NCBI GenBank assembly: GCA_021205305.1
Contig: JAJPXU010000115.1
Location: forward strand, 1 to 46,073
DNA: 46,073 nt
Direction: 5' to 3'
DNA from: Lachnospiraceae bacterium
GTDB taxonomy: Bacteria; Bacillota; Clostridia; Lachnospirales; Lachnospiraceae
The notes under the pieces were generated by a model that did no database searches, was not told the DNA's origin, and worked only from the letters and a program-made list of their open reading frames with translations. Below, in pieces: positions 1 to 46,073 of the stretch; within the stretch, counting starts at the first letter, position 1; each line of letters starts with the position of its first letter. The position numbers and the translations under genes were made by a program.

Positions 1-27
1 TTCTATCAGTTTGTCTTTCTGTCCCAC
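1..27 (-). CDS. 5' end of an unidentified gene (partial)
   Basis: A GTG at 27-25 (minus) follows AAGGAGG with 7 nt spacing and opens a frame that runs off the left edge. Only nine codons, reading MGQKDKLIE, are visible, so no family can be named. An alternative ATG lies 6 nt closer to the ribosome binding site but leaves almost no spacing. The palindrome at 98-115 sits upstream and could control this gene. The start context is good, but the product is unknown. Confidence 0.45.
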
Positions 28-97
28 GAGCATTCCTCCTTCTTTCAAACGTCCTCTTCCCCTCATGTTATTAAAGTATCACATTCCAGAATCATTT

Positions 98-115
98 GCA
101 ACTATTTTTAGTTGC
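98..115. promoter_or_regulatory. Palindromic operator-like site
   Basis: GCAACTA and TAGTTGC are perfect 7-bp arms around a TTTT centre. On the minus strand the right arm overlaps a possible -35 (TTGCAA), followed 17 nt later by a weak -10 (TACTTT). That placement fits repression of the partial gene at 1-27. The arm length and sequence resemble sites used by MarR-type regulators, but this is inference from the sequence shape only. Confidence 0.35.
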
Positions 116-277
116 TTCCATATAAAATACTCATCAATCGGCGGAATATTTTCTCCTTCGCAAAAAACTGTGGTATTTTTCTTTTAAATGCGTTATTCTT
201 TTCTGAAAGACGATTGCAGTCTTTCCATCATTTTTTGCTCTTAACCGAACAATTCCTGTTGCAATTTCGAGGCTAAA

Positions 278-1390
278 ATGGACAGAACTATTCGTTACCA
301 GATTCAAAAAGAAGACGCCGGAATCCGCGTAGAACAGTTTCTCCGGCGAAGACTCTATTCCAGGCAAAACCTGGCACAGCTGAAAAAAGAGAATGCCACC
401 TGGCGAAACGGCCAGACCTGCCCTCTGATGCAAAAACTCTCCTGCGGAGACATCCTGGAAGTGCATATCCGCGAGGATTCCTGTTCAGAGAACATTCCGG
501 CTGCAGCCATCCCCCTCTCCATTGTCTACGAAGATGAGGATATCCTGGTGGTAAACAAACCGGCAGGGCTTCCCATGCATCCCTCCAGGGATAATTTCTA
601 TTATTCGCTGGCAAACGCTGTGATGTACTACTACAGAAACAGCGGCCGCTTTGTCTTTCGCTGCACCAATCGGCTTGACCGGGATACCTCCGGCCTGACT
701 GTGATTGCAAAGCATCCCGTCAGCGCAAGCGTCCTTGGTTCCATGGTGAAATCGAAGGGGGACGGATCGCAGCCGGTAATGGAGCGTGAGTACCTTGCGA
801 TCGCCTGCGGCACTGTCACACCGGCAGACGGTACCATTTGCGCTCCGCTTGCACGCAAAGAGAACGCTCTATCTGTGAATGCATTCCATCCCGTGGCAGC
901 GCCGGAACGCACCATTGAACGCTGTGTCGATTTCGAACATGGGGAGCGAGCCGTCACACACTACCGTGTCCTTGAAACAAAAAATGGGTACAGCCTCCTC
1001 TCCCTTCTTCTGGAGACAGGCCGTACCCATCAGATCCGTGTCCATATGGCATATCTGGGATATCCGCTTGCCGGAGATTACCTGTATCATCCGGCCTGCC
1101 GTGCAGCCGCCATCCGGACATACCCTGCTGCGCAGCTTCTGATTCAGGACTCACCGGAGAATGAGGTTCCCACACTGATTTCCACGCAGATTCCCTCTGT
1201 CACCGTGCCTATGGAAATCACCGGAATTTCCCGGCAGGCGCTCCATGCGTACCGTTTAACGTTTCCCCATCCCATGACGGGGAAACGTCTGGAATTCACC
1301 GCCCCGCTGCCGGAGGATATGCAAAAATTCGGATTTAGCCGTCATCTCTCCATTCCACATCAATCGGTGGAATGCTTTCCTCTCTGGTAA
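278..1390 (+). CDS. RluA-family RNA pseudouridine synthase
   Basis: Isomerises uridine to pseudouridine in rRNA or tRNA. The S4-like N-terminus (about residues 14-70) precedes the catalytic domain. That domain contains RLDRDTSG (132-139), with the family catalytic Asp at 134, and GRTHQIRVH (248-256), the second RluA signature. At 370 aa it is somewhat longer than a typical RluA/RluD; the extra residues are C-terminal, after about 290. Which RNA is modified cannot be told. No clear Shine-Dalgarno or promoter is visible before the ATG. The last 56 bp overlap the convergent GH115 gene, and two inverted repeats lie inside the coding sequence (980-1030 and 1259-1288). Confidence 0.9.
   Translation: MDRTIRYQIQKEDAGIRVEQFLRRRLYSRQNLAQLKKENATWRNGQTCPLMQKLSCGDILEVHIREDSCSENIPAAAIPLSIVYEDEDILVVNKPAGLPMHPSRDNFYYSLANAVMYYYRNSGRFVFRCTNRLDRDTSGLTVIAKHPVSASVLGSMVKSKGDGSQPVMEREYLAIACGTVTPADGTICAPLARKENALSVNAFHPVAAPERTIERCVDFEHGERAVTHYRVLETKNGYSLLSLLLETGRTHQIRVHMAYLGYPLAGDYLYHPACRAAAIRTYPAAQLLIQDSPENEVPTLISTQIPSVTVPMEITGISRQALHAYRLTFPHPMTGKRLEFTAPLPEDMQKFGFSRHLSIPHQSVECFPLW
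980..1030 (-). repeat. Terminator-like inverted repeat inside the rluA-type gene, homologous to the recJ terminator
   Basis: Inside the coding sequence, ATGGGTACAGCCT and AGGCCGTACCCAT form a stem with 12 of 13 positions matching. On the minus strand the stem is followed by six T (979-984 on the plus strand are A). The 51 bp match 22433-22483 without gaps at about 40 of 51 positions. It lies about 305 nt beyond the GH115 stop in the GH115 transcription direction, so it could end that transcript. Confidence 0.5.
1259..1288. other. Perfect 10-bp hairpin in the 3' end of the rluA-type coding region
   Basis: ACGTTTCCCC and GGGGAAACGT pair perfectly around a 10-nt loop. It lies 47 nt past the GH115 stop on the minus strand and could protect or shape that mRNA's 3' end. 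No T-run follows on either strand, so it is not a classical intrinsic terminator. Confidence 0.5.
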
Positions 1391-4300
1391 GAAAGATCCG
1401 ATCCACGCGTATCCCTGACGCGACCGCATACACGGTAAGCGTATGTTCTCCCGGTGCCAGCTCCGCATCCGCGAGGAGCATCCACACCCAGTTCTGCTTT
1501 GTCCCGTAATTAAACAGTCTGCCGTTTCCATACATCTTTTCCTGCGGTATCACCTTCCCGTCTACACCAATGGCTACTCTGGCAGAAAAATCGTCATCGT
1601 ATTTCAACAGCGTCCAGATCTGATAGCTCCCTCCCTCTGCCTGTATGCGATAGTTAAGAGATGGGGCCTGTGGAATATTTTCCCAGAAAAGCCCTTCTTC
1701 GGCAATATGCATCGCCAGCCCTGTCCTTCCATCTGTCTCTGACTGTACGTGTTCCCAGGCGATTCCTGATAAATCTACTGTCCAATATGCATCTTTGGAA
1801 TCCAGAAGAGCGCACTCACAGTCAATTCGTATCTCCCCGTTTCTTTCTGCAAAAATTCCCTGCCTCATTTTGGAAAATACATTTTTGGTGCCATCCTCCT
1901 CACAGCTATATTTTTTTACGCCCAGCGAATCCTGGTGGCGCACAGCATTTTTCAAATACAGGCGGTTGCTCGCCCAGAATGTTTTCCCGGCGTAAATGAC
2001 GTCCGGAAGCTCCGCCCGGGCACCGTCAAAGAGGTTCTGAAATAATTCTGACACAGCAGACGCATCAAAGAAAAATTCATACGGTCCATGCCCCGGCTCT
2101 CTGTTGTACTGTGCATGATAGCTCTCCTGCGGTCCGAGATTCGAAGCCACATACCCTTGTGTATAAATTACAATCTTTGAAAAGGATACATACCGGTCTA
2201 ACGCCCGTATCCGCAGCATATGTCTGCCAGCAGCAATATACGGCAGACGGAGGCATAGCTTTTCTACGTTATTCATCACGTTGTTTTTCCACCCTCCGCG
2301 CCATTCGTCCGTAGCGATTGATTCCAGAATGCCGACGCTCTTGCCATCAAGGAGCACTTCCAGGCGAATCCTTCCCGTGGAATTCAGAGATGGGAAACGA
2401 TAGAACTCCAGTAAAAATTCCCCTTCAGAGGTAAAATACAGTTCATATTCCAGCAGAACGCCCGCCTCTGCTTCCATGAGACTGCCTTCATATCTTCCCA
2501 GGTAGTCGATCCTGTGCCATCCGTCGTTTCCTGTAAAATGATCCGCAAGAATCGAAATGCAGCCCTCGCCTTCTGTATAACCACTCTCCGCATGCCAGAT
2601 TGCAGCATATTGTTTTTCCGGTATTTTCTCCTCCCGGCGAAGCACATCCTCTTTCTGAATCACCAGCGCCGGCTTGCACGCCGGATAAAGGGCAGTACAG
2701 GGCGGTCGGAATTCCTCCGGAGTCAGGATTCTGTCCCATTTTCCGCCGCACATTTTCTTATTATAGTAATACAGCAGATCCCGCTTCCGGTCATCTGCTT
2801 CCCTGGAGAGCGCTGTGCAGGTGTCAGCGTCCACCATACGTCCCTGGCTATACATCAGAGCGCTTCTATCCGCATAATAAAAGGAAACATTAATCAGGTA
2901 TCCGGCATAAATTTTTAAAGCAAACATCTGCAAAAATGCGTCTTTTTCTTCTTCCGGGAGCAACTGGTGAATCTTCACAGTACGATCGAAAAGGTTCTCA
3001 TACCGAAGCATGCGCCGAGCCGCTTCATTCCCATACGCTGTCTGGGAAAAGACGTTCGCTTTCATGTGTTCGACCTTCCGCACATTGGTAATCTGCGTAA
3101 AATCGCGGTAGATTGCCGCTGCTTCTTTTCCATGACTGCCTGTAAAATTCTGATTGATCCAGCTTTCTGTAAAGGCACAGACATCCCCCGTTGTCGGTTC
3201 CTCTCTTCCGATTTCCCATGCGTAGCGCAGAAAAAAGGTAATGTCCTGCTCCAGAGGCTTGATGGCTCCGACATTCAATACCCAGAGCTTTCGGATCCCG
3301 TTTTCGTACGATTTTCGCAGTTCATTTTTCATATGAGCGAGCGGCGTGGAATTAAAAAACAGGTAGCTCATACCCGGATGCGCCCAATAGGAAGCGTGAT
3401 AGTACAAGCCGTGTCCTCCCGCGCGCATCTGTTCTTTTTCATTCGGATAGCGGCGCATATAGCCGAAATTATCATTCGCCCAGATCAGAGTAATATCCTC
3501 CGGCAGATTCAGCCCCGCGTCATACAGGGACAAAACCTCCTTATAAGGCACGAAAGTCTGGAAAGTATGTGCATTCCCTGTCACTTTTTTCAGGATTTCA
3601 CGCTGATCTGTAATTACCTTCTCCAGCAGGGCGACCTTTTGCTTCTGCTTCTCTTCCTCTGAAAGGTCATTTCTGCTGTCAATCTTTTCCGCGACAAATC
3701 CGCTGTCATGGATGCCGCGCATCCCTACAGTATAGCTCACCTCATATTCCAGATTCTGCTCGACGCTCCCTCTCCAGTAGCGCTGAATCATCTCCCGATT
3801 TCTTCCCGCGATGGAATAATCATAGGAAACATCCAGGGCGTCATTTTCCTCACACCAGGGTGTCCATTCATTCTGATTGCTCCGAAGGAGCATATCGCAG
3901 TGAGAAGTTCCCACTACCATCCCCATCTCATTCGCAAGCCGGCCATTTTCCGGATCCATATTAAAGGCGTTGACGTGCATCGCCGGCCAGATATAATTTG
4001 CTTTCAGACGCAGCAGCAGTTCAAAAACACGCGCATAGGTTTTCGGGCCGATGGTCGTTTCCTTCATATAAGTCTGGGACCAGGCTTCCAGCTCCTCCTC
4101 ATCATTGATAAAAATACCCCGATATTGCACGGAGGGCGCATCCGTCTTATGAAATCCGTTTTCCAGGAAAATACGTTCCTTTTTCTTCACCGGCACATCC
4201 GCAAACCAGTGCCAGGGAGATACGCCAATCATCTCACAGAATTCATAAATCCCATAAATCGTTCCCCGTCGATCCGCCCCGGCGATATACAGCACTCCAT

Positions 4301-4640
4301 CTGACACCAGCAGGGAAAATGCCTCCCAGATTCCGCTTCCTTTTTTATCAGTCACGTCAGAGTGATTCGGAAGCTCCGTGATTCCCAGTGTTCCTATCAC
4401 AATCTTCTCCATATGTCTGCCATTCGCGGCTGCCTCACGATCCACGGCAGCCCCACGCGTTCCGACCTCTCCGTTTTCCGCAGCATCGTCATCCTTCTCC
4501 GTCACAAGCTTTGCCCGCGCACCGCACACGCGTCCCAGATCCGCACACAGATTCTCGACAGCCTGCCGGACCGCGAAGTCCTCTTCCGAAGATAAAAATA
4601 CCCCTACTTCTTCCTTTTGATTTATAATAAACTCTTTCAT
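1335..4640 (-). CDS. Glycoside hydrolase family 115 (xylan alpha-glucuronidase type)
   Basis: GH115 enzymes release (4-O-methyl)glucuronic acid from xylan side chains. Family-typical blocks seen here include SPWHWFADVP near the end of the N-terminal domain, the HGLYYHASYWAHPGMSY and LWVLNVGAIKPLEQD segments in the catalytic barrel, and a long C-terminal beta-rich part ending in a carbohydrate-binding-like domain. The ATG at 4640 is preferred over the upstream frame start at 4694 because AAGGAG precedes it and the -10 box lies between the two. The product is 1101 aa, large but normal for the family. No signal peptide is visible, so it probably acts on imported oligosaccharides in the cytoplasm. 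The gene stands alone behind its own consensus promoter, and its end overlaps the convergent rluA-type gene by 56 bp. Confidence 0.88.
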   Translation of the reverse strand: MKEFIINQKEEVGVFLSSEEDFAVRQAVENLCADLGRVCGARAKLVTEKDDDAAENGEVGTRGAAVDREAAANGRHMEKIVIGTLGITELPNHSDVTDKKGSGIWEAFSLLVSDGVLYIAGADRRGTIYGIYEFCEMIGVSPWHWFADVPVKKKERIFLENGFHKTDAPSVQYRGIFINDEEELEAWSQTYMKETTIGPKTYARVFELLLRLKANYIWPAMHVNAFNMDPENGRLANEMGMVVGTSHCDMLLRSNQNEWTPWCEENDALDVSYDYSIAGRNREMIQRYWRGSVEQNLEYEVSYTVGMRGIHDSGFVAEKIDSRNDLSEEEKQKQKVALLEKVITDQREILKKVTGNAHTFQTFVPYKEVLSLYDAGLNLPEDITLIWANDNFGYMRRYPNEKEQMRAGGHGLYYHASYWAHPGMSYLFFNSTPLAHMKNELRKSYENGIRKLWVLNVGAIKPLEQDITFFLRYAWEIGREEPTTGDVCAFTESWINQNFTGSHGKEAAAIYRDFTQITNVRKVEHMKANVFSQTAYGNEAARRMLRYENLFDRTVKIHQLLPEEEKDAFLQMFALKIYAGYLINVSFYYADRSALMYSQGRMVDADTCTALSREADDRKRDLLYYYNKKMCGGKWDRILTPEEFRPPCTALYPACKPALVIQKEDVLRREEKIPEKQYAAIWHAESGYTEGEGCISILADHFTGNDGWHRIDYLGRYEGSLMEAEAGVLLEYELYFTSEGEFLLEFYRFPSLNSTGRIRLEVLLDGKSVGILESIATDEWRGGWKNNVMNNVEKLCLRLPYIAAGRHMLRIRALDRYVSFSKIVIYTQGYVASNLGPQESYHAQYNREPGHGPYEFFFDASAVSELFQNLFDGARAELPDVIYAGKTFWASNRLYLKNAVRHQDSLGVKKYSCEEDGTKNVFSKMRQGIFAERNGEIRIDCECALLDSKDAYWTVDLSGIAWEHVQSETDGRTGLAMHIAEEGLFWENIPQAPSLNYRIQAEGGSYQIWTLLKYDDDFSARVAIGVDGKVIPQEKMYGNGRLFNYGTKQNWVWMLLADAELAPGEHTLTVYAVASGIRVDRIFLTREESIPPIDVEWRDDG

Positions 4641-4692
4641 AAATGCAACTGCTCCTTTTCCCCCACGGTATCTTACGCACCCCTGTCTGTGC

Positions 4693-4721
4693 ATTATATT
4701 AAATCACGTCCGTCGTGTCAA
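4693..4721 (-). promoter_or_regulatory. Consensus promoter of the GH115 gene
   Basis: On the minus strand TTGACA (4721-4716) and TATAAT (4698-4693) are separated by exactly 17 nt, a perfect housekeeping sigma match. Predicted transcription starts near 4686, giving a leader of about 45 nt before the ATG at 4640. Confidence 0.85.
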
Positions 4722-4757
4722 CGAAGCTGAACCGATTTTACATCTGTACGAAACCAG

Positions 4758-4792
4758 AAAAGAGTACCACCGCCATCCGATGATACTCTTTT
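4758..4792 (-). terminator. Intrinsic terminator, probably for the SDR-ending operon
   Basis: AAAAGAGTA and TACTCTTTT form a 9-bp stem, with T runs at the 3' end on both strands. It lies downstream of the SDR gene and repeat R1 copy 1 and just upstream of the GH115 promoter, so it separates two transcription units. It could work in both directions. Confidence 0.6.
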
Positions 4793-4853
4793 ACCAACAA
4801 TCCATTCAAAACATTTTTGTAACAGTTCAGAACAGCATCAAAATGAAAAGACA

Positions 4854-4906
4854 GGTGCTGAGCGCCAGTGGCGCTCGTTTAGCACCGACCGGAGCGAAGC
4901 GTAGAT
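4854..4906 (+). repeat. R1 module M, first unit
   Basis: A 53-bp unit homologous to 5014-5068 and absent from R1 copies 2 and 3. GGTGCT pairs with AGCACC around an inner GAGCGCC-AGT-GGCGCTC hairpin, followed by the shared tail CGACCGGAGCGAAGCGTAGA. Stem differences from the second unit are compensated on the opposite arm. Confidence 0.8.
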
Positions 4907-5013
4907 GTGCAGATTTATCTGCTAAAGGCTGTATTTTCATTTTGGGATGGGCGAAACGCCCATCAAGCCACAGATATATGACGCGTAAGCGGCATATAGC
5001 CTGCATAGCAGGC

Positions 5014-5068
5014 GGCGCTGAACGTCCAGTGGACGTTCGCCAAGCGCCGACCGAAGCGAAGCGTAGAC
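5014..5068 (+). repeat. R1 module M, second unit
   Basis: A 55-bp unit homologous to 4854-4906. GGCGCT pairs with AGCGCC around GAACGTCC-AGT-GGACGTTC, then the tail CGACCGAAGCGAAGCGTAGA follows. Relative to the first unit, T-A became C-G in the outer stem, G-C became A-T in the inner stem, and one extra base pair was gained. Confidence 0.8.
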
Positions 5069-5106
5069 CTGCGGCCTGCTGTTCTGAATAGTTACACATT
5101 CTCTTC

Positions 5107-5883
5107 TCACACCAGACTCAGCCCGCCGCTCACATCCAGTACCGTGCCGGTGATGTATGACGTCTCTTCGCTTGCGAGGAAGCAGATTGCTCCCGCCAGA
5201 TCTTCCGGTGTTCCCATTCTGCCGGCCGGGATATATGGCAGCATCGCCGAAGTGTCTTTCATCTTCGGTCCATGATCCGGCCCTTTGTGCGGCAGACGCT
5301 CGATGGCGCCTTTCTGGATACAGTTGACTGTGATGCCCTCATCTGCCAGCCTCGCGGCGCAGTTTTTGGTCAGCGAAAGCACCGCGCCCTTTGCCACAGC
5401 GTTGGTGAAGCCCTCCAGCTTTCCGCCTCTGGCGCCCTCTACGGTCGTCATAAAAATGACACGCGGGCAGGCGCTCTTGCGCAGATACGGAAGCGCACAT
5501 TTGAGCATTGTGTAGCTTCCGCCAAGCAGAAGCCCGACATCCTTTAACAGCATCTGAGTGTCAACCGTGTCGATGCTGTCCTCAAAGCCGTCTCCGCCCA
5601 TGTTGCAGATGATCACATCGATAGAGCCCTGCTCCTCAAAAATTTTCCGGTAAACCTCCTCATCCGAAACCGGCGGCGTCTGTGCGTTTCCGTCCTGGAC
5701 TGCCACACATTTTCCCGGATAGCCGAGGGTTTCCATCTCATCCATCAGCCCCTGAGCCTGCGCTGGCTGATGGGTCATCATGACCACATTCATCCCCGCC
5801 TGGCAGAGTGCTTTTACCGCTGCCACGCCGTCGCCGCCGCTCGCACCGGCAAAGACACAGGTACGTCCTTTTAATGTCTGCAT
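5107..5883 (-). CDS. SDR-fold protein lacking the catalytic tyrosine
   Basis: Short-chain dehydrogenase/reductase fold, 258 aa. The nucleotide-binding GASGGDG (13-19) and an NMGG variant of NNAG (94-97) are present. The C-terminus has the usual GRMGTPEDLAGAICFLAS and YITGTVLDVSGG blocks. The YxxxK active site instead reads NAVAK, with Asn at 161 and the Lys kept at 165, and the catalytic Ser position is Thr. Family knowledge says the Tyr is the general acid/base, so ordinary carbonyl reduction is doubtful; the protein may bind NAD(P) and catalyse something else. AGGAGG precedes the ATG, 12 bp after the hydrolase stop. It is the last gene of the cluster. Confidence 0.85.
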   Translation of the reverse strand: MQTLKGRTCVFAGASGGDGVAAVKALCQAGMNVVMMTHQPAQAQGLMDEMETLGYPGKCVAVQDGNAQTPPVSDEEVYRKIFEEQGSIDVIICNMGGDGFEDSIDTVDTQMLLKDVGLLLGGSYTMLKCALPYLRKSACPRVIFMTTVEGARGGKLEGFTNAVAKGAVLSLTKNCAARLADEGITVNCIQKGAIERLPHKGPDHGPKMKDTSAMLPYIPAGRMGTPEDLAGAICFLASEETSYITGTVLDVSGGLSLV

Positions 5884-5895
5884 ACTCTCTTCCTC

Positions 5896-7191
5896 CTATG
5901 CGAATCTCTTCATCCATTTCGCCATATAGTCATACAGCGCGTTCTCGGTATCCCCAAACTCACCCGGCGTTTTCTCTGCGTCACGGTTCGGGAAGAACAT
6001 ATGGGTTGCGCCGCGCACAAAGGCAATCGTCACATCTTCCATTTTCGCACGCTCATAGATCATCTCGGAAGCCAGATACTCATACCCGCCGGTCATACCC
6101 ATGAGCAGGGTCGGAACCGTGATTCCATCAATATTACCGATCGGGGAAGCGTAACTGGATTTCCAGTCCACTCCAACGATCCCGTCTTCAAGAACCGCAA
6201 ACTCTTCGGTCGTTCGCAGCGCCTGTGCGCTTAAAAAGCCTTTGACGGTGTTCTTGTTTACGCCCATTCCATAAGTATTCGAGAAGCAACGATCACATTC
6301 CGCCGTACGCAGGCTATAGATCCGCTCATGAGTCACCGTTCCATCGCCATGAACCAGGTCATACTCTCCCTTTGTATGGCTCAGGAAATGCGTATCCTCC
6401 GGCAGCAGCCGGTTGTTTGGCTTGGGCTGGTCGGCTGCCGTGATGAAGAACGGCTCGTCGTCCACGTAGTTTCCCTCGCCTTTCTGAATCTTTTCCAGGC
6501 GCTCCAGTGCCAGATCGATCAGTTTATCGTTTCTTGCTTTCTGTGCGGACTGATATTTTTTGATAAATTCTTCGCTATAATGCGCGCCTGCCGGATCATA
6601 GCCGTTTGCCGGGTCGAAGATGTCATATTCCGGATTCAGCTTCATGCCGTTGCCCTCTTCTTCTACTGCCGGATCCATGCTCAGAAGCGACATCACGCCG
6701 TTGCCATAGTTTGCATCAATCAACATCAGGCCATCCGCCGCAGCCGGTTTTTCTTTCAGCGTACATTTGTAAATCATCTCATCGCCCTGATAAATTTCCG
6801 GGCCATTTTCCGCGATGCTCTGATATGCTGTCATCAGAGTCGCGCCTCCGCTGTGCCCCATCAGAATAACCTTTTCAATTTCCTTATTCTGGCGAAGATA
6901 GCGGATCGCGGAGTCAAGCATCATAAATTTCCGGTCGATCTCTCCGCCTTCGACCGATTCACACGCAAGTACATGATACCCTCTCTCGGCGAGGGCTGGA
7001 GCCATCTTAAGCCCCATATAATTCTGGTCGCAGTGCATCAAAACGACCGCAATCTGGCTGGTCTCTGTCGGGTTGATCGGCGCGTATTCCATCGCGTGAG
7101 AATGTCCCATATCCATCACGATCAGGGTCTCCTGGATGGTCTTATTTACCTCTTTTTCAATCTCTCCATTCCGTCCAATTCTTACAATCAT
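5896..7191 (-). CDS. Alpha/beta hydrolase of unknown substrate
   Basis: Alpha/beta-hydrolase fold of 431 aa. The nucleophile elbow is GHSGG (112-116, Ser114), and the likely catalytic His is in GATHMFFP (His397). A large insertion of about 150 residues between them forms a lid that contains DDEPFFITAADQPKP. No signal peptide is seen, so it is probably cytoplasmic. The start at 7191 has AGGAGG at good spacing, whereas the frame opens 15 codons earlier without one. It is followed 12 bp later by the SDR gene, so the two products probably act on the same compound as esterase/lactonase or C-C hydrolase plus SDR. The substrate is not inferable. Confidence 0.82.
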   Translation of the reverse strand: MIVRIGRNGEIEKEVNKTIQETLIVMDMGHSHAMEYAPINPTETSQIAVVLMHCDQNYMGLKMAPALAERGYHVLACESVEGGEIDRKFMMLDSAIRYLRQNKEIEKVILMGHSGGATLMTAYQSIAENGPEIYQGDEMIYKCTLKEKPAAADGLMLIDANYGNGVMSLLSMDPAVEEEGNGMKLNPEYDIFDPANGYDPAGAHYSEEFIKKYQSAQKARNDKLIDLALERLEKIQKGEGNYVDDEPFFITAADQPKPNNRLLPEDTHFLSHTKGEYDLVHGDGTVTHERIYSLRTAECDRCFSNTYGMGVNKNTVKGFLSAQALRTTEEFAVLEDGIVGVDWKSSYASPIGNIDGITVPTLLMGMTGGYEYLASEMIYERAKMEDVTIAFVRGATHMFFPNRDAEKTPGEFGDTENALYDYMAKWMKRFA

Positions 7192-7312
7192 ACGTCTCCT
7201 CCTGCCTTCGCTGCGTAAGTCTAATACCGCAGCCATAGATTAGCCAATTAATTTTTCATAATTTATTCCCGCGAAGCAACGCGCCAAATAGACGCGCCTG
7301 CATCTGGGTTAT

Positions 7313-7346
7313 TTGACCGCAAACGGCCTAAGCCATTTTATGTCAA
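7313..7346. promoter_or_regulatory. Symmetric dyad between the PH-like gene and the hydrolase gene
   Basis: TTGAC, 7 nt, GGC, 4 nt, GCC, 7 nt, GTCAA form a symmetric dyad overlapping the stop codon of the upstream gene. It is the only ordered feature in the 151-bp gap 7192-7342, apart from the hydrolase ribosome binding site. It could be an operator or a weak RNA hairpin. Confidence 0.3.
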
Positions 7347-7783
7347 TCGTTCTGCTGCTCCTCCCAATACGCCACCAGCTGTTCATACAGAGATTGCGTG
7401 GTCTCCGCATTATCGATATTAAACACAGCCGTTTTTTCTGCATCCGAAATCACGATACAGGAGGTGATTTTCGTTGTAAAATACGCATGATAAGTTCCAA
7501 AGGATTCACTCTCCCAGGTTCCGTACCCGTTTCTCTTATTTACAACACCGCCGTCCACTGCAGAACCATAATCCGGCTCTTCTTCCAGTTCAATCGACAC
7601 TATCTCCGAAAAATAGAATACATCCGAGGTATCGTTTTGTCCAGAAAAAGAAACCATTCCCTCCTCATCGGAAAATTGAATGGCTGCGGACGGCTGGGAG
7701 TAAAAGAAATAATAGACCGTCGCGCCCGCAAGAATCAGAAAAACAAGGATTATATTTATTGTCTTTTGTTTTCCGGTGAACAT
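7343..7783 (-). CDS. Membrane-anchored protein with a PH-like domain
   Basis: A 146-aa protein. One N-terminal membrane helix (about residues 8-28) is followed by a roughly 110-residue beta-rich domain. The closing pattern (SCIVISDAEKTAVFNIDNAE, then T..LYEQL) resembles small bacterial PH-like domains that face the cell exterior. It sits between the ABC-importer ATPase and the hydrolase on the same strand with a 47-bp gap, so it is probably in the operon. AGGAG precedes the ATG at 9 nt. No catalytic residues are evident. The domain assignment is tentative. Confidence 0.6.
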   Translation of the reverse strand: MFTGKQKTINIILVFLILAGATVYYFFYSQPSAAIQFSDEEGMVSFSGQNDTSDVFYFSEIVSIELEEEPDYGSAVDGGVVNKRNGYGTWESESFGTYHAYFTTKITSCIVISDAEKTAVFNIDNAETTQSLYEQLVAYWEEQQND

Positions 7784-7830
7784 CCTATCACACTCCTGAT
7801 GATTTCAAATTACAGTCTTTGCCAATACTC

Positions 7831-8787
7831 CTACCCGATCTCCTTGATGCGACAGCATGATACGAAGTGGTCTTTCTCGACCTCTACCAGCTTCTGCGGC
7901 TGCTGGCAGGCCTCTGTCGCGTAAGGACATCTGGATGCGAAACGGCAGCCCGGTTTCGGGTTAATTGGGCTCGTGATTTCACCCTTAAGCTGAATGCGCT
8001 GCATCGGCTTGTGGATATCCGTGGACGGAATCGCGGAAAGCAATGCCTTCGTGTACGGATGCAGCGTATTATGGAAAAGCTCCTTTGTCGGACTCTTCTC
8101 TACCAGCTGTCCGAGGTACATGACACAGATGTTATCGGAAATGTGCCGGACAACTGAAAGGTCATGCGTGACAAACATATACGCCATGCCCAGCTGCTCC
8201 TGCAGTTCCTGGAGCAGGTTCAGCACCGCTGCCTGAATCGACACGTCCAATGCCGATACCGGCTCATCGCAGACAATGAATTCCGGCTGCAGCGCCAGTG
8301 CGCGGGCAATGCAGACTCTCTGGCGGCGGCCGCCGTCGAGTTCATGCGGATAAGCTTCCCGCAGACGTTCATCGATGCCGACCAGCTCCATCAGACGGTT
8401 GGCTTCCTCTTTCAGTTCCTTTTTGGAGTGGAAGCGTCCGGACATTTTCAGCGGCTCGATAACCGTATTTTCAATGCGCAAACGAGGGTTCAGGCTCGAA
8501 TACGGATCCTGGAAAACAATCTGCATCTTCTCACGGACTTTTTTCAGCTCATGCCCCTTCACATCCGTGATATCCTGCCCGTTCAGATAAATCTTTCCCT
8601 CGGTAGACTCAAGCAGATGGATCAGGGTACGGCCAAGCGTACTTTTTCCGCAGCCGGACTCACCTACCACGCCGAGCGTCTCGCCTTTCTGGATGGTAAA
8701 GCTGACATCATCCACCGCGTGATTGGTTCCGGCCGGAACCTTAAAATATTTTTTCAGATGCTCCACACGAATTAATTCTTCAGCCAT
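7831..8787 (-). CDS. Oligopeptide-type ABC importer ATPase (OppF/DppF)
   Basis: Second ATPase of an Opp/Dpp-type (peptide/nickel family) importer, 318 aa. Walker A GESGCGKST lies at 42-50 and Walker B IVCDEP at about 171-176. A C-terminal oligopeptide-transporter domain carries the usual PGCRFASRCPYATEAC cysteine segment. The ABC signature reads LDGGR (150-154) instead of LSGGQ, so the Ser that contacts ATP is Asp. One of the two ATP sites may therefore be degenerate, although this variant also occurs in other clostridial homologues as far as I recall. The start overlaps the end of the upstream ATPase gene by 8 bp, indicating translational coupling. Confidence 0.93.
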   Translation of the reverse strand: MAEELIRVEHLKKYFKVPAGTNHAVDDVSFTIQKGETLGVVGESGCGKSTLGRTLIHLLESTEGKIYLNGQDITDVKGHELKKVREKMQIVFQDPYSSLNPRLRIENTVIEPLKMSGRFHSKKELKEEANRLMELVGIDERLREAYPHELDGGRRQRVCIARALALQPEFIVCDEPVSALDVSIQAAVLNLLQELQEQLGMAYMFVTHDLSVVRHISDNICVMYLGQLVEKSPTKELFHNTLHPYTKALLSAIPSTDIHKPMQRIQLKGEITSPINPKPGCRFASRCPYATEACQQPQKLVEVEKDHFVSCCRIKEIG

Positions 8788-9763
8788 CTGCTTCTCCTCC
8801 CTTCCTTACGCATGCGCAGAAATGGCCTGGCGCCACCTCCCGCATGGGGATTTCTCCGGATCTGCACGCGTCCGTTGCATACGGACATCTCGGTGAGAAC
8901 GCGCAGCCCTTTGGCAGATTCGTCGGATCAGGCGGCATCCCCGCGATCGGCTTCAGCTTCTCATTATCGTCTGTCATACTCGGAAGAGAAGCAAACAGTC
9001 CGTTCGTATACGGATGGGTCGGATGATCAAACAGATCCTCCTTGCTGGCGCTTTCTACGATTCTCCCCGCATAAATCACTGCTACAGTGTCACAGGTCTG
9101 CGCAATTACGCCCAGATCGTGCGTGATCAGGATCATGGAGGTTTCAAATTTTACTTTTAATTCATTGATCAGATCCAGCACCTGTGCCTGAATCGTCACA
9201 TCCAGAGCTGTCGTCGGCTCATCCGCCAGAAGAAGCTGCGGGTTGCAGGCCAGCGCCATCGCGATGACCACGCGCTGCTTCATCCCGCCGGAGAACTGGT
9301 GCGGATACTCTCCATAGCGCTCTGCAGGAATGCCTACCGTCTCCAGCATCTCACCGGCCTTTTTCATTCCGGTGGCATTGTCATAGCTGTTGTGCAAAAG
9401 CAGAACCTCCAGAATCTGGTCGCCGACCGTCATCAGCGGATTCAGCGCCGTCATCGGATCCTGGAAAATCATCGCAATCTTACCGCCGCGCACGTCCAGC
9501 ATCTCATCCTCTGTTTTTTTCAGAAGATCCTCGCCTTCAAGAAAAATCTGTCCGCCCAGGACCTTTGCGGGCGGATCCGGCAGAATTCCCAGGATTGCCT
9601 TCGCGATGGTAGTCTTCCCCGCGCCCGTCTCACCGACCAGGCCGAGTGTTTTTCCTTTCGGCACGCTGAGGCTCACGCCATTGACCGCATGCACCGTTTT
9701 GCGCGCCTGTGTATAGATCACTTCAAGATCTTTGACAGAAAGAAATTCTTTATTTTCAGCCAT
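8780..9763 (-). CDS. Oligopeptide-type ABC importer ATPase (OppD/DppD)
   Basis: First ATPase of the importer, 327 aa. It has Walker A GETGAGKTT (44-52), canonical signature FSGGM (157-161), Walker B LLLADEP (177-183) and a C-terminal domain with GCAFSPRCPYATDAC. It pairs with the neighbouring ATPase to power the two permeases. GGAGGG precedes the ATG. The gene lies between permease C and the second ATPase in the standard B-C-D-F order. Confidence 0.94.
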   Translation of the reverse strand: MAENKEFLSVKDLEVIYTQARKTVHAVNGVSLSVPKGKTLGLVGETGAGKTTIAKAILGILPDPPAKVLGGQIFLEGEDLLKKTEDEMLDVRGGKIAMIFQDPMTALNPLMTVGDQILEVLLLHNSYDNATGMKKAGEMLETVGIPAERYGEYPHQFSGGMKQRVVIAMALACNPQLLLADEPTTALDVTIQAQVLDLINELKVKFETSMILITHDLGVIAQTCDTVAVIYAGRIVESASKEDLFDHPTHPYTNGLFASLPSMTDDNEKLKPIAGMPPDPTNLPKGCAFSPRCPYATDACRSGEIPMREVAPGHFCACVRKGGEADG

Positions 9764-9782
9764 TTTTTCAACCCTCCTTCTA

Positions 9783-10649
9783 TCAGTCTCTCAGCTTCGG
9801 ATCCAGCGCGTCACGGATGCCGTCGCCCATCAGGTTAATCGCAAATACAGTCAGAGCAATCGCTATACCCGGAACCAGTAAAAGGTGCGGATTCGTACGG
9901 ATGTAAGAGCGGCCGTCCGAAAGCATAGCGCCCCATTCCGGACTTGGCGGCTGGATGCCCAGACCAATGTAAGAAAGGGAAGCTGCCATAATCATAGTCG
10001 AGCCAATGCCCATCGTAGTCGTCACGATGATCGGCTGGATCACATTCGGCAGCAGGTGTTTAAACATAATCACCAGACTGCTGCAGTTGATGGACTGCGC
10101 CGCCTCTATGTATTCCTTAGAACGCTCCGTCAGAATCTGGCCGCGGATCATTCGCACCGTGCCCGGAACGCCGCCCACTGTCAGAGCAATCACCGTCGGG
10201 AAAAAGCCATTACCCATAGCGCTGGAAATCAAAATACACAGAAGGGTTCCAGGAAGCGCTGACCAGACATCCATCAGACGCATAATCAGAGTCTCCGTTA
10301 TTCCGCCAAAGTAGCCGCCGATGGAACCGATCACCACGCCGACAAACGCACCAAATACAGATGCGGCAATACCAAGCGCCAGAGAATACCGACCGCCATA
10401 CATCAGACGGGTGCACATATCACGCCCCAAGGCATCACAGCCCAGAATGTGATTCGCCGATGGTCCTGCATACATATTCAGCAGATCGACGTCATTGACT
10501 CCATACGGAGAGAAAAACGGACCGATCAGACAGAACAGCACGATTACAACAAACAGGATTACGCCCAGCTTCGCGCTGAAGCTTTTTGTCATTCGCCTTA
10601 TGAAATCTGCGAAAGGATTCGTTCTGTAGCTTTTCTTCTCATTTGCCAT
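9783..10649 (-). CDS. Oligopeptide-type ABC importer permease (OppC/DppC)
   Basis: Inner-membrane permease of 288 aa with about six helices. The N-terminal OppC_N segment is around residues 20-45, and the coupling motif region (EYIEAAQSINCSS, about 180-195) contacts the ATPases. Its ATG directly abuts the TAA of the upstream permease, so the two are co-translated. It forms the channel with the B permease. Confidence 0.93.
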   Translation of the reverse strand: MANEKKSYRTNPFADFIRRMTKSFSAKLGVILFVVIVLFCLIGPFFSPYGVNDVDLLNMYAGPSANHILGCDALGRDMCTRLMYGGRYSLALGIAASVFGAFVGVVIGSIGGYFGGITETLIMRLMDVWSALPGTLLCILISSAMGNGFFPTVIALTVGGVPGTVRMIRGQILTERSKEYIEAAQSINCSSLVIMFKHLLPNVIQPIIVTTTMGIGSTMIMAASLSYIGLGIQPPSPEWGAMLSDGRSYIRTNPHLLLVPGIAIALTVFAINLMGDGIRDALDPKLRD

Positions 10650-11597
10650 TTATCCCACCTTCTTTCCTTTGCTGTACTGTGCTTTAATCCGCGGGTCAAG
10701 AAATGCGTAGCACAGATCCATAAGCAGGATGGCGATCGACGCAAACAGTGCAAAGAAAATTACGCAGGCCCGCACCACCGGATAGTCGTGCTGGTTCACG
10801 CCGGAGAGCAGATAAGCGCCAATTCCGGGAATGGAGAATACGGATTCAATCACCGGAGAACCAGCGATAACCGTCGCCAGGCCGCCTCCCACACCCGTGA
10901 TAATCGGCATCATGGCGTTCGGAAGCATATGCTTTCTGACAATAACACCCTCTCTCTGTCCTTTCGAGCGGGCTGTCGTTACGAAATCTGCGCGGATTAC
11001 CTCGAGCATACTGCTGCGTGCCTGTCTGGCATTAATCGCAATGCCGCCCAGGGAACTGGAGATAATCGGAAGGATGTAACACTTCCAGCTATCAATTCCA
11101 TAAGCAGGCAATATTTGCAGCTTCAGGGAGAATAGTAAAATCAGAAGAAGCGCGACGAAGAAATCCGGCGCCGATATAAACACCATTGCGATGATCATGA
11201 CCGCGGAATCCTGCCATTTTCCTTCATGTGTACCGGCAAAGATACCAAGTAGCGTGCCGATCACAACATTGAGCACCATCGCGCTTAAGCCGACAATCAG
11301 GGTACGAGGCAGCCGAATGAGAAGTTCATCAATCACCGGACTGGAAAATACCCAAGAGGTTCCAAAATCCAGTCTCAGGAAAGTATTAAACATATAGGTG
11401 CCGAGCTGCTGCAGATAGGATTTATCTAATCCCATCACGATCCGCTTCTGTGCAATGGTTTCCGCGGAAGCTTCTTTTCCGAGAAGAAGGCTTGCCGGGT
11501 CTCCCGGAACCAGATAGGTGATTGTAAAAATAACGAGCCCTGCGCACCAGAGAATCACGATCATACTTAAAATTCGTTTGATGACATATTTAATCAT
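10650..11597 (-). CDS. Oligopeptide-type ABC importer permease (OppB/DppB)
   Basis: Membrane permease of 315 aa with six predicted helices. It starts MIKYVIKRI, the classical DppB opening, and has the coupling segment RADFVTTARSKGQ. The ATG at 11597 is chosen because AGGAGG precedes it by 6 nt; the frame opens six codons earlier without a ribosome binding site. It is separated from the binding-protein gene by a 170-bp structured gap, which usually lets binding protein be made in excess of permease. Confidence 0.92.
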   Translation of the reverse strand: MIKYVIKRILSMIVILWCAGLVIFTITYLVPGDPASLLLGKEASAETIAQKRIVMGLDKSYLQQLGTYMFNTFLRLDFGTSWVFSSPVIDELLIRLPRTLIVGLSAMVLNVVIGTLLGIFAGTHEGKWQDSAVMIIAMVFISAPDFFVALLLILLFSLKLQILPAYGIDSWKCYILPIISSSLGGIAINARQARSSMLEVIRADFVTTARSKGQREGVIVRKHMLPNAMMPIITGVGGGLATVIAGSPVIESVFSIPGIGAYLLSGVNQHDYPVVRACVIFFALFASIAILLMDLCYAFLDPRIKAQYSKGKKVG

Positions 11598-11685
11598 GAA
11601 AATCCTCCTATGCAATTGTGCCTGCCGCAGATTCCCTGTATTTCGGATCAGTGACAGGCAACATTGTCTGTATTCTGTTATGTCA

Positions 11686-11745
11686 GGAGCCCCTGCACCA
11701 TTATCAGCGCCGGTGAATCAGGGAAATTCCGGACTGCGGGGCTCC
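11686..11745 (-). other. RNA hairpin between binding-protein and permease genes
   Basis: GGAGCCCC and GGGGCTCC pair perfectly over 8 bp around 44 nt that hold an inner CCGG...CCGG hairpin. It lies in the 170-bp gap 11598-11767 between the binding-protein gene and the first permease. Hairpins here typically protect the upstream mRNA or cause partial termination; no strong T-run follows. I see nothing else in the gap. Confidence 0.5.
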
Positions 11746-11767
11746 ACATATCAGATAATGTTTTTTA

Positions 11768-13360
11768 TTACTCTACAGAAAAGCTTGCTGCACCCGGAGT
11801 ATAATATCCCTCGCGGTAGAACATCTCAGAGATATCCTTTGTGTAGACAAGACCGGAACTGATCTTCGCTACCGGGTAGAAGTACGCATGCTCTACCACA
11901 TAATCCAGAACCGCTCTCATATGCTCCGCGTCATGCGTTGCGTCCGCGGTTGCAGTCTCATACAGCTCCTGAAGTGTCTCATCCTCAATCAGGGAGAAGG
12001 TCAGACCGTTGTTTACCTCGTTGTCCATCATCAGATGCCAGCTGGCAACCATGTTTGAGCCGCCAAGCGTATTGATCATGATATCCCACTGATCGGAGTA
12101 CTGCGGGCTGGTGATGGTGTTGTAGGTGTCGTTGGTAACGGAGTTGATCTCAATATTGATACCAGCCTGTGCCAGCAGAAGCTGCATCATGGTTGCTGCT
12201 GCGACAGCTGCCTCGTTGTTGACACAGATCAGGGTCAGGGTCTCTCCCGCGTAACCGGACGCTTCCACATACTCTTTTGCCTTGTCCAAGTCATACTCTG
12301 TAACAAAAGTATCCGTCAGCTCCAGACTCTCATCATAATCCGTAAATGCCTCGGTACCAATTGTCGTAGCCGCTGTGTAAGAGCCGCCCATTGCGGTGCA
12401 GATCGTAGTATTATCCAGCGCGTAGAACATTGCGCGGCGCAGATCCTCGTTTACTGTCTGCGCGTTCGGAGCGAAATACCAGAAATCGCCTTGTGTGATA
12501 ATCTCTACCTTATAGTTTGCGGACTGTGCTCCGGTCTGGAACTCTTCCAGCATGGAAAGCGGAACATAGCTGCAGACATCCAGCGTACCGGTCTCCAGAC
12601 CAATCACTGCGGTAGAAGCCTCAGATACAACATCCAACTCATAGGTCTGTACCGTTGCGGTATGACGGCCAGAAAGTTCTGTATGATTCAGTCCCCAATA
12701 TTCGTCATTTGCTTCCATCACAACCTTGGAGCCCGCAGTAAACTCTGTCACCTTATAGCAGCCAGTACCGCACGGATCCGTTGTCATGCCATTGTGATCC
12801 TCATAAGCCTTCTCTGAGAAAATCAGTGTACGCACAAGCGGGAACTCTACTTCTGAAATCGCAGGCGGAGTCTCTGTCCAATGCATATAGAAGGTGTAAT
12901 CATCGATGACTTCAATCGAATCAAAATAATCAAAGCGGATCGCCTGACCATTGTTAATGATCCAGTCGAAGCAATATTTTACATCACTGGAGGTAATGTT
13001 GTTGCCATCCCAGTCATAAATATCACTATTCAGCGTAACAAGCCAGGTTGCGCCATCATCCACTTCCTCATAACCGGAAGCCAGGCACGGAAGCAGCTCG
13101 CCGCTGTTGTCATCCGCGAAATCGAACAGGCTCTCATATACGCCGTAGATCCAATAGTAGCGGGATCCTACGTTTACATCGTCACCTTCCAGATCCTGCG
13201 GATCCTCAGAGATTGCTACTACCAGCTTCTCATAACGGCCATTGTCCAGAATCACGCCGCTCGCCGCTGACGCGCTGATGCCAAATCCTGACAGCGCTAC
13301 TGCAACCATTCCTGCCGCGGAACCTTTTAAAAAGTCTCTTCTGCTGATTTCCTTCATCAT
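11768..13360 (-). CDS. Extracellular solute-binding protein, family 5, with Tat signal
   Basis: Substrate receptor of the importer, 530 aa, SBP_bac_5 fold. The N-terminus MMKEISRRDFLKGSAAG has a twin-arginine motif (Arg7-Arg8) followed by a hydrophobic stretch and an AxA-like cleavage site near residue 34. There is no lipobox cysteine, unlike most Gram-positive binding proteins, so how it stays at the surface is unclear. The mature part has the family pattern (WLVTLNSDIYDWDGNNITSSDVKY-type block near 110-140, cut here for brevity). Family 5 proteins bind peptides, nickel-heme complexes, sugars or aromatics, so the ligand is open. AGGAGG precedes the ATG. Confidence 0.9.
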   Translation of the reverse strand: MMKEISRRDFLKGSAAGMVAVALSGFGISASAASGVILDNGRYEKLVVAISEDPQDLEGDDVNVGSRYYWIYGVYESLFDFADDNSGELLPCLASGYEEVDDGATWLVTLNSDIYDWDGNNITSSDVKYCFDWIINNGQAIRFDYFDSIEVIDDYTFYMHWTETPPAISEVEFPLVRTLIFSEKAYEDHNGMTTDPCGTGCYKVTEFTAGSKVVMEANDEYWGLNHTELSGRHTATVQTYELDVVSEASTAVIGLETGTLDVCSYVPLSMLEEFQTGAQSANYKVEIITQGDFWYFAPNAQTVNEDLRRAMFYALDNTTICTAMGGSYTAATTIGTEAFTDYDESLELTDTFVTEYDLDKAKEYVEASGYAGETLTLICVNNEAAVAAATMMQLLLAQAGINIEINSVTNDTYNTITSPQYSDQWDIMINTLGGSNMVASWHLMMDNEVNNGLTFSLIEDETLQELYETATADATHDAEHMRAVLDYVVEHAYFYPVAKISSGLVYTKDISEMFYREGYYTPGAASFSVE

Positions 13361-13393
13361 TTTTGTTTTCCTCCTTGTGAAATAATGAATTGA

Positions 13394-13421
13394 ATTATAA
13401 ATACAAACCGGCCATGCCGGT
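13394..13421 (-). promoter_or_regulatory. Possible promoter/operator of the importer genes
   Basis: On the minus strand the palindrome ACCGGC-ATG-GCCGGT (13421-13407) is followed by a perfect TATAAT (13399-13394), about 40 nt before the binding-protein ATG. The -35 is poor. Either a regulator bound at the palindrome helps this promoter, or the GC stem with its T-rich tail is a weak terminator for the upstream gene. Confidence 0.4.
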
Positions 13422-13473
13422 CAGATTCCTGATGTAATCATTCTGTGCTGTTTTACAGACAATCGTGTCTTTC

Positions 13474-14160
13474 TCACCGATACAGAATCTCCGTACCTTC
13501 ATCATCAGACGGCCGCTCCGCCGCTTCTTCCACCCGGTACGGAATGCTGCGTTCCATCTGAAAAATTAATAAGGAAAGAACTGCTCCCGCCAGGAAATAC
13601 GCCATATGCAGCGCATCTGCCCGTAAAAGCTGTTCCTGGGATAAAAGACAGCCAATCGCAGTAAATACCGCATCCGCTCCAAAGCAAGCCGCTGCTGCCT
13701 TTGCCGCACGGATCAAAGCCTTCGACGAGCTCTTATAATCGCCAGTCGTCATGCGTTGCGGAGCAAACAGATATCCGGTCAGCAGCGTATAGCCCATATA
13801 AGTCAGAGATAAAATGGTCAGAAGTTCCGCAATCGCCAAATACCAGGCGGTGGCTGCGGTCTCCTGCGCTTCTATCGCTCCGGTGTGGTAAACCAGCCAG
13901 GCCATGAGGACAAATGCAAGCAGAAAAAACAGCTTCATGATCATTCTCATCGTTTTTGGAATCTCCTGAACGTAAACAGGCCCCGTATATTTCCGGATGA
14001 TTTTTTTCTTACCCCTCTCATTGGTCGTACAATACTCTGTATAGTTTTCAAAGAACCGATGGTAAGATAAACTGTGGTAGGAGCGGGAATCTGCTTCCTT
14101 CTCCCTGGCCTTCCTGTTCCGTTTGGCCTGTTTGCTCTCCCGTCCGTAAAGATTGTTCAA
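13474..14160 (-). CDS. Four-helix membrane protein of unknown function
   Basis: A protein of about 228 aa. A basic cytoplasmic N-terminus (about 65 residues, rich in Lys/Arg) is followed by four predicted membrane helices (about residues 72-95, 105-130, 155-175 and 182-203) and an acidic C-terminus. I recognise no family. The start is probably TTG at 14160, 8 nt after AGGAGG; the frame also has a TTG two codons earlier, but only 2 nt from the ribosome binding site. It lies between a LysR gene and the binding protein on the same strand, so it may belong to the uptake system. Confidence 0.65.
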   Translation of the reverse strand: MNNLYGRESKQAKRNRKAREKEADSRSYHSLSYHRFFENYTEYCTTNERGKKKIIRKYTGPVYVQEIPKTMRMIMKLFFLLAFVLMAWLVYHTGAIEAQETAATAWYLAIAELLTILSLTYMGYTLLTGYLFAPQRMTTGDYKSSSKALIRAAKAAAACFGADAVFTAIGCLLSQEQLLRADALHMAYFLAGAVLSLLIFQMERSIPYRVEEAAERPSDDEGTEILYR

Positions 14161-14482
14161 AGGCAAGTCCTCCTTTCGCTGTTCCTATCTTACGGATATC
14201 TATCCTATCCGCTTTCCCCCGGCTTCCGTTTCCGGGTTTGTTTTTCATTTCTTTTATCTGATGGCAATACTCTACCACATTTTGCGTCTTATCATTAAAC
14301 CACACACCAAAGTGGGTGCTTCATAAAATGCATCGTCAGTTTTGCTTCTTTTTCACTGATTAAGCGCTATATTTCCGTCATTTTTGCAGTTTGTAAATGG
14401 AAATTAATGAATTAAGAAAGGAAATTTTATATTTATCGACTCATGGTAAGTCACACCATGAATTACAGGATCGTTATAGAAC
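14161..14482. other. 322-bp gap upstream of the membrane-protein gene
   Basis: An AT-rich stretch between the R2 terminator and the membrane-protein gene. It must contain that gene's promoter, but I see no pair of boxes I would defend. A 6-bp hairpin CATGGT-N7-ACCATG lies at about 14442-14460. A plus-strand frame starting ATG at 14397 reads plausibly for about 30 codons, but it has no ribosome binding site and runs into R2 antisense. Confidence 0.4.
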
Positions 14483-14600
14483 AAAAACCCCGCTTTTACA
14501 GCGGGGGAGTTTTCTATGCGCAGGGGCATACACGGAAGTTTTCCAGCTGGCGCTGGATGCGCCACGCGCGGCGAGCAGGGAGAAAATCTCCCTGCTCGAT
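14483..14600 (-). ncRNA. Structured RNA element R2, copy A (3' of the LysR gene)
   Basis: Read on the minus strand, this has four parts. First is a 12-bp hairpin (14598-14572, CGAGCAGGGAGA with its complement). Next is the shared linker CCGCGCG, then an arm containing CCAGC-GCCA-GCTGG followed by GGAAAAC. Last are TGCGCATA and a GC-rich intrinsic terminator, GCGGGG plus five T at 14487-14483. The same order and several identical blocks occur in copy B at 24535-24661, with compensated stem differences. It starts 4-6 nt after the LysR stop codon, so it is either that mRNA's 3' end or a separate or processed small RNA. No promoter of its own is convincing. Confidence 0.65.
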
Positions 14601-14603
14601 TCA

Positions 14604-15500
14604 TCAGATCATCGCATCAAAGGAAAGGTTGATGTCTCCGTTGCGCACATGCCACCGCTTTGCGAAATTGACAAATGCTTCAGCGGCTTTCGTGAGCGGA
14701 ACGTCATTACGATAACACATACAGACCTCATACTGCATCCGCGGCTCCAGCGGAATGACCTTTACTCCCGGATATTCCGGCGTAGTGTCCGCGTTGCCAT
14801 GCATCAGTGCGATGCCGATTTTTTCTTTTACCAGACGCATCAGATCTGTACCCACCGGGACAGACGCAGATATTTCGCGTACAAAACCCACTCTCCGGTA
14901 GCGTTCCAGAAAGGTATCGTCAAAAACCACATCGTCGCAGAGCGCCACAAACTGCTCTCCGCGCAGATCCTCCAGGCGAACCGACTCTCTGTCAGCAAGC
15001 GGATGACCCTCATAGAGGACGGCCAGTACTTCTTCGTTATAGAATGGGATCGCGTTCAAATCCTCGTGTGAGGATGTCATAGTAGAAAGAAACGCTACCT
15101 CAACCTGCCCGGAACGCAGCTCAATCTCGATATTGGAACATTTCTGATAATCAATATTGTAGGTCGGATACTCTTTCTTAAAAGCAATCATCAGGTCGAT
15201 GATCTTCCCTTCCGACGCTATCCGGATCACGTCCGGATCTTTCTCCTCCGGATGCAGCGACTGGTAGCACTGCGACTGCAGCATGGCGATCTTTTCTGCA
15301 TACGGAAGGAAAAGCTTGCCATTTTCATTCAGGGAAAATCCTCTCCTGGTGCGGTCAAACAGCGGTACTCCAAACTCTTCTTCGATCGACTGGATGTGGC
15401 GAACAAGAGAGGACTGCGAAATAAACAGCTTCTCTGCCGCGGCATAGGAGCTTCCCAGCTTTGCCAGAGCAAGGAACTCCTGGATGTTTTTTGTTTCCAT
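14604..15500 (-). CDS. LysR-family transcriptional regulator (inside the catabolic cluster)
   Basis: A 298-aa LysR-type regulator. The winged HTH is at residues 1-60 (IQEFLALAKLGSSYAAAEKL then SQSSLVRHIQSIEEE), followed by an effector-binding domain (about 88-290). LysR proteins respond to a small-molecule ligand, commonly a pathway intermediate. It sits on the same strand between the symporter and the importer, so it probably controls this cluster and may itself be in it. A run of six G precedes the ATG at about 10 nt. Upstream (15501-15718) there is an AT-rich region with TTGACG and TTGACA boxes but no clean -10. Confidence 0.93.
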   Translation of the reverse strand: METKNIQEFLALAKLGSSYAAAEKLFISQSSLVRHIQSIEEEFGVPLFDRTRRGFSLNENGKLFLPYAEKIAMLQSQCYQSLHPEEKDPDVIRIASEGKIIDLMIAFKKEYPTYNIDYQKCSNIEIELRSGQVEVAFLSTMTSSHEDLNAIPFYNEEVLAVLYEGHPLADRESVRLEDLRGEQFVALCDDVVFDDTFLERYRRVGFVREISASVPVGTDLMRLVKEKIGIALMHGNADTTPEYPGVKVIPLEPRMQYEVCMCYRNDVPLTKAAEAFVNFAKRWHVRNGDINLSFDAMI

Positions 15501-15718
15501 ATTTCTGTTACCCCCCTGTTTTTCACATTTGAATATGCGGCAATACCACTGTGTACGTTCTTTTGCGTCACACTGTCTGGCATCGCCGCAAAACTTATGT
15601 CAAGTCTATCCGATTTTCGTCAAAAAAGCAAGAGTCTGTTTCCGGAAATCCGTTTTTTTGTCAGTCTAAGGCTGTTTTCTTTATCTGTTTTTAGCACTTT
15701 TTACCGTTCTGGCAGGCT

Positions 15719-17062
15719 TCACTGTTTTTGCATTTCCGGAAGATATTTTTCTACATCCAGAAGTAAAATGCAAAGAAGCAGAATGACACAGGTAATGGCA
15801 TCTACCCAGATGTAGCTGAATTTCATGGCGGAAATCACTGCTGCAGACTGCGTTTCCAGTGTAGAATCATATCCGGCAGCAGCCAGCACCCACATCACGC
15901 TGGCCCCGCCGATGCCCATACCGATTTTCTGTCCCATAGACTGGGAAGCAGACATCAGACCTTCCGCGTGAATACCAGATTTCCACTCCACATAGTTCGC
16001 CGAATCTGCAATAAATGCGTAAATACCGGCAAACATTGGACCTCCCGCAAAACTCCGCAGGAAGGCGCAGCCAAGAAGCAGCGTCTTGCTGGTCGGATCA
16101 ATGAGAACCAAAAGGAAGCTCAGAATCAGTCCCAGGGAGCATACGGACATGAAGGAACGCTTGGAGAAGCGTTTCGTCAGATAAGGGGTGACAACCAGCA
16201 TGATAATGCTCGGAGCAACTCCCAGTCCCAGCAAAGTAGCGGTATACATGGAATCCCCCAGCACCCACGTACAATAATAAATCGTACAGGACGCAGCGTT
16301 TGCGTTATAGACCAGAGTGCAGATACCGAAAATCAGGCAGCACCAGAAATATTTGCATTTCAATACCGCACCGAACTGCTCCATAAGTGGCGGCGCCTGC
16401 TTCTTCTGACCGGAATTCTCCGTATGGCCGTCTTCTTCCATGTCTACCTTTTCCCGGCAGACGAGAGCCTCAATCAAAATCAGCACACCCGCGACGAGAC
16501 CTACGATCACACTGGTGTACCGCCAGCCTATGTTCAGGTAAAGCACCGTGATGCCGCTTGCGGCTGCGATCTGCGCCAGGTTCTGCATAATGATCGCTAC
16601 AGTGGATGTCAGGGTGCGATCCTCGGAATCCCGCGTCATACGCGGCAGAAGAGCCGTGTGTGAAATACCATAAATCGTATATACAATCGCATTCAGGAAA
16701 ATATAAGTAATATACGCGTAAACAAGCTTCATCTGCTCCGCCCAGTTTGCCGGAACATTGAGGATGAGAATGATGCCTGCCAGCATCAGAGGAGCCGCCA
16801 CAAAAATCCACGGGCGCGCTTTGCCCAGCTTCGTGTTCGTGCGGTCTACCACACTTCCCATGGCAAAATCACTGACGCCGTCAAAAACACGGGCTACTAC
16901 CATCATGGTCGCAATGGCCATCGGCGCAATCAAAGCCGTGTCTGTATAATAAGCCGTGATAAAGTTTGACATCAAAACACTCATAATATTACCGCCGCTC
17001 ATTCCACAGCCATAAGCCAGCTTCTGCGGAATAGGTACTTTTGTATTTTCGTTCGCTTTCAT
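15719..17062 (-). CDS. GPH-family (glycoside-pentoside-hexuronide) cation symporter
   Basis: Major-facilitator-type symporter of 447 aa with about 12 helices. The GPH hallmark loop VVDRTNTKLGKARPWIFV (about residues 70-90) resembles the MelB substrate/cation region, which points to uptake of a glycoside or sugar acid. The ATG at 17062 has AAAGGAAA upstream and is preferred. The frame also opens at 17149 in an ATGA overlap with the preceding oxidoreductase stop, which would add a 29-residue hydrophilic extension and lacks a ribosome binding site. A hairpin lies between these two starts. Confidence 0.9.
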   Translation of the reverse strand: MKANENTKVPIPQKLAYGCGMSGGNIMSVLMSNFITAYYTDTALIAPMAIATMMVVARVFDGVSDFAMGSVVDRTNTKLGKARPWIFVAAPLMLAGIILILNVPANWAEQMKLVYAYITYIFLNAIVYTIYGISHTALLPRMTRDSEDRTLTSTVAIIMQNLAQIAAASGITVLYLNIGWRYTSVIVGLVAGVLILIEALVCREKVDMEEDGHTENSGQKKQAPPLMEQFGAVLKCKYFWCCLIFGICTLVYNANAASCTIYYCTWVLGDSMYTATLLGLGVAPSIIMLVVTPYLTKRFSKRSFMSVCSLGLILSFLLVLIDPTSKTLLLGCAFLRSFAGGPMFAGIYAFIADSANYVEWKSGIHAEGLMSASQSMGQKIGMGIGGASVMWVLAAAGYDSTLETQSAAVISAMKFSYIWVDAITCVILLLCILLLDVEKYLPEMQKQ

Positions 17063-17088
17063 TTGATTTCCTTTCTTATTGCTTTCGT

Positions 17089-17134
17089 AACGATTCCGTA
17101 CTTTCACAGTTACGAGGTACTGTCCTGAATCGTT
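17089..17134 (-). other. Hairpin before the symporter start
   Basis: AACGATTC and GAATCGTT form an 8-bp stem enclosing a GTAC/GTAC pair, in the 83-bp interval between the oxidoreductase stop and the symporter ribosome binding site. It could tune symporter translation relative to the upstream gene. Confidence 0.4.
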
Positions 17135-17145
17135 ATTCGCTATCT

Positions 17146-18153
17146 TCATTCAAACGGGAACACTACTCCCGCCTGCGCACGCAGCTCAGTCATAATTTTC
17201 GAGATAGCCAGCGTCTGCTCCCACGGAGCGTCCTCTGTCTGTGTTTTGCCTTCCCGGATCGCCTGCTCAATCTTGATCCACTCATGCTCATAGCCCTTCA
17301 CAAATGGCACTTCCGAGTTCACAATCAGCGGCGGAAGCCCCGGCTTTTCACGGAGGGAGCCATCCAGATTGCGAATCTCCAGCTCATTCGGATTAGAAAC
17401 TGCATCCAGGTAAATACTGCCCTCTGTGCCAAAGATCTCACAGAACTCCTCCCTCTCGTCTTCTGGTGTATTGATCGTGGAAACACATTCAATCTTTATC
17501 CCGCCCGGATAAGTCACTGTATAGTAATCTCTGGCATCCACGCCACTCTCCAGCATTTCAAAATGTCCCTCAGCTGACTCGTAATCCGTTCCAAAATGGC
17601 AGGTCATCCGGCTTAAAATATAAGGTCCCATATCCAGAAGCGAACCGCCTCCGGTTTCCAGCTTCTTTACACGCTCCAGAAACATGACGTTGCCTTTGCT
17701 GATAATTTTTGCGCCCGTCAGACGGCCAATCTTTCCATCTTTGATGATATGGTCAATGATGTGTCGGGACGGCAGAAAGGCCGGCCAGAGCGCTTCTGAT
17801 AAAAATACACCCTTTTCCTGCGCTTTATTAATCATCATTTTCGCCTGTGTGTAATTCACAGCAAACGGCTTCTCTACAACCACATTTTTTCCGTGTTCCA
17901 ACGCTTTCAGACACAGATCCATATGTACATGGTTCGGAACCGCAATATACACGACATCCACTGCGTCGTCGCACATCAGTTCCTCATAGCTGTCATACAC
18001 CTTCTGCCAGCCATATTTTTCCGCGAACGGGCGGCAGGAATCGGCAGACCGGCCTGCTACGCCATATTTTACGATTCGCTCACTATTTTGCTGACCCAAA
18101 ATATCCGAAATCCAGCTGGCAATCGTGCCAGCACCACATATTCCTATATTCAT
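17146..18153 (-). CDS. Gfo/Idh/MocA-family oxidoreductase
   Basis: NAD(P)-dependent oxidoreductase of 335 aa. The Rossmann motif is GICGAG (4-9), and EKPF at 94-97 carries the conserved catalytic-site Lys. SEALWPAF and GGGSLLDMGPY resemble the dihydrodiol dehydrogenase / D-xylose dehydrogenase branch, whose substrates are cyclic polyols, sugars or trans-dihydrodiols. The start at 18153 has AAGGAAG; a GTG seven codons upstream does not. It is next to the symporter and the FMN enzyme, which suggests oxidation of an imported glycoside, inositol-like or ring-diol compound. Confidence 0.9.
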   Translation of the reverse strand: MNIGICGAGTIASWISDILGQQNSERIVKYGVAGRSADSCRPFAEKYGWQKVYDSYEELMCDDAVDVVYIAVPNHVHMDLCLKALEHGKNVVVEKPFAVNYTQAKMMINKAQEKGVFLSEALWPAFLPSRHIIDHIIKDGKIGRLTGAKIISKGNVMFLERVKKLETGGGSLLDMGPYILSRMTCHFGTDYESAEGHFEMLESGVDARDYYTVTYPGGIKIECVSTINTPEDEREEFCEIFGTEGSIYLDAVSNPNELEIRNLDGSLREKPGLPPLIVNSEVPFVKGYEHEWIKIEQAIREGKTQTEDAPWEQTLAISKIMTELRAQAGVVFPFE

Positions 18154-18217
18154 ATTCTTCCTTTCCGCAGACACTTATCCGCTGTTTGACCACCGTGCGT
18201 CTGCTTCCGATCTTCAT

Positions 18218-19222
18218 TTACCAGTCTTTCTTTCTCAGGGTCGTCGGATCAAAATGATCCGTATCCGGCGTGCAGGTCCGCGCCATCACACAGGACAGTT
18301 CTGCCGTCAGTTCCCGAAGCCGACGCTCTACTCCCGCTGCGCCCTCTGTCATATACGGTTTCACCAGATTTCTCGCCACGCACACCCGGTCCGCACCAAG
18401 CGCCAGTGCCTTGTAAGCATCAATTCCGCTTGTAATCCCACAGTCAACAAAAATTTTCACCCGGTCTCCCACCGCTCTTTTGATCTCCGGCAGGACATAC
18501 AGCGGCGGCACCGCATCCGGGATTTCCCCTTTATGATGGGAGAGCAGAATGGCTGCCACGCCCGCGTCCGCGCATTTTACCGCATCCTGTACTGACAAAA
18601 CCCCTTTGGCGATAAACGGCAGCTTCGTGGACTTCACATACATCGCAATCTCCTCGGTCGTCTTCGGACAAAGCTGGCCATAATCCGGTGTCGGATGATA
18701 GAGTGTACCATCCGGCGCGATGCCATGGTCAATATCCATCGCCACGGCAAAGCATCCACATTCCTCGTCATGACGAATTTCTGAGAGAACCGCCTCATTG
18801 TCGCGCTGCATTTTCACAATACGGATGCACTGCGCCCCAGTCGCCACCAGCTCATCCACCTCCTGATTGGAAATATAGCCAAACAGTGCAGGCGTGTTCA
18901 TGGCAAGTGCCCCTTTTGTAATCTCCGTCATGCCATTTTTGTGCAGTAATGGTGCAATCGCAGATAATCCGCCTACCATGATGGGCGTATCGAATGTCTT
19001 TCCCCACAGGCTGGCATGCGTATCCGCCACCCAGGAATCCAGGTAGCGGTATTCAATCATGTAGCTGTCGTAGCACGCTCTGGTGATTTTATTTGAGTCA
19101 TCGTTCTCAGATTTCAGGGAATACGGCGTGTAGCCAAATTGCAGCCCGTCCGCCCGTCTGGGGCTGTCCGGGCCGCCAAAATACCGATCCTCACTGTAAT
19201 CCGCTGGTTTTGGTTCCTGCAT
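18218..19222 (-). CDS. FMN-dependent alpha-hydroxy-acid dehydrogenase-like protein with altered active site
   Basis: TIM-barrel FMN protein of 334 aa related to lactate/glycolate oxidases. The FMN-contacting blocks are present: PIMVGGLSAIA, FIAKGVLSVQDA with the FMN Lys at 206, IFVDCGITSG and ADRVCVARNL. The active-site segment SNHGGR of the family reads SHHKGE (228-233). The catalytic base His is kept, but the Arg that anchors the substrate carboxylate is Glu, so the substrate probably is not a simple 2-hydroxy acid. The start is the ATG at 19222, 9 nt after AGGAGG; that AGGAGG lies inside the slightly longer open frame from 19240. Repeat R1 copy 2 forms its leader. Confidence 0.85.
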   Translation of the reverse strand: MQEPKPADYSEDRYFGGPDSPRRADGLQFGYTPYSLKSENDDSNKITRACYDSYMIEYRYLDSWVADTHASLWGKTFDTPIMVGGLSAIAPLLHKNGMTEITKGALAMNTPALFGYISNQEVDELVATGAQCIRIVKMQRDNEAVLSEIRHDEECGCFAVAMDIDHGIAPDGTLYHPTPDYGQLCPKTTEEIAMYVKSTKLPFIAKGVLSVQDAVKCADAGVAAILLSHHKGEIPDAVPPLYVLPEIKRAVGDRVKIFVDCGITSGIDAYKALALGADRVCVARNLVKPYMTEGAAGVERRLRELTAELSCVMARTCTPDTDHFDPTTLRKKDW

Positions 19223-19247
19223 ATAGTATTTCCTCCTCATTTATCAT

Positions 19248-19424
19248 GTTATCTATTTGAACAGCAGGCCGCAGACCGCCTGCGTTGCAGGCTATATGCC
19301 GCTAACGCGTCATATGTCTGTGGCTTGATGGGCGAAACGCCCATCCCGAAAGGAAAATACAGCCTTTAGCAGGTGAACCTGCACAGACTGTCTTTTCCTT
19401 TCGATGCTGTTCTTTACTGTTAAC
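19248..19424 (-). repeat. Structured repeat R1, copy 2 (short form, reversed)
   Basis: A 177-bp copy of R1 on the minus strand, lacking both M modules. Its stems are CGAAAGGAAAA with TTTTCCTTTCG, GCAGG with CCTGC, GATGGGCG with CGCCCATC, ATATGACGC with GCGGCATAT and CCTGC with GCAGG, bounded by GAACAGCA/TGCTGTTC. Differences from copy 1 in the long stem fall in pairs that preserve pairing. It fills the space between the FMN-enzyme ribosome binding site and a minus-strand TATAAT at 19431-19426, so it is probably transcribed as that gene's 5' leader. Confidence 0.85.
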
Positions 19425-19425
19425 A

Positions 19426-19431
19426 ATTATA
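19426..19431 (-). promoter_or_regulatory. -10 box of the FMN-enzyme gene (probable)
   Basis: A perfect TATAAT on the minus strand lies just outside R1 copy 2. The -35 is weak (TTCCTT at 17 nt). Transcription from here would start at the R1 boundary and include all of R1 in the leader. It sits back to back with the LysR promoter at 19444-19472, typical of LysR divergent control. Confidence 0.5.
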
Positions 19432-19443
19432 AAGAATCCCCCT

Positions 19444-19472
19444 TTGAAAAGGAATGAAAAAGGTGTTACTAT
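19444..19472 (+). promoter_or_regulatory. Promoter of the divergent LysR gene
   Basis: TTGAAA (19444-19449) and TACTAT (19467-19472) are separated by exactly 17 nt. Transcription would begin near 19479, giving a leader of about 70 nt before the ATG at 19549. Confidence 0.7.
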
Positions 19473-19548
19473 AGCGGTAGAGAAAACGTACCGAGCACAG
19501 ATCGCACAAACGAGCTCCATTCGACACAACACACGGAGGAACCTATCA

Positions 19549-20412
19549 ATGACCACCAGACAACTTCAATTATTTGTGACCATCGCAAACCTTGGGAGTT
19601 TTTCAAAAGCCGAAAAAACCGAATTTATGTCAAAGCAGGCCATGCTGCGTCAGATGAACCAGCTCGAAGACGAAGTCGGCGAAAAGCTGCTTCTCCGCAA
19701 TACGGCCGGCATCACGCTGACTGACGCTGGGAAAAGCTTTTACGAGGGAGCCAAGGATATTCTGAAGCTGGAAAATGATGTGTTTGCGCGGTGCCGGGAG
19801 TCTTCGCCGGCGCAGGATTCGATCCGCATCAGCTACGTAGAGCACCAGGTTCTCCTGAATGACGTTACAGAAGCTTTCGCGGTAAAATATCCGGACATCC
19901 GCATCCACCGCGTCGTGCACCCAAATCACAGCGGAGAATACCGGGTAGAACACGACATCGCGGATGTGGGAGAGACTTTTTACTCCGAGCTGACCGCGCA
20001 TTCGCCTCTTGCGTACACCAAACTGGCAGATATGCCCTATCTGGCAGCCATGGCGTCAGAACATCCTTTGAGCAGAAAATCCGTAATCTCTGTAGAAGAT
20101 CTCGCGCCTTATCCCATCATCGTCTATGAGCCAATGATGAAAAAAGAATATTTAAGAGAACTGGAACAATTTCATTTTCTGGATGTGCATAGTGACGTAG
20201 ACGCGCAGGTGCAGGCCGCTTTCTATTGTGCCGAGACCGACACCGTCTTGCTTACCGCAAATCATTTCGTCCGCACGATTCCGGATTTGCTGACACTTCC
20301 TCTCGCACAGGATTGGAGCGAGGAGTACGGCATCATCTATCGTCCGAATCCAACCGGAATTGTGCGGAAATACATCGACCTGGCAGTCGCGAAATACGGT
20401 ACGGCCGAGTAG
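19549..20412 (+). CDS. LysR-family transcriptional regulator (divergent)
   Basis: A 287-aa LysR regulator starting MTTRQLQLFVTIANLGSFSK. The HTH (residues 1-60) is followed by a substrate-binding domain (about 85-285). The ATG at 19549 is preferred because GGAGG precedes it and the promoter lies inside the longer open frame from 19444. It is divergent from the FMN-enzyme gene, so it most likely regulates that cluster, and it is convergent with the flavin reductase remnant. It is the only plus-strand protein gene between 1.4 kb and the right end. Confidence 0.93.
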   Translation: MTTRQLQLFVTIANLGSFSKAEKTEFMSKQAMLRQMNQLEDEVGEKLLLRNTAGITLTDAGKSFYEGAKDILKLENDVFARCRESSPAQDSIRISYVEHQVLLNDVTEAFAVKYPDIRIHRVVHPNHSGEYRVEHDIADVGETFYSELTAHSPLAYTKLADMPYLAAMASEHPLSRKSVISVEDLAPYPIIVYEPMMKKEYLRELEQFHFLDVHSDVDAQVQAAFYCAETDTVLLTANHFVRTIPDLLTLPLAQDWSEEYGIIYRPNPTGIVRKYIDLAVAKYGTAE

Positions 20413-20439
20413 GCGATGACTTTTTTGCCTCCTGCACAC

Positions 20440-20477
20440 AAAAAAGAAGGACTGTCTTTGCACAATCCTTCTTTTTT
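20440..20477. terminator. Bidirectional intrinsic terminator
   Basis: AAAAAAGAAGGA and TCCTTCTTTTTT form a 12-bp stem around 14 nt, with A and T tails usable on both strands. It lies between the convergent LysR gene (+) and the flavin reductase pseudogene (-). Confidence 0.85.
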
Positions 20478-20534
20478 GTATTTCACTTCACAATAGAAAA
20501 ACTCTTTTACCCCAAAACCTGAAAGGAATCAATA

Positions 20535-22261
20535 TCACTCACCGAGGGCATACGCGGTTGCATATTTTCCTGCCAGACGTCCAAACACAAACGCATCCGC
20601 TGTACCGGAACCGTCTACACGGTAATTTCCATGGAACCCTCCGGTCACCTCACCAGCTGCGTACAGACCGACAATTGCGTCGCCATTGGTATCAACAACC
20701 TGTGTATACTCATTGATCAGGATACCGCCCATGAAGTAATGCGCGCCGACACCAAAATTATAACCGTAAAGCGTTCCTTCCAGCTTGTTCAGGTTTTCTT
20801 CACGGCCAAACTGGCTGTCCGCACCCGCTTCGCAGTCTGCATTCCACTGATCAATCGTTGCCTGCAGCGCATCCGCATCCAGGCCCAGATTTTCCGCCAG
20901 CTCTTCGACCGTCTCGCCGGATACCACATAGCCAAGCTCCATCAGACCTTCCAGTGTCTCATTCAGATTGTTCTCTGTAAAGATGCAGTACGCCATACCA
21001 TCCGGCTGTGCAAGAATTGCATCCGATACCTCAAAACCTTCCGCCACAAAACGCTCTGCGTTCTCATTCACATAGATCGCGTCAGGATTAAATCCGCCAG
21101 GCAGATTCATCGGTGTCAGCAGGCCATAGCCGACAATTACGTGCGGGAACAGCTGAATATCCTCCAGGTTTACGGTGTCTGCGCCATCAGAAGGCCATCG
21201 CCTGTTGTCGGAGCGATCTCATCCGTGATTGCGTTGGCAAGATCCGGACGTACTTCTGCGAGCAGCTCACTGTTCTGTCCGAAACCGCCGGTCGCCAGTA
21301 CAACTGCTTTTCCGGTAAAGGTCACTTCATTGCCGTCTGCATCCTCGCAGACCACACCAACTACGGCGCCATTCTCATCTGTCACCAGCGTAGTTGCCGT
21401 TGTGTTCAGATACAGCGTGATGTCCGTAGAAGTCAGGGAATTATTCAGTGCGTTGATCAGCGTCGTGCTAGTCTTGCCGTCCGCAGTCGCCATCAGCATA
21501 AAATCACTGTTTCCGCCTTCTGCGCTGAACTCTACGCCCAGAGACGCCAGCCAGTCAATCGTCTCACCGCTGTTCTCGGCAAAAGCGGTCACCAGAGCTT
21601 CGTCGGCATCTTCGTTGTTTAACTGTGCCTCAATCAGCTCCTCCACTGTCACGGTAACGCCCAGATCCGTCTGCACCTGAGATTCCGCCGCGTTAATGCC
21701 CATCGTTGCGCAGAGCGTGTTGCCGCCGACATTGGAAGATTTTTCAATCAAGATCACAGACGCGCCATTCTCATCCGCTGTCTTTGCCGCCGAAAGGCCA
21801 GCGCCGCCTGCGCCGATCACAATGACATCGGCTTCTGTCACCGGATACGCCTCCTCATCCGAAGCCGCAATCTCTCTGCTGCTAAGTGCCTCTACGTCGC
21901 CGCCCGCCTGCTCTACACAGGCCGTCAGAGCCGCGATGTAAGCCGTAGAGGAAATCGTCGCGCCGGATACCGTATCAATTGCGAGAGACTGATTCGCCAG
22001 CACCGTCTCCGTCAGCGTCTCCATCGCCGCTGCGCCGATGGTAGCCGTCTCCTGGCTCTCCACCTGGATATCCATAATCTCACTCTCACTAAACGTCACC
22101 GTCAGTGTAACGTCACCGTTGATACCAGCCTCCGTCGCTGTGTAAGTACCAGGATTTGCAAATACTGCCTCCTCTGCATTTGCCATGACTGGTACTGCTG
22201 CGACTGCCATCAGTGCCGTGAGCGTCCATGCAAACGCTCTCTGTCTTATTGACTTTCTCAT
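20535..22261 (-). pseudogene. Flavinylated fumarate-reductase-like enzyme, frameshifted
   Basis: Extracellular FMN/FAD reductase of the urocanate/fumarate/cinnamate reductase type, which respires small unsaturated acids. The first frame (22261 to about 21170) has a signal peptide (1-29), an FMN_bind domain with DTVSGATISS (96-105, flavin attachment Thr102), and FAD-binding GAGGAG (150-155). It ends early after GDGLLMAQTP. The second frame resumes with GADTVNLEDIQLFPH near 21187 and carries HGNYRVDGSG and the C-terminal FAD segment. The junction lacks about four residues. That fits a roughly 13-bp deletion between GGCGCAG direct repeats, although a sequencing error cannot be excluded. Reassembled length is about 575 aa, normal for the family. 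GGAGG precedes the ATG, which overlaps the stop of a 52-aa ORF. Confidence 0.85.
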
Positions 22262-22416
22262 GCTCTTTCTCCTTCCTTTTCTGCGGCAGATAAATCTGCC
22301 GGAACTAATACCTGTTTTACGTACAGCACACCGAAAACAATGGTTTCAAACAGCTTACCATAACCTTTTACAGGATTTTCATTCAAACTTCGTAAGGACT
22401 GGAGCAAATTCTGCAT
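22258..22416 (-). CDS. Small 52-aa protein coupled to the flavin reductase
   Basis: An ATG at 22416 follows AGGAAAG and opens a 52-codon frame beginning MQNLLQSLRSLNENPVKGYG. Its TGA overlaps the reductase ATG (ATGA), the classical sign of translational coupling. It has no membrane helix of normal length or cysteines, and the second half is hydrophobic then acidic. I recognise no family. A weak promoter (TTGAAT-N18-TATGGT) and a palindrome lie inside it, so a non-coding leader is the alternative reading. Confidence 0.45.
   Translation of the reverse strand: MQNLLQSLRSLNENPVKGYGKLFETIVFGVLYVKQVLVPADLSAAEKEGERA
22284..22301. promoter_or_regulatory. 18-bp perfect palindrome upstream of the flavin reductase
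   Basis: CGGCAGAT-AA-ATCTGCCG is a perfect dyad 22 bp before the reductase start. It could be an operator, or an RNA hairpin next to the ribosome binding site. Its core GCAGATTTATCTGC also occurs as one stem of R1 copy 1; for so short a palindrome this may be chance. Confidence 0.4.
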
Positions 22417-22432
22417 TACTTTCCTATTGGAC

Positions 22433-22483
22433 AAAAATGGGGACCGTCTCCTCTCCATATTTCCGAAGAAAGACCGTACCCAT
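22433..22483 (-). terminator. recJ terminator, homologous to a stretch of the rluA-type gene
   Basis: On the minus strand ATGGGTACGGTCT and AGACGGTCCCCAT pair at 11 of 13 positions and are followed by TTTTTG, a good intrinsic terminator 25 nt after recJ. The same 51 bp, ungapped, are about 78% identical to 980-1030 inside the pseudouridine synthase gene. Confidence 0.7.
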
Positions 22484-22507
22484 TACCGGCCGCAAACCGG
22501 CCACGCA

Positions 22508-24421
22508 CTACCTGTAATTCTTTATAATAATCTGCAGCGATGTCCGCCCCATATACTCATCGATGGACGGATAGTAAGTGAAGTCCATATGAATGCGGTT
22601 GCTGCGCCCGCTGAAAACATTCTGCACCTCTTTTTCACCGAACTTCTGACGCAGATACGTCTGAAATGGCTCCGGATCGCCGAAAAGCAGAGCATCCATG
22701 GTATAGCCCTGGCGGTTCTGAACACGCATTTTCACTACGTTTTTATTCTTTCCAAGGATGCGTGCGGACACCACAAACAGGGAAGTATCCGCAAACAGCG
22801 GTTTCTCGTTTCCTTTTCCAAACGGCTCCAGAAGGGAAAGCTCTTCAACCACCTTGCTGGATATGTAATTAATTGGCATCGCAACGTCGATGCTGACCTT
22901 TTCCGCCAATTCATCCTCGGTCAGCGTACAGTTTTCGTTCAGGCGGCGGCGCATATCGGAGATGCGATTCTTTTCCAGGGAAAACCCTGCTGCCATCGGA
23001 TGACCGCCAAATTTCAGGAAGAGATCCTGGCATTTCACCATCTCCTCAAACATGGAATAAGCCTCGATGGAACGGCCGGATCCCTTTGCTATGCCCGACT
23101 CAGCCACATTGGTTTCATCTGCACCTGATCCAACAGCACCGGATTCGGCTGGCTCATTTTCCGCATCTTCCACAGGTGCTTTGGCGTCGGTGAGCACAAA
23201 CGTCGGCTTATAATACCGCTCGCGCAGGCGGCCGGCCACGATTCCGGCGATGCTCTCATGGCATTCCGGAAGATAGACAACCAGCACCCGGTCTTCCTGA
23301 TATTTCTTATCGGCTTCAATCAGGGCGCAGGCAGCTTTCTCCGCCTCCTCAGTCATTGCCTTTCTCTCATCATTCAATTCCTTCAGCTGCGCGGCGATCT
23401 CTTCCGCTTCCTGCTCCGTCTCTGAAAGCAGAAGGCGCAGGGAACGCTTCGCGGTATCCAGACGGCCGCTTGCGTTGATGCAGGGGCCGAGAACAAACCC
23501 GATGTGGTAGGAAGTCAGCGCTGCCGGTTCCAGATTGTTCGCGCGAATTAATGCATTCATTCCCAGATTTTTTGTGCGGCGCAGCCGCTTCAATCCTTCT
23601 TTTACCAGAACCCGGTTCTCTCCGTCCAGGTCCATGACATCGCCAACCGTCGCAAATCCGGCAAAAGCCAGCAGTTCATCCGCTTCTGCCTGGGTATGCC
23701 CCATCCGACGATAAAGCACGCAAACTACCTTCCAGGCCACCGCGGCGCCGCAGAGTTTTTTGTAAGGATAAAGGCAGCCGGGCTGATGCGGATTCACCAC
23801 AATGTCCGCCGCAGGCAGGCGGTAAATCCGCTTTTCAAACAGCATGGGAATCCGCACCGCCGGATCCTCGCTTTCCGTTTTGTCTTCCGTATCGTCCATG
23901 TTGAGAAACAACGGCTCGTGATGGTCTGTCACGATCACCGTCATTCCTTTTTCCTTCGCGTATGCAATTTCTTCAATGGCGGCGATGCCATTGTCACAGG
24001 TCAGAATGGTATCCACATGTTCCTGATACGCAAATTCAATCAGGCGCTTATTTAATCCATAGCCATCCTTCATGCGGTCCGGGATCTCATAATCCACATT
24101 GCCTCCACAGGCAGTGATCGCACGATAAAGAATATAGGTTGCGCAGACCCCGTCAATATCATAGTCGCCAATGATGCGGATTTTCTTTCCTTCCTGTATT
24201 TTCTTCTTTAACAGTTCCGCCGCCCCAGAGCAATACTTCATCAATTCCGGATCATGAAGGGAGGACAGATCTCCATGCAGATATTCCTCGATGGATTCCA
24301 TTCCTATGATTCCGCGGTTCCGGATCAGGCGCGCGGTCACCTGGTCAATCCCAAATTTCGCCGCAATGGCGGAAAAATCCGCTTTTTTCGCGGCCACATA
24401 CCATTTCTCTTTCTTTTTCAT
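22508..24421 (-). CDS. recJ: Single-stranded-DNA-specific exonuclease RecJ
   Basis: A 5'-3' ssDNA exonuclease for recombination and repair, 637 aa. The DHH-domain metal motifs are DYDIDG (86-91), CDNG (142-145) and DHH (166-168). The DHHA1 domain has GRLDTAKRS and GGHPMAAG, and an OB domain follows. Two insertions stand out: about 30 residues of charged sequence after DHHEP, and a 40-residue acidic, Ala/Gly/Glu-rich stretch before GSGRSIEAYSM; both are predicted to be loops. The start at 24421 has AAGGAG, while the frame opens 20 codons earlier without one. Confidence 0.95.
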   Translation of the reverse strand: MKKKEKWYVAAKKADFSAIAAKFGIDQVTARLIRNRGIIGMESIEEYLHGDLSSLHDPELMKYCSGAAELLKKKIQEGKKIRIIGDYDIDGVCATYILYRAITACGGNVDYEIPDRMKDGYGLNKRLIEFAYQEHVDTILTCDNGIAAIEEIAYAKEKGMTVIVTDHHEPLFLNMDDTEDKTESEDPAVRIPMLFEKRIYRLPAADIVVNPHQPGCLYPYKKLCGAAVAWKVVCVLYRRMGHTQAEADELLAFAGFATVGDVMDLDGENRVLVKEGLKRLRRTKNLGMNALIRANNLEPAALTSYHIGFVLGPCINASGRLDTAKRSLRLLLSETEQEAEEIAAQLKELNDERKAMTEEAEKAACALIEADKKYQEDRVLVVYLPECHESIAGIVAGRLRERYYKPTFVLTDAKAPVEDAENEPAESGAVGSGADETNVAESGIAKGSGRSIEAYSMFEEMVKCQDLFLKFGGHPMAAGFSLEKNRISDMRRRLNENCTLTEDELAEKVSIDVAMPINYISSKVVEELSLLEPFGKGNEKPLFADTSLFVVSARILGKNKNVVKMRVQNRQGYTMDALLFGDPEPFQTYLRQKFGEKEVQNVFSGRSNRIHMDFTYYPSIDEYMGRTSLQIIIKNYR

Positions 24422-24499
24422 GATTATTCTCCTTGTATTTTCTTCCAGTTCTCTGGTGAATCTTCTGCAGAATCTTTTCAATCCGTGTAAATCCGGATA

Positions 24500-24529
24500 T
24501 TCTCAAAAAATACAACACCCTTGTACTAT
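24500..24529 (+). promoter_or_regulatory. Promoter for R2 copy B
   Basis: TTCTCA (24500-24505), an 18-nt spacer, then TACTAT (24524-24529). The predicted start falls at about 24536, exactly where the first R2 hairpin begins. Confidence 0.5.
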
Positions 24530-24534
24530 CAAAT

Positions 24535-24661
24535 CGAGTAGGAGGCGGCTTGCCGAATCCTACTCGCCGCGCGGGCTGCGTCCGGCGGCAGCCGGAAAAT
24601 ACCTTACGCAGCCCTGCGCATAAAATCTTTAGAAAAGCAGGCCATAAAGAGGCCTGCTTTT
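24535..24661 (+). ncRNA. Structured RNA element R2, copy B (free-standing small RNA candidate)
   Basis: About 125 nt between divergent recJ and the 3' end of the peptidase gene, with no plus-strand protein gene downstream. Stem 1 is CGAGTAGGA/TCCTACTCG (24535-24566), with an inner CGGC/GCCG. The linker CCGCGC follows. Stem 2 is GGGCTGCGT/ACGCAGCCC (24573-24614), enclosing CCGGC-GGCA-GCCGG and GGAAAATA. Then TGCGCATAAAA leads to an 11-bp terminator, AAAAGCAGGCC/GGCCTGCTTTT (24633-24661). The order and blocks match copy A. The terminator also serves the peptidase gene on the other strand. I cannot match it to a named RNA family. Confidence 0.65.
24633..24661. terminator. Bidirectional terminator (R2 copy B and peptidase gene)
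   Basis: A perfect 11-bp stem AAAAGCAGGCC/GGCCTGCTTTT with a 7-nt loop and A/T ends usable on both strands. It lies 55 bp past the peptidase stop. Confidence 0.8.
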
Positions 24662-24715
24662 CAGAACGGTTGTTTTCGTCTGCACTTAAAAAGTGTCAGA
24701 AGGTGTCCGTCATTC

Positions 24716-26050
24716 TCAGGCCAGGGAGCCCATCGGATCCCACGGTTTGAGCGTGATCGGCTCGCTGTAATAAGCATCCAGAATCTCCTTTGAGAGATAC
24801 TTTCTGTTGACAACGACCTGATACATATACTCGTCAAACCAACGGTCACTCATGACAAAATAACCTTCATTACCAGCCTCTTCGCCCCAGCTGTTCTCCA
24901 CCTGCCAGCGGTTTGGCTTTCCGTTCTCATCCAGGTTTACGCCCTGAAATACCATCGCGTGTGTCATCAGGCTCTGGCCATAATCCAGCCGCTCCGCCTT
25001 TGTCATAGAAAATGACGTCTGGAACAGATCTTCCAGCGCGTAATTTTCCGTATCCAGCACACCGCTCTTGCGCTCCGAACGCTTGCCGACATCGCAGCCA
25101 AACCATACCGGCTCGCCATCCCTCATCTGCGCGATGGCCGCCTTTTTCAGTTCCTCAATCGGCAGATTCACATAGCGTACCGCTCTTCCCTCAAACACAT
25201 TTCCGAGGTATTCTACCCCGTAGCTTCTGTAATATGGCTTATCTGCGGTCGGCGCGTTGATGAGACTGATGTAGTCCCTCAGATTGAGGCCTATGTATTT
25301 CTCATAAAACGTCTTCGGCGTCAGGTTCCTGTCGCGGTGAAAGTTTTTATCTTTATCCCGATATTCGAAATCAAAGGTCTTCGGCGGCTTGCCGAACCCG
25401 ATACAGAGCATATTATAAACCGTCTCCATCATCGAAAACTTCATGCCGCGGAGAGTTTCCACCGATTTTCCTTCCGCGTGGCCGTGTCTTAATACACAGG
25501 CGAATTCGCGAAGTTTCTCGGTCAGATAAGCGTCCAGCTCCCGCGTCGCGGAAGAAACCGCGCTCTCCGGCATGGCAGACTTTGGCACCAGGCCATATTT
25601 TTCCACCAGGCTGCAAAGCATATCCCACTGACCGCCGTCATTCTCCGGCTCGGAAAGCAGATGTGCAATCAGGCGCCCGTCCGTCGGCTCCTCCAGTGTA
25701 GAAAGAATGCTCTCCAGAAAATAATTAGCTTTCTCCAGTTTATCATAAAAAACGGTGTAATTCTGAGACAGTTCAAAGGTCTCCATCCCGGTTTTTTTCA
25801 TCACCTGCGCGCGCATCACATTGAGCGCGGCAAACATCCAGCAGCGTCCGCTCTGCTTCTGGTTCGTAATTTTCCCATGCTCCAGGCTGATGGAAAAATC
25901 ATGCGTGACCTCCCGTGCCGCCTGGTAATTCGCCGCCGCCGCGTTCACACCGTTCGCCGTCACAGCGTACATCGCGACCCGGTTTGCACGGTCCGCGTCA
26001 AAAAGCTCCTCAAAATGGAAAAGATCTTCCGTAGTTACTGATGTGTTCAT
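24716..26050 (-). CDS. pepC: C1-family aminopeptidase (PepC / bleomycin hydrolase type)
   Basis: Cytoplasmic cysteine aminopeptidase that finishes peptide breakdown, 444 aa. The papain-like triad is visible: Cys70 in NQKQSGRCWMFAA, His in LMTHAMVFQG and Asn in VENSWGEE. The C-terminus, which in this family reaches into the active site and sets aminopeptidase specificity, ends in PMGSLA. AGGAGG precedes the ATG at 26050; the frame opens 27 codons earlier without support. It is a single-gene unit ending at the terminator 24633-24661. Confidence 0.95.
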   Translation of the reverse strand: MNTSVTTEDLFHFEELFDADRANRVAMYAVTANGVNAAAANYQAAREVTHDFSISLEHGKITNQKQSGRCWMFAALNVMRAQVMKKTGMETFELSQNYTVFYDKLEKANYFLESILSTLEEPTDGRLIAHLLSEPENDGGQWDMLCSLVEKYGLVPKSAMPESAVSSATRELDAYLTEKLREFACVLRHGHAEGKSVETLRGMKFSMMETVYNMLCIGFGKPPKTFDFEYRDKDKNFHRDRNLTPKTFYEKYIGLNLRDYISLINAPTADKPYYRSYGVEYLGNVFEGRAVRYVNLPIEELKKAAIAQMRDGEPVWFGCDVGKRSERKSGVLDTENYALEDLFQTSFSMTKAERLDYGQSLMTHAMVFQGVNLDENGKPNRWQVENSWGEEAGNEGYFVMSDRWFDEYMYQVVVNRKYLSKEILDAYYSEPITLKPWDPMGSLA

Positions 26051-26132
26051 TTTTCCTTTCCTCCTGATCGTATTTATGCGCAGAGCCTGGCAAGATTTTC
26101 TACGGCTGATCCCGCACCCTGCGAAGGCCAAA

Positions 26133-26151
26133 TGTGTGCCACCGGCACACA
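26133..26151. other. Hairpin downstream of traX-like gene
   Basis: TGTGTGCC-ACC-GGCACACA is a perfect 8-bp stem in the 138-bp gap between the TraX-like gene and the peptidase gene. Only TTT follows on the minus strand, so it may be a weak terminator for the GH42-TraX pair. Confidence 0.4.
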
Positions 26152-26188
26152 GCAGCGCGCAATAAGAAACAACATTATGTCATTTCCT

Positions 26189-26923
26189 TTACAGACAGTA
26201 AATCCGCAGCAAACTCAACGCAAAAAGGTGCAGCGGATAAAACAGATAAAAAAACCACTGAGAAAACGCTCGTCCCTTCTTGATACGCATTCCATTATAT
26301 AATTCGACAACCACAAAACCTGCAAGTGCCGGACCTATCATCGTTCCCAGGCTCAAAAGCAGATTTCTCTGCAGAGGGTAATAACCAATGCCGCTGCTGA
26401 AATTGGTCAGGCCAAATGCCAGCGTCACGATGACGTAGGCTGTTCTGACTCTGTTTTTTTCCTGTCCTGCCCACACAAAAAGCACGGTAAAGACAGGTGC
26501 GAGAACTGCCCAGTCAGAACAGACAGACGCCGCAATCAAGGCAAAAACTGTCAATTCCCTCAAAAGAGGATTCGCAATCTGATCCATGGCAAGGACAATG
26601 AGGAAGCATAACAGCAGCGTAAAAATCATGTTCATCCCCTGAAAGGAAATCACACCAGAAGGCGTAAACGCAAGGCAGAAAGGAATCTCCGAGATCAGCG
26701 CAAATACAGCCAGCCGAATGCCATACTGCATTTTCGAATGTGTGCAGTGGTACCCTTCCACCAGGAAATAGCACATCACCGGCGCCGTAAAATATCCAAG
26801 GTCAGTAAACAGTTCTCCCAGAAACGTTCCCGACAGCGAAAACACATGCGCGACATGGTTCAAAAGCATCATAAACATGGCGATGTATTTTATAACATCC
26901 CGGTTTAAACTTTTTTCTCTCAT
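26189..26923 (-). CDS. TraX-family membrane protein (putative acyltransferase)
   Basis: A polytopic membrane protein of 244 aa with about eight helices. It starts REKSLNRDVIKYIAMFMMLLNHVAH, the usual TraX opening. F-plasmid TraX acetylates pilin; chromosomal homologues in Firmicutes have no settled substrate. A possible active-site His lies in LLNH near the first helix. The start overlaps the GH42 stop by 4 bp (ATGA), so the two are translated together, which hints at acetylation of a carbohydrate or cell-surface target. No conjugation gene is nearby. Confidence 0.85.
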   Translation of the reverse strand: MREKSLNRDVIKYIAMFMMLLNHVAHVFSLSGTFLGELFTDLGYFTAPVMCYFLVEGYHCTHSKMQYGIRLAVFALISEIPFCLAFTPSGVISFQGMNMIFTLLLCFLIVLAMDQIANPLLRELTVFALIAASVCSDWAVLAPVFTVLFVWAGQEKNRVRTAYVIVTLAFGLTNFSSGIGYYPLQRNLLLSLGTMIGPALAGFVVVELYNGMRIKKGRAFSQWFFYLFYPLHLFALSLLRIYCL

Positions 26924-28989
26924 AAATTTTTTTCCAGCAGCAGTACACCCTTCGGCGCTACAGAAATCTTATCCCCCTGCTTCAGCATGCGGCCGCTCAA
27001 AAGCTCCGTCCGCTCAGACGGCAGCGTAATTTCCGCCGTCTCATCCGTATGGTTCAAAACATACAAAATGCTTTTCCCATTCGCAAAACGCTCCGTAGCT
27101 TCGATGCCCGCCTTCCGTCCATCAGAGTGCGGGGAAGCTTTCTCCGTGGGCCAGGAAACCGCGTCTGCATCCAACACCGGCCGCACACCTTTCTCTTCCA
27201 GCCGTTCCCGCAAAAACGTACGATAAAAATCATCCGAAAGTCTGGTTGCGACGTAATACGCGTTCCCCTCGCCGTACGAGTTCACCGTCAGCGCCGGGAA
27301 TCCGGCATAAAAATCCTTCTCATAAACAGAGAGCGTTTCAGCACCTTCCGTGTGCAGAATATCGCAGAGCAGCCGCGCCGGATAACTGGTTCCCTCATAG
27401 GTCATCTGGTTGCTCGCATCCGGCGGCAGAGCGTCGATTTCTTCCACCCAGATGCCCAGGACATCACGCAGGCGCCCTGGGTAGCCGCCCGTAATCACCA
27501 GGTCATGCTCATCCACAATCCCGCTGAAAAATGTCGTTATGAATATTCCTCCATCCCTCACAAAGCCGCGGATTTTTTCGTCATATCCGGTCTTTGTCAT
27601 ATAAAGCACCGGGGCAATCACCACTTCGTACCGGGAAAGCGCATCCTCTTCACTGATCAGGTCGACCGCGTAATTTTGCTCCGCCAGTGCGCGATACCAG
27701 AGAAATATTTCATCCAGATAGTGCAGATCGGTGTTTGGTCCGGCTGAATACTCCAGTGCCCACCAGTTGTCCCAATCGAATACAATCGCCGCTTTCGCGC
27801 GGCTTCTGCCGCCCAGCGTATGCCCTCCCAATTTTTCCAGTTCCGCGCCAAGAGCCGCAATTTCCCGAAAAACCCGTGTATTTTCATTACCGACATGGTC
27901 TATGACCGCACCGTGGTATTTTTCACATGCGCCGATGCTCCTGCGCATCTGGAAAAACATCACCGTATCCGCCCCGTGCGCCACCGCCTGATAGCTCCAG
28001 AGACGCATCACACCCGGCCGCTTCAGCGCACAGTAAGAAAGCCAGTTTGAGACGCTGGGCGTCTGCTCCATCAGCGCAAACGGCATCCCGCCCTTAAGGC
28101 CGCGCATCAGATCATGGCTCATCGCGGTGCGCGCATAGGGAGCGCCATTCTCCGGATAGTTATCCCAGGAAACAAAATCCATCGACTTCGCCCACTTCTG
28201 GTAATCCAGCGGCTTGTAGGTGCCCATCAGATTTGTGGTAATCTTCGCGTCCGGAACAAAGGCGCGGATCGCCGCAGCCTCTGCCTCATAACACGCCAGC
28301 ATACTGTCGGAATTGAAACGGCTGTAGTCCAGGGAAATCCCCTGGAAATTCGTCCTCGTCTCTGCAAAATGTTCACTGCGCAGATCCGGTGCTACAATCT
28401 CGTCCCAGTCATAAAACGTATGACCCCAGAAAGCCGTATCCCAGGCACGGTTGACTTCTTCGATCGTGCCGTATTTCTTTTTCAGCCAGACCCGGAACGC
28501 CTTCTCACAATTCTCGCAATAGCACGCCCCGCCATATTCATTTGAGACATGCCATGCTACAATACTCTTGCGCTGCCCGTATCGTTTCGCGAGTTCTTCC
28601 GCCAGACGCACCGAATACTTCTGATAGGTCGGACTGTTCGGGCAGGAATTATGGCGGCTGCCAAACTTTCTCTTTCTTCCGTCAAACTCGACACGCAGAA
28701 CGTCCGGATACCGCTTCGCCATCCACGCCGGATGCGCAGCAGTCGAAGTAGCAAAGCAAACCTTCAGCCCATTCTCCTCCACCAGATCCATAATCCGGTC
28801 CAGCTTCGAGAAATCGTAAACCTCCTCCGACGGCTGCAGCGCCGCCCAGGAAAACACATTCAGCGTCACAATATCAATCCCCGCCAGACGAAACAGACGC
28901 ATATCCTCCGCCCAGACATCCTCCGTCCACTGCTCCGGATTATAATCACCGCCATAAGGAATCTTCTGAATTCTGCTGTCATTCACCAT
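26920..28989 (-). CDS. Glycoside hydrolase family 42 beta-galactosidase
   Basis: Retaining beta-galactosidase of 689 aa. The catalytic barrel begins IPYGGDYNPEQW, with acid/base Glu151 in WHVSNEYGG and nucleophile Glu308 in ALMEQTPS. A trimerisation domain and a small C-terminal beta domain follow. Cysteines 116, 156, 158 and 161 (SCPNSP and CYCENC) form the usual GH42 zinc site. There is no signal peptide, so it cleaves imported galactosides. The ATG at 28989 fits the family length and has GGAG upstream; the frame opens 20 codons earlier at 29049. The TraX-like gene follows with an ATGA overlap. Confidence 0.93.
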   Translation of the reverse strand: MVNDSRIQKIPYGGDYNPEQWTEDVWAEDMRLFRLAGIDIVTLNVFSWAALQPSEEVYDFSKLDRIMDLVEENGLKVCFATSTAAHPAWMAKRYPDVLRVEFDGRKRKFGSRHNSCPNSPTYQKYSVRLAEELAKRYGQRKSIVAWHVSNEYGGACYCENCEKAFRVWLKKKYGTIEEVNRAWDTAFWGHTFYDWDEIVAPDLRSEHFAETRTNFQGISLDYSRFNSDSMLACYEAEAAAIRAFVPDAKITTNLMGTYKPLDYQKWAKSMDFVSWDNYPENGAPYARTAMSHDLMRGLKGGMPFALMEQTPSVSNWLSYCALKRPGVMRLWSYQAVAHGADTVMFFQMRRSIGACEKYHGAVIDHVGNENTRVFREIAALGAELEKLGGHTLGGRSRAKAAIVFDWDNWWALEYSAGPNTDLHYLDEIFLWYRALAEQNYAVDLISEEDALSRYEVVIAPVLYMTKTGYDEKIRGFVRDGGIFITTFFSGIVDEHDLVITGGYPGRLRDVLGIWVEEIDALPPDASNQMTYEGTSYPARLLCDILHTEGAETLSVYEKDFYAGFPALTVNSYGEGNAYYVATRLSDDFYRTFLRERLEEKGVRPVLDADAVSWPTEKASPHSDGRKAGIEATERFANGKSILYVLNHTDETAEITLPSERTELLSGRMLKQGDKISVAPKGVLLLEKNL

Positions 28990-29105
28990 GCTGTCCCTCT
29001 CCTTCTCTTTCGTACTCACCTGTGATTCGTTCTCTTTTACGTAATCCATCCTCTCTTAAGCTGATGGTTCGTCAGACACGTCATTTTCTTTTCCACACCA
29101 GCTCC

Positions 29106-29678
29106 TTAGCGCTTGCTCTGTACATCAGAAAAAACGCGGCTCTCCGTCATCAGCACTATTGGTCTAATATCCTCCGGCCGAGTCGGCACTTCATCTACAA
29201 TCTGAAAGTCAAACGCCAGGGCAACCGTCACATACTCCGGATGTGCTGCCAGATAGCGGTCATAAAAGCCTTTCCCATAGCCGCAGCGATTCCTCTCCCG
29301 GTCAAACCCCACACCAGGAACAATCAGAAGCACCCTCTTCGCCAATTCTTCCACCGCAGGCTCGGCCGTCTTCGGCTCCGGCACATGAAAATAGCCGTCC
29401 TCCACATCCTCATAGGAAGAAATATAATAGTAACGCATATCCTCCCCTTCCACCTTTGGAGCAGCCACCTTCTTTCCCAAACGCCAGGACGCCTCAATCA
29501 AAGGCTTCGTAGAGACTTCACCCTTACAATCCATATAGACAAATATCTCATCCGCCGTCAAAAACTCCGGCATCTCCATCACCGCCGCGCAGATCGCCGC
29601 ACTTTTTTCCCTCAAAACGGCCTCGGACAATTCCCGACGCCGTTCCTTCACCATTCTCCTAATTTCCCCTTTTTCCAT
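29106..29678 (-). CDS. 5-formyltetrahydrofolate cyclo-ligase
   Basis: Converts 5-formyl-THF to 5,10-methenyl-THF with ATP in folate one-carbon metabolism, 190 aa. Conserved segments are IRRMVKERRR at the N-terminus, the ADEIFVYMDCKGEVST substrate region and NRCGYGKGFYDRYL near 140-155 for ATP binding. The ATG at 29678 has GGGTGAG upstream and lies inside the end of the DUF896 gene (20-bp overlap), so the two are coupled. Confidence 0.93.
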   Translation of the reverse strand: MEKGEIRRMVKERRRELSEAVLREKSAAICAAVMEMPEFLTADEIFVYMDCKGEVSTKPLIEASWRLGKKVAAPKVEGEDMRYYYISSYEDVEDGYFHVPEPKTAEPAVEELAKRVLLIVPGVGFDRERNRCGYGKGFYDRYLAAHPEYVTVALAFDFQIVDEVPTRPEDIRPIVLMTESRVFSDVQSKR

Positions 29679-29877
29679 ACTTCTCACCCAAATTCTCAAT
29701 CGACCCGTCCGGGTTCACCACATCAATATTATCCAGCTGCCCCCGCAGATTCCTGCGAACCGCCTCAATATACTCCCGCCGAAGCTCCGCCTGTTCCTTT
29801 CGCTCCGCCTCCGTCAGCCCCTCCGCCTTCGCCCGCCGGGCCAGCTCATTAATTCTCTGTAGTTTATTCGCATCCAT
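29659..29877 (-). CDS. DUF896 (UPF0291) small protein
   Basis: A 72-aa, highly charged helical protein of the YnzC-type DUF896 family. It carries INELARRAKAEGLTEAE, then EQAELRREYI, then NLRGQLDNIDVVNPDG, the family core. The cellular role is unsettled; the Bacillus relative is linked to the SOS regulon. The start at 29877 has AAGGA and matches family length, whereas the frame extends 23 codons upstream. It overlaps the cyclo-ligase gene. Confidence 0.9.
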   Translation of the reverse strand: MDANKLQRINELARRAKAEGLTEAERKEQAELRREYIEAVRRNLRGQLDNIDVVNPDGSIENLGEKYGKRGN

Positions 29878-29963
29878 AAAATACTGTCCTTTCTTACTCA
29901 ACAAACCCATTCTAAGCGCAAGCGTGTCCGAAGACATCCTGCCCAAGCCAGGCGCAGCTACAC

Positions 29964-31622
29964 CTACCGCAGCAACCCCATCTTCCGCAGAATGCGTATA
30001 ATCGCCGTCCCCTTCGGCAGCGCCGCAATCTCTTCCTGCGTGACTCCATGGAATGACACCATCCCGATCCCGTATACTGCCACCCCGGCGATCACCGCAA
30101 GGAACGTAGACACCGTATTGCCCAAAAACGTGTGAACCGCCGTATAGACCAGATATGCGGCCGCCGCCATGATAATTGAAACAATTGCCGGCACGACGAA
30201 GGTACGGTAAATCTCCTGCCGATAGTTCAAAAACCTGGCGATGGAAACCGCATTCAGGAAACTGATGATAACCGCAAAAATAATGTTTGCGATCACGACA
30301 GAGTAAATATTCAATGTAAAAGTAGTGAGCAGAATATACAGCGCAGCCAAATGAATCACCAGTGCGATGCAGCAGTGAATCAGGGGCTGACGCATCCGCC
30401 CAAGCCCCTGAAGGATTCCGGTGGACAATGTCGAAAGCGCGTAAAATATGATCATCAGAGAACCAACCTGCATGATCCCGACTGAGAGCGGCGTCCCCGT
30501 CTCATTCGTAAAAAGCATGGTGATAATCGGTTCCGCGAGCGCCGCCATGCCCGCCGCGCAGGGAATCGTCAAAAGCATGGTAAAGCGAATGGATGAGCTG
30601 ACTTTCCGACGCGCATCCGCTTTGTCGCGCTTTTCCATCGCCGCCGTCAGGCTGGGAACAACCGAAGGAGACAGGCTGGAAGCCAATGCCAGCGGCACAT
30701 TCATCAGGACACGGAACTGTCCGGAATAGATGCCCCAGATCGTTGTCGCCTGATCCTCTGAATATCCCTGACGCTGCAAAATATTGCTGAACACACCCAG
30801 ATCAAGCACATTTGTGATATTATATACGACGGTACTCAAAATCACCGGAAGAATCGTCACAATCAGTTCCCGGTAAATATCCGCAGAGGATTCCCTGACG
30901 CCTGTGTGATCTTTTCGCATGCGTGTGCGGAGGGATTTCGCCTGCGCCAGATAAATCAACATCATGATAATCAGAGCCACGGTAATGCTGGCTACTGTGC
31001 CGAATGTCGCGCCGGCAGCGCCCCAGGCCGGTGCCAGAGAAGCATTCCCCTCAGAAGCCGCCAGGATCTCGCCGTAGCTGTACATGATGTTCGCGCATAT
31101 CAGGCTGACAACCGCGTTTACAATCTGCTCAATCACTTGCGAGAACGCGGTAGGAACCATGGTGCCGTAGCCCTGAAAATAGCCGCGGAATGTGCCCAGA
31201 ATTGCAGAGATAAAAATAGCCGGTGCCAGGACACGCAGGCCATACACTGCCAGCTCCATTGACATCATATATTTTGTAATGAAACCGGCGCACACATAAG
31301 TCACCAGCGCGATGGAACCGCCCAGAAGCATGGAAAACCGCACCGCGCATAAAAAGACGCGGTGCGCATTTCGGTACTCTCCCCGATGGACTCTGGCAGA
31401 CACCAGTCTGGACACAGCCAGCGGCATATTAAAACAAGAGACCATCAGGAGAATTGCGTAAACTTCATTCGCGGTGGAATAATATCCGTTGCCCTGGTTT
31501 CCCAGAATATTCTGAAGCGGAACGCGGTAAAGCATTCCGATTACTTTCGCAAGAATCGCCGCTCCGGCAAGGATAGAGCCCTGCACCAGGAAACCATTTC
31601 CACTTTTGTTCTTTTCTTTCAC
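29964..31622 (-). CDS. SpoVB/MurJ-like polysaccharide flippase (MOP superfamily)
   Basis: A membrane protein of 552 aa with about 14 helices. It starts with a GTG (31622) after a GAGG-type site, 11 bp past the DUF3048 stop. The N-terminal block GSILAGAAILAKVIGMLYRVPLQNILG is the SpoVB/YabM/YkvU signature region (the motif spans about residues 16-42). These proteins flip lipid-linked sugar precursors such as lipid II or spore-cortex intermediates across the membrane. Neighbouring YqfC/YqfD genes support a sporulating host, but vegetative use is possible. Confidence 0.88.
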   Translation of the reverse strand: MKEKNKSGNGFLVQGSILAGAAILAKVIGMLYRVPLQNILGNQGNGYYSTANEVYAILLMVSCFNMPLAVSRLVSARVHRGEYRNAHRVFLCAVRFSMLLGGSIALVTYVCAGFITKYMMSMELAVYGLRVLAPAIFISAILGTFRGYFQGYGTMVPTAFSQVIEQIVNAVVSLICANIMYSYGEILAASEGNASLAPAWGAAGATFGTVASITVALIIMMLIYLAQAKSLRTRMRKDHTGVRESSADIYRELIVTILPVILSTVVYNITNVLDLGVFSNILQRQGYSEDQATTIWGIYSGQFRVLMNVPLALASSLSPSVVPSLTAAMEKRDKADARRKVSSSIRFTMLLTIPCAAGMAALAEPIITMLFTNETGTPLSVGIMQVGSLMIIFYALSTLSTGILQGLGRMRQPLIHCCIALVIHLAALYILLTTFTLNIYSVVIANIIFAVIISFLNAVSIARFLNYRQEIYRTFVVPAIVSIIMAAAAYLVYTAVHTFLGNTVSTFLAVIAGVAVYGIGMVSFHGVTQEEIAALPKGTAIIRILRKMGLLR

Positions 31623-31633
31623 GTCCTAACCTC

Positions 31634-32746
31634 TTACCCCTCGATAGAGACCGCATCTGTATTGGAATTCAGAATGATGCACACCCAGGTTTTCCCCTGA
31701 TTTAAAGTGATCTCATTGCCATCCGTATCGTAATAATGTGTCACTCCGAAATTGCCCGAGGCATATGGATCAGAGGAACTGTTGTCCTTCGACCAGGTAA
31801 TATCAATCGCCTTGCCCTGCGTGATGTATTTTCCGGAACCGCCCGAATACGTATTGATGCTGAGATAGCCATTGTCATCCAGCACCGAAGAAGAGCAATA
31901 CTGGAAAATAATATTATTATAGGTAAGCGCTTTGCCGGTCAGATAATCCGTCTGCACATCCCCATACTGATACCTGGTATATTTCCCGGTCTCTGAATCA
32001 TACACAAAGTAGGCATTATTATAAGAATAGCCAGGATAAACCGTAATCGCATCTGCCCCATTCTCCAGCGTGACAAGCTCCCCGTCATCAGCAAACTGGT
32101 AATGCCCGCTGGTCAGATATTCTTCCGAATAATCAGTGGAAATGCCCTTGTACGCAATACCTGCCTGTATCATTTCATAGTTGGTAAAAACGTTGTGCGG
32201 CGCCTCAAAATCGTCCGAGCGGTAATACACGACATCACCTTCCCCGGAATAATTCAGGCCATTATCGCCCATGCCGCTTAATCTCACCGTGTCCGACATA
32301 TTCAGCAGATCGACCGCGTATACGGCTTCCCCATAATGCATATAAATCGCTTCAAACTCACGCGCAAAATAGATAAAATATTCCCGGCAGCTGCGGACAG
32401 AACCAATCCGCTCAATGTCCTGGTAATCTTCCAAAATTCCCAGAAGTCTGGTGATATTTCCCTCTACCGGCGCTTCATAGACAATCTCTGCATTGCTGAT
32501 ACCAGACTGCGGCAGTGCTTCCTCAATGTTGTTAAACATTACAGCAATCGGGATCGAACGACCGATGGACTCCGGAACCAGCTTGCCCGTCAGAAAACTT
32601 CTGACCATCTCATTGGAAGCTTCCGTCTCCGCAGACGCCGTACTCTCGGCGGAGGTCTCCTCCGCAAACGTATGCATGCCTGCTGTCATAGTCCCAATCA
32701 ATACTGCCGCCGTCATAAGGCCTGCAAATAATTTTTTTCTGTTCAT
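31634..32746 (-). CDS. Secreted DUF3048 (YerB-type) protein
   Basis: A 370-aa exported protein of the DUF3048 family. A signal peptide (1-29) is followed by a Thr/Ser/Glu linker. The N-terminal domain (about 60-200) has PIAVMFNNIEEALPQSGISN and EIVYEAPVEGNITRLLG, and a C-terminal beta domain (about 240-365) ends GKTWVCIIL. Unlike Bacillus YerB it lacks a lipobox Cys, so it is secreted or retained by other means. The function is unknown. GGGGG precedes the ATG, and the flippase gene follows after 11 bp. Confidence 0.88.
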   Translation of the reverse strand: MNRKKLFAGLMTAAVLIGTMTAGMHTFAEETSAESTASAETEASNEMVRSFLTGKLVPESIGRSIPIAVMFNNIEEALPQSGISNAEIVYEAPVEGNITRLLGILEDYQDIERIGSVRSCREYFIYFAREFEAIYMHYGEAVYAVDLLNMSDTVRLSGMGDNGLNYSGEGDVVYYRSDDFEAPHNVFTNYEMIQAGIAYKGISTDYSEEYLTSGHYQFADDGELVTLENGADAITVYPGYSYNNAYFVYDSETGKYTRYQYGDVQTDYLTGKALTYNNIIFQYCSSSVLDDNGYLSINTYSGGSGKYITQGKAIDITWSKDNSSSDPYASGNFGVTHYYDTDGNEITLNQGKTWVCIILNSNTDAVSIEG

Positions 32747-32838
32747 CCTTTATATCCCCCTGTTCTTGTTTCCTGTATCCATGTAAACGTTTCTGCAACG
32801 AAATCCCCAGCCTTTCCTGCATCTGACTGGTGCTTCCT

Positions 32839-33336
32839 CTACCGAAAGATTTGCAGCGAATCCAGTATTTCTCTCTGCATCCGCTCCATCTGCGCCGCAT
32901 CGCTCTCTGTCATGTGATCATAGCCAAAAAGGTGCAGCATACTATGCGTAATCAGGAACGCATATTCTCTGGTCACGGAATGCCCGTAAGAAGCCGCCTG
33001 CTCCAACACCTTATCCGCAGAGATCACAATGTCTCCCAAAAGCAGCTCCCCGCTCTCCGGATCAAAATAATCGTCTCCATCCTCTTCGAGCCAGTCAAAC
33101 TCACCCGGCGTCTCAAAATCAACCATCGGGAAAGAGAGTACGTCCGTCGGCCGGTCGATCTGCCGATGTTCCAGATTCAGCCGATGGATTTCCTCATTGT
33201 CTGTGATCAATAGTCCCACACAGGACTCATACGGACAATTCATATAGTCCAGAGTACCCTCCACCACCCGCTCTGCAATCGCATACAGGTCAATGTCAAG
33301 CTTTCCCTCGCATTCATTTTCAAAATCTATCGTCAT
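32839..33336 (-). CDS. ybeY: rRNA maturation endoribonuclease YbeY
   Basis: Zinc-dependent single-strand endoribonuclease for 16S rRNA 3' processing and ribosome quality control, 165 aa. The metal motif HSMLHLFGYDH supplies His131, His135 and His141. NLEHRQIDRPTDVLSFP is the other family block. GGAGGAA precedes the ATG. It follows phoH, the conserved order in Firmicutes. Confidence 0.96.
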   Translation of the reverse strand: MTIDFENECEGKLDIDLYAIAERVVEGTLDYMNCPYESCVGLLITDNEEIHRLNLEHRQIDRPTDVLSFPMVDFETPGEFDWLEEDGDDYFDPESGELLLGDIVISADKVLEQAASYGHSVTREYAFLITHSMLHLFGYDHMTESDAAQMERMQREILDSLQIFR

Positions 33337-33372
33337 GAAAACTTCCTCCGTCTGATACTGCGAGAACCGGAT

Positions 33373-34395
33373 TTAACGGTCTTCCCGCGTACGCCCGCTC
33401 CTTCCGTCCGTGCGAGACTTCGTCTGCGAACGCCTCTGCTCCCGCTCCTCATATTCCTCATAAGCGTTTACAATCCGCTGCACCAGCGGATGGCGCACCA
33501 CGTCCTGGCTGGTCAGAGTACAGAAACTGATCCCTTCCACTTTGCTCAGCACCTTCACCGCTACGTCCAGGCCGGATGGCGCCCCCGGCGGCAGATCCTT
33601 CTGGGTGCGGTCGCCGGTCACAATCACTTTCGAACCGAAACCGATTCGCGTAAGGAACATCTTCATCTGCGCCGGAGAAGTATTCTGTGCTTCATCAAGG
33701 ATGATGTATGCGTTATCCAGCGTCCGCCCGCGCATATAAGCCAGCGGAGCCACTTCAATCAGACCCTTTTCCATATTTTTGCTAAAGCTGTCCGCCCCCA
33801 TGATCTGATACAGCGCGTCATACAGAGGACGAAGATACGGGTCAACCTTGCTCTGCAGATCACCGGGCAAAAATCCCAGCTTTTCTCCCGCCTCAATCGC
33901 CGGGCGAGTCAGAATAATGCGGCCAACCTCCTCACTTTTAAACGCGGCAATCGCCATCGCCATCGCCAGATAAGTTTTGCCGGTTCCGGCCGGACCGATG
34001 CCGAATACAATCATATTCTTGCGAATCTCATCGACATATTTTTTCTGGCCGAGTGTCTTCGGCTTGATTGGCTTGCCATTGATCGTATGACAGATACAGT
34101 CGTTATCCATCTCAATCATGGAAGACGTTTTTCCTTCCATGGAAAGCGCAATCGCATAATCAACATTCTGCTCTGTAATGACATTGCCCCGCTGCGAAAG
34201 CTGACTCAAATTATCAAACACCTCACCGGCACGCACAATCGCATCCGGACCTCCGACAACCCGTATCCCATCGTCCCGAACCAGCACGGTCACATGGAGC
34301 GCCCGCTCTACTTTTTTGATATTTTTATCAAACTGGCCGAAGACATTTGTCTCGTGTCCGGCCGGTACAGTGAGAGTTCTTTCCGACATACTCAT
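33373..34395 (-). CDS. phoH: PhoH-family ATPase
   Basis: A P-loop protein of 340 aa related to the helicase core, probably acting in RNA metabolism with YbeY. It has an N-terminal KH-like segment (about 1-75), Walker A GIGPAGTGKT (132-141) and Walker B YIILDEAQN, then GDRTQKDLP. The basic C-terminal tail is rich in Arg and ends GRTREDR. It lies between yqfD and ybeY as in related genomes. There are two nearby starts (ATG AGT ATG); the second has slightly better spacing. Confidence 0.95.
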   Translation of the reverse strand: MSMSERTLTVPAGHETNVFGQFDKNIKKVERALHVTVLVRDDGIRVVGGPDAIVRAGEVFDNLSQLSQRGNVITEQNVDYAIALSMEGKTSSMIEMDNDCICHTINGKPIKPKTLGQKKYVDEIRKNMIVFGIGPAGTGKTYLAMAMAIAAFKSEEVGRIILTRPAIEAGEKLGFLPGDLQSKVDPYLRPLYDALYQIMGADSFSKNMEKGLIEVAPLAYMRGRTLDNAYIILDEAQNTSPAQMKMFLTRIGFGSKVIVTGDRTQKDLPPGAPSGLDVAVKVLSKVEGISFCTLTSQDVVRHPLVQRIVNAYEEYEEREQRRSQTKSRTDGRSGRTREDR

Positions 34396-34462
34396 CCTGT
34401 TGGTTCTTCCTCCTGCATTCTCTGCTCTGTGACCACTGCTTCACCGTAACGGTTCTGCATTC

Positions 34463-35665
34463 TCACCGCTGCGGCTCGTCAACCGAAATAACCGCACTTT
34501 CGTCGGTAATCAAAGTACCTTCGGCCACGGCCATTTTTTCATACAGGTCTATTGTAACATTATTTTGAAATATTTGAACCCCTTTTTCCTCTAAATTTTC
34601 CACGAAATCGGATAAATTCGATTCCAGAATCCGCCTTGCCTGTTCCTCCGTGTAGCTGTATTGCAAACTTTCATATTCTTTCGCCGTATATTTGTAAAAA
34701 TAAACAGGAAGATAGAAATTTTCCGATAATTGTACCTGTGTGATTGCAGCTGTAAGGTCAAAAAGCGAAAACGACTCCCAGGAGGCGGGCAATGCAAAGG
34801 AAAAATCTCCGATGCGAAGCAGCCAGCTTCTTTTCTCACGCCCCGTATAATTCTTCAGCGTTGTCTCAAACGCAAGCGTTTCATAATAGTCTGTCTCGGT
34901 TCGCAGGATAATATCCGCGTCCGCATTTACCGACTGCCAGGAAAGGACTTCCCCGTCGTCACTGTAAACCGGAATCTGACCCGACACCAGCAGATCTCCG
35001 GCCTCCACCACATCGCCTGCCTCCACAGCTGCAAGCCCCTTGCGGACAAAAATCGAAACTACCGTTCCCGCCTTCGCAGCCGCAATGCCGCCCACTGATT
35101 CCAACGTATCGTCGGCAGGCGCTGCCGATAAGGTTCCCTCTTTCACGTAAATCACCAGCCGGGTGCCTTTCAGATCCGCTGACACCCAGGAAAACTGCGT
35201 AAAATACATACGAATCTGCTCTGAGAGTTCCTGCGTGTCGATCTGGTTTTTCCACATTCCATGGCTGACTCCCTCGTTTTCCAGGTATTCAAAAATCACA
35301 TCATCCGTCTGAGAAAGATTTCCCTCAATGCTGATATTCCAGATATGCGCCGACAGCCAGAACAAAAACACGGCAGCGGCGAACGCACCACAGACACAGG
35401 CTCCTCTGGAGCGATATTTATGTATAAAAAAAGGAAAACCATACCGACCGGCAATCCTGACTCTGGTATGGCTTTTTCTTACAAATGCTTTCAGCCTGAA
35501 AAAATCCTTCCTAGAAATAAAGGCTTCACAGGCACCATCTGCGGGAAACAGCCCCCATAGCCGGATTCCATGGTACGCACACAGGTTCAGAAAACGATCG
35601 CACGCTTCGCCGCTGATCCGAATGCGGACATATCCACGAATAAAGTCAAAGAAATGCTGTTCCAT
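34463..35665 (-). CDS. yqfD: Sporulation protein YqfD
   Basis: A membrane-associated sporulation protein of about 400 aa. The YqfD-family N-terminus (FFDFIRGYVRIRISGEACDR) is followed by one membrane helix (about 84-106) and a large extracytoplasmic part with repeated beta domains (FTQFSWVSADLKGTRLVIYV region). It works with YqfC at the forespore/mother-cell interface in related spore formers. The ATG at 35665 has GGGGTGG upstream; the frame opens 13 codons earlier. Confidence 0.93.
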   Translation of the reverse strand: MEQHFFDFIRGYVRIRISGEACDRFLNLCAYHGIRLWGLFPADGACEAFISRKDFFRLKAFVRKSHTRVRIAGRYGFPFFIHKYRSRGACVCGAFAAAVFLFWLSAHIWNISIEGNLSQTDDVIFEYLENEGVSHGMWKNQIDTQELSEQIRMYFTQFSWVSADLKGTRLVIYVKEGTLSAAPADDTLESVGGIAAAKAGTVVSIFVRKGLAAVEAGDVVEAGDLLVSGQIPVYSDDGEVLSWQSVNADADIILRTETDYYETLAFETTLKNYTGREKRSWLLRIGDFSFALPASWESFSLFDLTAAITQVQLSENFYLPVYFYKYTAKEYESLQYSYTEEQARRILESNLSDFVENLEEKGVQIFQNNVTIDLYEKMAVAEGTLITDESAVISVDEPQR

Positions 35666-35749
35666 AGAGCCACCCCTATCGTGAATAGATATCCACTGCT
35701 CCATGGAATTTATCGAATCGCTTTTTACCGGTCTTTCGCTTCATAACTT

Positions 35750-36019
35750 TTATGGCAGATAAGTCACTGTCTCAATCAGGCCGGAAATTTCAATCTCATC
35801 TTTGGTATAACAGTCAATCCGCAGACGCTTACCGCTTACGCGTATCTGATTGCCCGCGGCGGCCAAAGACACCTCTTCTGCCGTATAGGAACAGATTCCT
35901 TTAAAATTTTCGACACAGACGTGCTCCCGTCCTTCTATATGAACCAGCGCACGGCCTTTGCGGTAATCTTCCGGCAATTGCAGTGCGCGCACAAGATTCT
36001 CTTTTCCTTTTCCACGCAA
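35750..36019 (-). CDS. yqfC: Sporulation protein YqfC (YabP family)
   Basis: An 89-aa YabP/YqfC-family protein expressed in the mother cell during sporulation in relatives. The core is HVCVENFKGICSYTAEEV followed by IRVSGKRLRIDCYTKDEIEI. The probable start is TTG at 36019, because the in-frame upstream stop leaves no ATG; the ribosome binding site is poor. It is directly upstream of yqfD. The 104 bp between it and the NYN gene show nothing clear. Confidence 0.9.
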   Translation of the reverse strand: MRGKGKENLVRALQLPEDYRKGRALVHIEGREHVCVENFKGICSYTAEEVSLAAAGNQIRVSGKRLRIDCYTKDEIEISGLIETVTYLP

Positions 36020-36123
36020 AGCAGCTGTTTCCCATCCGGTTTCTTTGCTGCTATCTTATTCGCGGCAATTCTTTTATAGAACCGGAATGCAGGCGTTCCA
36101 TTCCTGACCTTTTGTTTCTTGTA

Positions 36124-36957
36124 TCATTTTATCCGAAAATAGATCTGCGTAGAGCCGCCGCTTGCCGGGCGTTTGTCCGTCTCGTAGTTTCCAAGGGACA
36201 TGATAAACGGGGTAAACTTCGTAAAACCATAGTTGCGTACGTCAAATTCCGGCATACGCTTAGAAAGCTGATCGCCCAGCTTTCCGGAAAACAGCCAGCC
36301 ATCCTCGTCCGAAAACTTTTCGATGATCGCGTTGATCGTCTTGCGCACCTGCTTCAATTCTTTTTCCTTTGAGGAAGAGGACTTTTTTCTCGAAGAAGAC
36401 GGTTCCTTTTGCTTTGCGGAAACCGCTCCCGCCTTCTGTTTTGCGGAAGCCGCTCCTGTTTTTTGCTTCGGCGGCTCTGCCGTCTCCGGTTCCTTCTCTT
36501 CTTTCTCCTCTTTCTGCTGATTGGAGTAAATCAAATCCAGATATTTAAACTGATTGCAGGCAGAGATAAAAGGCTTCGGCGTCTTCTGTTCGCCCATGCC
36601 AATCACCTGCATTCCGGATTCCCTCAGCCGGGACGCCAGCCTCGTAAAGTCACTGTCTGAGGATACCAGGCAGAATCCATCCACATTTCCGGAATAAAGA
36701 ATATCCATCGCGTCAATGATGATAGAAGAATCCGTAGCATTTTTCCCAATCGTGTAGCTGTACTGCTGCATGGGGATGATGGAATTCTCCAGAAGCACAT
36801 TCTTCCATGACGCCAGCCGTGGGCTCGTCCAGTCCCCGTAAATGCGCTTGTACGTAGCAATCCCGCTATTGGCAGCCTCATCAAGGATAATTTTTACATA
36901 TCGGTCTGAAATATTGTCCGCATCAATCAGGATCGCAAATCTTGGTTCACTGTCCAT
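36124..36957 (-). CDS. NYN-domain (LabA/DUF88-like) protein with C-terminal OST-HTH-like domain
   Basis: Putative RNA endonuclease of 278 aa. The NYN/PIN-like domain (about 1-150) shows acidic metal ligands in ILIDADNIS, ATDSSIIIDAMD and VSSDSDFT. A low-complexity linker (about 160-205) is rich in Lys, Gln and Ser, with a tandem-repeat feel (SAKQKAGAVSAKQK). The C-terminal part (about 210-278: FSDEDGWLFSGKLGDQL, then NYGFTKF) resembles an OST-HTH/LOTUS RNA-binding domain. The ATG at 36957 is preferred to a GTG at 37002. The physiological target is unknown. Confidence 0.87.
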   Translation of the reverse strand: MDSEPRFAILIDADNISDRYVKIILDEAANSGIATYKRIYGDWTSPRLASWKNVLLENSIIPMQQYSYTIGKNATDSSIIIDAMDILYSGNVDGFCLVSSDSDFTRLASRLRESGMQVIGMGEQKTPKPFISACNQFKYLDLIYSNQQKEEKEEKEPETAEPPKQKTGAASAKQKAGAVSAKQKEPSSSRKKSSSSKEKELKQVRKTINAIIEKFSDEDGWLFSGKLGDQLSKRMPEFDVRNYGFTKFTPFIMSLGNYETDKRPASGGSTQIYFRIK

Positions 36958-37015
36958 ATTAAAATCTCTTTCTTTCCTTATTGTTCCATCCTCGTGCGGC
37001 ACCCGCTCACAGACA

Positions 37016-38233
37016 TCATAAAGTAGCTACCCGCTCTTTGGGATCATAGCCCTGCGCTTTCAGCGCGCTGATAATCCTCTGCTTGTGGTCGGTGCCAAAT
37101 GCCTCCAGCGTAATCCGCAGTTCCACCGCCGCATTGCGATTCGTGCTGACGAACTGATTATGGTCAAGACGAATTACATTTCCCTGCTGCTCTGCAATGA
37201 TAGAAGCCACCCGCACCAATTCTCCCGGACGATCCGGAAGCAGAACTGAAATCGTAAAGATTCGGTCTCTCTGAATCAGGCCATGCTGTACCACCGAAGA
37301 CATGGTAATGATATCCATGTTTCCGCCGCTTAAGATCGATACAACCCGCTTATTCCGAACATTCAGATGCTTCAGCGCCGCTACCGTCAGCAGTCCGGAA
37401 TTCTCCACGATCATTTTATGGTTCTCCACCATATCCAGAAATGCCACGATCAGTTCATCATCGCTGACAGTGAGGATATCATCCAGATTCTTCTGAATGT
37501 ACGGAAAAATATTTGTACCAGGTGTCTTGACCGCCGTGCCGTCCGCAATGGTATTCACCCCCGGAAGGGTCGTCACTTCCCCCGCTGCCAGGGAAGCCTT
37601 CATGCAGGCCGCGCCTTCCGGCTCCACGCCGATGACTTTGATCTTCGGATTCAGCAGCTTGGCCAGAGTCGATACGCCGGTTGCCAGTCCGCCGCCGCCG
37701 ATTGGCACCAGAATATAATCCACAAGAGGTAAATCCTGAATGATTTCCATGGCAATCGTACCCTGTCCGGTCGCGACCGCCAGATCATCAAATGGATGAA
37801 TAAAGGTATAGCCGTGCTCCTCGGCCAGCTGATACGCATACTCGCAGGCCTCATCGTATACCTCTCCGTGCAGAACAACCTCCGCCCCATAGCTTTTCGT
37901 GCGGTTAATTTTCATCAGCGGGGTAGTCGCGGGCATAACAATGACGGCCTTACATCCATAGACCTGCGCCGCGTAAGCAACACCCTGCGCGTGGTTTCCG
38001 GCAGAGGCAGTGATCAGTCCCTTATCCCGTTCTTCCTGCGTCAGCGTGCTGATTTTATAATAGGAGCCGCGAATTTTGTAGGCTCCCGTTTTCTGCATAT
38101 TTTCCGGTTTCAGATAAACGCGGTTGCCAGTCTGTGCGCTGAAATAATCACTGTAAATTAATTTCGTCTCCTGCGTGACACGTTTTACGCATTCACAAGC
38201 CTCATCAAAACTTTCCAGAGTTAACATCTCCAT
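37016..38233 (-). CDS. ilvA: Threonine ammonia-lyase with C-terminal ACT domain
   Basis: PLP-dependent enzyme converting threonine to 2-oxobutyrate, 405 aa. The PLP Lys53 is in KTGAYKIRGSYYK. SAGNHAQGVAYAA and the phosphate-binding GGGGLATG follow. A single ACT domain occupies about 327-405, the short form often called biosynthetic/catabolic type, probably with allosteric control by isoleucine or valine. AGGTAA precedes the ATG. It is 24 bp from ftsY. Confidence 0.94.
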   Translation of the reverse strand: MEMLTLESFDEACECVKRVTQETKLIYSDYFSAQTGNRVYLKPENMQKTGAYKIRGSYYKISTLTQEERDKGLITASAGNHAQGVAYAAQVYGCKAVIVMPATTPLMKINRTKSYGAEVVLHGEVYDEACEYAYQLAEEHGYTFIHPFDDLAVATGQGTIAMEIIQDLPLVDYILVPIGGGGLATGVSTLAKLLNPKIKVIGVEPEGAACMKASLAAGEVTTLPGVNTIADGTAVKTPGTNIFPYIQKNLDDILTVSDDELIVAFLDMVENHKMIVENSGLLTVAALKHLNVRNKRVVSILSGGNMDIITMSSVVQHGLIQRDRIFTISVLLPDRPGELVRVASIIAEQQGNVIRLDHNQFVSTNRNAAVELRITLEAFGTDHKQRIISALKAQGYDPKERVATL

Positions 38234-38257
38234 GATTGCTTACCTGAACTTTCTTTT

Positions 38258-39211
38258 CTAATTTTGTAGTGAATTGGAACCGTTGTAATCGAACAACGCA
38301 TTCACAAAATCATCGGCATTGAATTTTTGCAGATCATCAATCTTCTCGCCGACGCCGATGTACTTCACCGGAATTCCCAATTCTGAGTGAATCGCCACCG
38401 CGATTCCGCCCTTTGCCGTACCGTCCAGCTTCGTCAGAATGATTCCTGTGATATCCGCTGCAGCTTTAAACTCACGCGCCTGCGCCAGCGCATTCTGTCC
38501 GGTCGTACCGTCAAGTACCACCAGCGTCTCTTTGTATGCCTCCGGATACTCACGCTCCAGAATACGGTTGATCTTGCCCAGCTCACTCATCAGATTTTTT
38601 TTATTGTGCAGGCGCCCTGCCGTATCACAGATCAGGACATCCGCATCTCTGGCCTTCGCCGCTGCAATCGCGTCATAGACGACCGCCCCCGGATCCGAGC
38701 CCTCCTGCCCGCTGATCACATCGACACCGGCACGGCTGCCCCACTCGATCAGCTGTTCCCCGGCCGCCGCGCGGAACGTATCTGCCGCCGCGAGGATGAC
38801 CTTCTTGCCCTGGTCTTTGAGCATGCCTGCCAGTTTTCCGATACTCGTCGTCTTGCCGACCCCGTTGACACCGATCACCAGGATCACCGATTTGCGGTTT
38901 TCAAATTCATAGGCAGTCTCCCCAACGTCCATCTCTTCTTTGATGCTGTCAATCAGAAGCTGCTTACACGCAGAAGGTTCTTTGATATTCCGCTCTTTGA
39001 CTTTTTCTTTGAGATCCTCGATGATCGAGGTCGTCGCGTTAATACCCAGATCTCCCATCACAAGGATTTCTTCGATCTCGTCATAAAAGTCATCGTCAAT
39101 GCTGGAAAAGCCCTTGAAAATTGCGTCGATGCCAGAGACAATGTTATCCCTTGTCTTCGACAGGCCTTCCACAAGCCGTTTGAAAAAACCTTTCTTTTTC
39201 TTTTCTTCCAT
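38258..39211 (-). CDS. ftsY: Signal recognition particle receptor FtsY
   Basis: GTPase that docks SRP-ribosome complexes at the membrane, 317 aa. A short basic N-terminus (no long acidic A domain) leads into the NG domain: G1 GVNGVGKTT (114-122), DTAGR (196-200) and TKLDG (260-264). AGGAGGG precedes the ATG. It lies 11 bp after smc, the standard order. Confidence 0.97.
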
Positions 39212-39222
39212 GGAATTCCCTC

Positions 39223-42200
39223 CTAAGAGTCAAGTTCATCCTCGATCAGGTTAACCGAAACCAGAGCGGATACGCCTTTTTCCTGCATCGTTATACCGTA
39301 CAGCCGATCCGCCGCATTCATCGTGCCTCTTCTATGTGTTATGATAATAAATTGCGTGTTCTTTGTCAACCGGTGCAGATAATTTGCGTACCGCTCGACG
39401 TTGCTCTCATCAAGCGCGGCCTCAATCTCGTCCAATAGACAGAATGGCGATGGTTTCAGGTTCTGAATCGCAAACAAAAGCGCGATGGCGGTCAGGGACT
39501 TTTCTCCACCGGAAAGCTGCATCATATTCTGCAGCTTTTTCCCGGGCGGCTGCGCAATGATACGAATGCCTGCGGAAAGGATATCCTCATCATCCACCAG
39601 CTCCAGCGTGCCGCGTCCGCCTCCGAAGAGTTGGCGGAACGCCTTATCAAATTCCGTCTGGATGCGCGCGAACTGCTCTTTGAACTGGGTGCGCATTCCT
39701 GTGTCCAGTTCTTCAATAATTTTCAGCAGTGCAGCCTCACCCTTTTGCAGGTCATCGTACTGTCCGCTCAGGAATGTGTGGCGCTCAGAAAGCTCTTTGA
39801 AATCCTCAATTGCATTCACATTGACCGAGCCGAGTGCTTTAATATCATTTTTCAGTTCTGAAATCTTTTTCTTCAGCGGCGCCGCAGAAGTAAAGGATTC
39901 ATCCCGCAGCTCAGACGCGGAACTCCATGTGAGGGCATATTCTTCCCACATATAATTGATACGGCTGTCCTTCTGTTCCGTCATCTTCTCCATCTGTGTT
40001 TTCAAACGGAACGCGTCCTTATCCAGCAGGCTGATCTGTCCGGAAAGTTCCTCCCGCGCAGCAAAGAATTGTTTCTGTCTGCCGCTCAACTCCTCCCGCT
40101 TCGCGGAAAGCGCAGTCAGTTCTTCCTGAAGTGCCTTTTCCGACACATCCGCGGCCAGAAGAGTCTCCCGAATCGCGGCAATCTGCGCTTCCTTCTCTTT
40201 TACATTGCCCGCTGCGTCCCGCAATTCTTCCTCGTACTGTCTCTTTTCTTCCAGCAGCCGGGTTTTCTCGCCCAGAATCCGGTTCAGATTCTGCCGGACG
40301 AACTGTGTCTGCTGCTCCAGTTTTGAAAGAAGCAGCTGCGTATTCTGCACTGCGTCAAGGGCTTCCTGCTCCCCAGCGCGTTTTTCTTCGAGATGTGCCT
40401 GGTTCTTGCTGACACGCTCCGAAATCTGCTTTTCCTCTTCCTCAGAAGCCGCCAGCTCTTTACGCGCGTTGGCGAGATTCGCATTGAGTTCCCGAATCTG
40501 CAAATCCAGCTGCGCATATTCCTTTTGCAGCTTCTGGTAGGTCTCCGACGTACTGCTCTGTTTTTCGCTCAGCTCATCCAGACGGATTTTGGTCGTGTTC
40601 TGCGCCAGGTATTCCTTTTGCATCTCCTCATTCAGACGGACAAGCTCTTCCCGCAAACGGTTCCGGTCACTGCGCGTCCGATCAATTTGGGCCTGCAAAC
40701 GATCCAGCCGGTCACGGCTTTCTTTTACCCGTTTTTCCAGATCTTCAATCTCTCTTCGACGTCCGAGCAGATTACCGGAATTTTTAAACGCACCGCCCGT
40801 CATAGAGCCGCCCGGGCTTAACAATTCCCCCTCTAAGGTTACAATACGCAGCGAATGCCGGTATTTTTTTGCCAGGGCGATCGCGTGGTCAATCTCATCT
40901 ACGACCACCGTACGTCCAAGCAGAGATTCCACCAGTGGAAGATATTTTTTATCCGCCTGTGCCAGAGAGGAAGCGAGTCCGAGAACCCCCGCCTCTTTGA
41001 GTGCCTGCGGACTGGAAAAACCGCCGCGGTTCGTCACACCGGAAAGCGGAAGAAAAGTCGCGCGGCCCAGCTTATTCTGCTTCAGAAAAGCAATCTGACG
41101 CTTCGCGGTCTCCTCCGTATCCGTAACAATATTCTGGATACTGCCGCCCAGAGCAGTTTCAATCGCGGTCTCATATTCCTTATCTACCCGAATAATGTCT
41201 GCCACAACGCCAAGGATGCCCGGTTCCTGCTCTCTGCGCTCCATTACACGGCGAATGCTGTTTCCATAGCCGTCATAACGCTCCGCAATGTTTTTCAGAG
41301 ATTCCAGACGCGAGACTTCACGGTGGTAGTTCATCTGATCCTGCTCAATTTTCTGATTGCAGCCGGTCAGTTCACGCTGCGTTTGTTCGAGGGTACGGTT
41401 CGCAGAATCGCTTTTTGTATTCAGTGATTCCAGACGTGCGCAAATGGCATCGTATTCTTCCTGCGCCTCTTGGCAGAGCGACTCCTGCGACGCCTCCTCG
41501 CTTTTGAGACGGAGGACCTCCTGAGAGAGCTGGGCTTTGCGCAGCGACGCCTGTTCCGCCATCGTGTCATAACGCTGCATCTGAGCTTTTACAGTCGCCC
41601 GCTGGTTCAAAAGAGCAATAACCGCGCTTTTGTCCTGTTCAATGCCGGATTCGAGCTGCGAAATATCCTTCCGTATCTGTCCCAGCGCCGCCTGCTGTGC
41701 CTGTTCGTCTGTGCCGACCTGCGCCACCTGCCCGTTCTGCGCCTGCAGGTCTTCCCTCGCTTTTGCCTCCTGCGCCTCATAGTCTGCACTCTGCTCCGTC
41801 ACTGCGCGTATTCTGGCATTCAAATGCTCATCGCTCGCCTCGGCCGTATGGATCTGCTCCTGCAGCAGCTGAATCTGATTCTCAAACTGCCCCCTCCGAA
41901 GCCGTCCTTCTGCAGCCTCATCACGTTTCTCCTGCAGCAGCGCATCCATACGCTCCAATTCCTGTTGTGCAGCTTCATACTCCGTCTTTGTACGGTCATA
42001 TTCCAGGCGGGCAGCGCCAAGATGTTCTTCCGTCACTTCCTGCTTCAAAGAGAGAGATTCCAGATCCTGCTGAATCTTTTCGGTCTCAAGCAAAAAAAGG
42101 TTCACATCATATGTCTTCAGTTCATCCCTCTTTTGCAGATAGATTTTCGCGGTCTCCGCCTGCTTTTGCATCGGTCCTAACTGTCTGGTCAGCTCTGACA

Positions 42201-42783
42201 GGATATCGCTGACACGCGTCAGATTCTGCCGCTCCGCATCCAGTTTTTTCAGCGCAGTCTGTTTCCGGCGCTTGAATTTAACAATCCCCGCCGCTTCATC
42301 AAAAAGCTCCCTGCGTTCCTCCGGCTTGCCGTTTAAAATTCTCTCAATCTGTCCCTGCCCGATAATCGAATAGCCTTCTTTTCCGATACCGGTGTCGTAA
42401 AAAAGCTCATTGATATCTTTCAGACGCACCTGTGTCCCATTGAGCAGGTATTCACTCTCCCCCGAACGGTAAACACGGCGTGTCACCGTGACCTCATCGT
42501 AGGATACCGCCAGCTGATGGTCCGCGTTATCCAGGGTGATAGAGACCGAAGCAAATCCCAGAGGGCGGCGTGTCTCCGTGCCGGCAAAAATAATGTCCTG
42601 CATATTGGTTCCACGCAAAGACTTCGCGCTCTGTTCACCGAGCACCCAGCGCACCGCGTCCGCCACATTGCTCTTTCCGCTGCCATTCGGCCCGACAATC
42701 GCCGTAATACCATTGTGGAACTGGAAATTAATCTTATTGGCAAATGATTTAAAGCCCTGTACTTCGATACTCTTCAGATACAT
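39223..42783 (-). CDS. smc: Chromosome segregation ATPase SMC
   Basis: Condensin core of 1186 aa. The N-terminal ATPase half has Walker A GPNGSGKSN (32-40). Two long coiled coils (about 170-500 and 680-1020) flank the hinge (about 515-650). The C-terminal half has signature LSGGEKS and Walker B FCLLDEIEAALDES. It dimerises and works with ScpA/ScpB in chromosome organisation. It follows rnc with 3 bp between them. Confidence 0.98.
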   Translation of the reverse strand: MYLKSIEVQGFKSFANKINFQFHNGITAIVGPNGSGKSNVADAVRWVLGEQSAKSLRGTNMQDIIFAGTETRRPLGFASVSITLDNADHQLAVSYDEVTVTRRVYRSGESEYLLNGTQVRLKDINELFYDTGIGKEGYSIIGQGQIERILNGKPEERRELFDEAAGIVKFKRRKQTALKKLDAERQNLTRVSDILSELTRQLGPMQKQAETAKIYLQKRDELKTYDVNLFLLETEKIQQDLESLSLKQEVTEEHLGAARLEYDRTKTEYEAAQQELERMDALLQEKRDEAAEGRLRRGQFENQIQLLQEQIHTAEASDEHLNARIRAVTEQSADYEAQEAKAREDLQAQNGQVAQVGTDEQAQQAALGQIRKDISQLESGIEQDKSAVIALLNQRATVKAQMQRYDTMAEQASLRKAQLSQEVLRLKSEEASQESLCQEAQEEYDAICARLESLNTKSDSANRTLEQTQRELTGCNQKIEQDQMNYHREVSRLESLKNIAERYDGYGNSIRRVMERREQEPGILGVVADIIRVDKEYETAIETALGGSIQNIVTDTEETAKRQIAFLKQNKLGRATFLPLSGVTNRGGFSSPQALKEAGVLGLASSLAQADKKYLPLVESLLGRTVVVDEIDHAIALAKKYRHSLRIVTLEGELLSPGGSMTGGAFKNSGNLLGRRREIEDLEKRVKESRDRLDRLQAQIDRTRSDRNRLREELVRLNEEMQKEYLAQNTTKIRLDELSEKQSSTSETYQKLQKEYAQLDLQIRELNANLANARKELAASEEEEKQISERVSKNQAHLEEKRAGEQEALDAVQNTQLLLSKLEQQTQFVRQNLNRILGEKTRLLEEKRQYEEELRDAAGNVKEKEAQIAAIRETLLAADVSEKALQEELTALSAKREELSGRQKQFFAAREELSGQISLLDKDAFRLKTQMEKMTEQKDSRINYMWEEYALTWSSASELRDESFTSAAPLKKKISELKNDIKALGSVNVNAIEDFKELSERHTFLSGQYDDLQKGEAALLKIIEELDTGMRTQFKEQFARIQTEFDKAFRQLFGGGRGTLELVDDEDILSAGIRIIAQPPGKKLQNMMQLSGGEKSLTAIALLFAIQNLKPSPFCLLDEIEAALDESNVERYANYLHRLTKNTQFIIITHRRGTMNAADRLYGITMQEKGVSALVSVNLIEDELDS

Positions 42784-42786
42784 CGT

Positions 42787-43491
42787 TTACTCTTTCTCCC
42801 TGTCGGAAAGCAAAGCATGGAGTGCCTGGTATGCCGCCTCCTGCTCCGCCGCCTTTTTGGTACTGCCGCTCCCGGTACCCGCGACCGAGCCGCCGATCTC
42901 CACTTCCACCCGAAAAGTCTTAGCGTGATCCGGCCCATCTTCACCTATAATAACATAGCGGATATTATCATGAGGGCAATCCTTCTGAACCAGCTCCTGA
43001 AGCACGGTTTTGCTGTCATAAAAAAGCTTCTTATGCTCAATATCTGTCAGGACAAACCGTTCAATAAAAGTCCTGGCCGGTCCAAGTCCGCCATCCAGAT
43101 AAATTGCGCCGATCAATGCCTCCAGCGCGTCAGAAACGATCGAATTACGCAGGCGGCCGCCTGTATGTTCCTCTCCTTTTCCAAGCAAGAGAAAACTGCT
43201 CAGATCAAATTCTTTTGCGCATAAAGCCAGTGTCGGCTCACAGACAAGACTCGCGCGCAGCTTCGTCAGCTTCCCCTCCTGAAGATCCGGGTAATTGTGA
43301 TAGAGGAAGTCGCTGCTCACCACCTCCAGCACGGCATCGCCCAGAAATTCCAGACGCTCGTTGTCCTGATATCCTTCCGCACGGTGCTCGTTCGCGAAAG
43401 AGCTGTGCGACAATGCCTGAAACAGCAGCTGGCTATCCTGGAAATGATAACCGATTTTCTTCTCCAGGCGAATCATTTTTTGTTCGGACAT
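42787..43491 (-). CDS. rnc: Ribonuclease III
   Basis: Double-strand-specific endoribonuclease for rRNA and mRNA processing, 234 aa. The catalytic helix ERLEFLGDAVLE spans 45-56, and a second acidic site lies near DALEALIGAIYLD. A dsRNA-binding domain occupies about 158-230. AAGGAG precedes the ATG. It is a natural candidate to process the hairpin-rich R1 and R2 transcripts. Confidence 0.97.
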   Translation of the reverse strand: MSEQKMIRLEKKIGYHFQDSQLLFQALSHSSFANEHRAEGYQDNERLEFLGDAVLEVVSSDFLYHNYPDLQEGKLTKLRASLVCEPTLALCAKEFDLSSFLLLGKGEEHTGGRLRNSIVSDALEALIGAIYLDGGLGPARTFIERFVLTDIEHKKLFYDSKTVLQELVQKDCPHDNIRYVIIGEDGPDHAKTFRVEVEIGGSVAGTGSGSTKKAAEQEAAYQALHALLSDREKE

Positions 43492-43566
43492 TTTTCTCCT
43501 TCTGTGGCAGACAGCATCGATTCAGGAAAAAGTCCCTTATAGATACAGGCCACTCATCTCTCTGAA

Positions 43567-43590
43567 AGAGGAGGCCTCTCAGCCTCCTCT
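43567..43590 (-). terminator. Hairpin after acpP
   Basis: AGAGGAGGC and GCCTCCTCT form a 9-bp stem with a short loop, 12 nt past the acpP stop. The T-run is weak, so it may only reduce transcription into rnc-smc-ftsY. Confidence 0.55.
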
Positions 43591-43601
43591 TCTACCTTAT
43601 T

Positions 43602-43832
43602 TCAACCGATTGCAGCTTTGATCGCGTCAACTGCGTCCCCAACCGAGACAATTGTCTCTGCTTTCTCATTCGGGATTTCCACGTCAAACTCTTCTTCAAT
43701 CCCCATGATGATCTGAAATACATCCAGAGAATCCGCTCCCAGATCATCTACGAATGTTGTCTCCATCGTAATCTCATCTGCGTCAACATTCAGTACCTCC
43801 GCGATGATACTCTGTAATTTTTCGAATTCCAT
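43602..43832 (-). CDS. acpP: Acyl carrier protein
   Basis: Carrier of growing acyl chains in fatty-acid synthesis, 76 aa and strongly acidic. Phosphopantetheine attaches to Ser35 in LGADSLD. The ATG at 43832 is used; a GTG three codons upstream is too close to GGAG. It follows plsX by 17 bp, as usual. Confidence 0.97.
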
Positions 43833-43849
43833 ACCCTGCACTCTCCTTT

Positions 43850-44860
43850 TTAATTGTTTTCTCCAAGATTTTCTTTAATGATCTCGTTGATTTTCTGTTT
43901 TTTAAATAATTCACACTGATAAATGGAGGTCGTTACCTCCTGTGCCTTTGAGCTGCCATGTGTCTTCACAACCAGCCCCTTCAGTCCGAGCAGCGGTGCG
44001 CCGCCGTACTGGCTGCCGTCGAAAGCTTTCAACGTCTCTTTCAGGGAAGAATGAATCAGCGCCGCGCCAATCTTTGTCTTCGTATTCTTCATCAGAGCGC
44101 CCTTCACCATATGAATCAGAGTAGAACCAACGCCCTCATAAAGCTTCAATATCACATTGCCGACAAATGCTTCACAGACAATGACATCGCAAACGCCCGC
44201 CGGGATATCTCTCGCCTCGACACTGCCAATAAAATTGATATCTGTACAGGCTTTCAGGAGCGGAAATGTCTCCTTTACAAGGGCATTGCCCTTTTCCTCC
44301 TCTGCACCGATATTCACAATTCCCACACGCGGATTCTTTACTCCAAGCACCTTTTCCATGTAGATCGAGCCCATTCTCGCAAACTGCACAAGATGCGGTG
44401 CTCTCGCATCCACATTCGCGCCACAGTCGATCAGCAGAGACATACCCTTTTCCGTCGGAATGACTGGTGCCAGAGCAGGCCGTTCAACCCCCCGAATTCT
44501 TCCGACAATCGCCTGGCCGCCGACCAGGACGGCTCCGGAATTGCCAGCGGAGACAATGGCGTCCGCCTCGCCTCGCTTTACCATCTGCATCCCGACAACC
44601 AGAGAAGAATCCTTCTTGGACCGTATCGCATTCACCGGAGGCTCGGCTGTCTCAATCACGTCCTCACAATGGACGATCTCTACCCGATCCTTCGGATAAG
44701 TATATTTCGAAAGTTCTCCCTCGATCGCTTCCTTGCGCCCGGTCAAAATCACATGGATACTCTCGCGGCCATTCACTGCGTCCACAGCACCCTTCACCAG
44801 CTCGCCCGGTGCGTTATCCCCGCCCATGGCGTCGACCACAACGCGGATCATTTCACTCAT
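43850..44860 (-). CDS. plsX: Phosphate acyltransferase PlsX
   Basis: Makes acyl-phosphate from acyl-ACP for phospholipid synthesis, 336 aa. It starts [20 protein letters not shown], the PlsX hallmark, and later has [11 protein letters not shown] and GFVGNV-like ([10 protein letters not shown]) blocks. The ATG at 44860 has GGAGG; the frame extends 14 codons upstream. It has its own promoter (44959-44987), with repeat R1 copy 3 just beyond. Confidence 0.97.
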
Positions 44861-44958
44861 AATTTCCGCCTCCATTGTCCTGCGCAAAACCCTTCTGGAC
44901 AAAGAACTACATTCCAGTGGCTTTACTCCGGCGATCTGTTATCGCGTAACTGCTATAC

Positions 44959-44987
44959 ACTATACTAGACCTCATCCTAAAATGCAA
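44959..44987 (-). promoter_or_regulatory. Promoter of plsX-acpP
   Basis: TTGCAT (44987-44982), 17 nt, then TATAGT (44964-44959) on the minus strand. The predicted leader is about 92 nt. The remaining gap sequence is R1 copy 3 and the rpmF terminator. Confidence 0.75.
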
Positions 44988-45000
44988 CCAAAAATTTGAA

Positions 45001-45176
45001 GTAAAAGTTCAGAACAGCATCGAAATGAAAAAACAGGCTTTGCAGGTTTACCTGCTAAAGACTGCATTTTCATTTCGGGATGGGCGGAACGCCCATCAAG
45101 CCTCAGACATATGACGCGCAAGCGGCATATAGCCTTCAAAGAAGGCGGTCTGTGGCCTGCAGTTCTGAATAATTAC
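45001..45176 (+). repeat. Structured repeat R1, copy 3 (short form)
   Basis: A 176-bp copy without M modules. TTCAGAAC/GTTCTGAA end repeats enclose CGAAATGAAAA/TTTTCATTTCG, GCAGG/CCTGC, GATGGGCG/CGCCCATC, ATATGACGC/GCGGCATAT (same A-G mismatch) and CCTTC/GAAGG. The last stem is CCTGC/GCAGG in the other two copies, a compensated change. It sits between the rpmF terminator and the plsX promoter. Confidence 0.85.
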
Positions 45177-45182
45177 AAAACG

Positions 45183-45231
45183 AAAAAAGCCGCCGCAAAC
45201 TGCGCCACTTTCCTGGCTCATTTACGACGGC
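45183..45231 (-). terminator. Intrinsic terminator of yceD-rpmF
   Basis: On the minus strand GCCGTCGTAAA pairs fully with TTTGCGGCGGC (two G-U pairs), followed by TTTTTT. An inner GCCA/TGGC hairpin fills the loop. It ends the transcript 23 nt past rpmF. Confidence 0.85.
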
Positions 45232-45253
45232 CCTGACGAATCATCCCCAAAGA

Positions 45254-45436
45254 TCAGTCGCCAACGGCGATAATCTCTTTTTTATTGTACGTTCCGCAGG
45301 CCTTGCATACTCTGTGCGGAAGCATCAGCTCGCCACATTTGCTGCATTTTACAAGAGTCGGAGCGCTCATTTTCCAGTTCGCTCTTCTTTTATCTCTTCT
45401 CGCCTTAGAATGTTTGTTTTTCGGACAGATAGACAC
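45254..45436 (-). CDS. rpmF: 50S ribosomal protein L32
   Basis: A 60-aa large-subunit protein, zinc-ribbon form with Cys31, Cys34, Cys44 and Cys47. The N-terminus SICPKNKHSKARRDKRR is typical. It starts with GTG (45436), 8 nt after AAGGAGG, and immediately follows yceD. Confidence 0.97.
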   Translation of the reverse strand: MSICPKNKHSKARRDKRRANWKMSAPTLVKCSKCGELMLPHRVCKACGTYNKKEIIAVGD

Positions 45437-45439
45437 GGA

Positions 45440-45931
45440 TCACACCTCCTTATAATTACTGAAAATATCAAGGACTTTTGCCATTCTTGGATCAAGGCTG
45501 CCTTTCTGGCATGAGCATTCGCCTTTGTTCAGGTTCTGCCCACATGTCACGCATAACCCTCTGCAATCGCTGCGGCAGAGCACACGCTCCGGCCATACAA
45601 GCAATGCCTCATCATGGATTAGCTGATCCACATCCAGGTAATATCCATCAATATAATCATTCTCTTTTAAATCAAGCTCCAGCTCAGGCTGAATGTTCAG
45701 TCTGCGGCTGACACTCTCCAGACAGCGCGCACAGGGAAATTCCACTTCCAGCTCTATCTCACCGCAAACGAAAAGCTTCTGATCGCCTTTGTTCTCAATC
45801 CGCAGGGTACCGGTCTGTTTGTCCAGTATCCGGAACTCGCCAAAGCGATAAGAGAGAACGGAAAGCTCCGGGAGAATCTCATAGGATACTGTTTTTCCTT
45901 CATTTAATATCACATCAGTTAAATCAAGCAA
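45440..45931 (-). CDS. yceD: YceD family (DUF177) 23S rRNA accumulation protein
   Basis: A 163-aa protein needed for normal 23S rRNA levels in relatives and always found before rpmF. The central CARCLESV and C-terminal CRGLCVTCGQNLNKGEC supply cysteines that may bind zinc. It starts with TTG at 45931, with GGGGTGA about 7 nt upstream; there is no better in-frame ATG. It is driven by a perfect promoter. Confidence 0.92.
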   Translation of the reverse strand: MLDLTDVILNEGKTVSYEILPELSVLSYRFGEFRILDKQTGTLRIENKGDQKLFVCGEIELEVEFPCARCLESVSRRLNIQPELELDLKENDYIDGYYLDVDQLIHDEALLVWPERVLCRSDCRGLCVTCGQNLNKGECSCQKGSLDPRMAKVLDIFSNYKEV

Positions 45932-45966
45932 ACCAGTATCACCCCACTCTCTAGCGCACTTTTGAA

Positions 45967-45995
45967 ATTATAACTGCCAGATATTGTTTTGTCAA
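45967..45995 (-). promoter_or_regulatory. Consensus promoter of yceD-rpmF
   Basis: TTGACA (45995-45990), 17 nt, then TATAAT (45972-45967) on the minus strand, a perfect match. Transcription would begin near 45960. Nothing identifiable lies between it and the window edge. Confidence 0.88.
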
Positions 45996-46073
45996 CTGGT
46001 TTTTCGCAAGTTTTGGGATATTTCACATAGCATATACTTCACACGCTTGACGTCCACAGGATACCTTCGGACA

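Follow-up and report, generated by a model that had tools for sequence, protein, structure and literature searches.

The window, by which we mean the whole stretch of 46,073 nucleotides that was analysed, contains three copies of a repeat that we call R1. Copy 1 (4819..5095, + strand, 277 bp) is a MITE made of a core fold and of two hairpin modules, one at site A (4855..4905, + strand, 51 bp) and one at site C (5016..5067, + strand, 52 bp as drawn, with boundaries accurate to 1-2 bp). Copy 2 (19248..19423, - strand) and copy 3 (45001..45176, + strand) are both 176 bp long and devoid of modules, and the ends of copy 2 are worn; copy 1 is longer than the two others only because the two modules were inserted. 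The terminal inverted repeats of copy 1 lie at 4819..4836 (+ strand, GTAACAGTTCAGAACAGC) and at 5078..5095 (- strand, reading GCTGTTCTGAATAGTTAC on the + strand), and they are flanked by target-site repeats at 4811..4818 (ACATTTTT) and at 5096..5103 (ACATTCTC, which is ACATTTTC in genome G416) matching each other at 6/8 bases. The flanking repeat is weak at copy 3 (5/8) and absent at copy 2 (1/8). Copy 2 is located directly upstream of a gene for an FMN-dependent dehydrogenase (mechanical open reading frame 18218-19240, - strand), copy 3 between a gene of the Pfam family FA_synthesis (43850-44902, - strand) and a YceD gene (45440-45931, - strand), and a glycosyl hydrolase family 115 gene (1335-4694) adjoins copy 1. 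The first-pass annotation had described three such copies with compensated stems; the copies and all the stems that it quoted are present in the sequence, and its limits were correct within a few bases. When the copies are aligned, the long stem reads CAAAATG/CATTTTG, CGAAAGG/CCTTTCG and CGAAATG/CATTTCG in the respective copies, while two other stems read GCAGA/TCTGC versus GCAGG/CCTGC, and CCTGC/GCAGG versus CCTTC/GAAGG.

A covariance-model search of Lachnospiraceae genomes, which had been proposed along with that description, shows that R1 is a large repeat family. In the genome to which the window belongs, a DNA search gave 72 matches, many of which are pieces of one element, and a first covariance model, made of 13 copies without modules, gave 70 matches at E <= 0.001, 18 of them being, by our own count, antisense echoes of model positions 21-77. 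This first model matched 26 of 397 genomes of the family at E <= 1e-5, the window's own genome included; this search scored the best six candidates per genome, so that copy numbers there are lower bounds. The second model was made of 30 copies, 6 of which come from the window's own genome, and matched 18 of 391 genomes of the class at E <= 1e-6, again including that genome. Eight of these 18 genomes lie outside the family, in five other families. The weakest class-level match (L334) is doubtful by eye; judged by eye, L320 and L335, both in G027 and thus in another genus, show what look like perfect ends, together with the 8-bp repeats ATCAAATT and AATAAATT. At least 107 pattern matches came with record titles: among the matches listed, all are Lachnospiraceae or Clostridiales metagenome assemblies. 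As for the literature, no title among the matches listed describes the R1 repeat or the module. Contigs C13, C49, C99, C146 and C169 of G000 start inside R1 copies. This means that the repeat breaks the assembly, and copies may therefore be under-counted.

The fold of R1 consists of a closing stem formed by both ends of the repeat, a long hairpin whose apex is a conserved GUGC-stem-UUUA-stem-GCUAA unit, a short GGGCG hairpin and a three-way branch. For each of the three copies of the window, none of 200 dinucleotide shuffles reaches as good a folding energy as the authentic sequence (z -8.65, -9.50 and -10.52). With no more than three copies, selection and chance could not be told apart, and the evidence comes from two other sets. 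In the set of 30 copies, double-sided changes are found in 66/66 pairs (37.3 on shuffling), 91.8% of the cells are paired (67.0% when shuffled), and the covariation score is 0.512, against 0.138 when shuffled and 0.059-0.085 when the partner is slid by 1-3 columns; the alignment is biased in favour of the R1 structure, to which it was fitted, and relatedness is not taken into account by the shuffles, yet the difference remains large. This set has no antisense row, and an earlier set of 35 rows, five of them antisense, gave the same picture. The second set is made of the 44 distinct sequences found among the 52 copies of 176 bp. Here 9 interior pairs are changed on both sides (2.4 when shuffled), in 33 cells (6.7 when shuffled), and the mean minor-allele frequency at interior positions is 0.0195 for paired against 0.109 for unpaired nucleotides, that is 5.6-fold less. 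Across these 44 copies, the apical hairpin keeps its unpaired residues (UUUA, UAA) with little or no variation. Hence, the fold of R1 is under constraint, and selection on a folded single strand, which the first-pass annotation held to be the simplest reading, is borne out both by the 44 near-identical copies and by the 30-copy set, which extends across genera. The same annotation noted an A-G mismatch kept in one arm, with a loop that varies. The mismatch (A114-G125, in alignment columns) is indeed present in 44/44 of the distinct 176-bp copies, whose loops differ at this place, but the arm that holds it is the least conserved helix in other genera, with 80.7% of its cells paired in the 30-copy set. 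The copy at L079 folds differently from the other R1 copies.

Compensatory changes could also arise without any selection on a folded molecule if template switching between the arms of a hairpin copied mutations from one arm to the other. Such a homogenisation of arms would agree with the fact that in the diverged set one-sided changes are far fewer than double ones, that they are also the minority in the near-identical set (22 G-U cells versus 35 double changes), and that some double changes stand on nearly identical backgrounds. However, it should neither leave unpaired positions 5.6 times more variable than paired ones nor preserve the A114-G125 mismatch and the unpaired motifs, and the pairing of R1 includes nested and far-apart arms such as those of the closing stem. 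We consider this explanation as quite improbable, and selection on the fold remains our reading.

R1 copies are also non-autonomous transposons (MITEs). They have terminal inverted repeats of 18 bp and, with a length of 156-328 bp in the 86 elements that we could delimit, they are too short for a transposase. An exact flanking repeat of 8 bp is found in 21 of these 86 elements, and no element has a longer one; the flanks match at 6/8 bases or better in 45/86 elements, whereas re-pairing of left and right flanks would give 6.4, each genome's version of an orthologous site being counted separately. The 21 exact repeats are A+T-rich, T being the commonest nucleotide at positions 3-8 in the orientation of the element. 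This 8-bp duplication led us to reject the idea that R1 is a REP/RAYT palindrome, as those are not known to make target duplications. The search for empty sites, another check suggested with the first description, yielded four element sites which are empty in relatives (five pairwise comparisons). At the site of copy 1, the element is present in G416 and the site is empty in G410 and G414; the three other sites hold a single 8 bp where the element is missing (L193 versus L223, L223 versus L193, L209 versus L205; TTTATTTT, AAATTCGA and CAGAATTG). We left out of the empty and module sites the self-matches L140 and L029 and the pairs L155/L183, L183/L318, L181/L162 and L205 versus L209. A pattern describing the ends, with at most 2 mismatches, has 149 occurrences against 2 for its reversed control. 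Shorter derivatives bearing these ends occur frequently: at several sites the element measures only about 36-115 bp, and a 52-bp remnant in L049 has retained 7/8 target bases (by eye). The description of R1 as a dispersed structured repeat was thus right as to the repeat and its compensatory changes but incomplete, since R1 is a MITE derived from an insertion sequence as well.

The ends and the 8-bp duplication of R1 fit the ISBst12 group of the IS66 family. For ISDge4, a member of this group which has been seen to transpose, PMC12898284 gives an 8-bp repeat, with GTGACTACTCAGCA and GTAACTGCTCAGCA as the ends, and 8-bp repeats are given too for two Paracoccus IS66 elements in PMC3281130. The ends of R1 resemble those of ISDge4 by eye (GTAACAGTTCAG versus GTAACTGCTCAG): both kinds of elements share the form GTAAC-N-R-YTCAG (by eye), two ends that are slightly unlike and the target duplication of 8 bp, whereas R1 has no transposase gene and has a conserved branched fold. 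L091 and L092, which come from other genomes of the family, each hold an IS66 element whose transposase frame is open and which has GTAA ends and an exact 8-bp repeat. In L107, a decayed IS66 gene (Pfam IS66 and IS66_C) is followed by the end GTAACAATTCAGCC, and in L242 of G409 an IS66 fragment (27.9 bits for a cut-off of 23.1) is followed by 17 bp, GTTACTATTCACAGTCC, identical to the left end of the R1-type MITE L081 of G067, another genus. L112 was dropped as an IS66 end because its short open reading frame matched no Pfam family. L110, of the single-ORF IS66 type, has identical 22-bp ends but of another sequence, and no target repeat by eye; it served only as a search query. The window's own genome, which is 90.9% complete, has no IS66 gene at E <= 0.001 and no match to the transposases of L110 and L099, which are of the single-ORF IS66 type. 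Our searches found no intact insertion sequence with the ends of R1, matching ends being found only on decayed IS66 copies in related genomes. As G000 has no IS66-type transposase with matching ends, we filed R1 as a MITE working like an IS66 derivative and not as a proven one. No MITE of the ISBst12 group was found among the literature matches listed. A match to the ends of a known insertion sequence had been counted in advance against selection on the fold. Ends of the IS66/ISBst12 kind are there, but they leave the covariation intact, which means that the MITE and the constrained fold both hold.

The fold can be selected as an RNA or as single-stranded DNA, and we favour weakly the former. 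With one copy taken per genome, folding favours the + strand over its complement in 22 of 26 genomes, by 4.8 kcal/mol on average; an earlier run on 24 genomes gave 21/24 without L079 and L084, the addition of which brings one genome for and one against. This asymmetry may come from one shared ancestor. The conserved unpaired residues, together with weak matches of the Clostridiales-1 RNA to R1-type elements, were counted weakly towards RNA. G-U pairs are 54 out of 1549 (3.5%) on the + strand versus 40 on the other, a difference which was not significant in the 24-genome run. Their rarity is unusual for an RNA, and the totals do not decide between RNA and DNA. There is no bias in the strand of 72 elements relative to the neighbouring genes (+/+ 24, -/- 24, -/+ 14, +/- 10), as judged from naive gene calls, after exclusion of the 14 of the 86 elements without a neighbour; 8/86 elements overlap a long mechanical open reading frame. 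Within the three copies of the window there is no promoter- or terminator-like match, and a promoter-like match on the + strand stops 17 bp short of copy 3 (one observed, 0.3 expected by chance). The same MITE could have its fold selected as single-stranded DNA or as a cruciform, the hairpins formed during replication or transposition being bound by a host or transposition protein, with no need for an RNA. The scarcity of G-U pairs, nearly all changes being of the Watson-Crick type on both sides, the nearly equal folding of both strands and the lack of strand bias and of promoter-like matches all speak in favour of this possibility. Against it stand the better folding of the + strand in 22/26 genomes and an unpaired, strand-specific motif which R1 has in common with Clostridiales-1, itself a proposed RNA. 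Moreover, IS66-type elements are DDE transposons, which move as double strands, so that a need for hairpins is not expected. On balance, we hold selection as DNA to be unlikely and continue to lean towards RNA.

No Rfam family reaches its gathering score in the window, in agreement with the initial remark that the repeat was not recognised as a named family; copy 3 has weak Rfam matches, which are hairpin matches to models of microRNAs and the like and score far under the cut-offs of these models. One of the closest known structures is the Clostridiales-1 RNA (RF01699), which appears in the motif table of PMC2864571, where the passage available gives no function. It resembles R1 in its branched fold of about 170 nt and in its long hairpin with a GUGC-stem-UUxC-stem-GCUAA apex, and it differs in having, in three copies and by eye, repeats of 5-6 bp beside TGAT ends, where R1 has 8-bp repeats beside GTAAC ends. 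One may wonder whether R1 is simply a diverged Clostridiales-1 RNA. Two R1-type elements of contig C31 in the window's own genome obtain 31.5 and 26.9 bits with the RF01699 model, the MITE L081 obtains 30.0 bits, and the apical hairpin, the size and the layout are similar by eye. But the best of these scores is below the gathering score of 48, RF01699 does not match copy 3 even up to E 10, and none of its 13 matches across the genome at E <= 0.01 falls on the contig of the window. Conversely, the R1 family model gives 15.6-22.7 bits on four Clostridiales-1 copies, whereas an unrelated palindrome gets 21.6. Identity of the two is thus in our opinion distinctly unlikely, and a distant kinship is plausible, not proven. 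Should this kinship hold, some catalogued RNAs without known function may be mobile elements. The window's own genome has six Clostridiales-1 copies above the gathering score. By eye, the copies L308, L310 and L313 look flanked by direct repeats of 5-6 bp beside TGAT ends, as if this Rfam family were mobile too. In L062 of G051 (1373-1506), a Clostridiales-1-like match (44.7 bits, just under gathering) adjoins an R1-type element, and another palindromic element (L306:2548-2673), with ends GAAACAGTGCAAAAC, scored like a weak R1 match.

The lengths of the R1 elements cluster at 176, 227, 277 and 328 bp (52, 12, 4 and 4 of 86). These clusters correspond to the core with 0 to 3 modules of about 51 bp. 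Among the loci collected for this count there are 67 distinct contexts of the module, of which 13, 27 and 17 were assigned to three sites of R1 and 10 to none of them. Individual elements have gained or lost modules in place: G416 has an orthologue of copy 1 which shares its private variants but has neither module, and L142 carries a single module, its orthologue L121 none. The module of site A is also found solo elsewhere. In the window's own genome, there are 85 module-like sites at no more than 1 mismatch, 61 of them exact, against 6 for the reversed control, and among 20 module-like places picked away from matches of the R1 model, 16 are, in our own reading, outside any R1 remnant, one of which (L289) does not have the usual hairpin. 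One of these places lies in a Clostridiales-1 RNA (L292/L310, G000:C51:32274-32498) of 73.7 bits (gathering 48) and 225 nt, four other long Clostridiales-1 copies of the genome being 158-174 nt long. There the module seems to lie on one side of a stem, so that the word "loop" is not exact in every case. Two other places are in GA-cis-like RNAs just under gathering (32.5 and 31.2 versus 34.7 bits). Among 70 distinct modules (117 sites were examined, of which 2 too near an end and 2 without stem were dropped), we found 13 different inner stems, and the loop is AGT in 67. As a stem of at least 5 pairs was a condition of the count, it is the diversity of the stems, and not the pairing, that is the evidence.

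The whole explanation that we propose, and which we regard as moderately probable, is as follows. R1 inserts as a unit with ends of 18 bp and a target duplication of 8 bp, into sites that are empty in relatives, and it would be moved in trans by a transposase from the ISBst12 group (IS66 family). Between the ends, a branched fold is conserved, its pairing kept by compensatory changes and its stems varying less than its loops. This fold would be selected in a single-stranded form, more likely RNA, and might make the insertion tolerable when transcribed or act as a small RNA possibly related to Clostridiales-1. The modules of about 51 bp, which are gained or lost in place, would persist at three unpaired points because the host fold stays intact there. 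MITEs are normally held to keep little but their ends. In R1, compensatory change has preserved the shape of the interior in different genera and as far as other families of the class, and this selfish element thus seems to depend on a folded strand, which makes R1 a testable case for what folds do in such elements. ERIC, BOX and NEMIS are, like bcr1, dispersed structured repeats, and we know of no nested module in bcr-like repeats. The bcr1 and other Bacillus structured repeats resemble R1, in the passages cited, by being dispersed, by their mobile features and by their conserved structure (PMC6542083, PMC2267715). They differ from it in being tied to a TTTAT motif and to one species group.

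R1 itself belongs to a known kind, and the module is the most novel part and the most worth following. It is a second element, probably mobile, nested in R1; neither a target repeat nor an enzyme was found for it. We put forward more tentatively, as a possibility that we would rate at somewhat less than even, that the 51-bp module is an independently mobile mini-element which enters structured nucleic acids, at three fixed points in the case of R1, and leaves their fold unbroken; in bacteria it would be the counterpart of the double-hairpin elements known from fungal mitochondria. These are, in the part of PMC2800124 on which we draw, small mobile hairpins in structured RNAs that stay in the transcripts, a likeness which concerns the module only. 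The module differs from them in being bacterial, in its sequence, which is unrelated as far as seen, and in its hosts, namely a MITE, a Clostridiales-1 RNA and GA-cis-like RNAs. If the proposal is true, the insertion sites of the module would mark which single strands must keep their fold. The nested modules can be seen as natural insertion experiments, in which the tolerated sites show where the host fold is flexible. The module is also present in two unnamed groups of structured repeats of one genome (L291, L293, L299 and L303 for the one, L286 and L290 for the other), and L316 (G000:C125:2048-2178) seems to be a chimera, in which pieces of the module are joined to the 3' part of Clostridiales-1.
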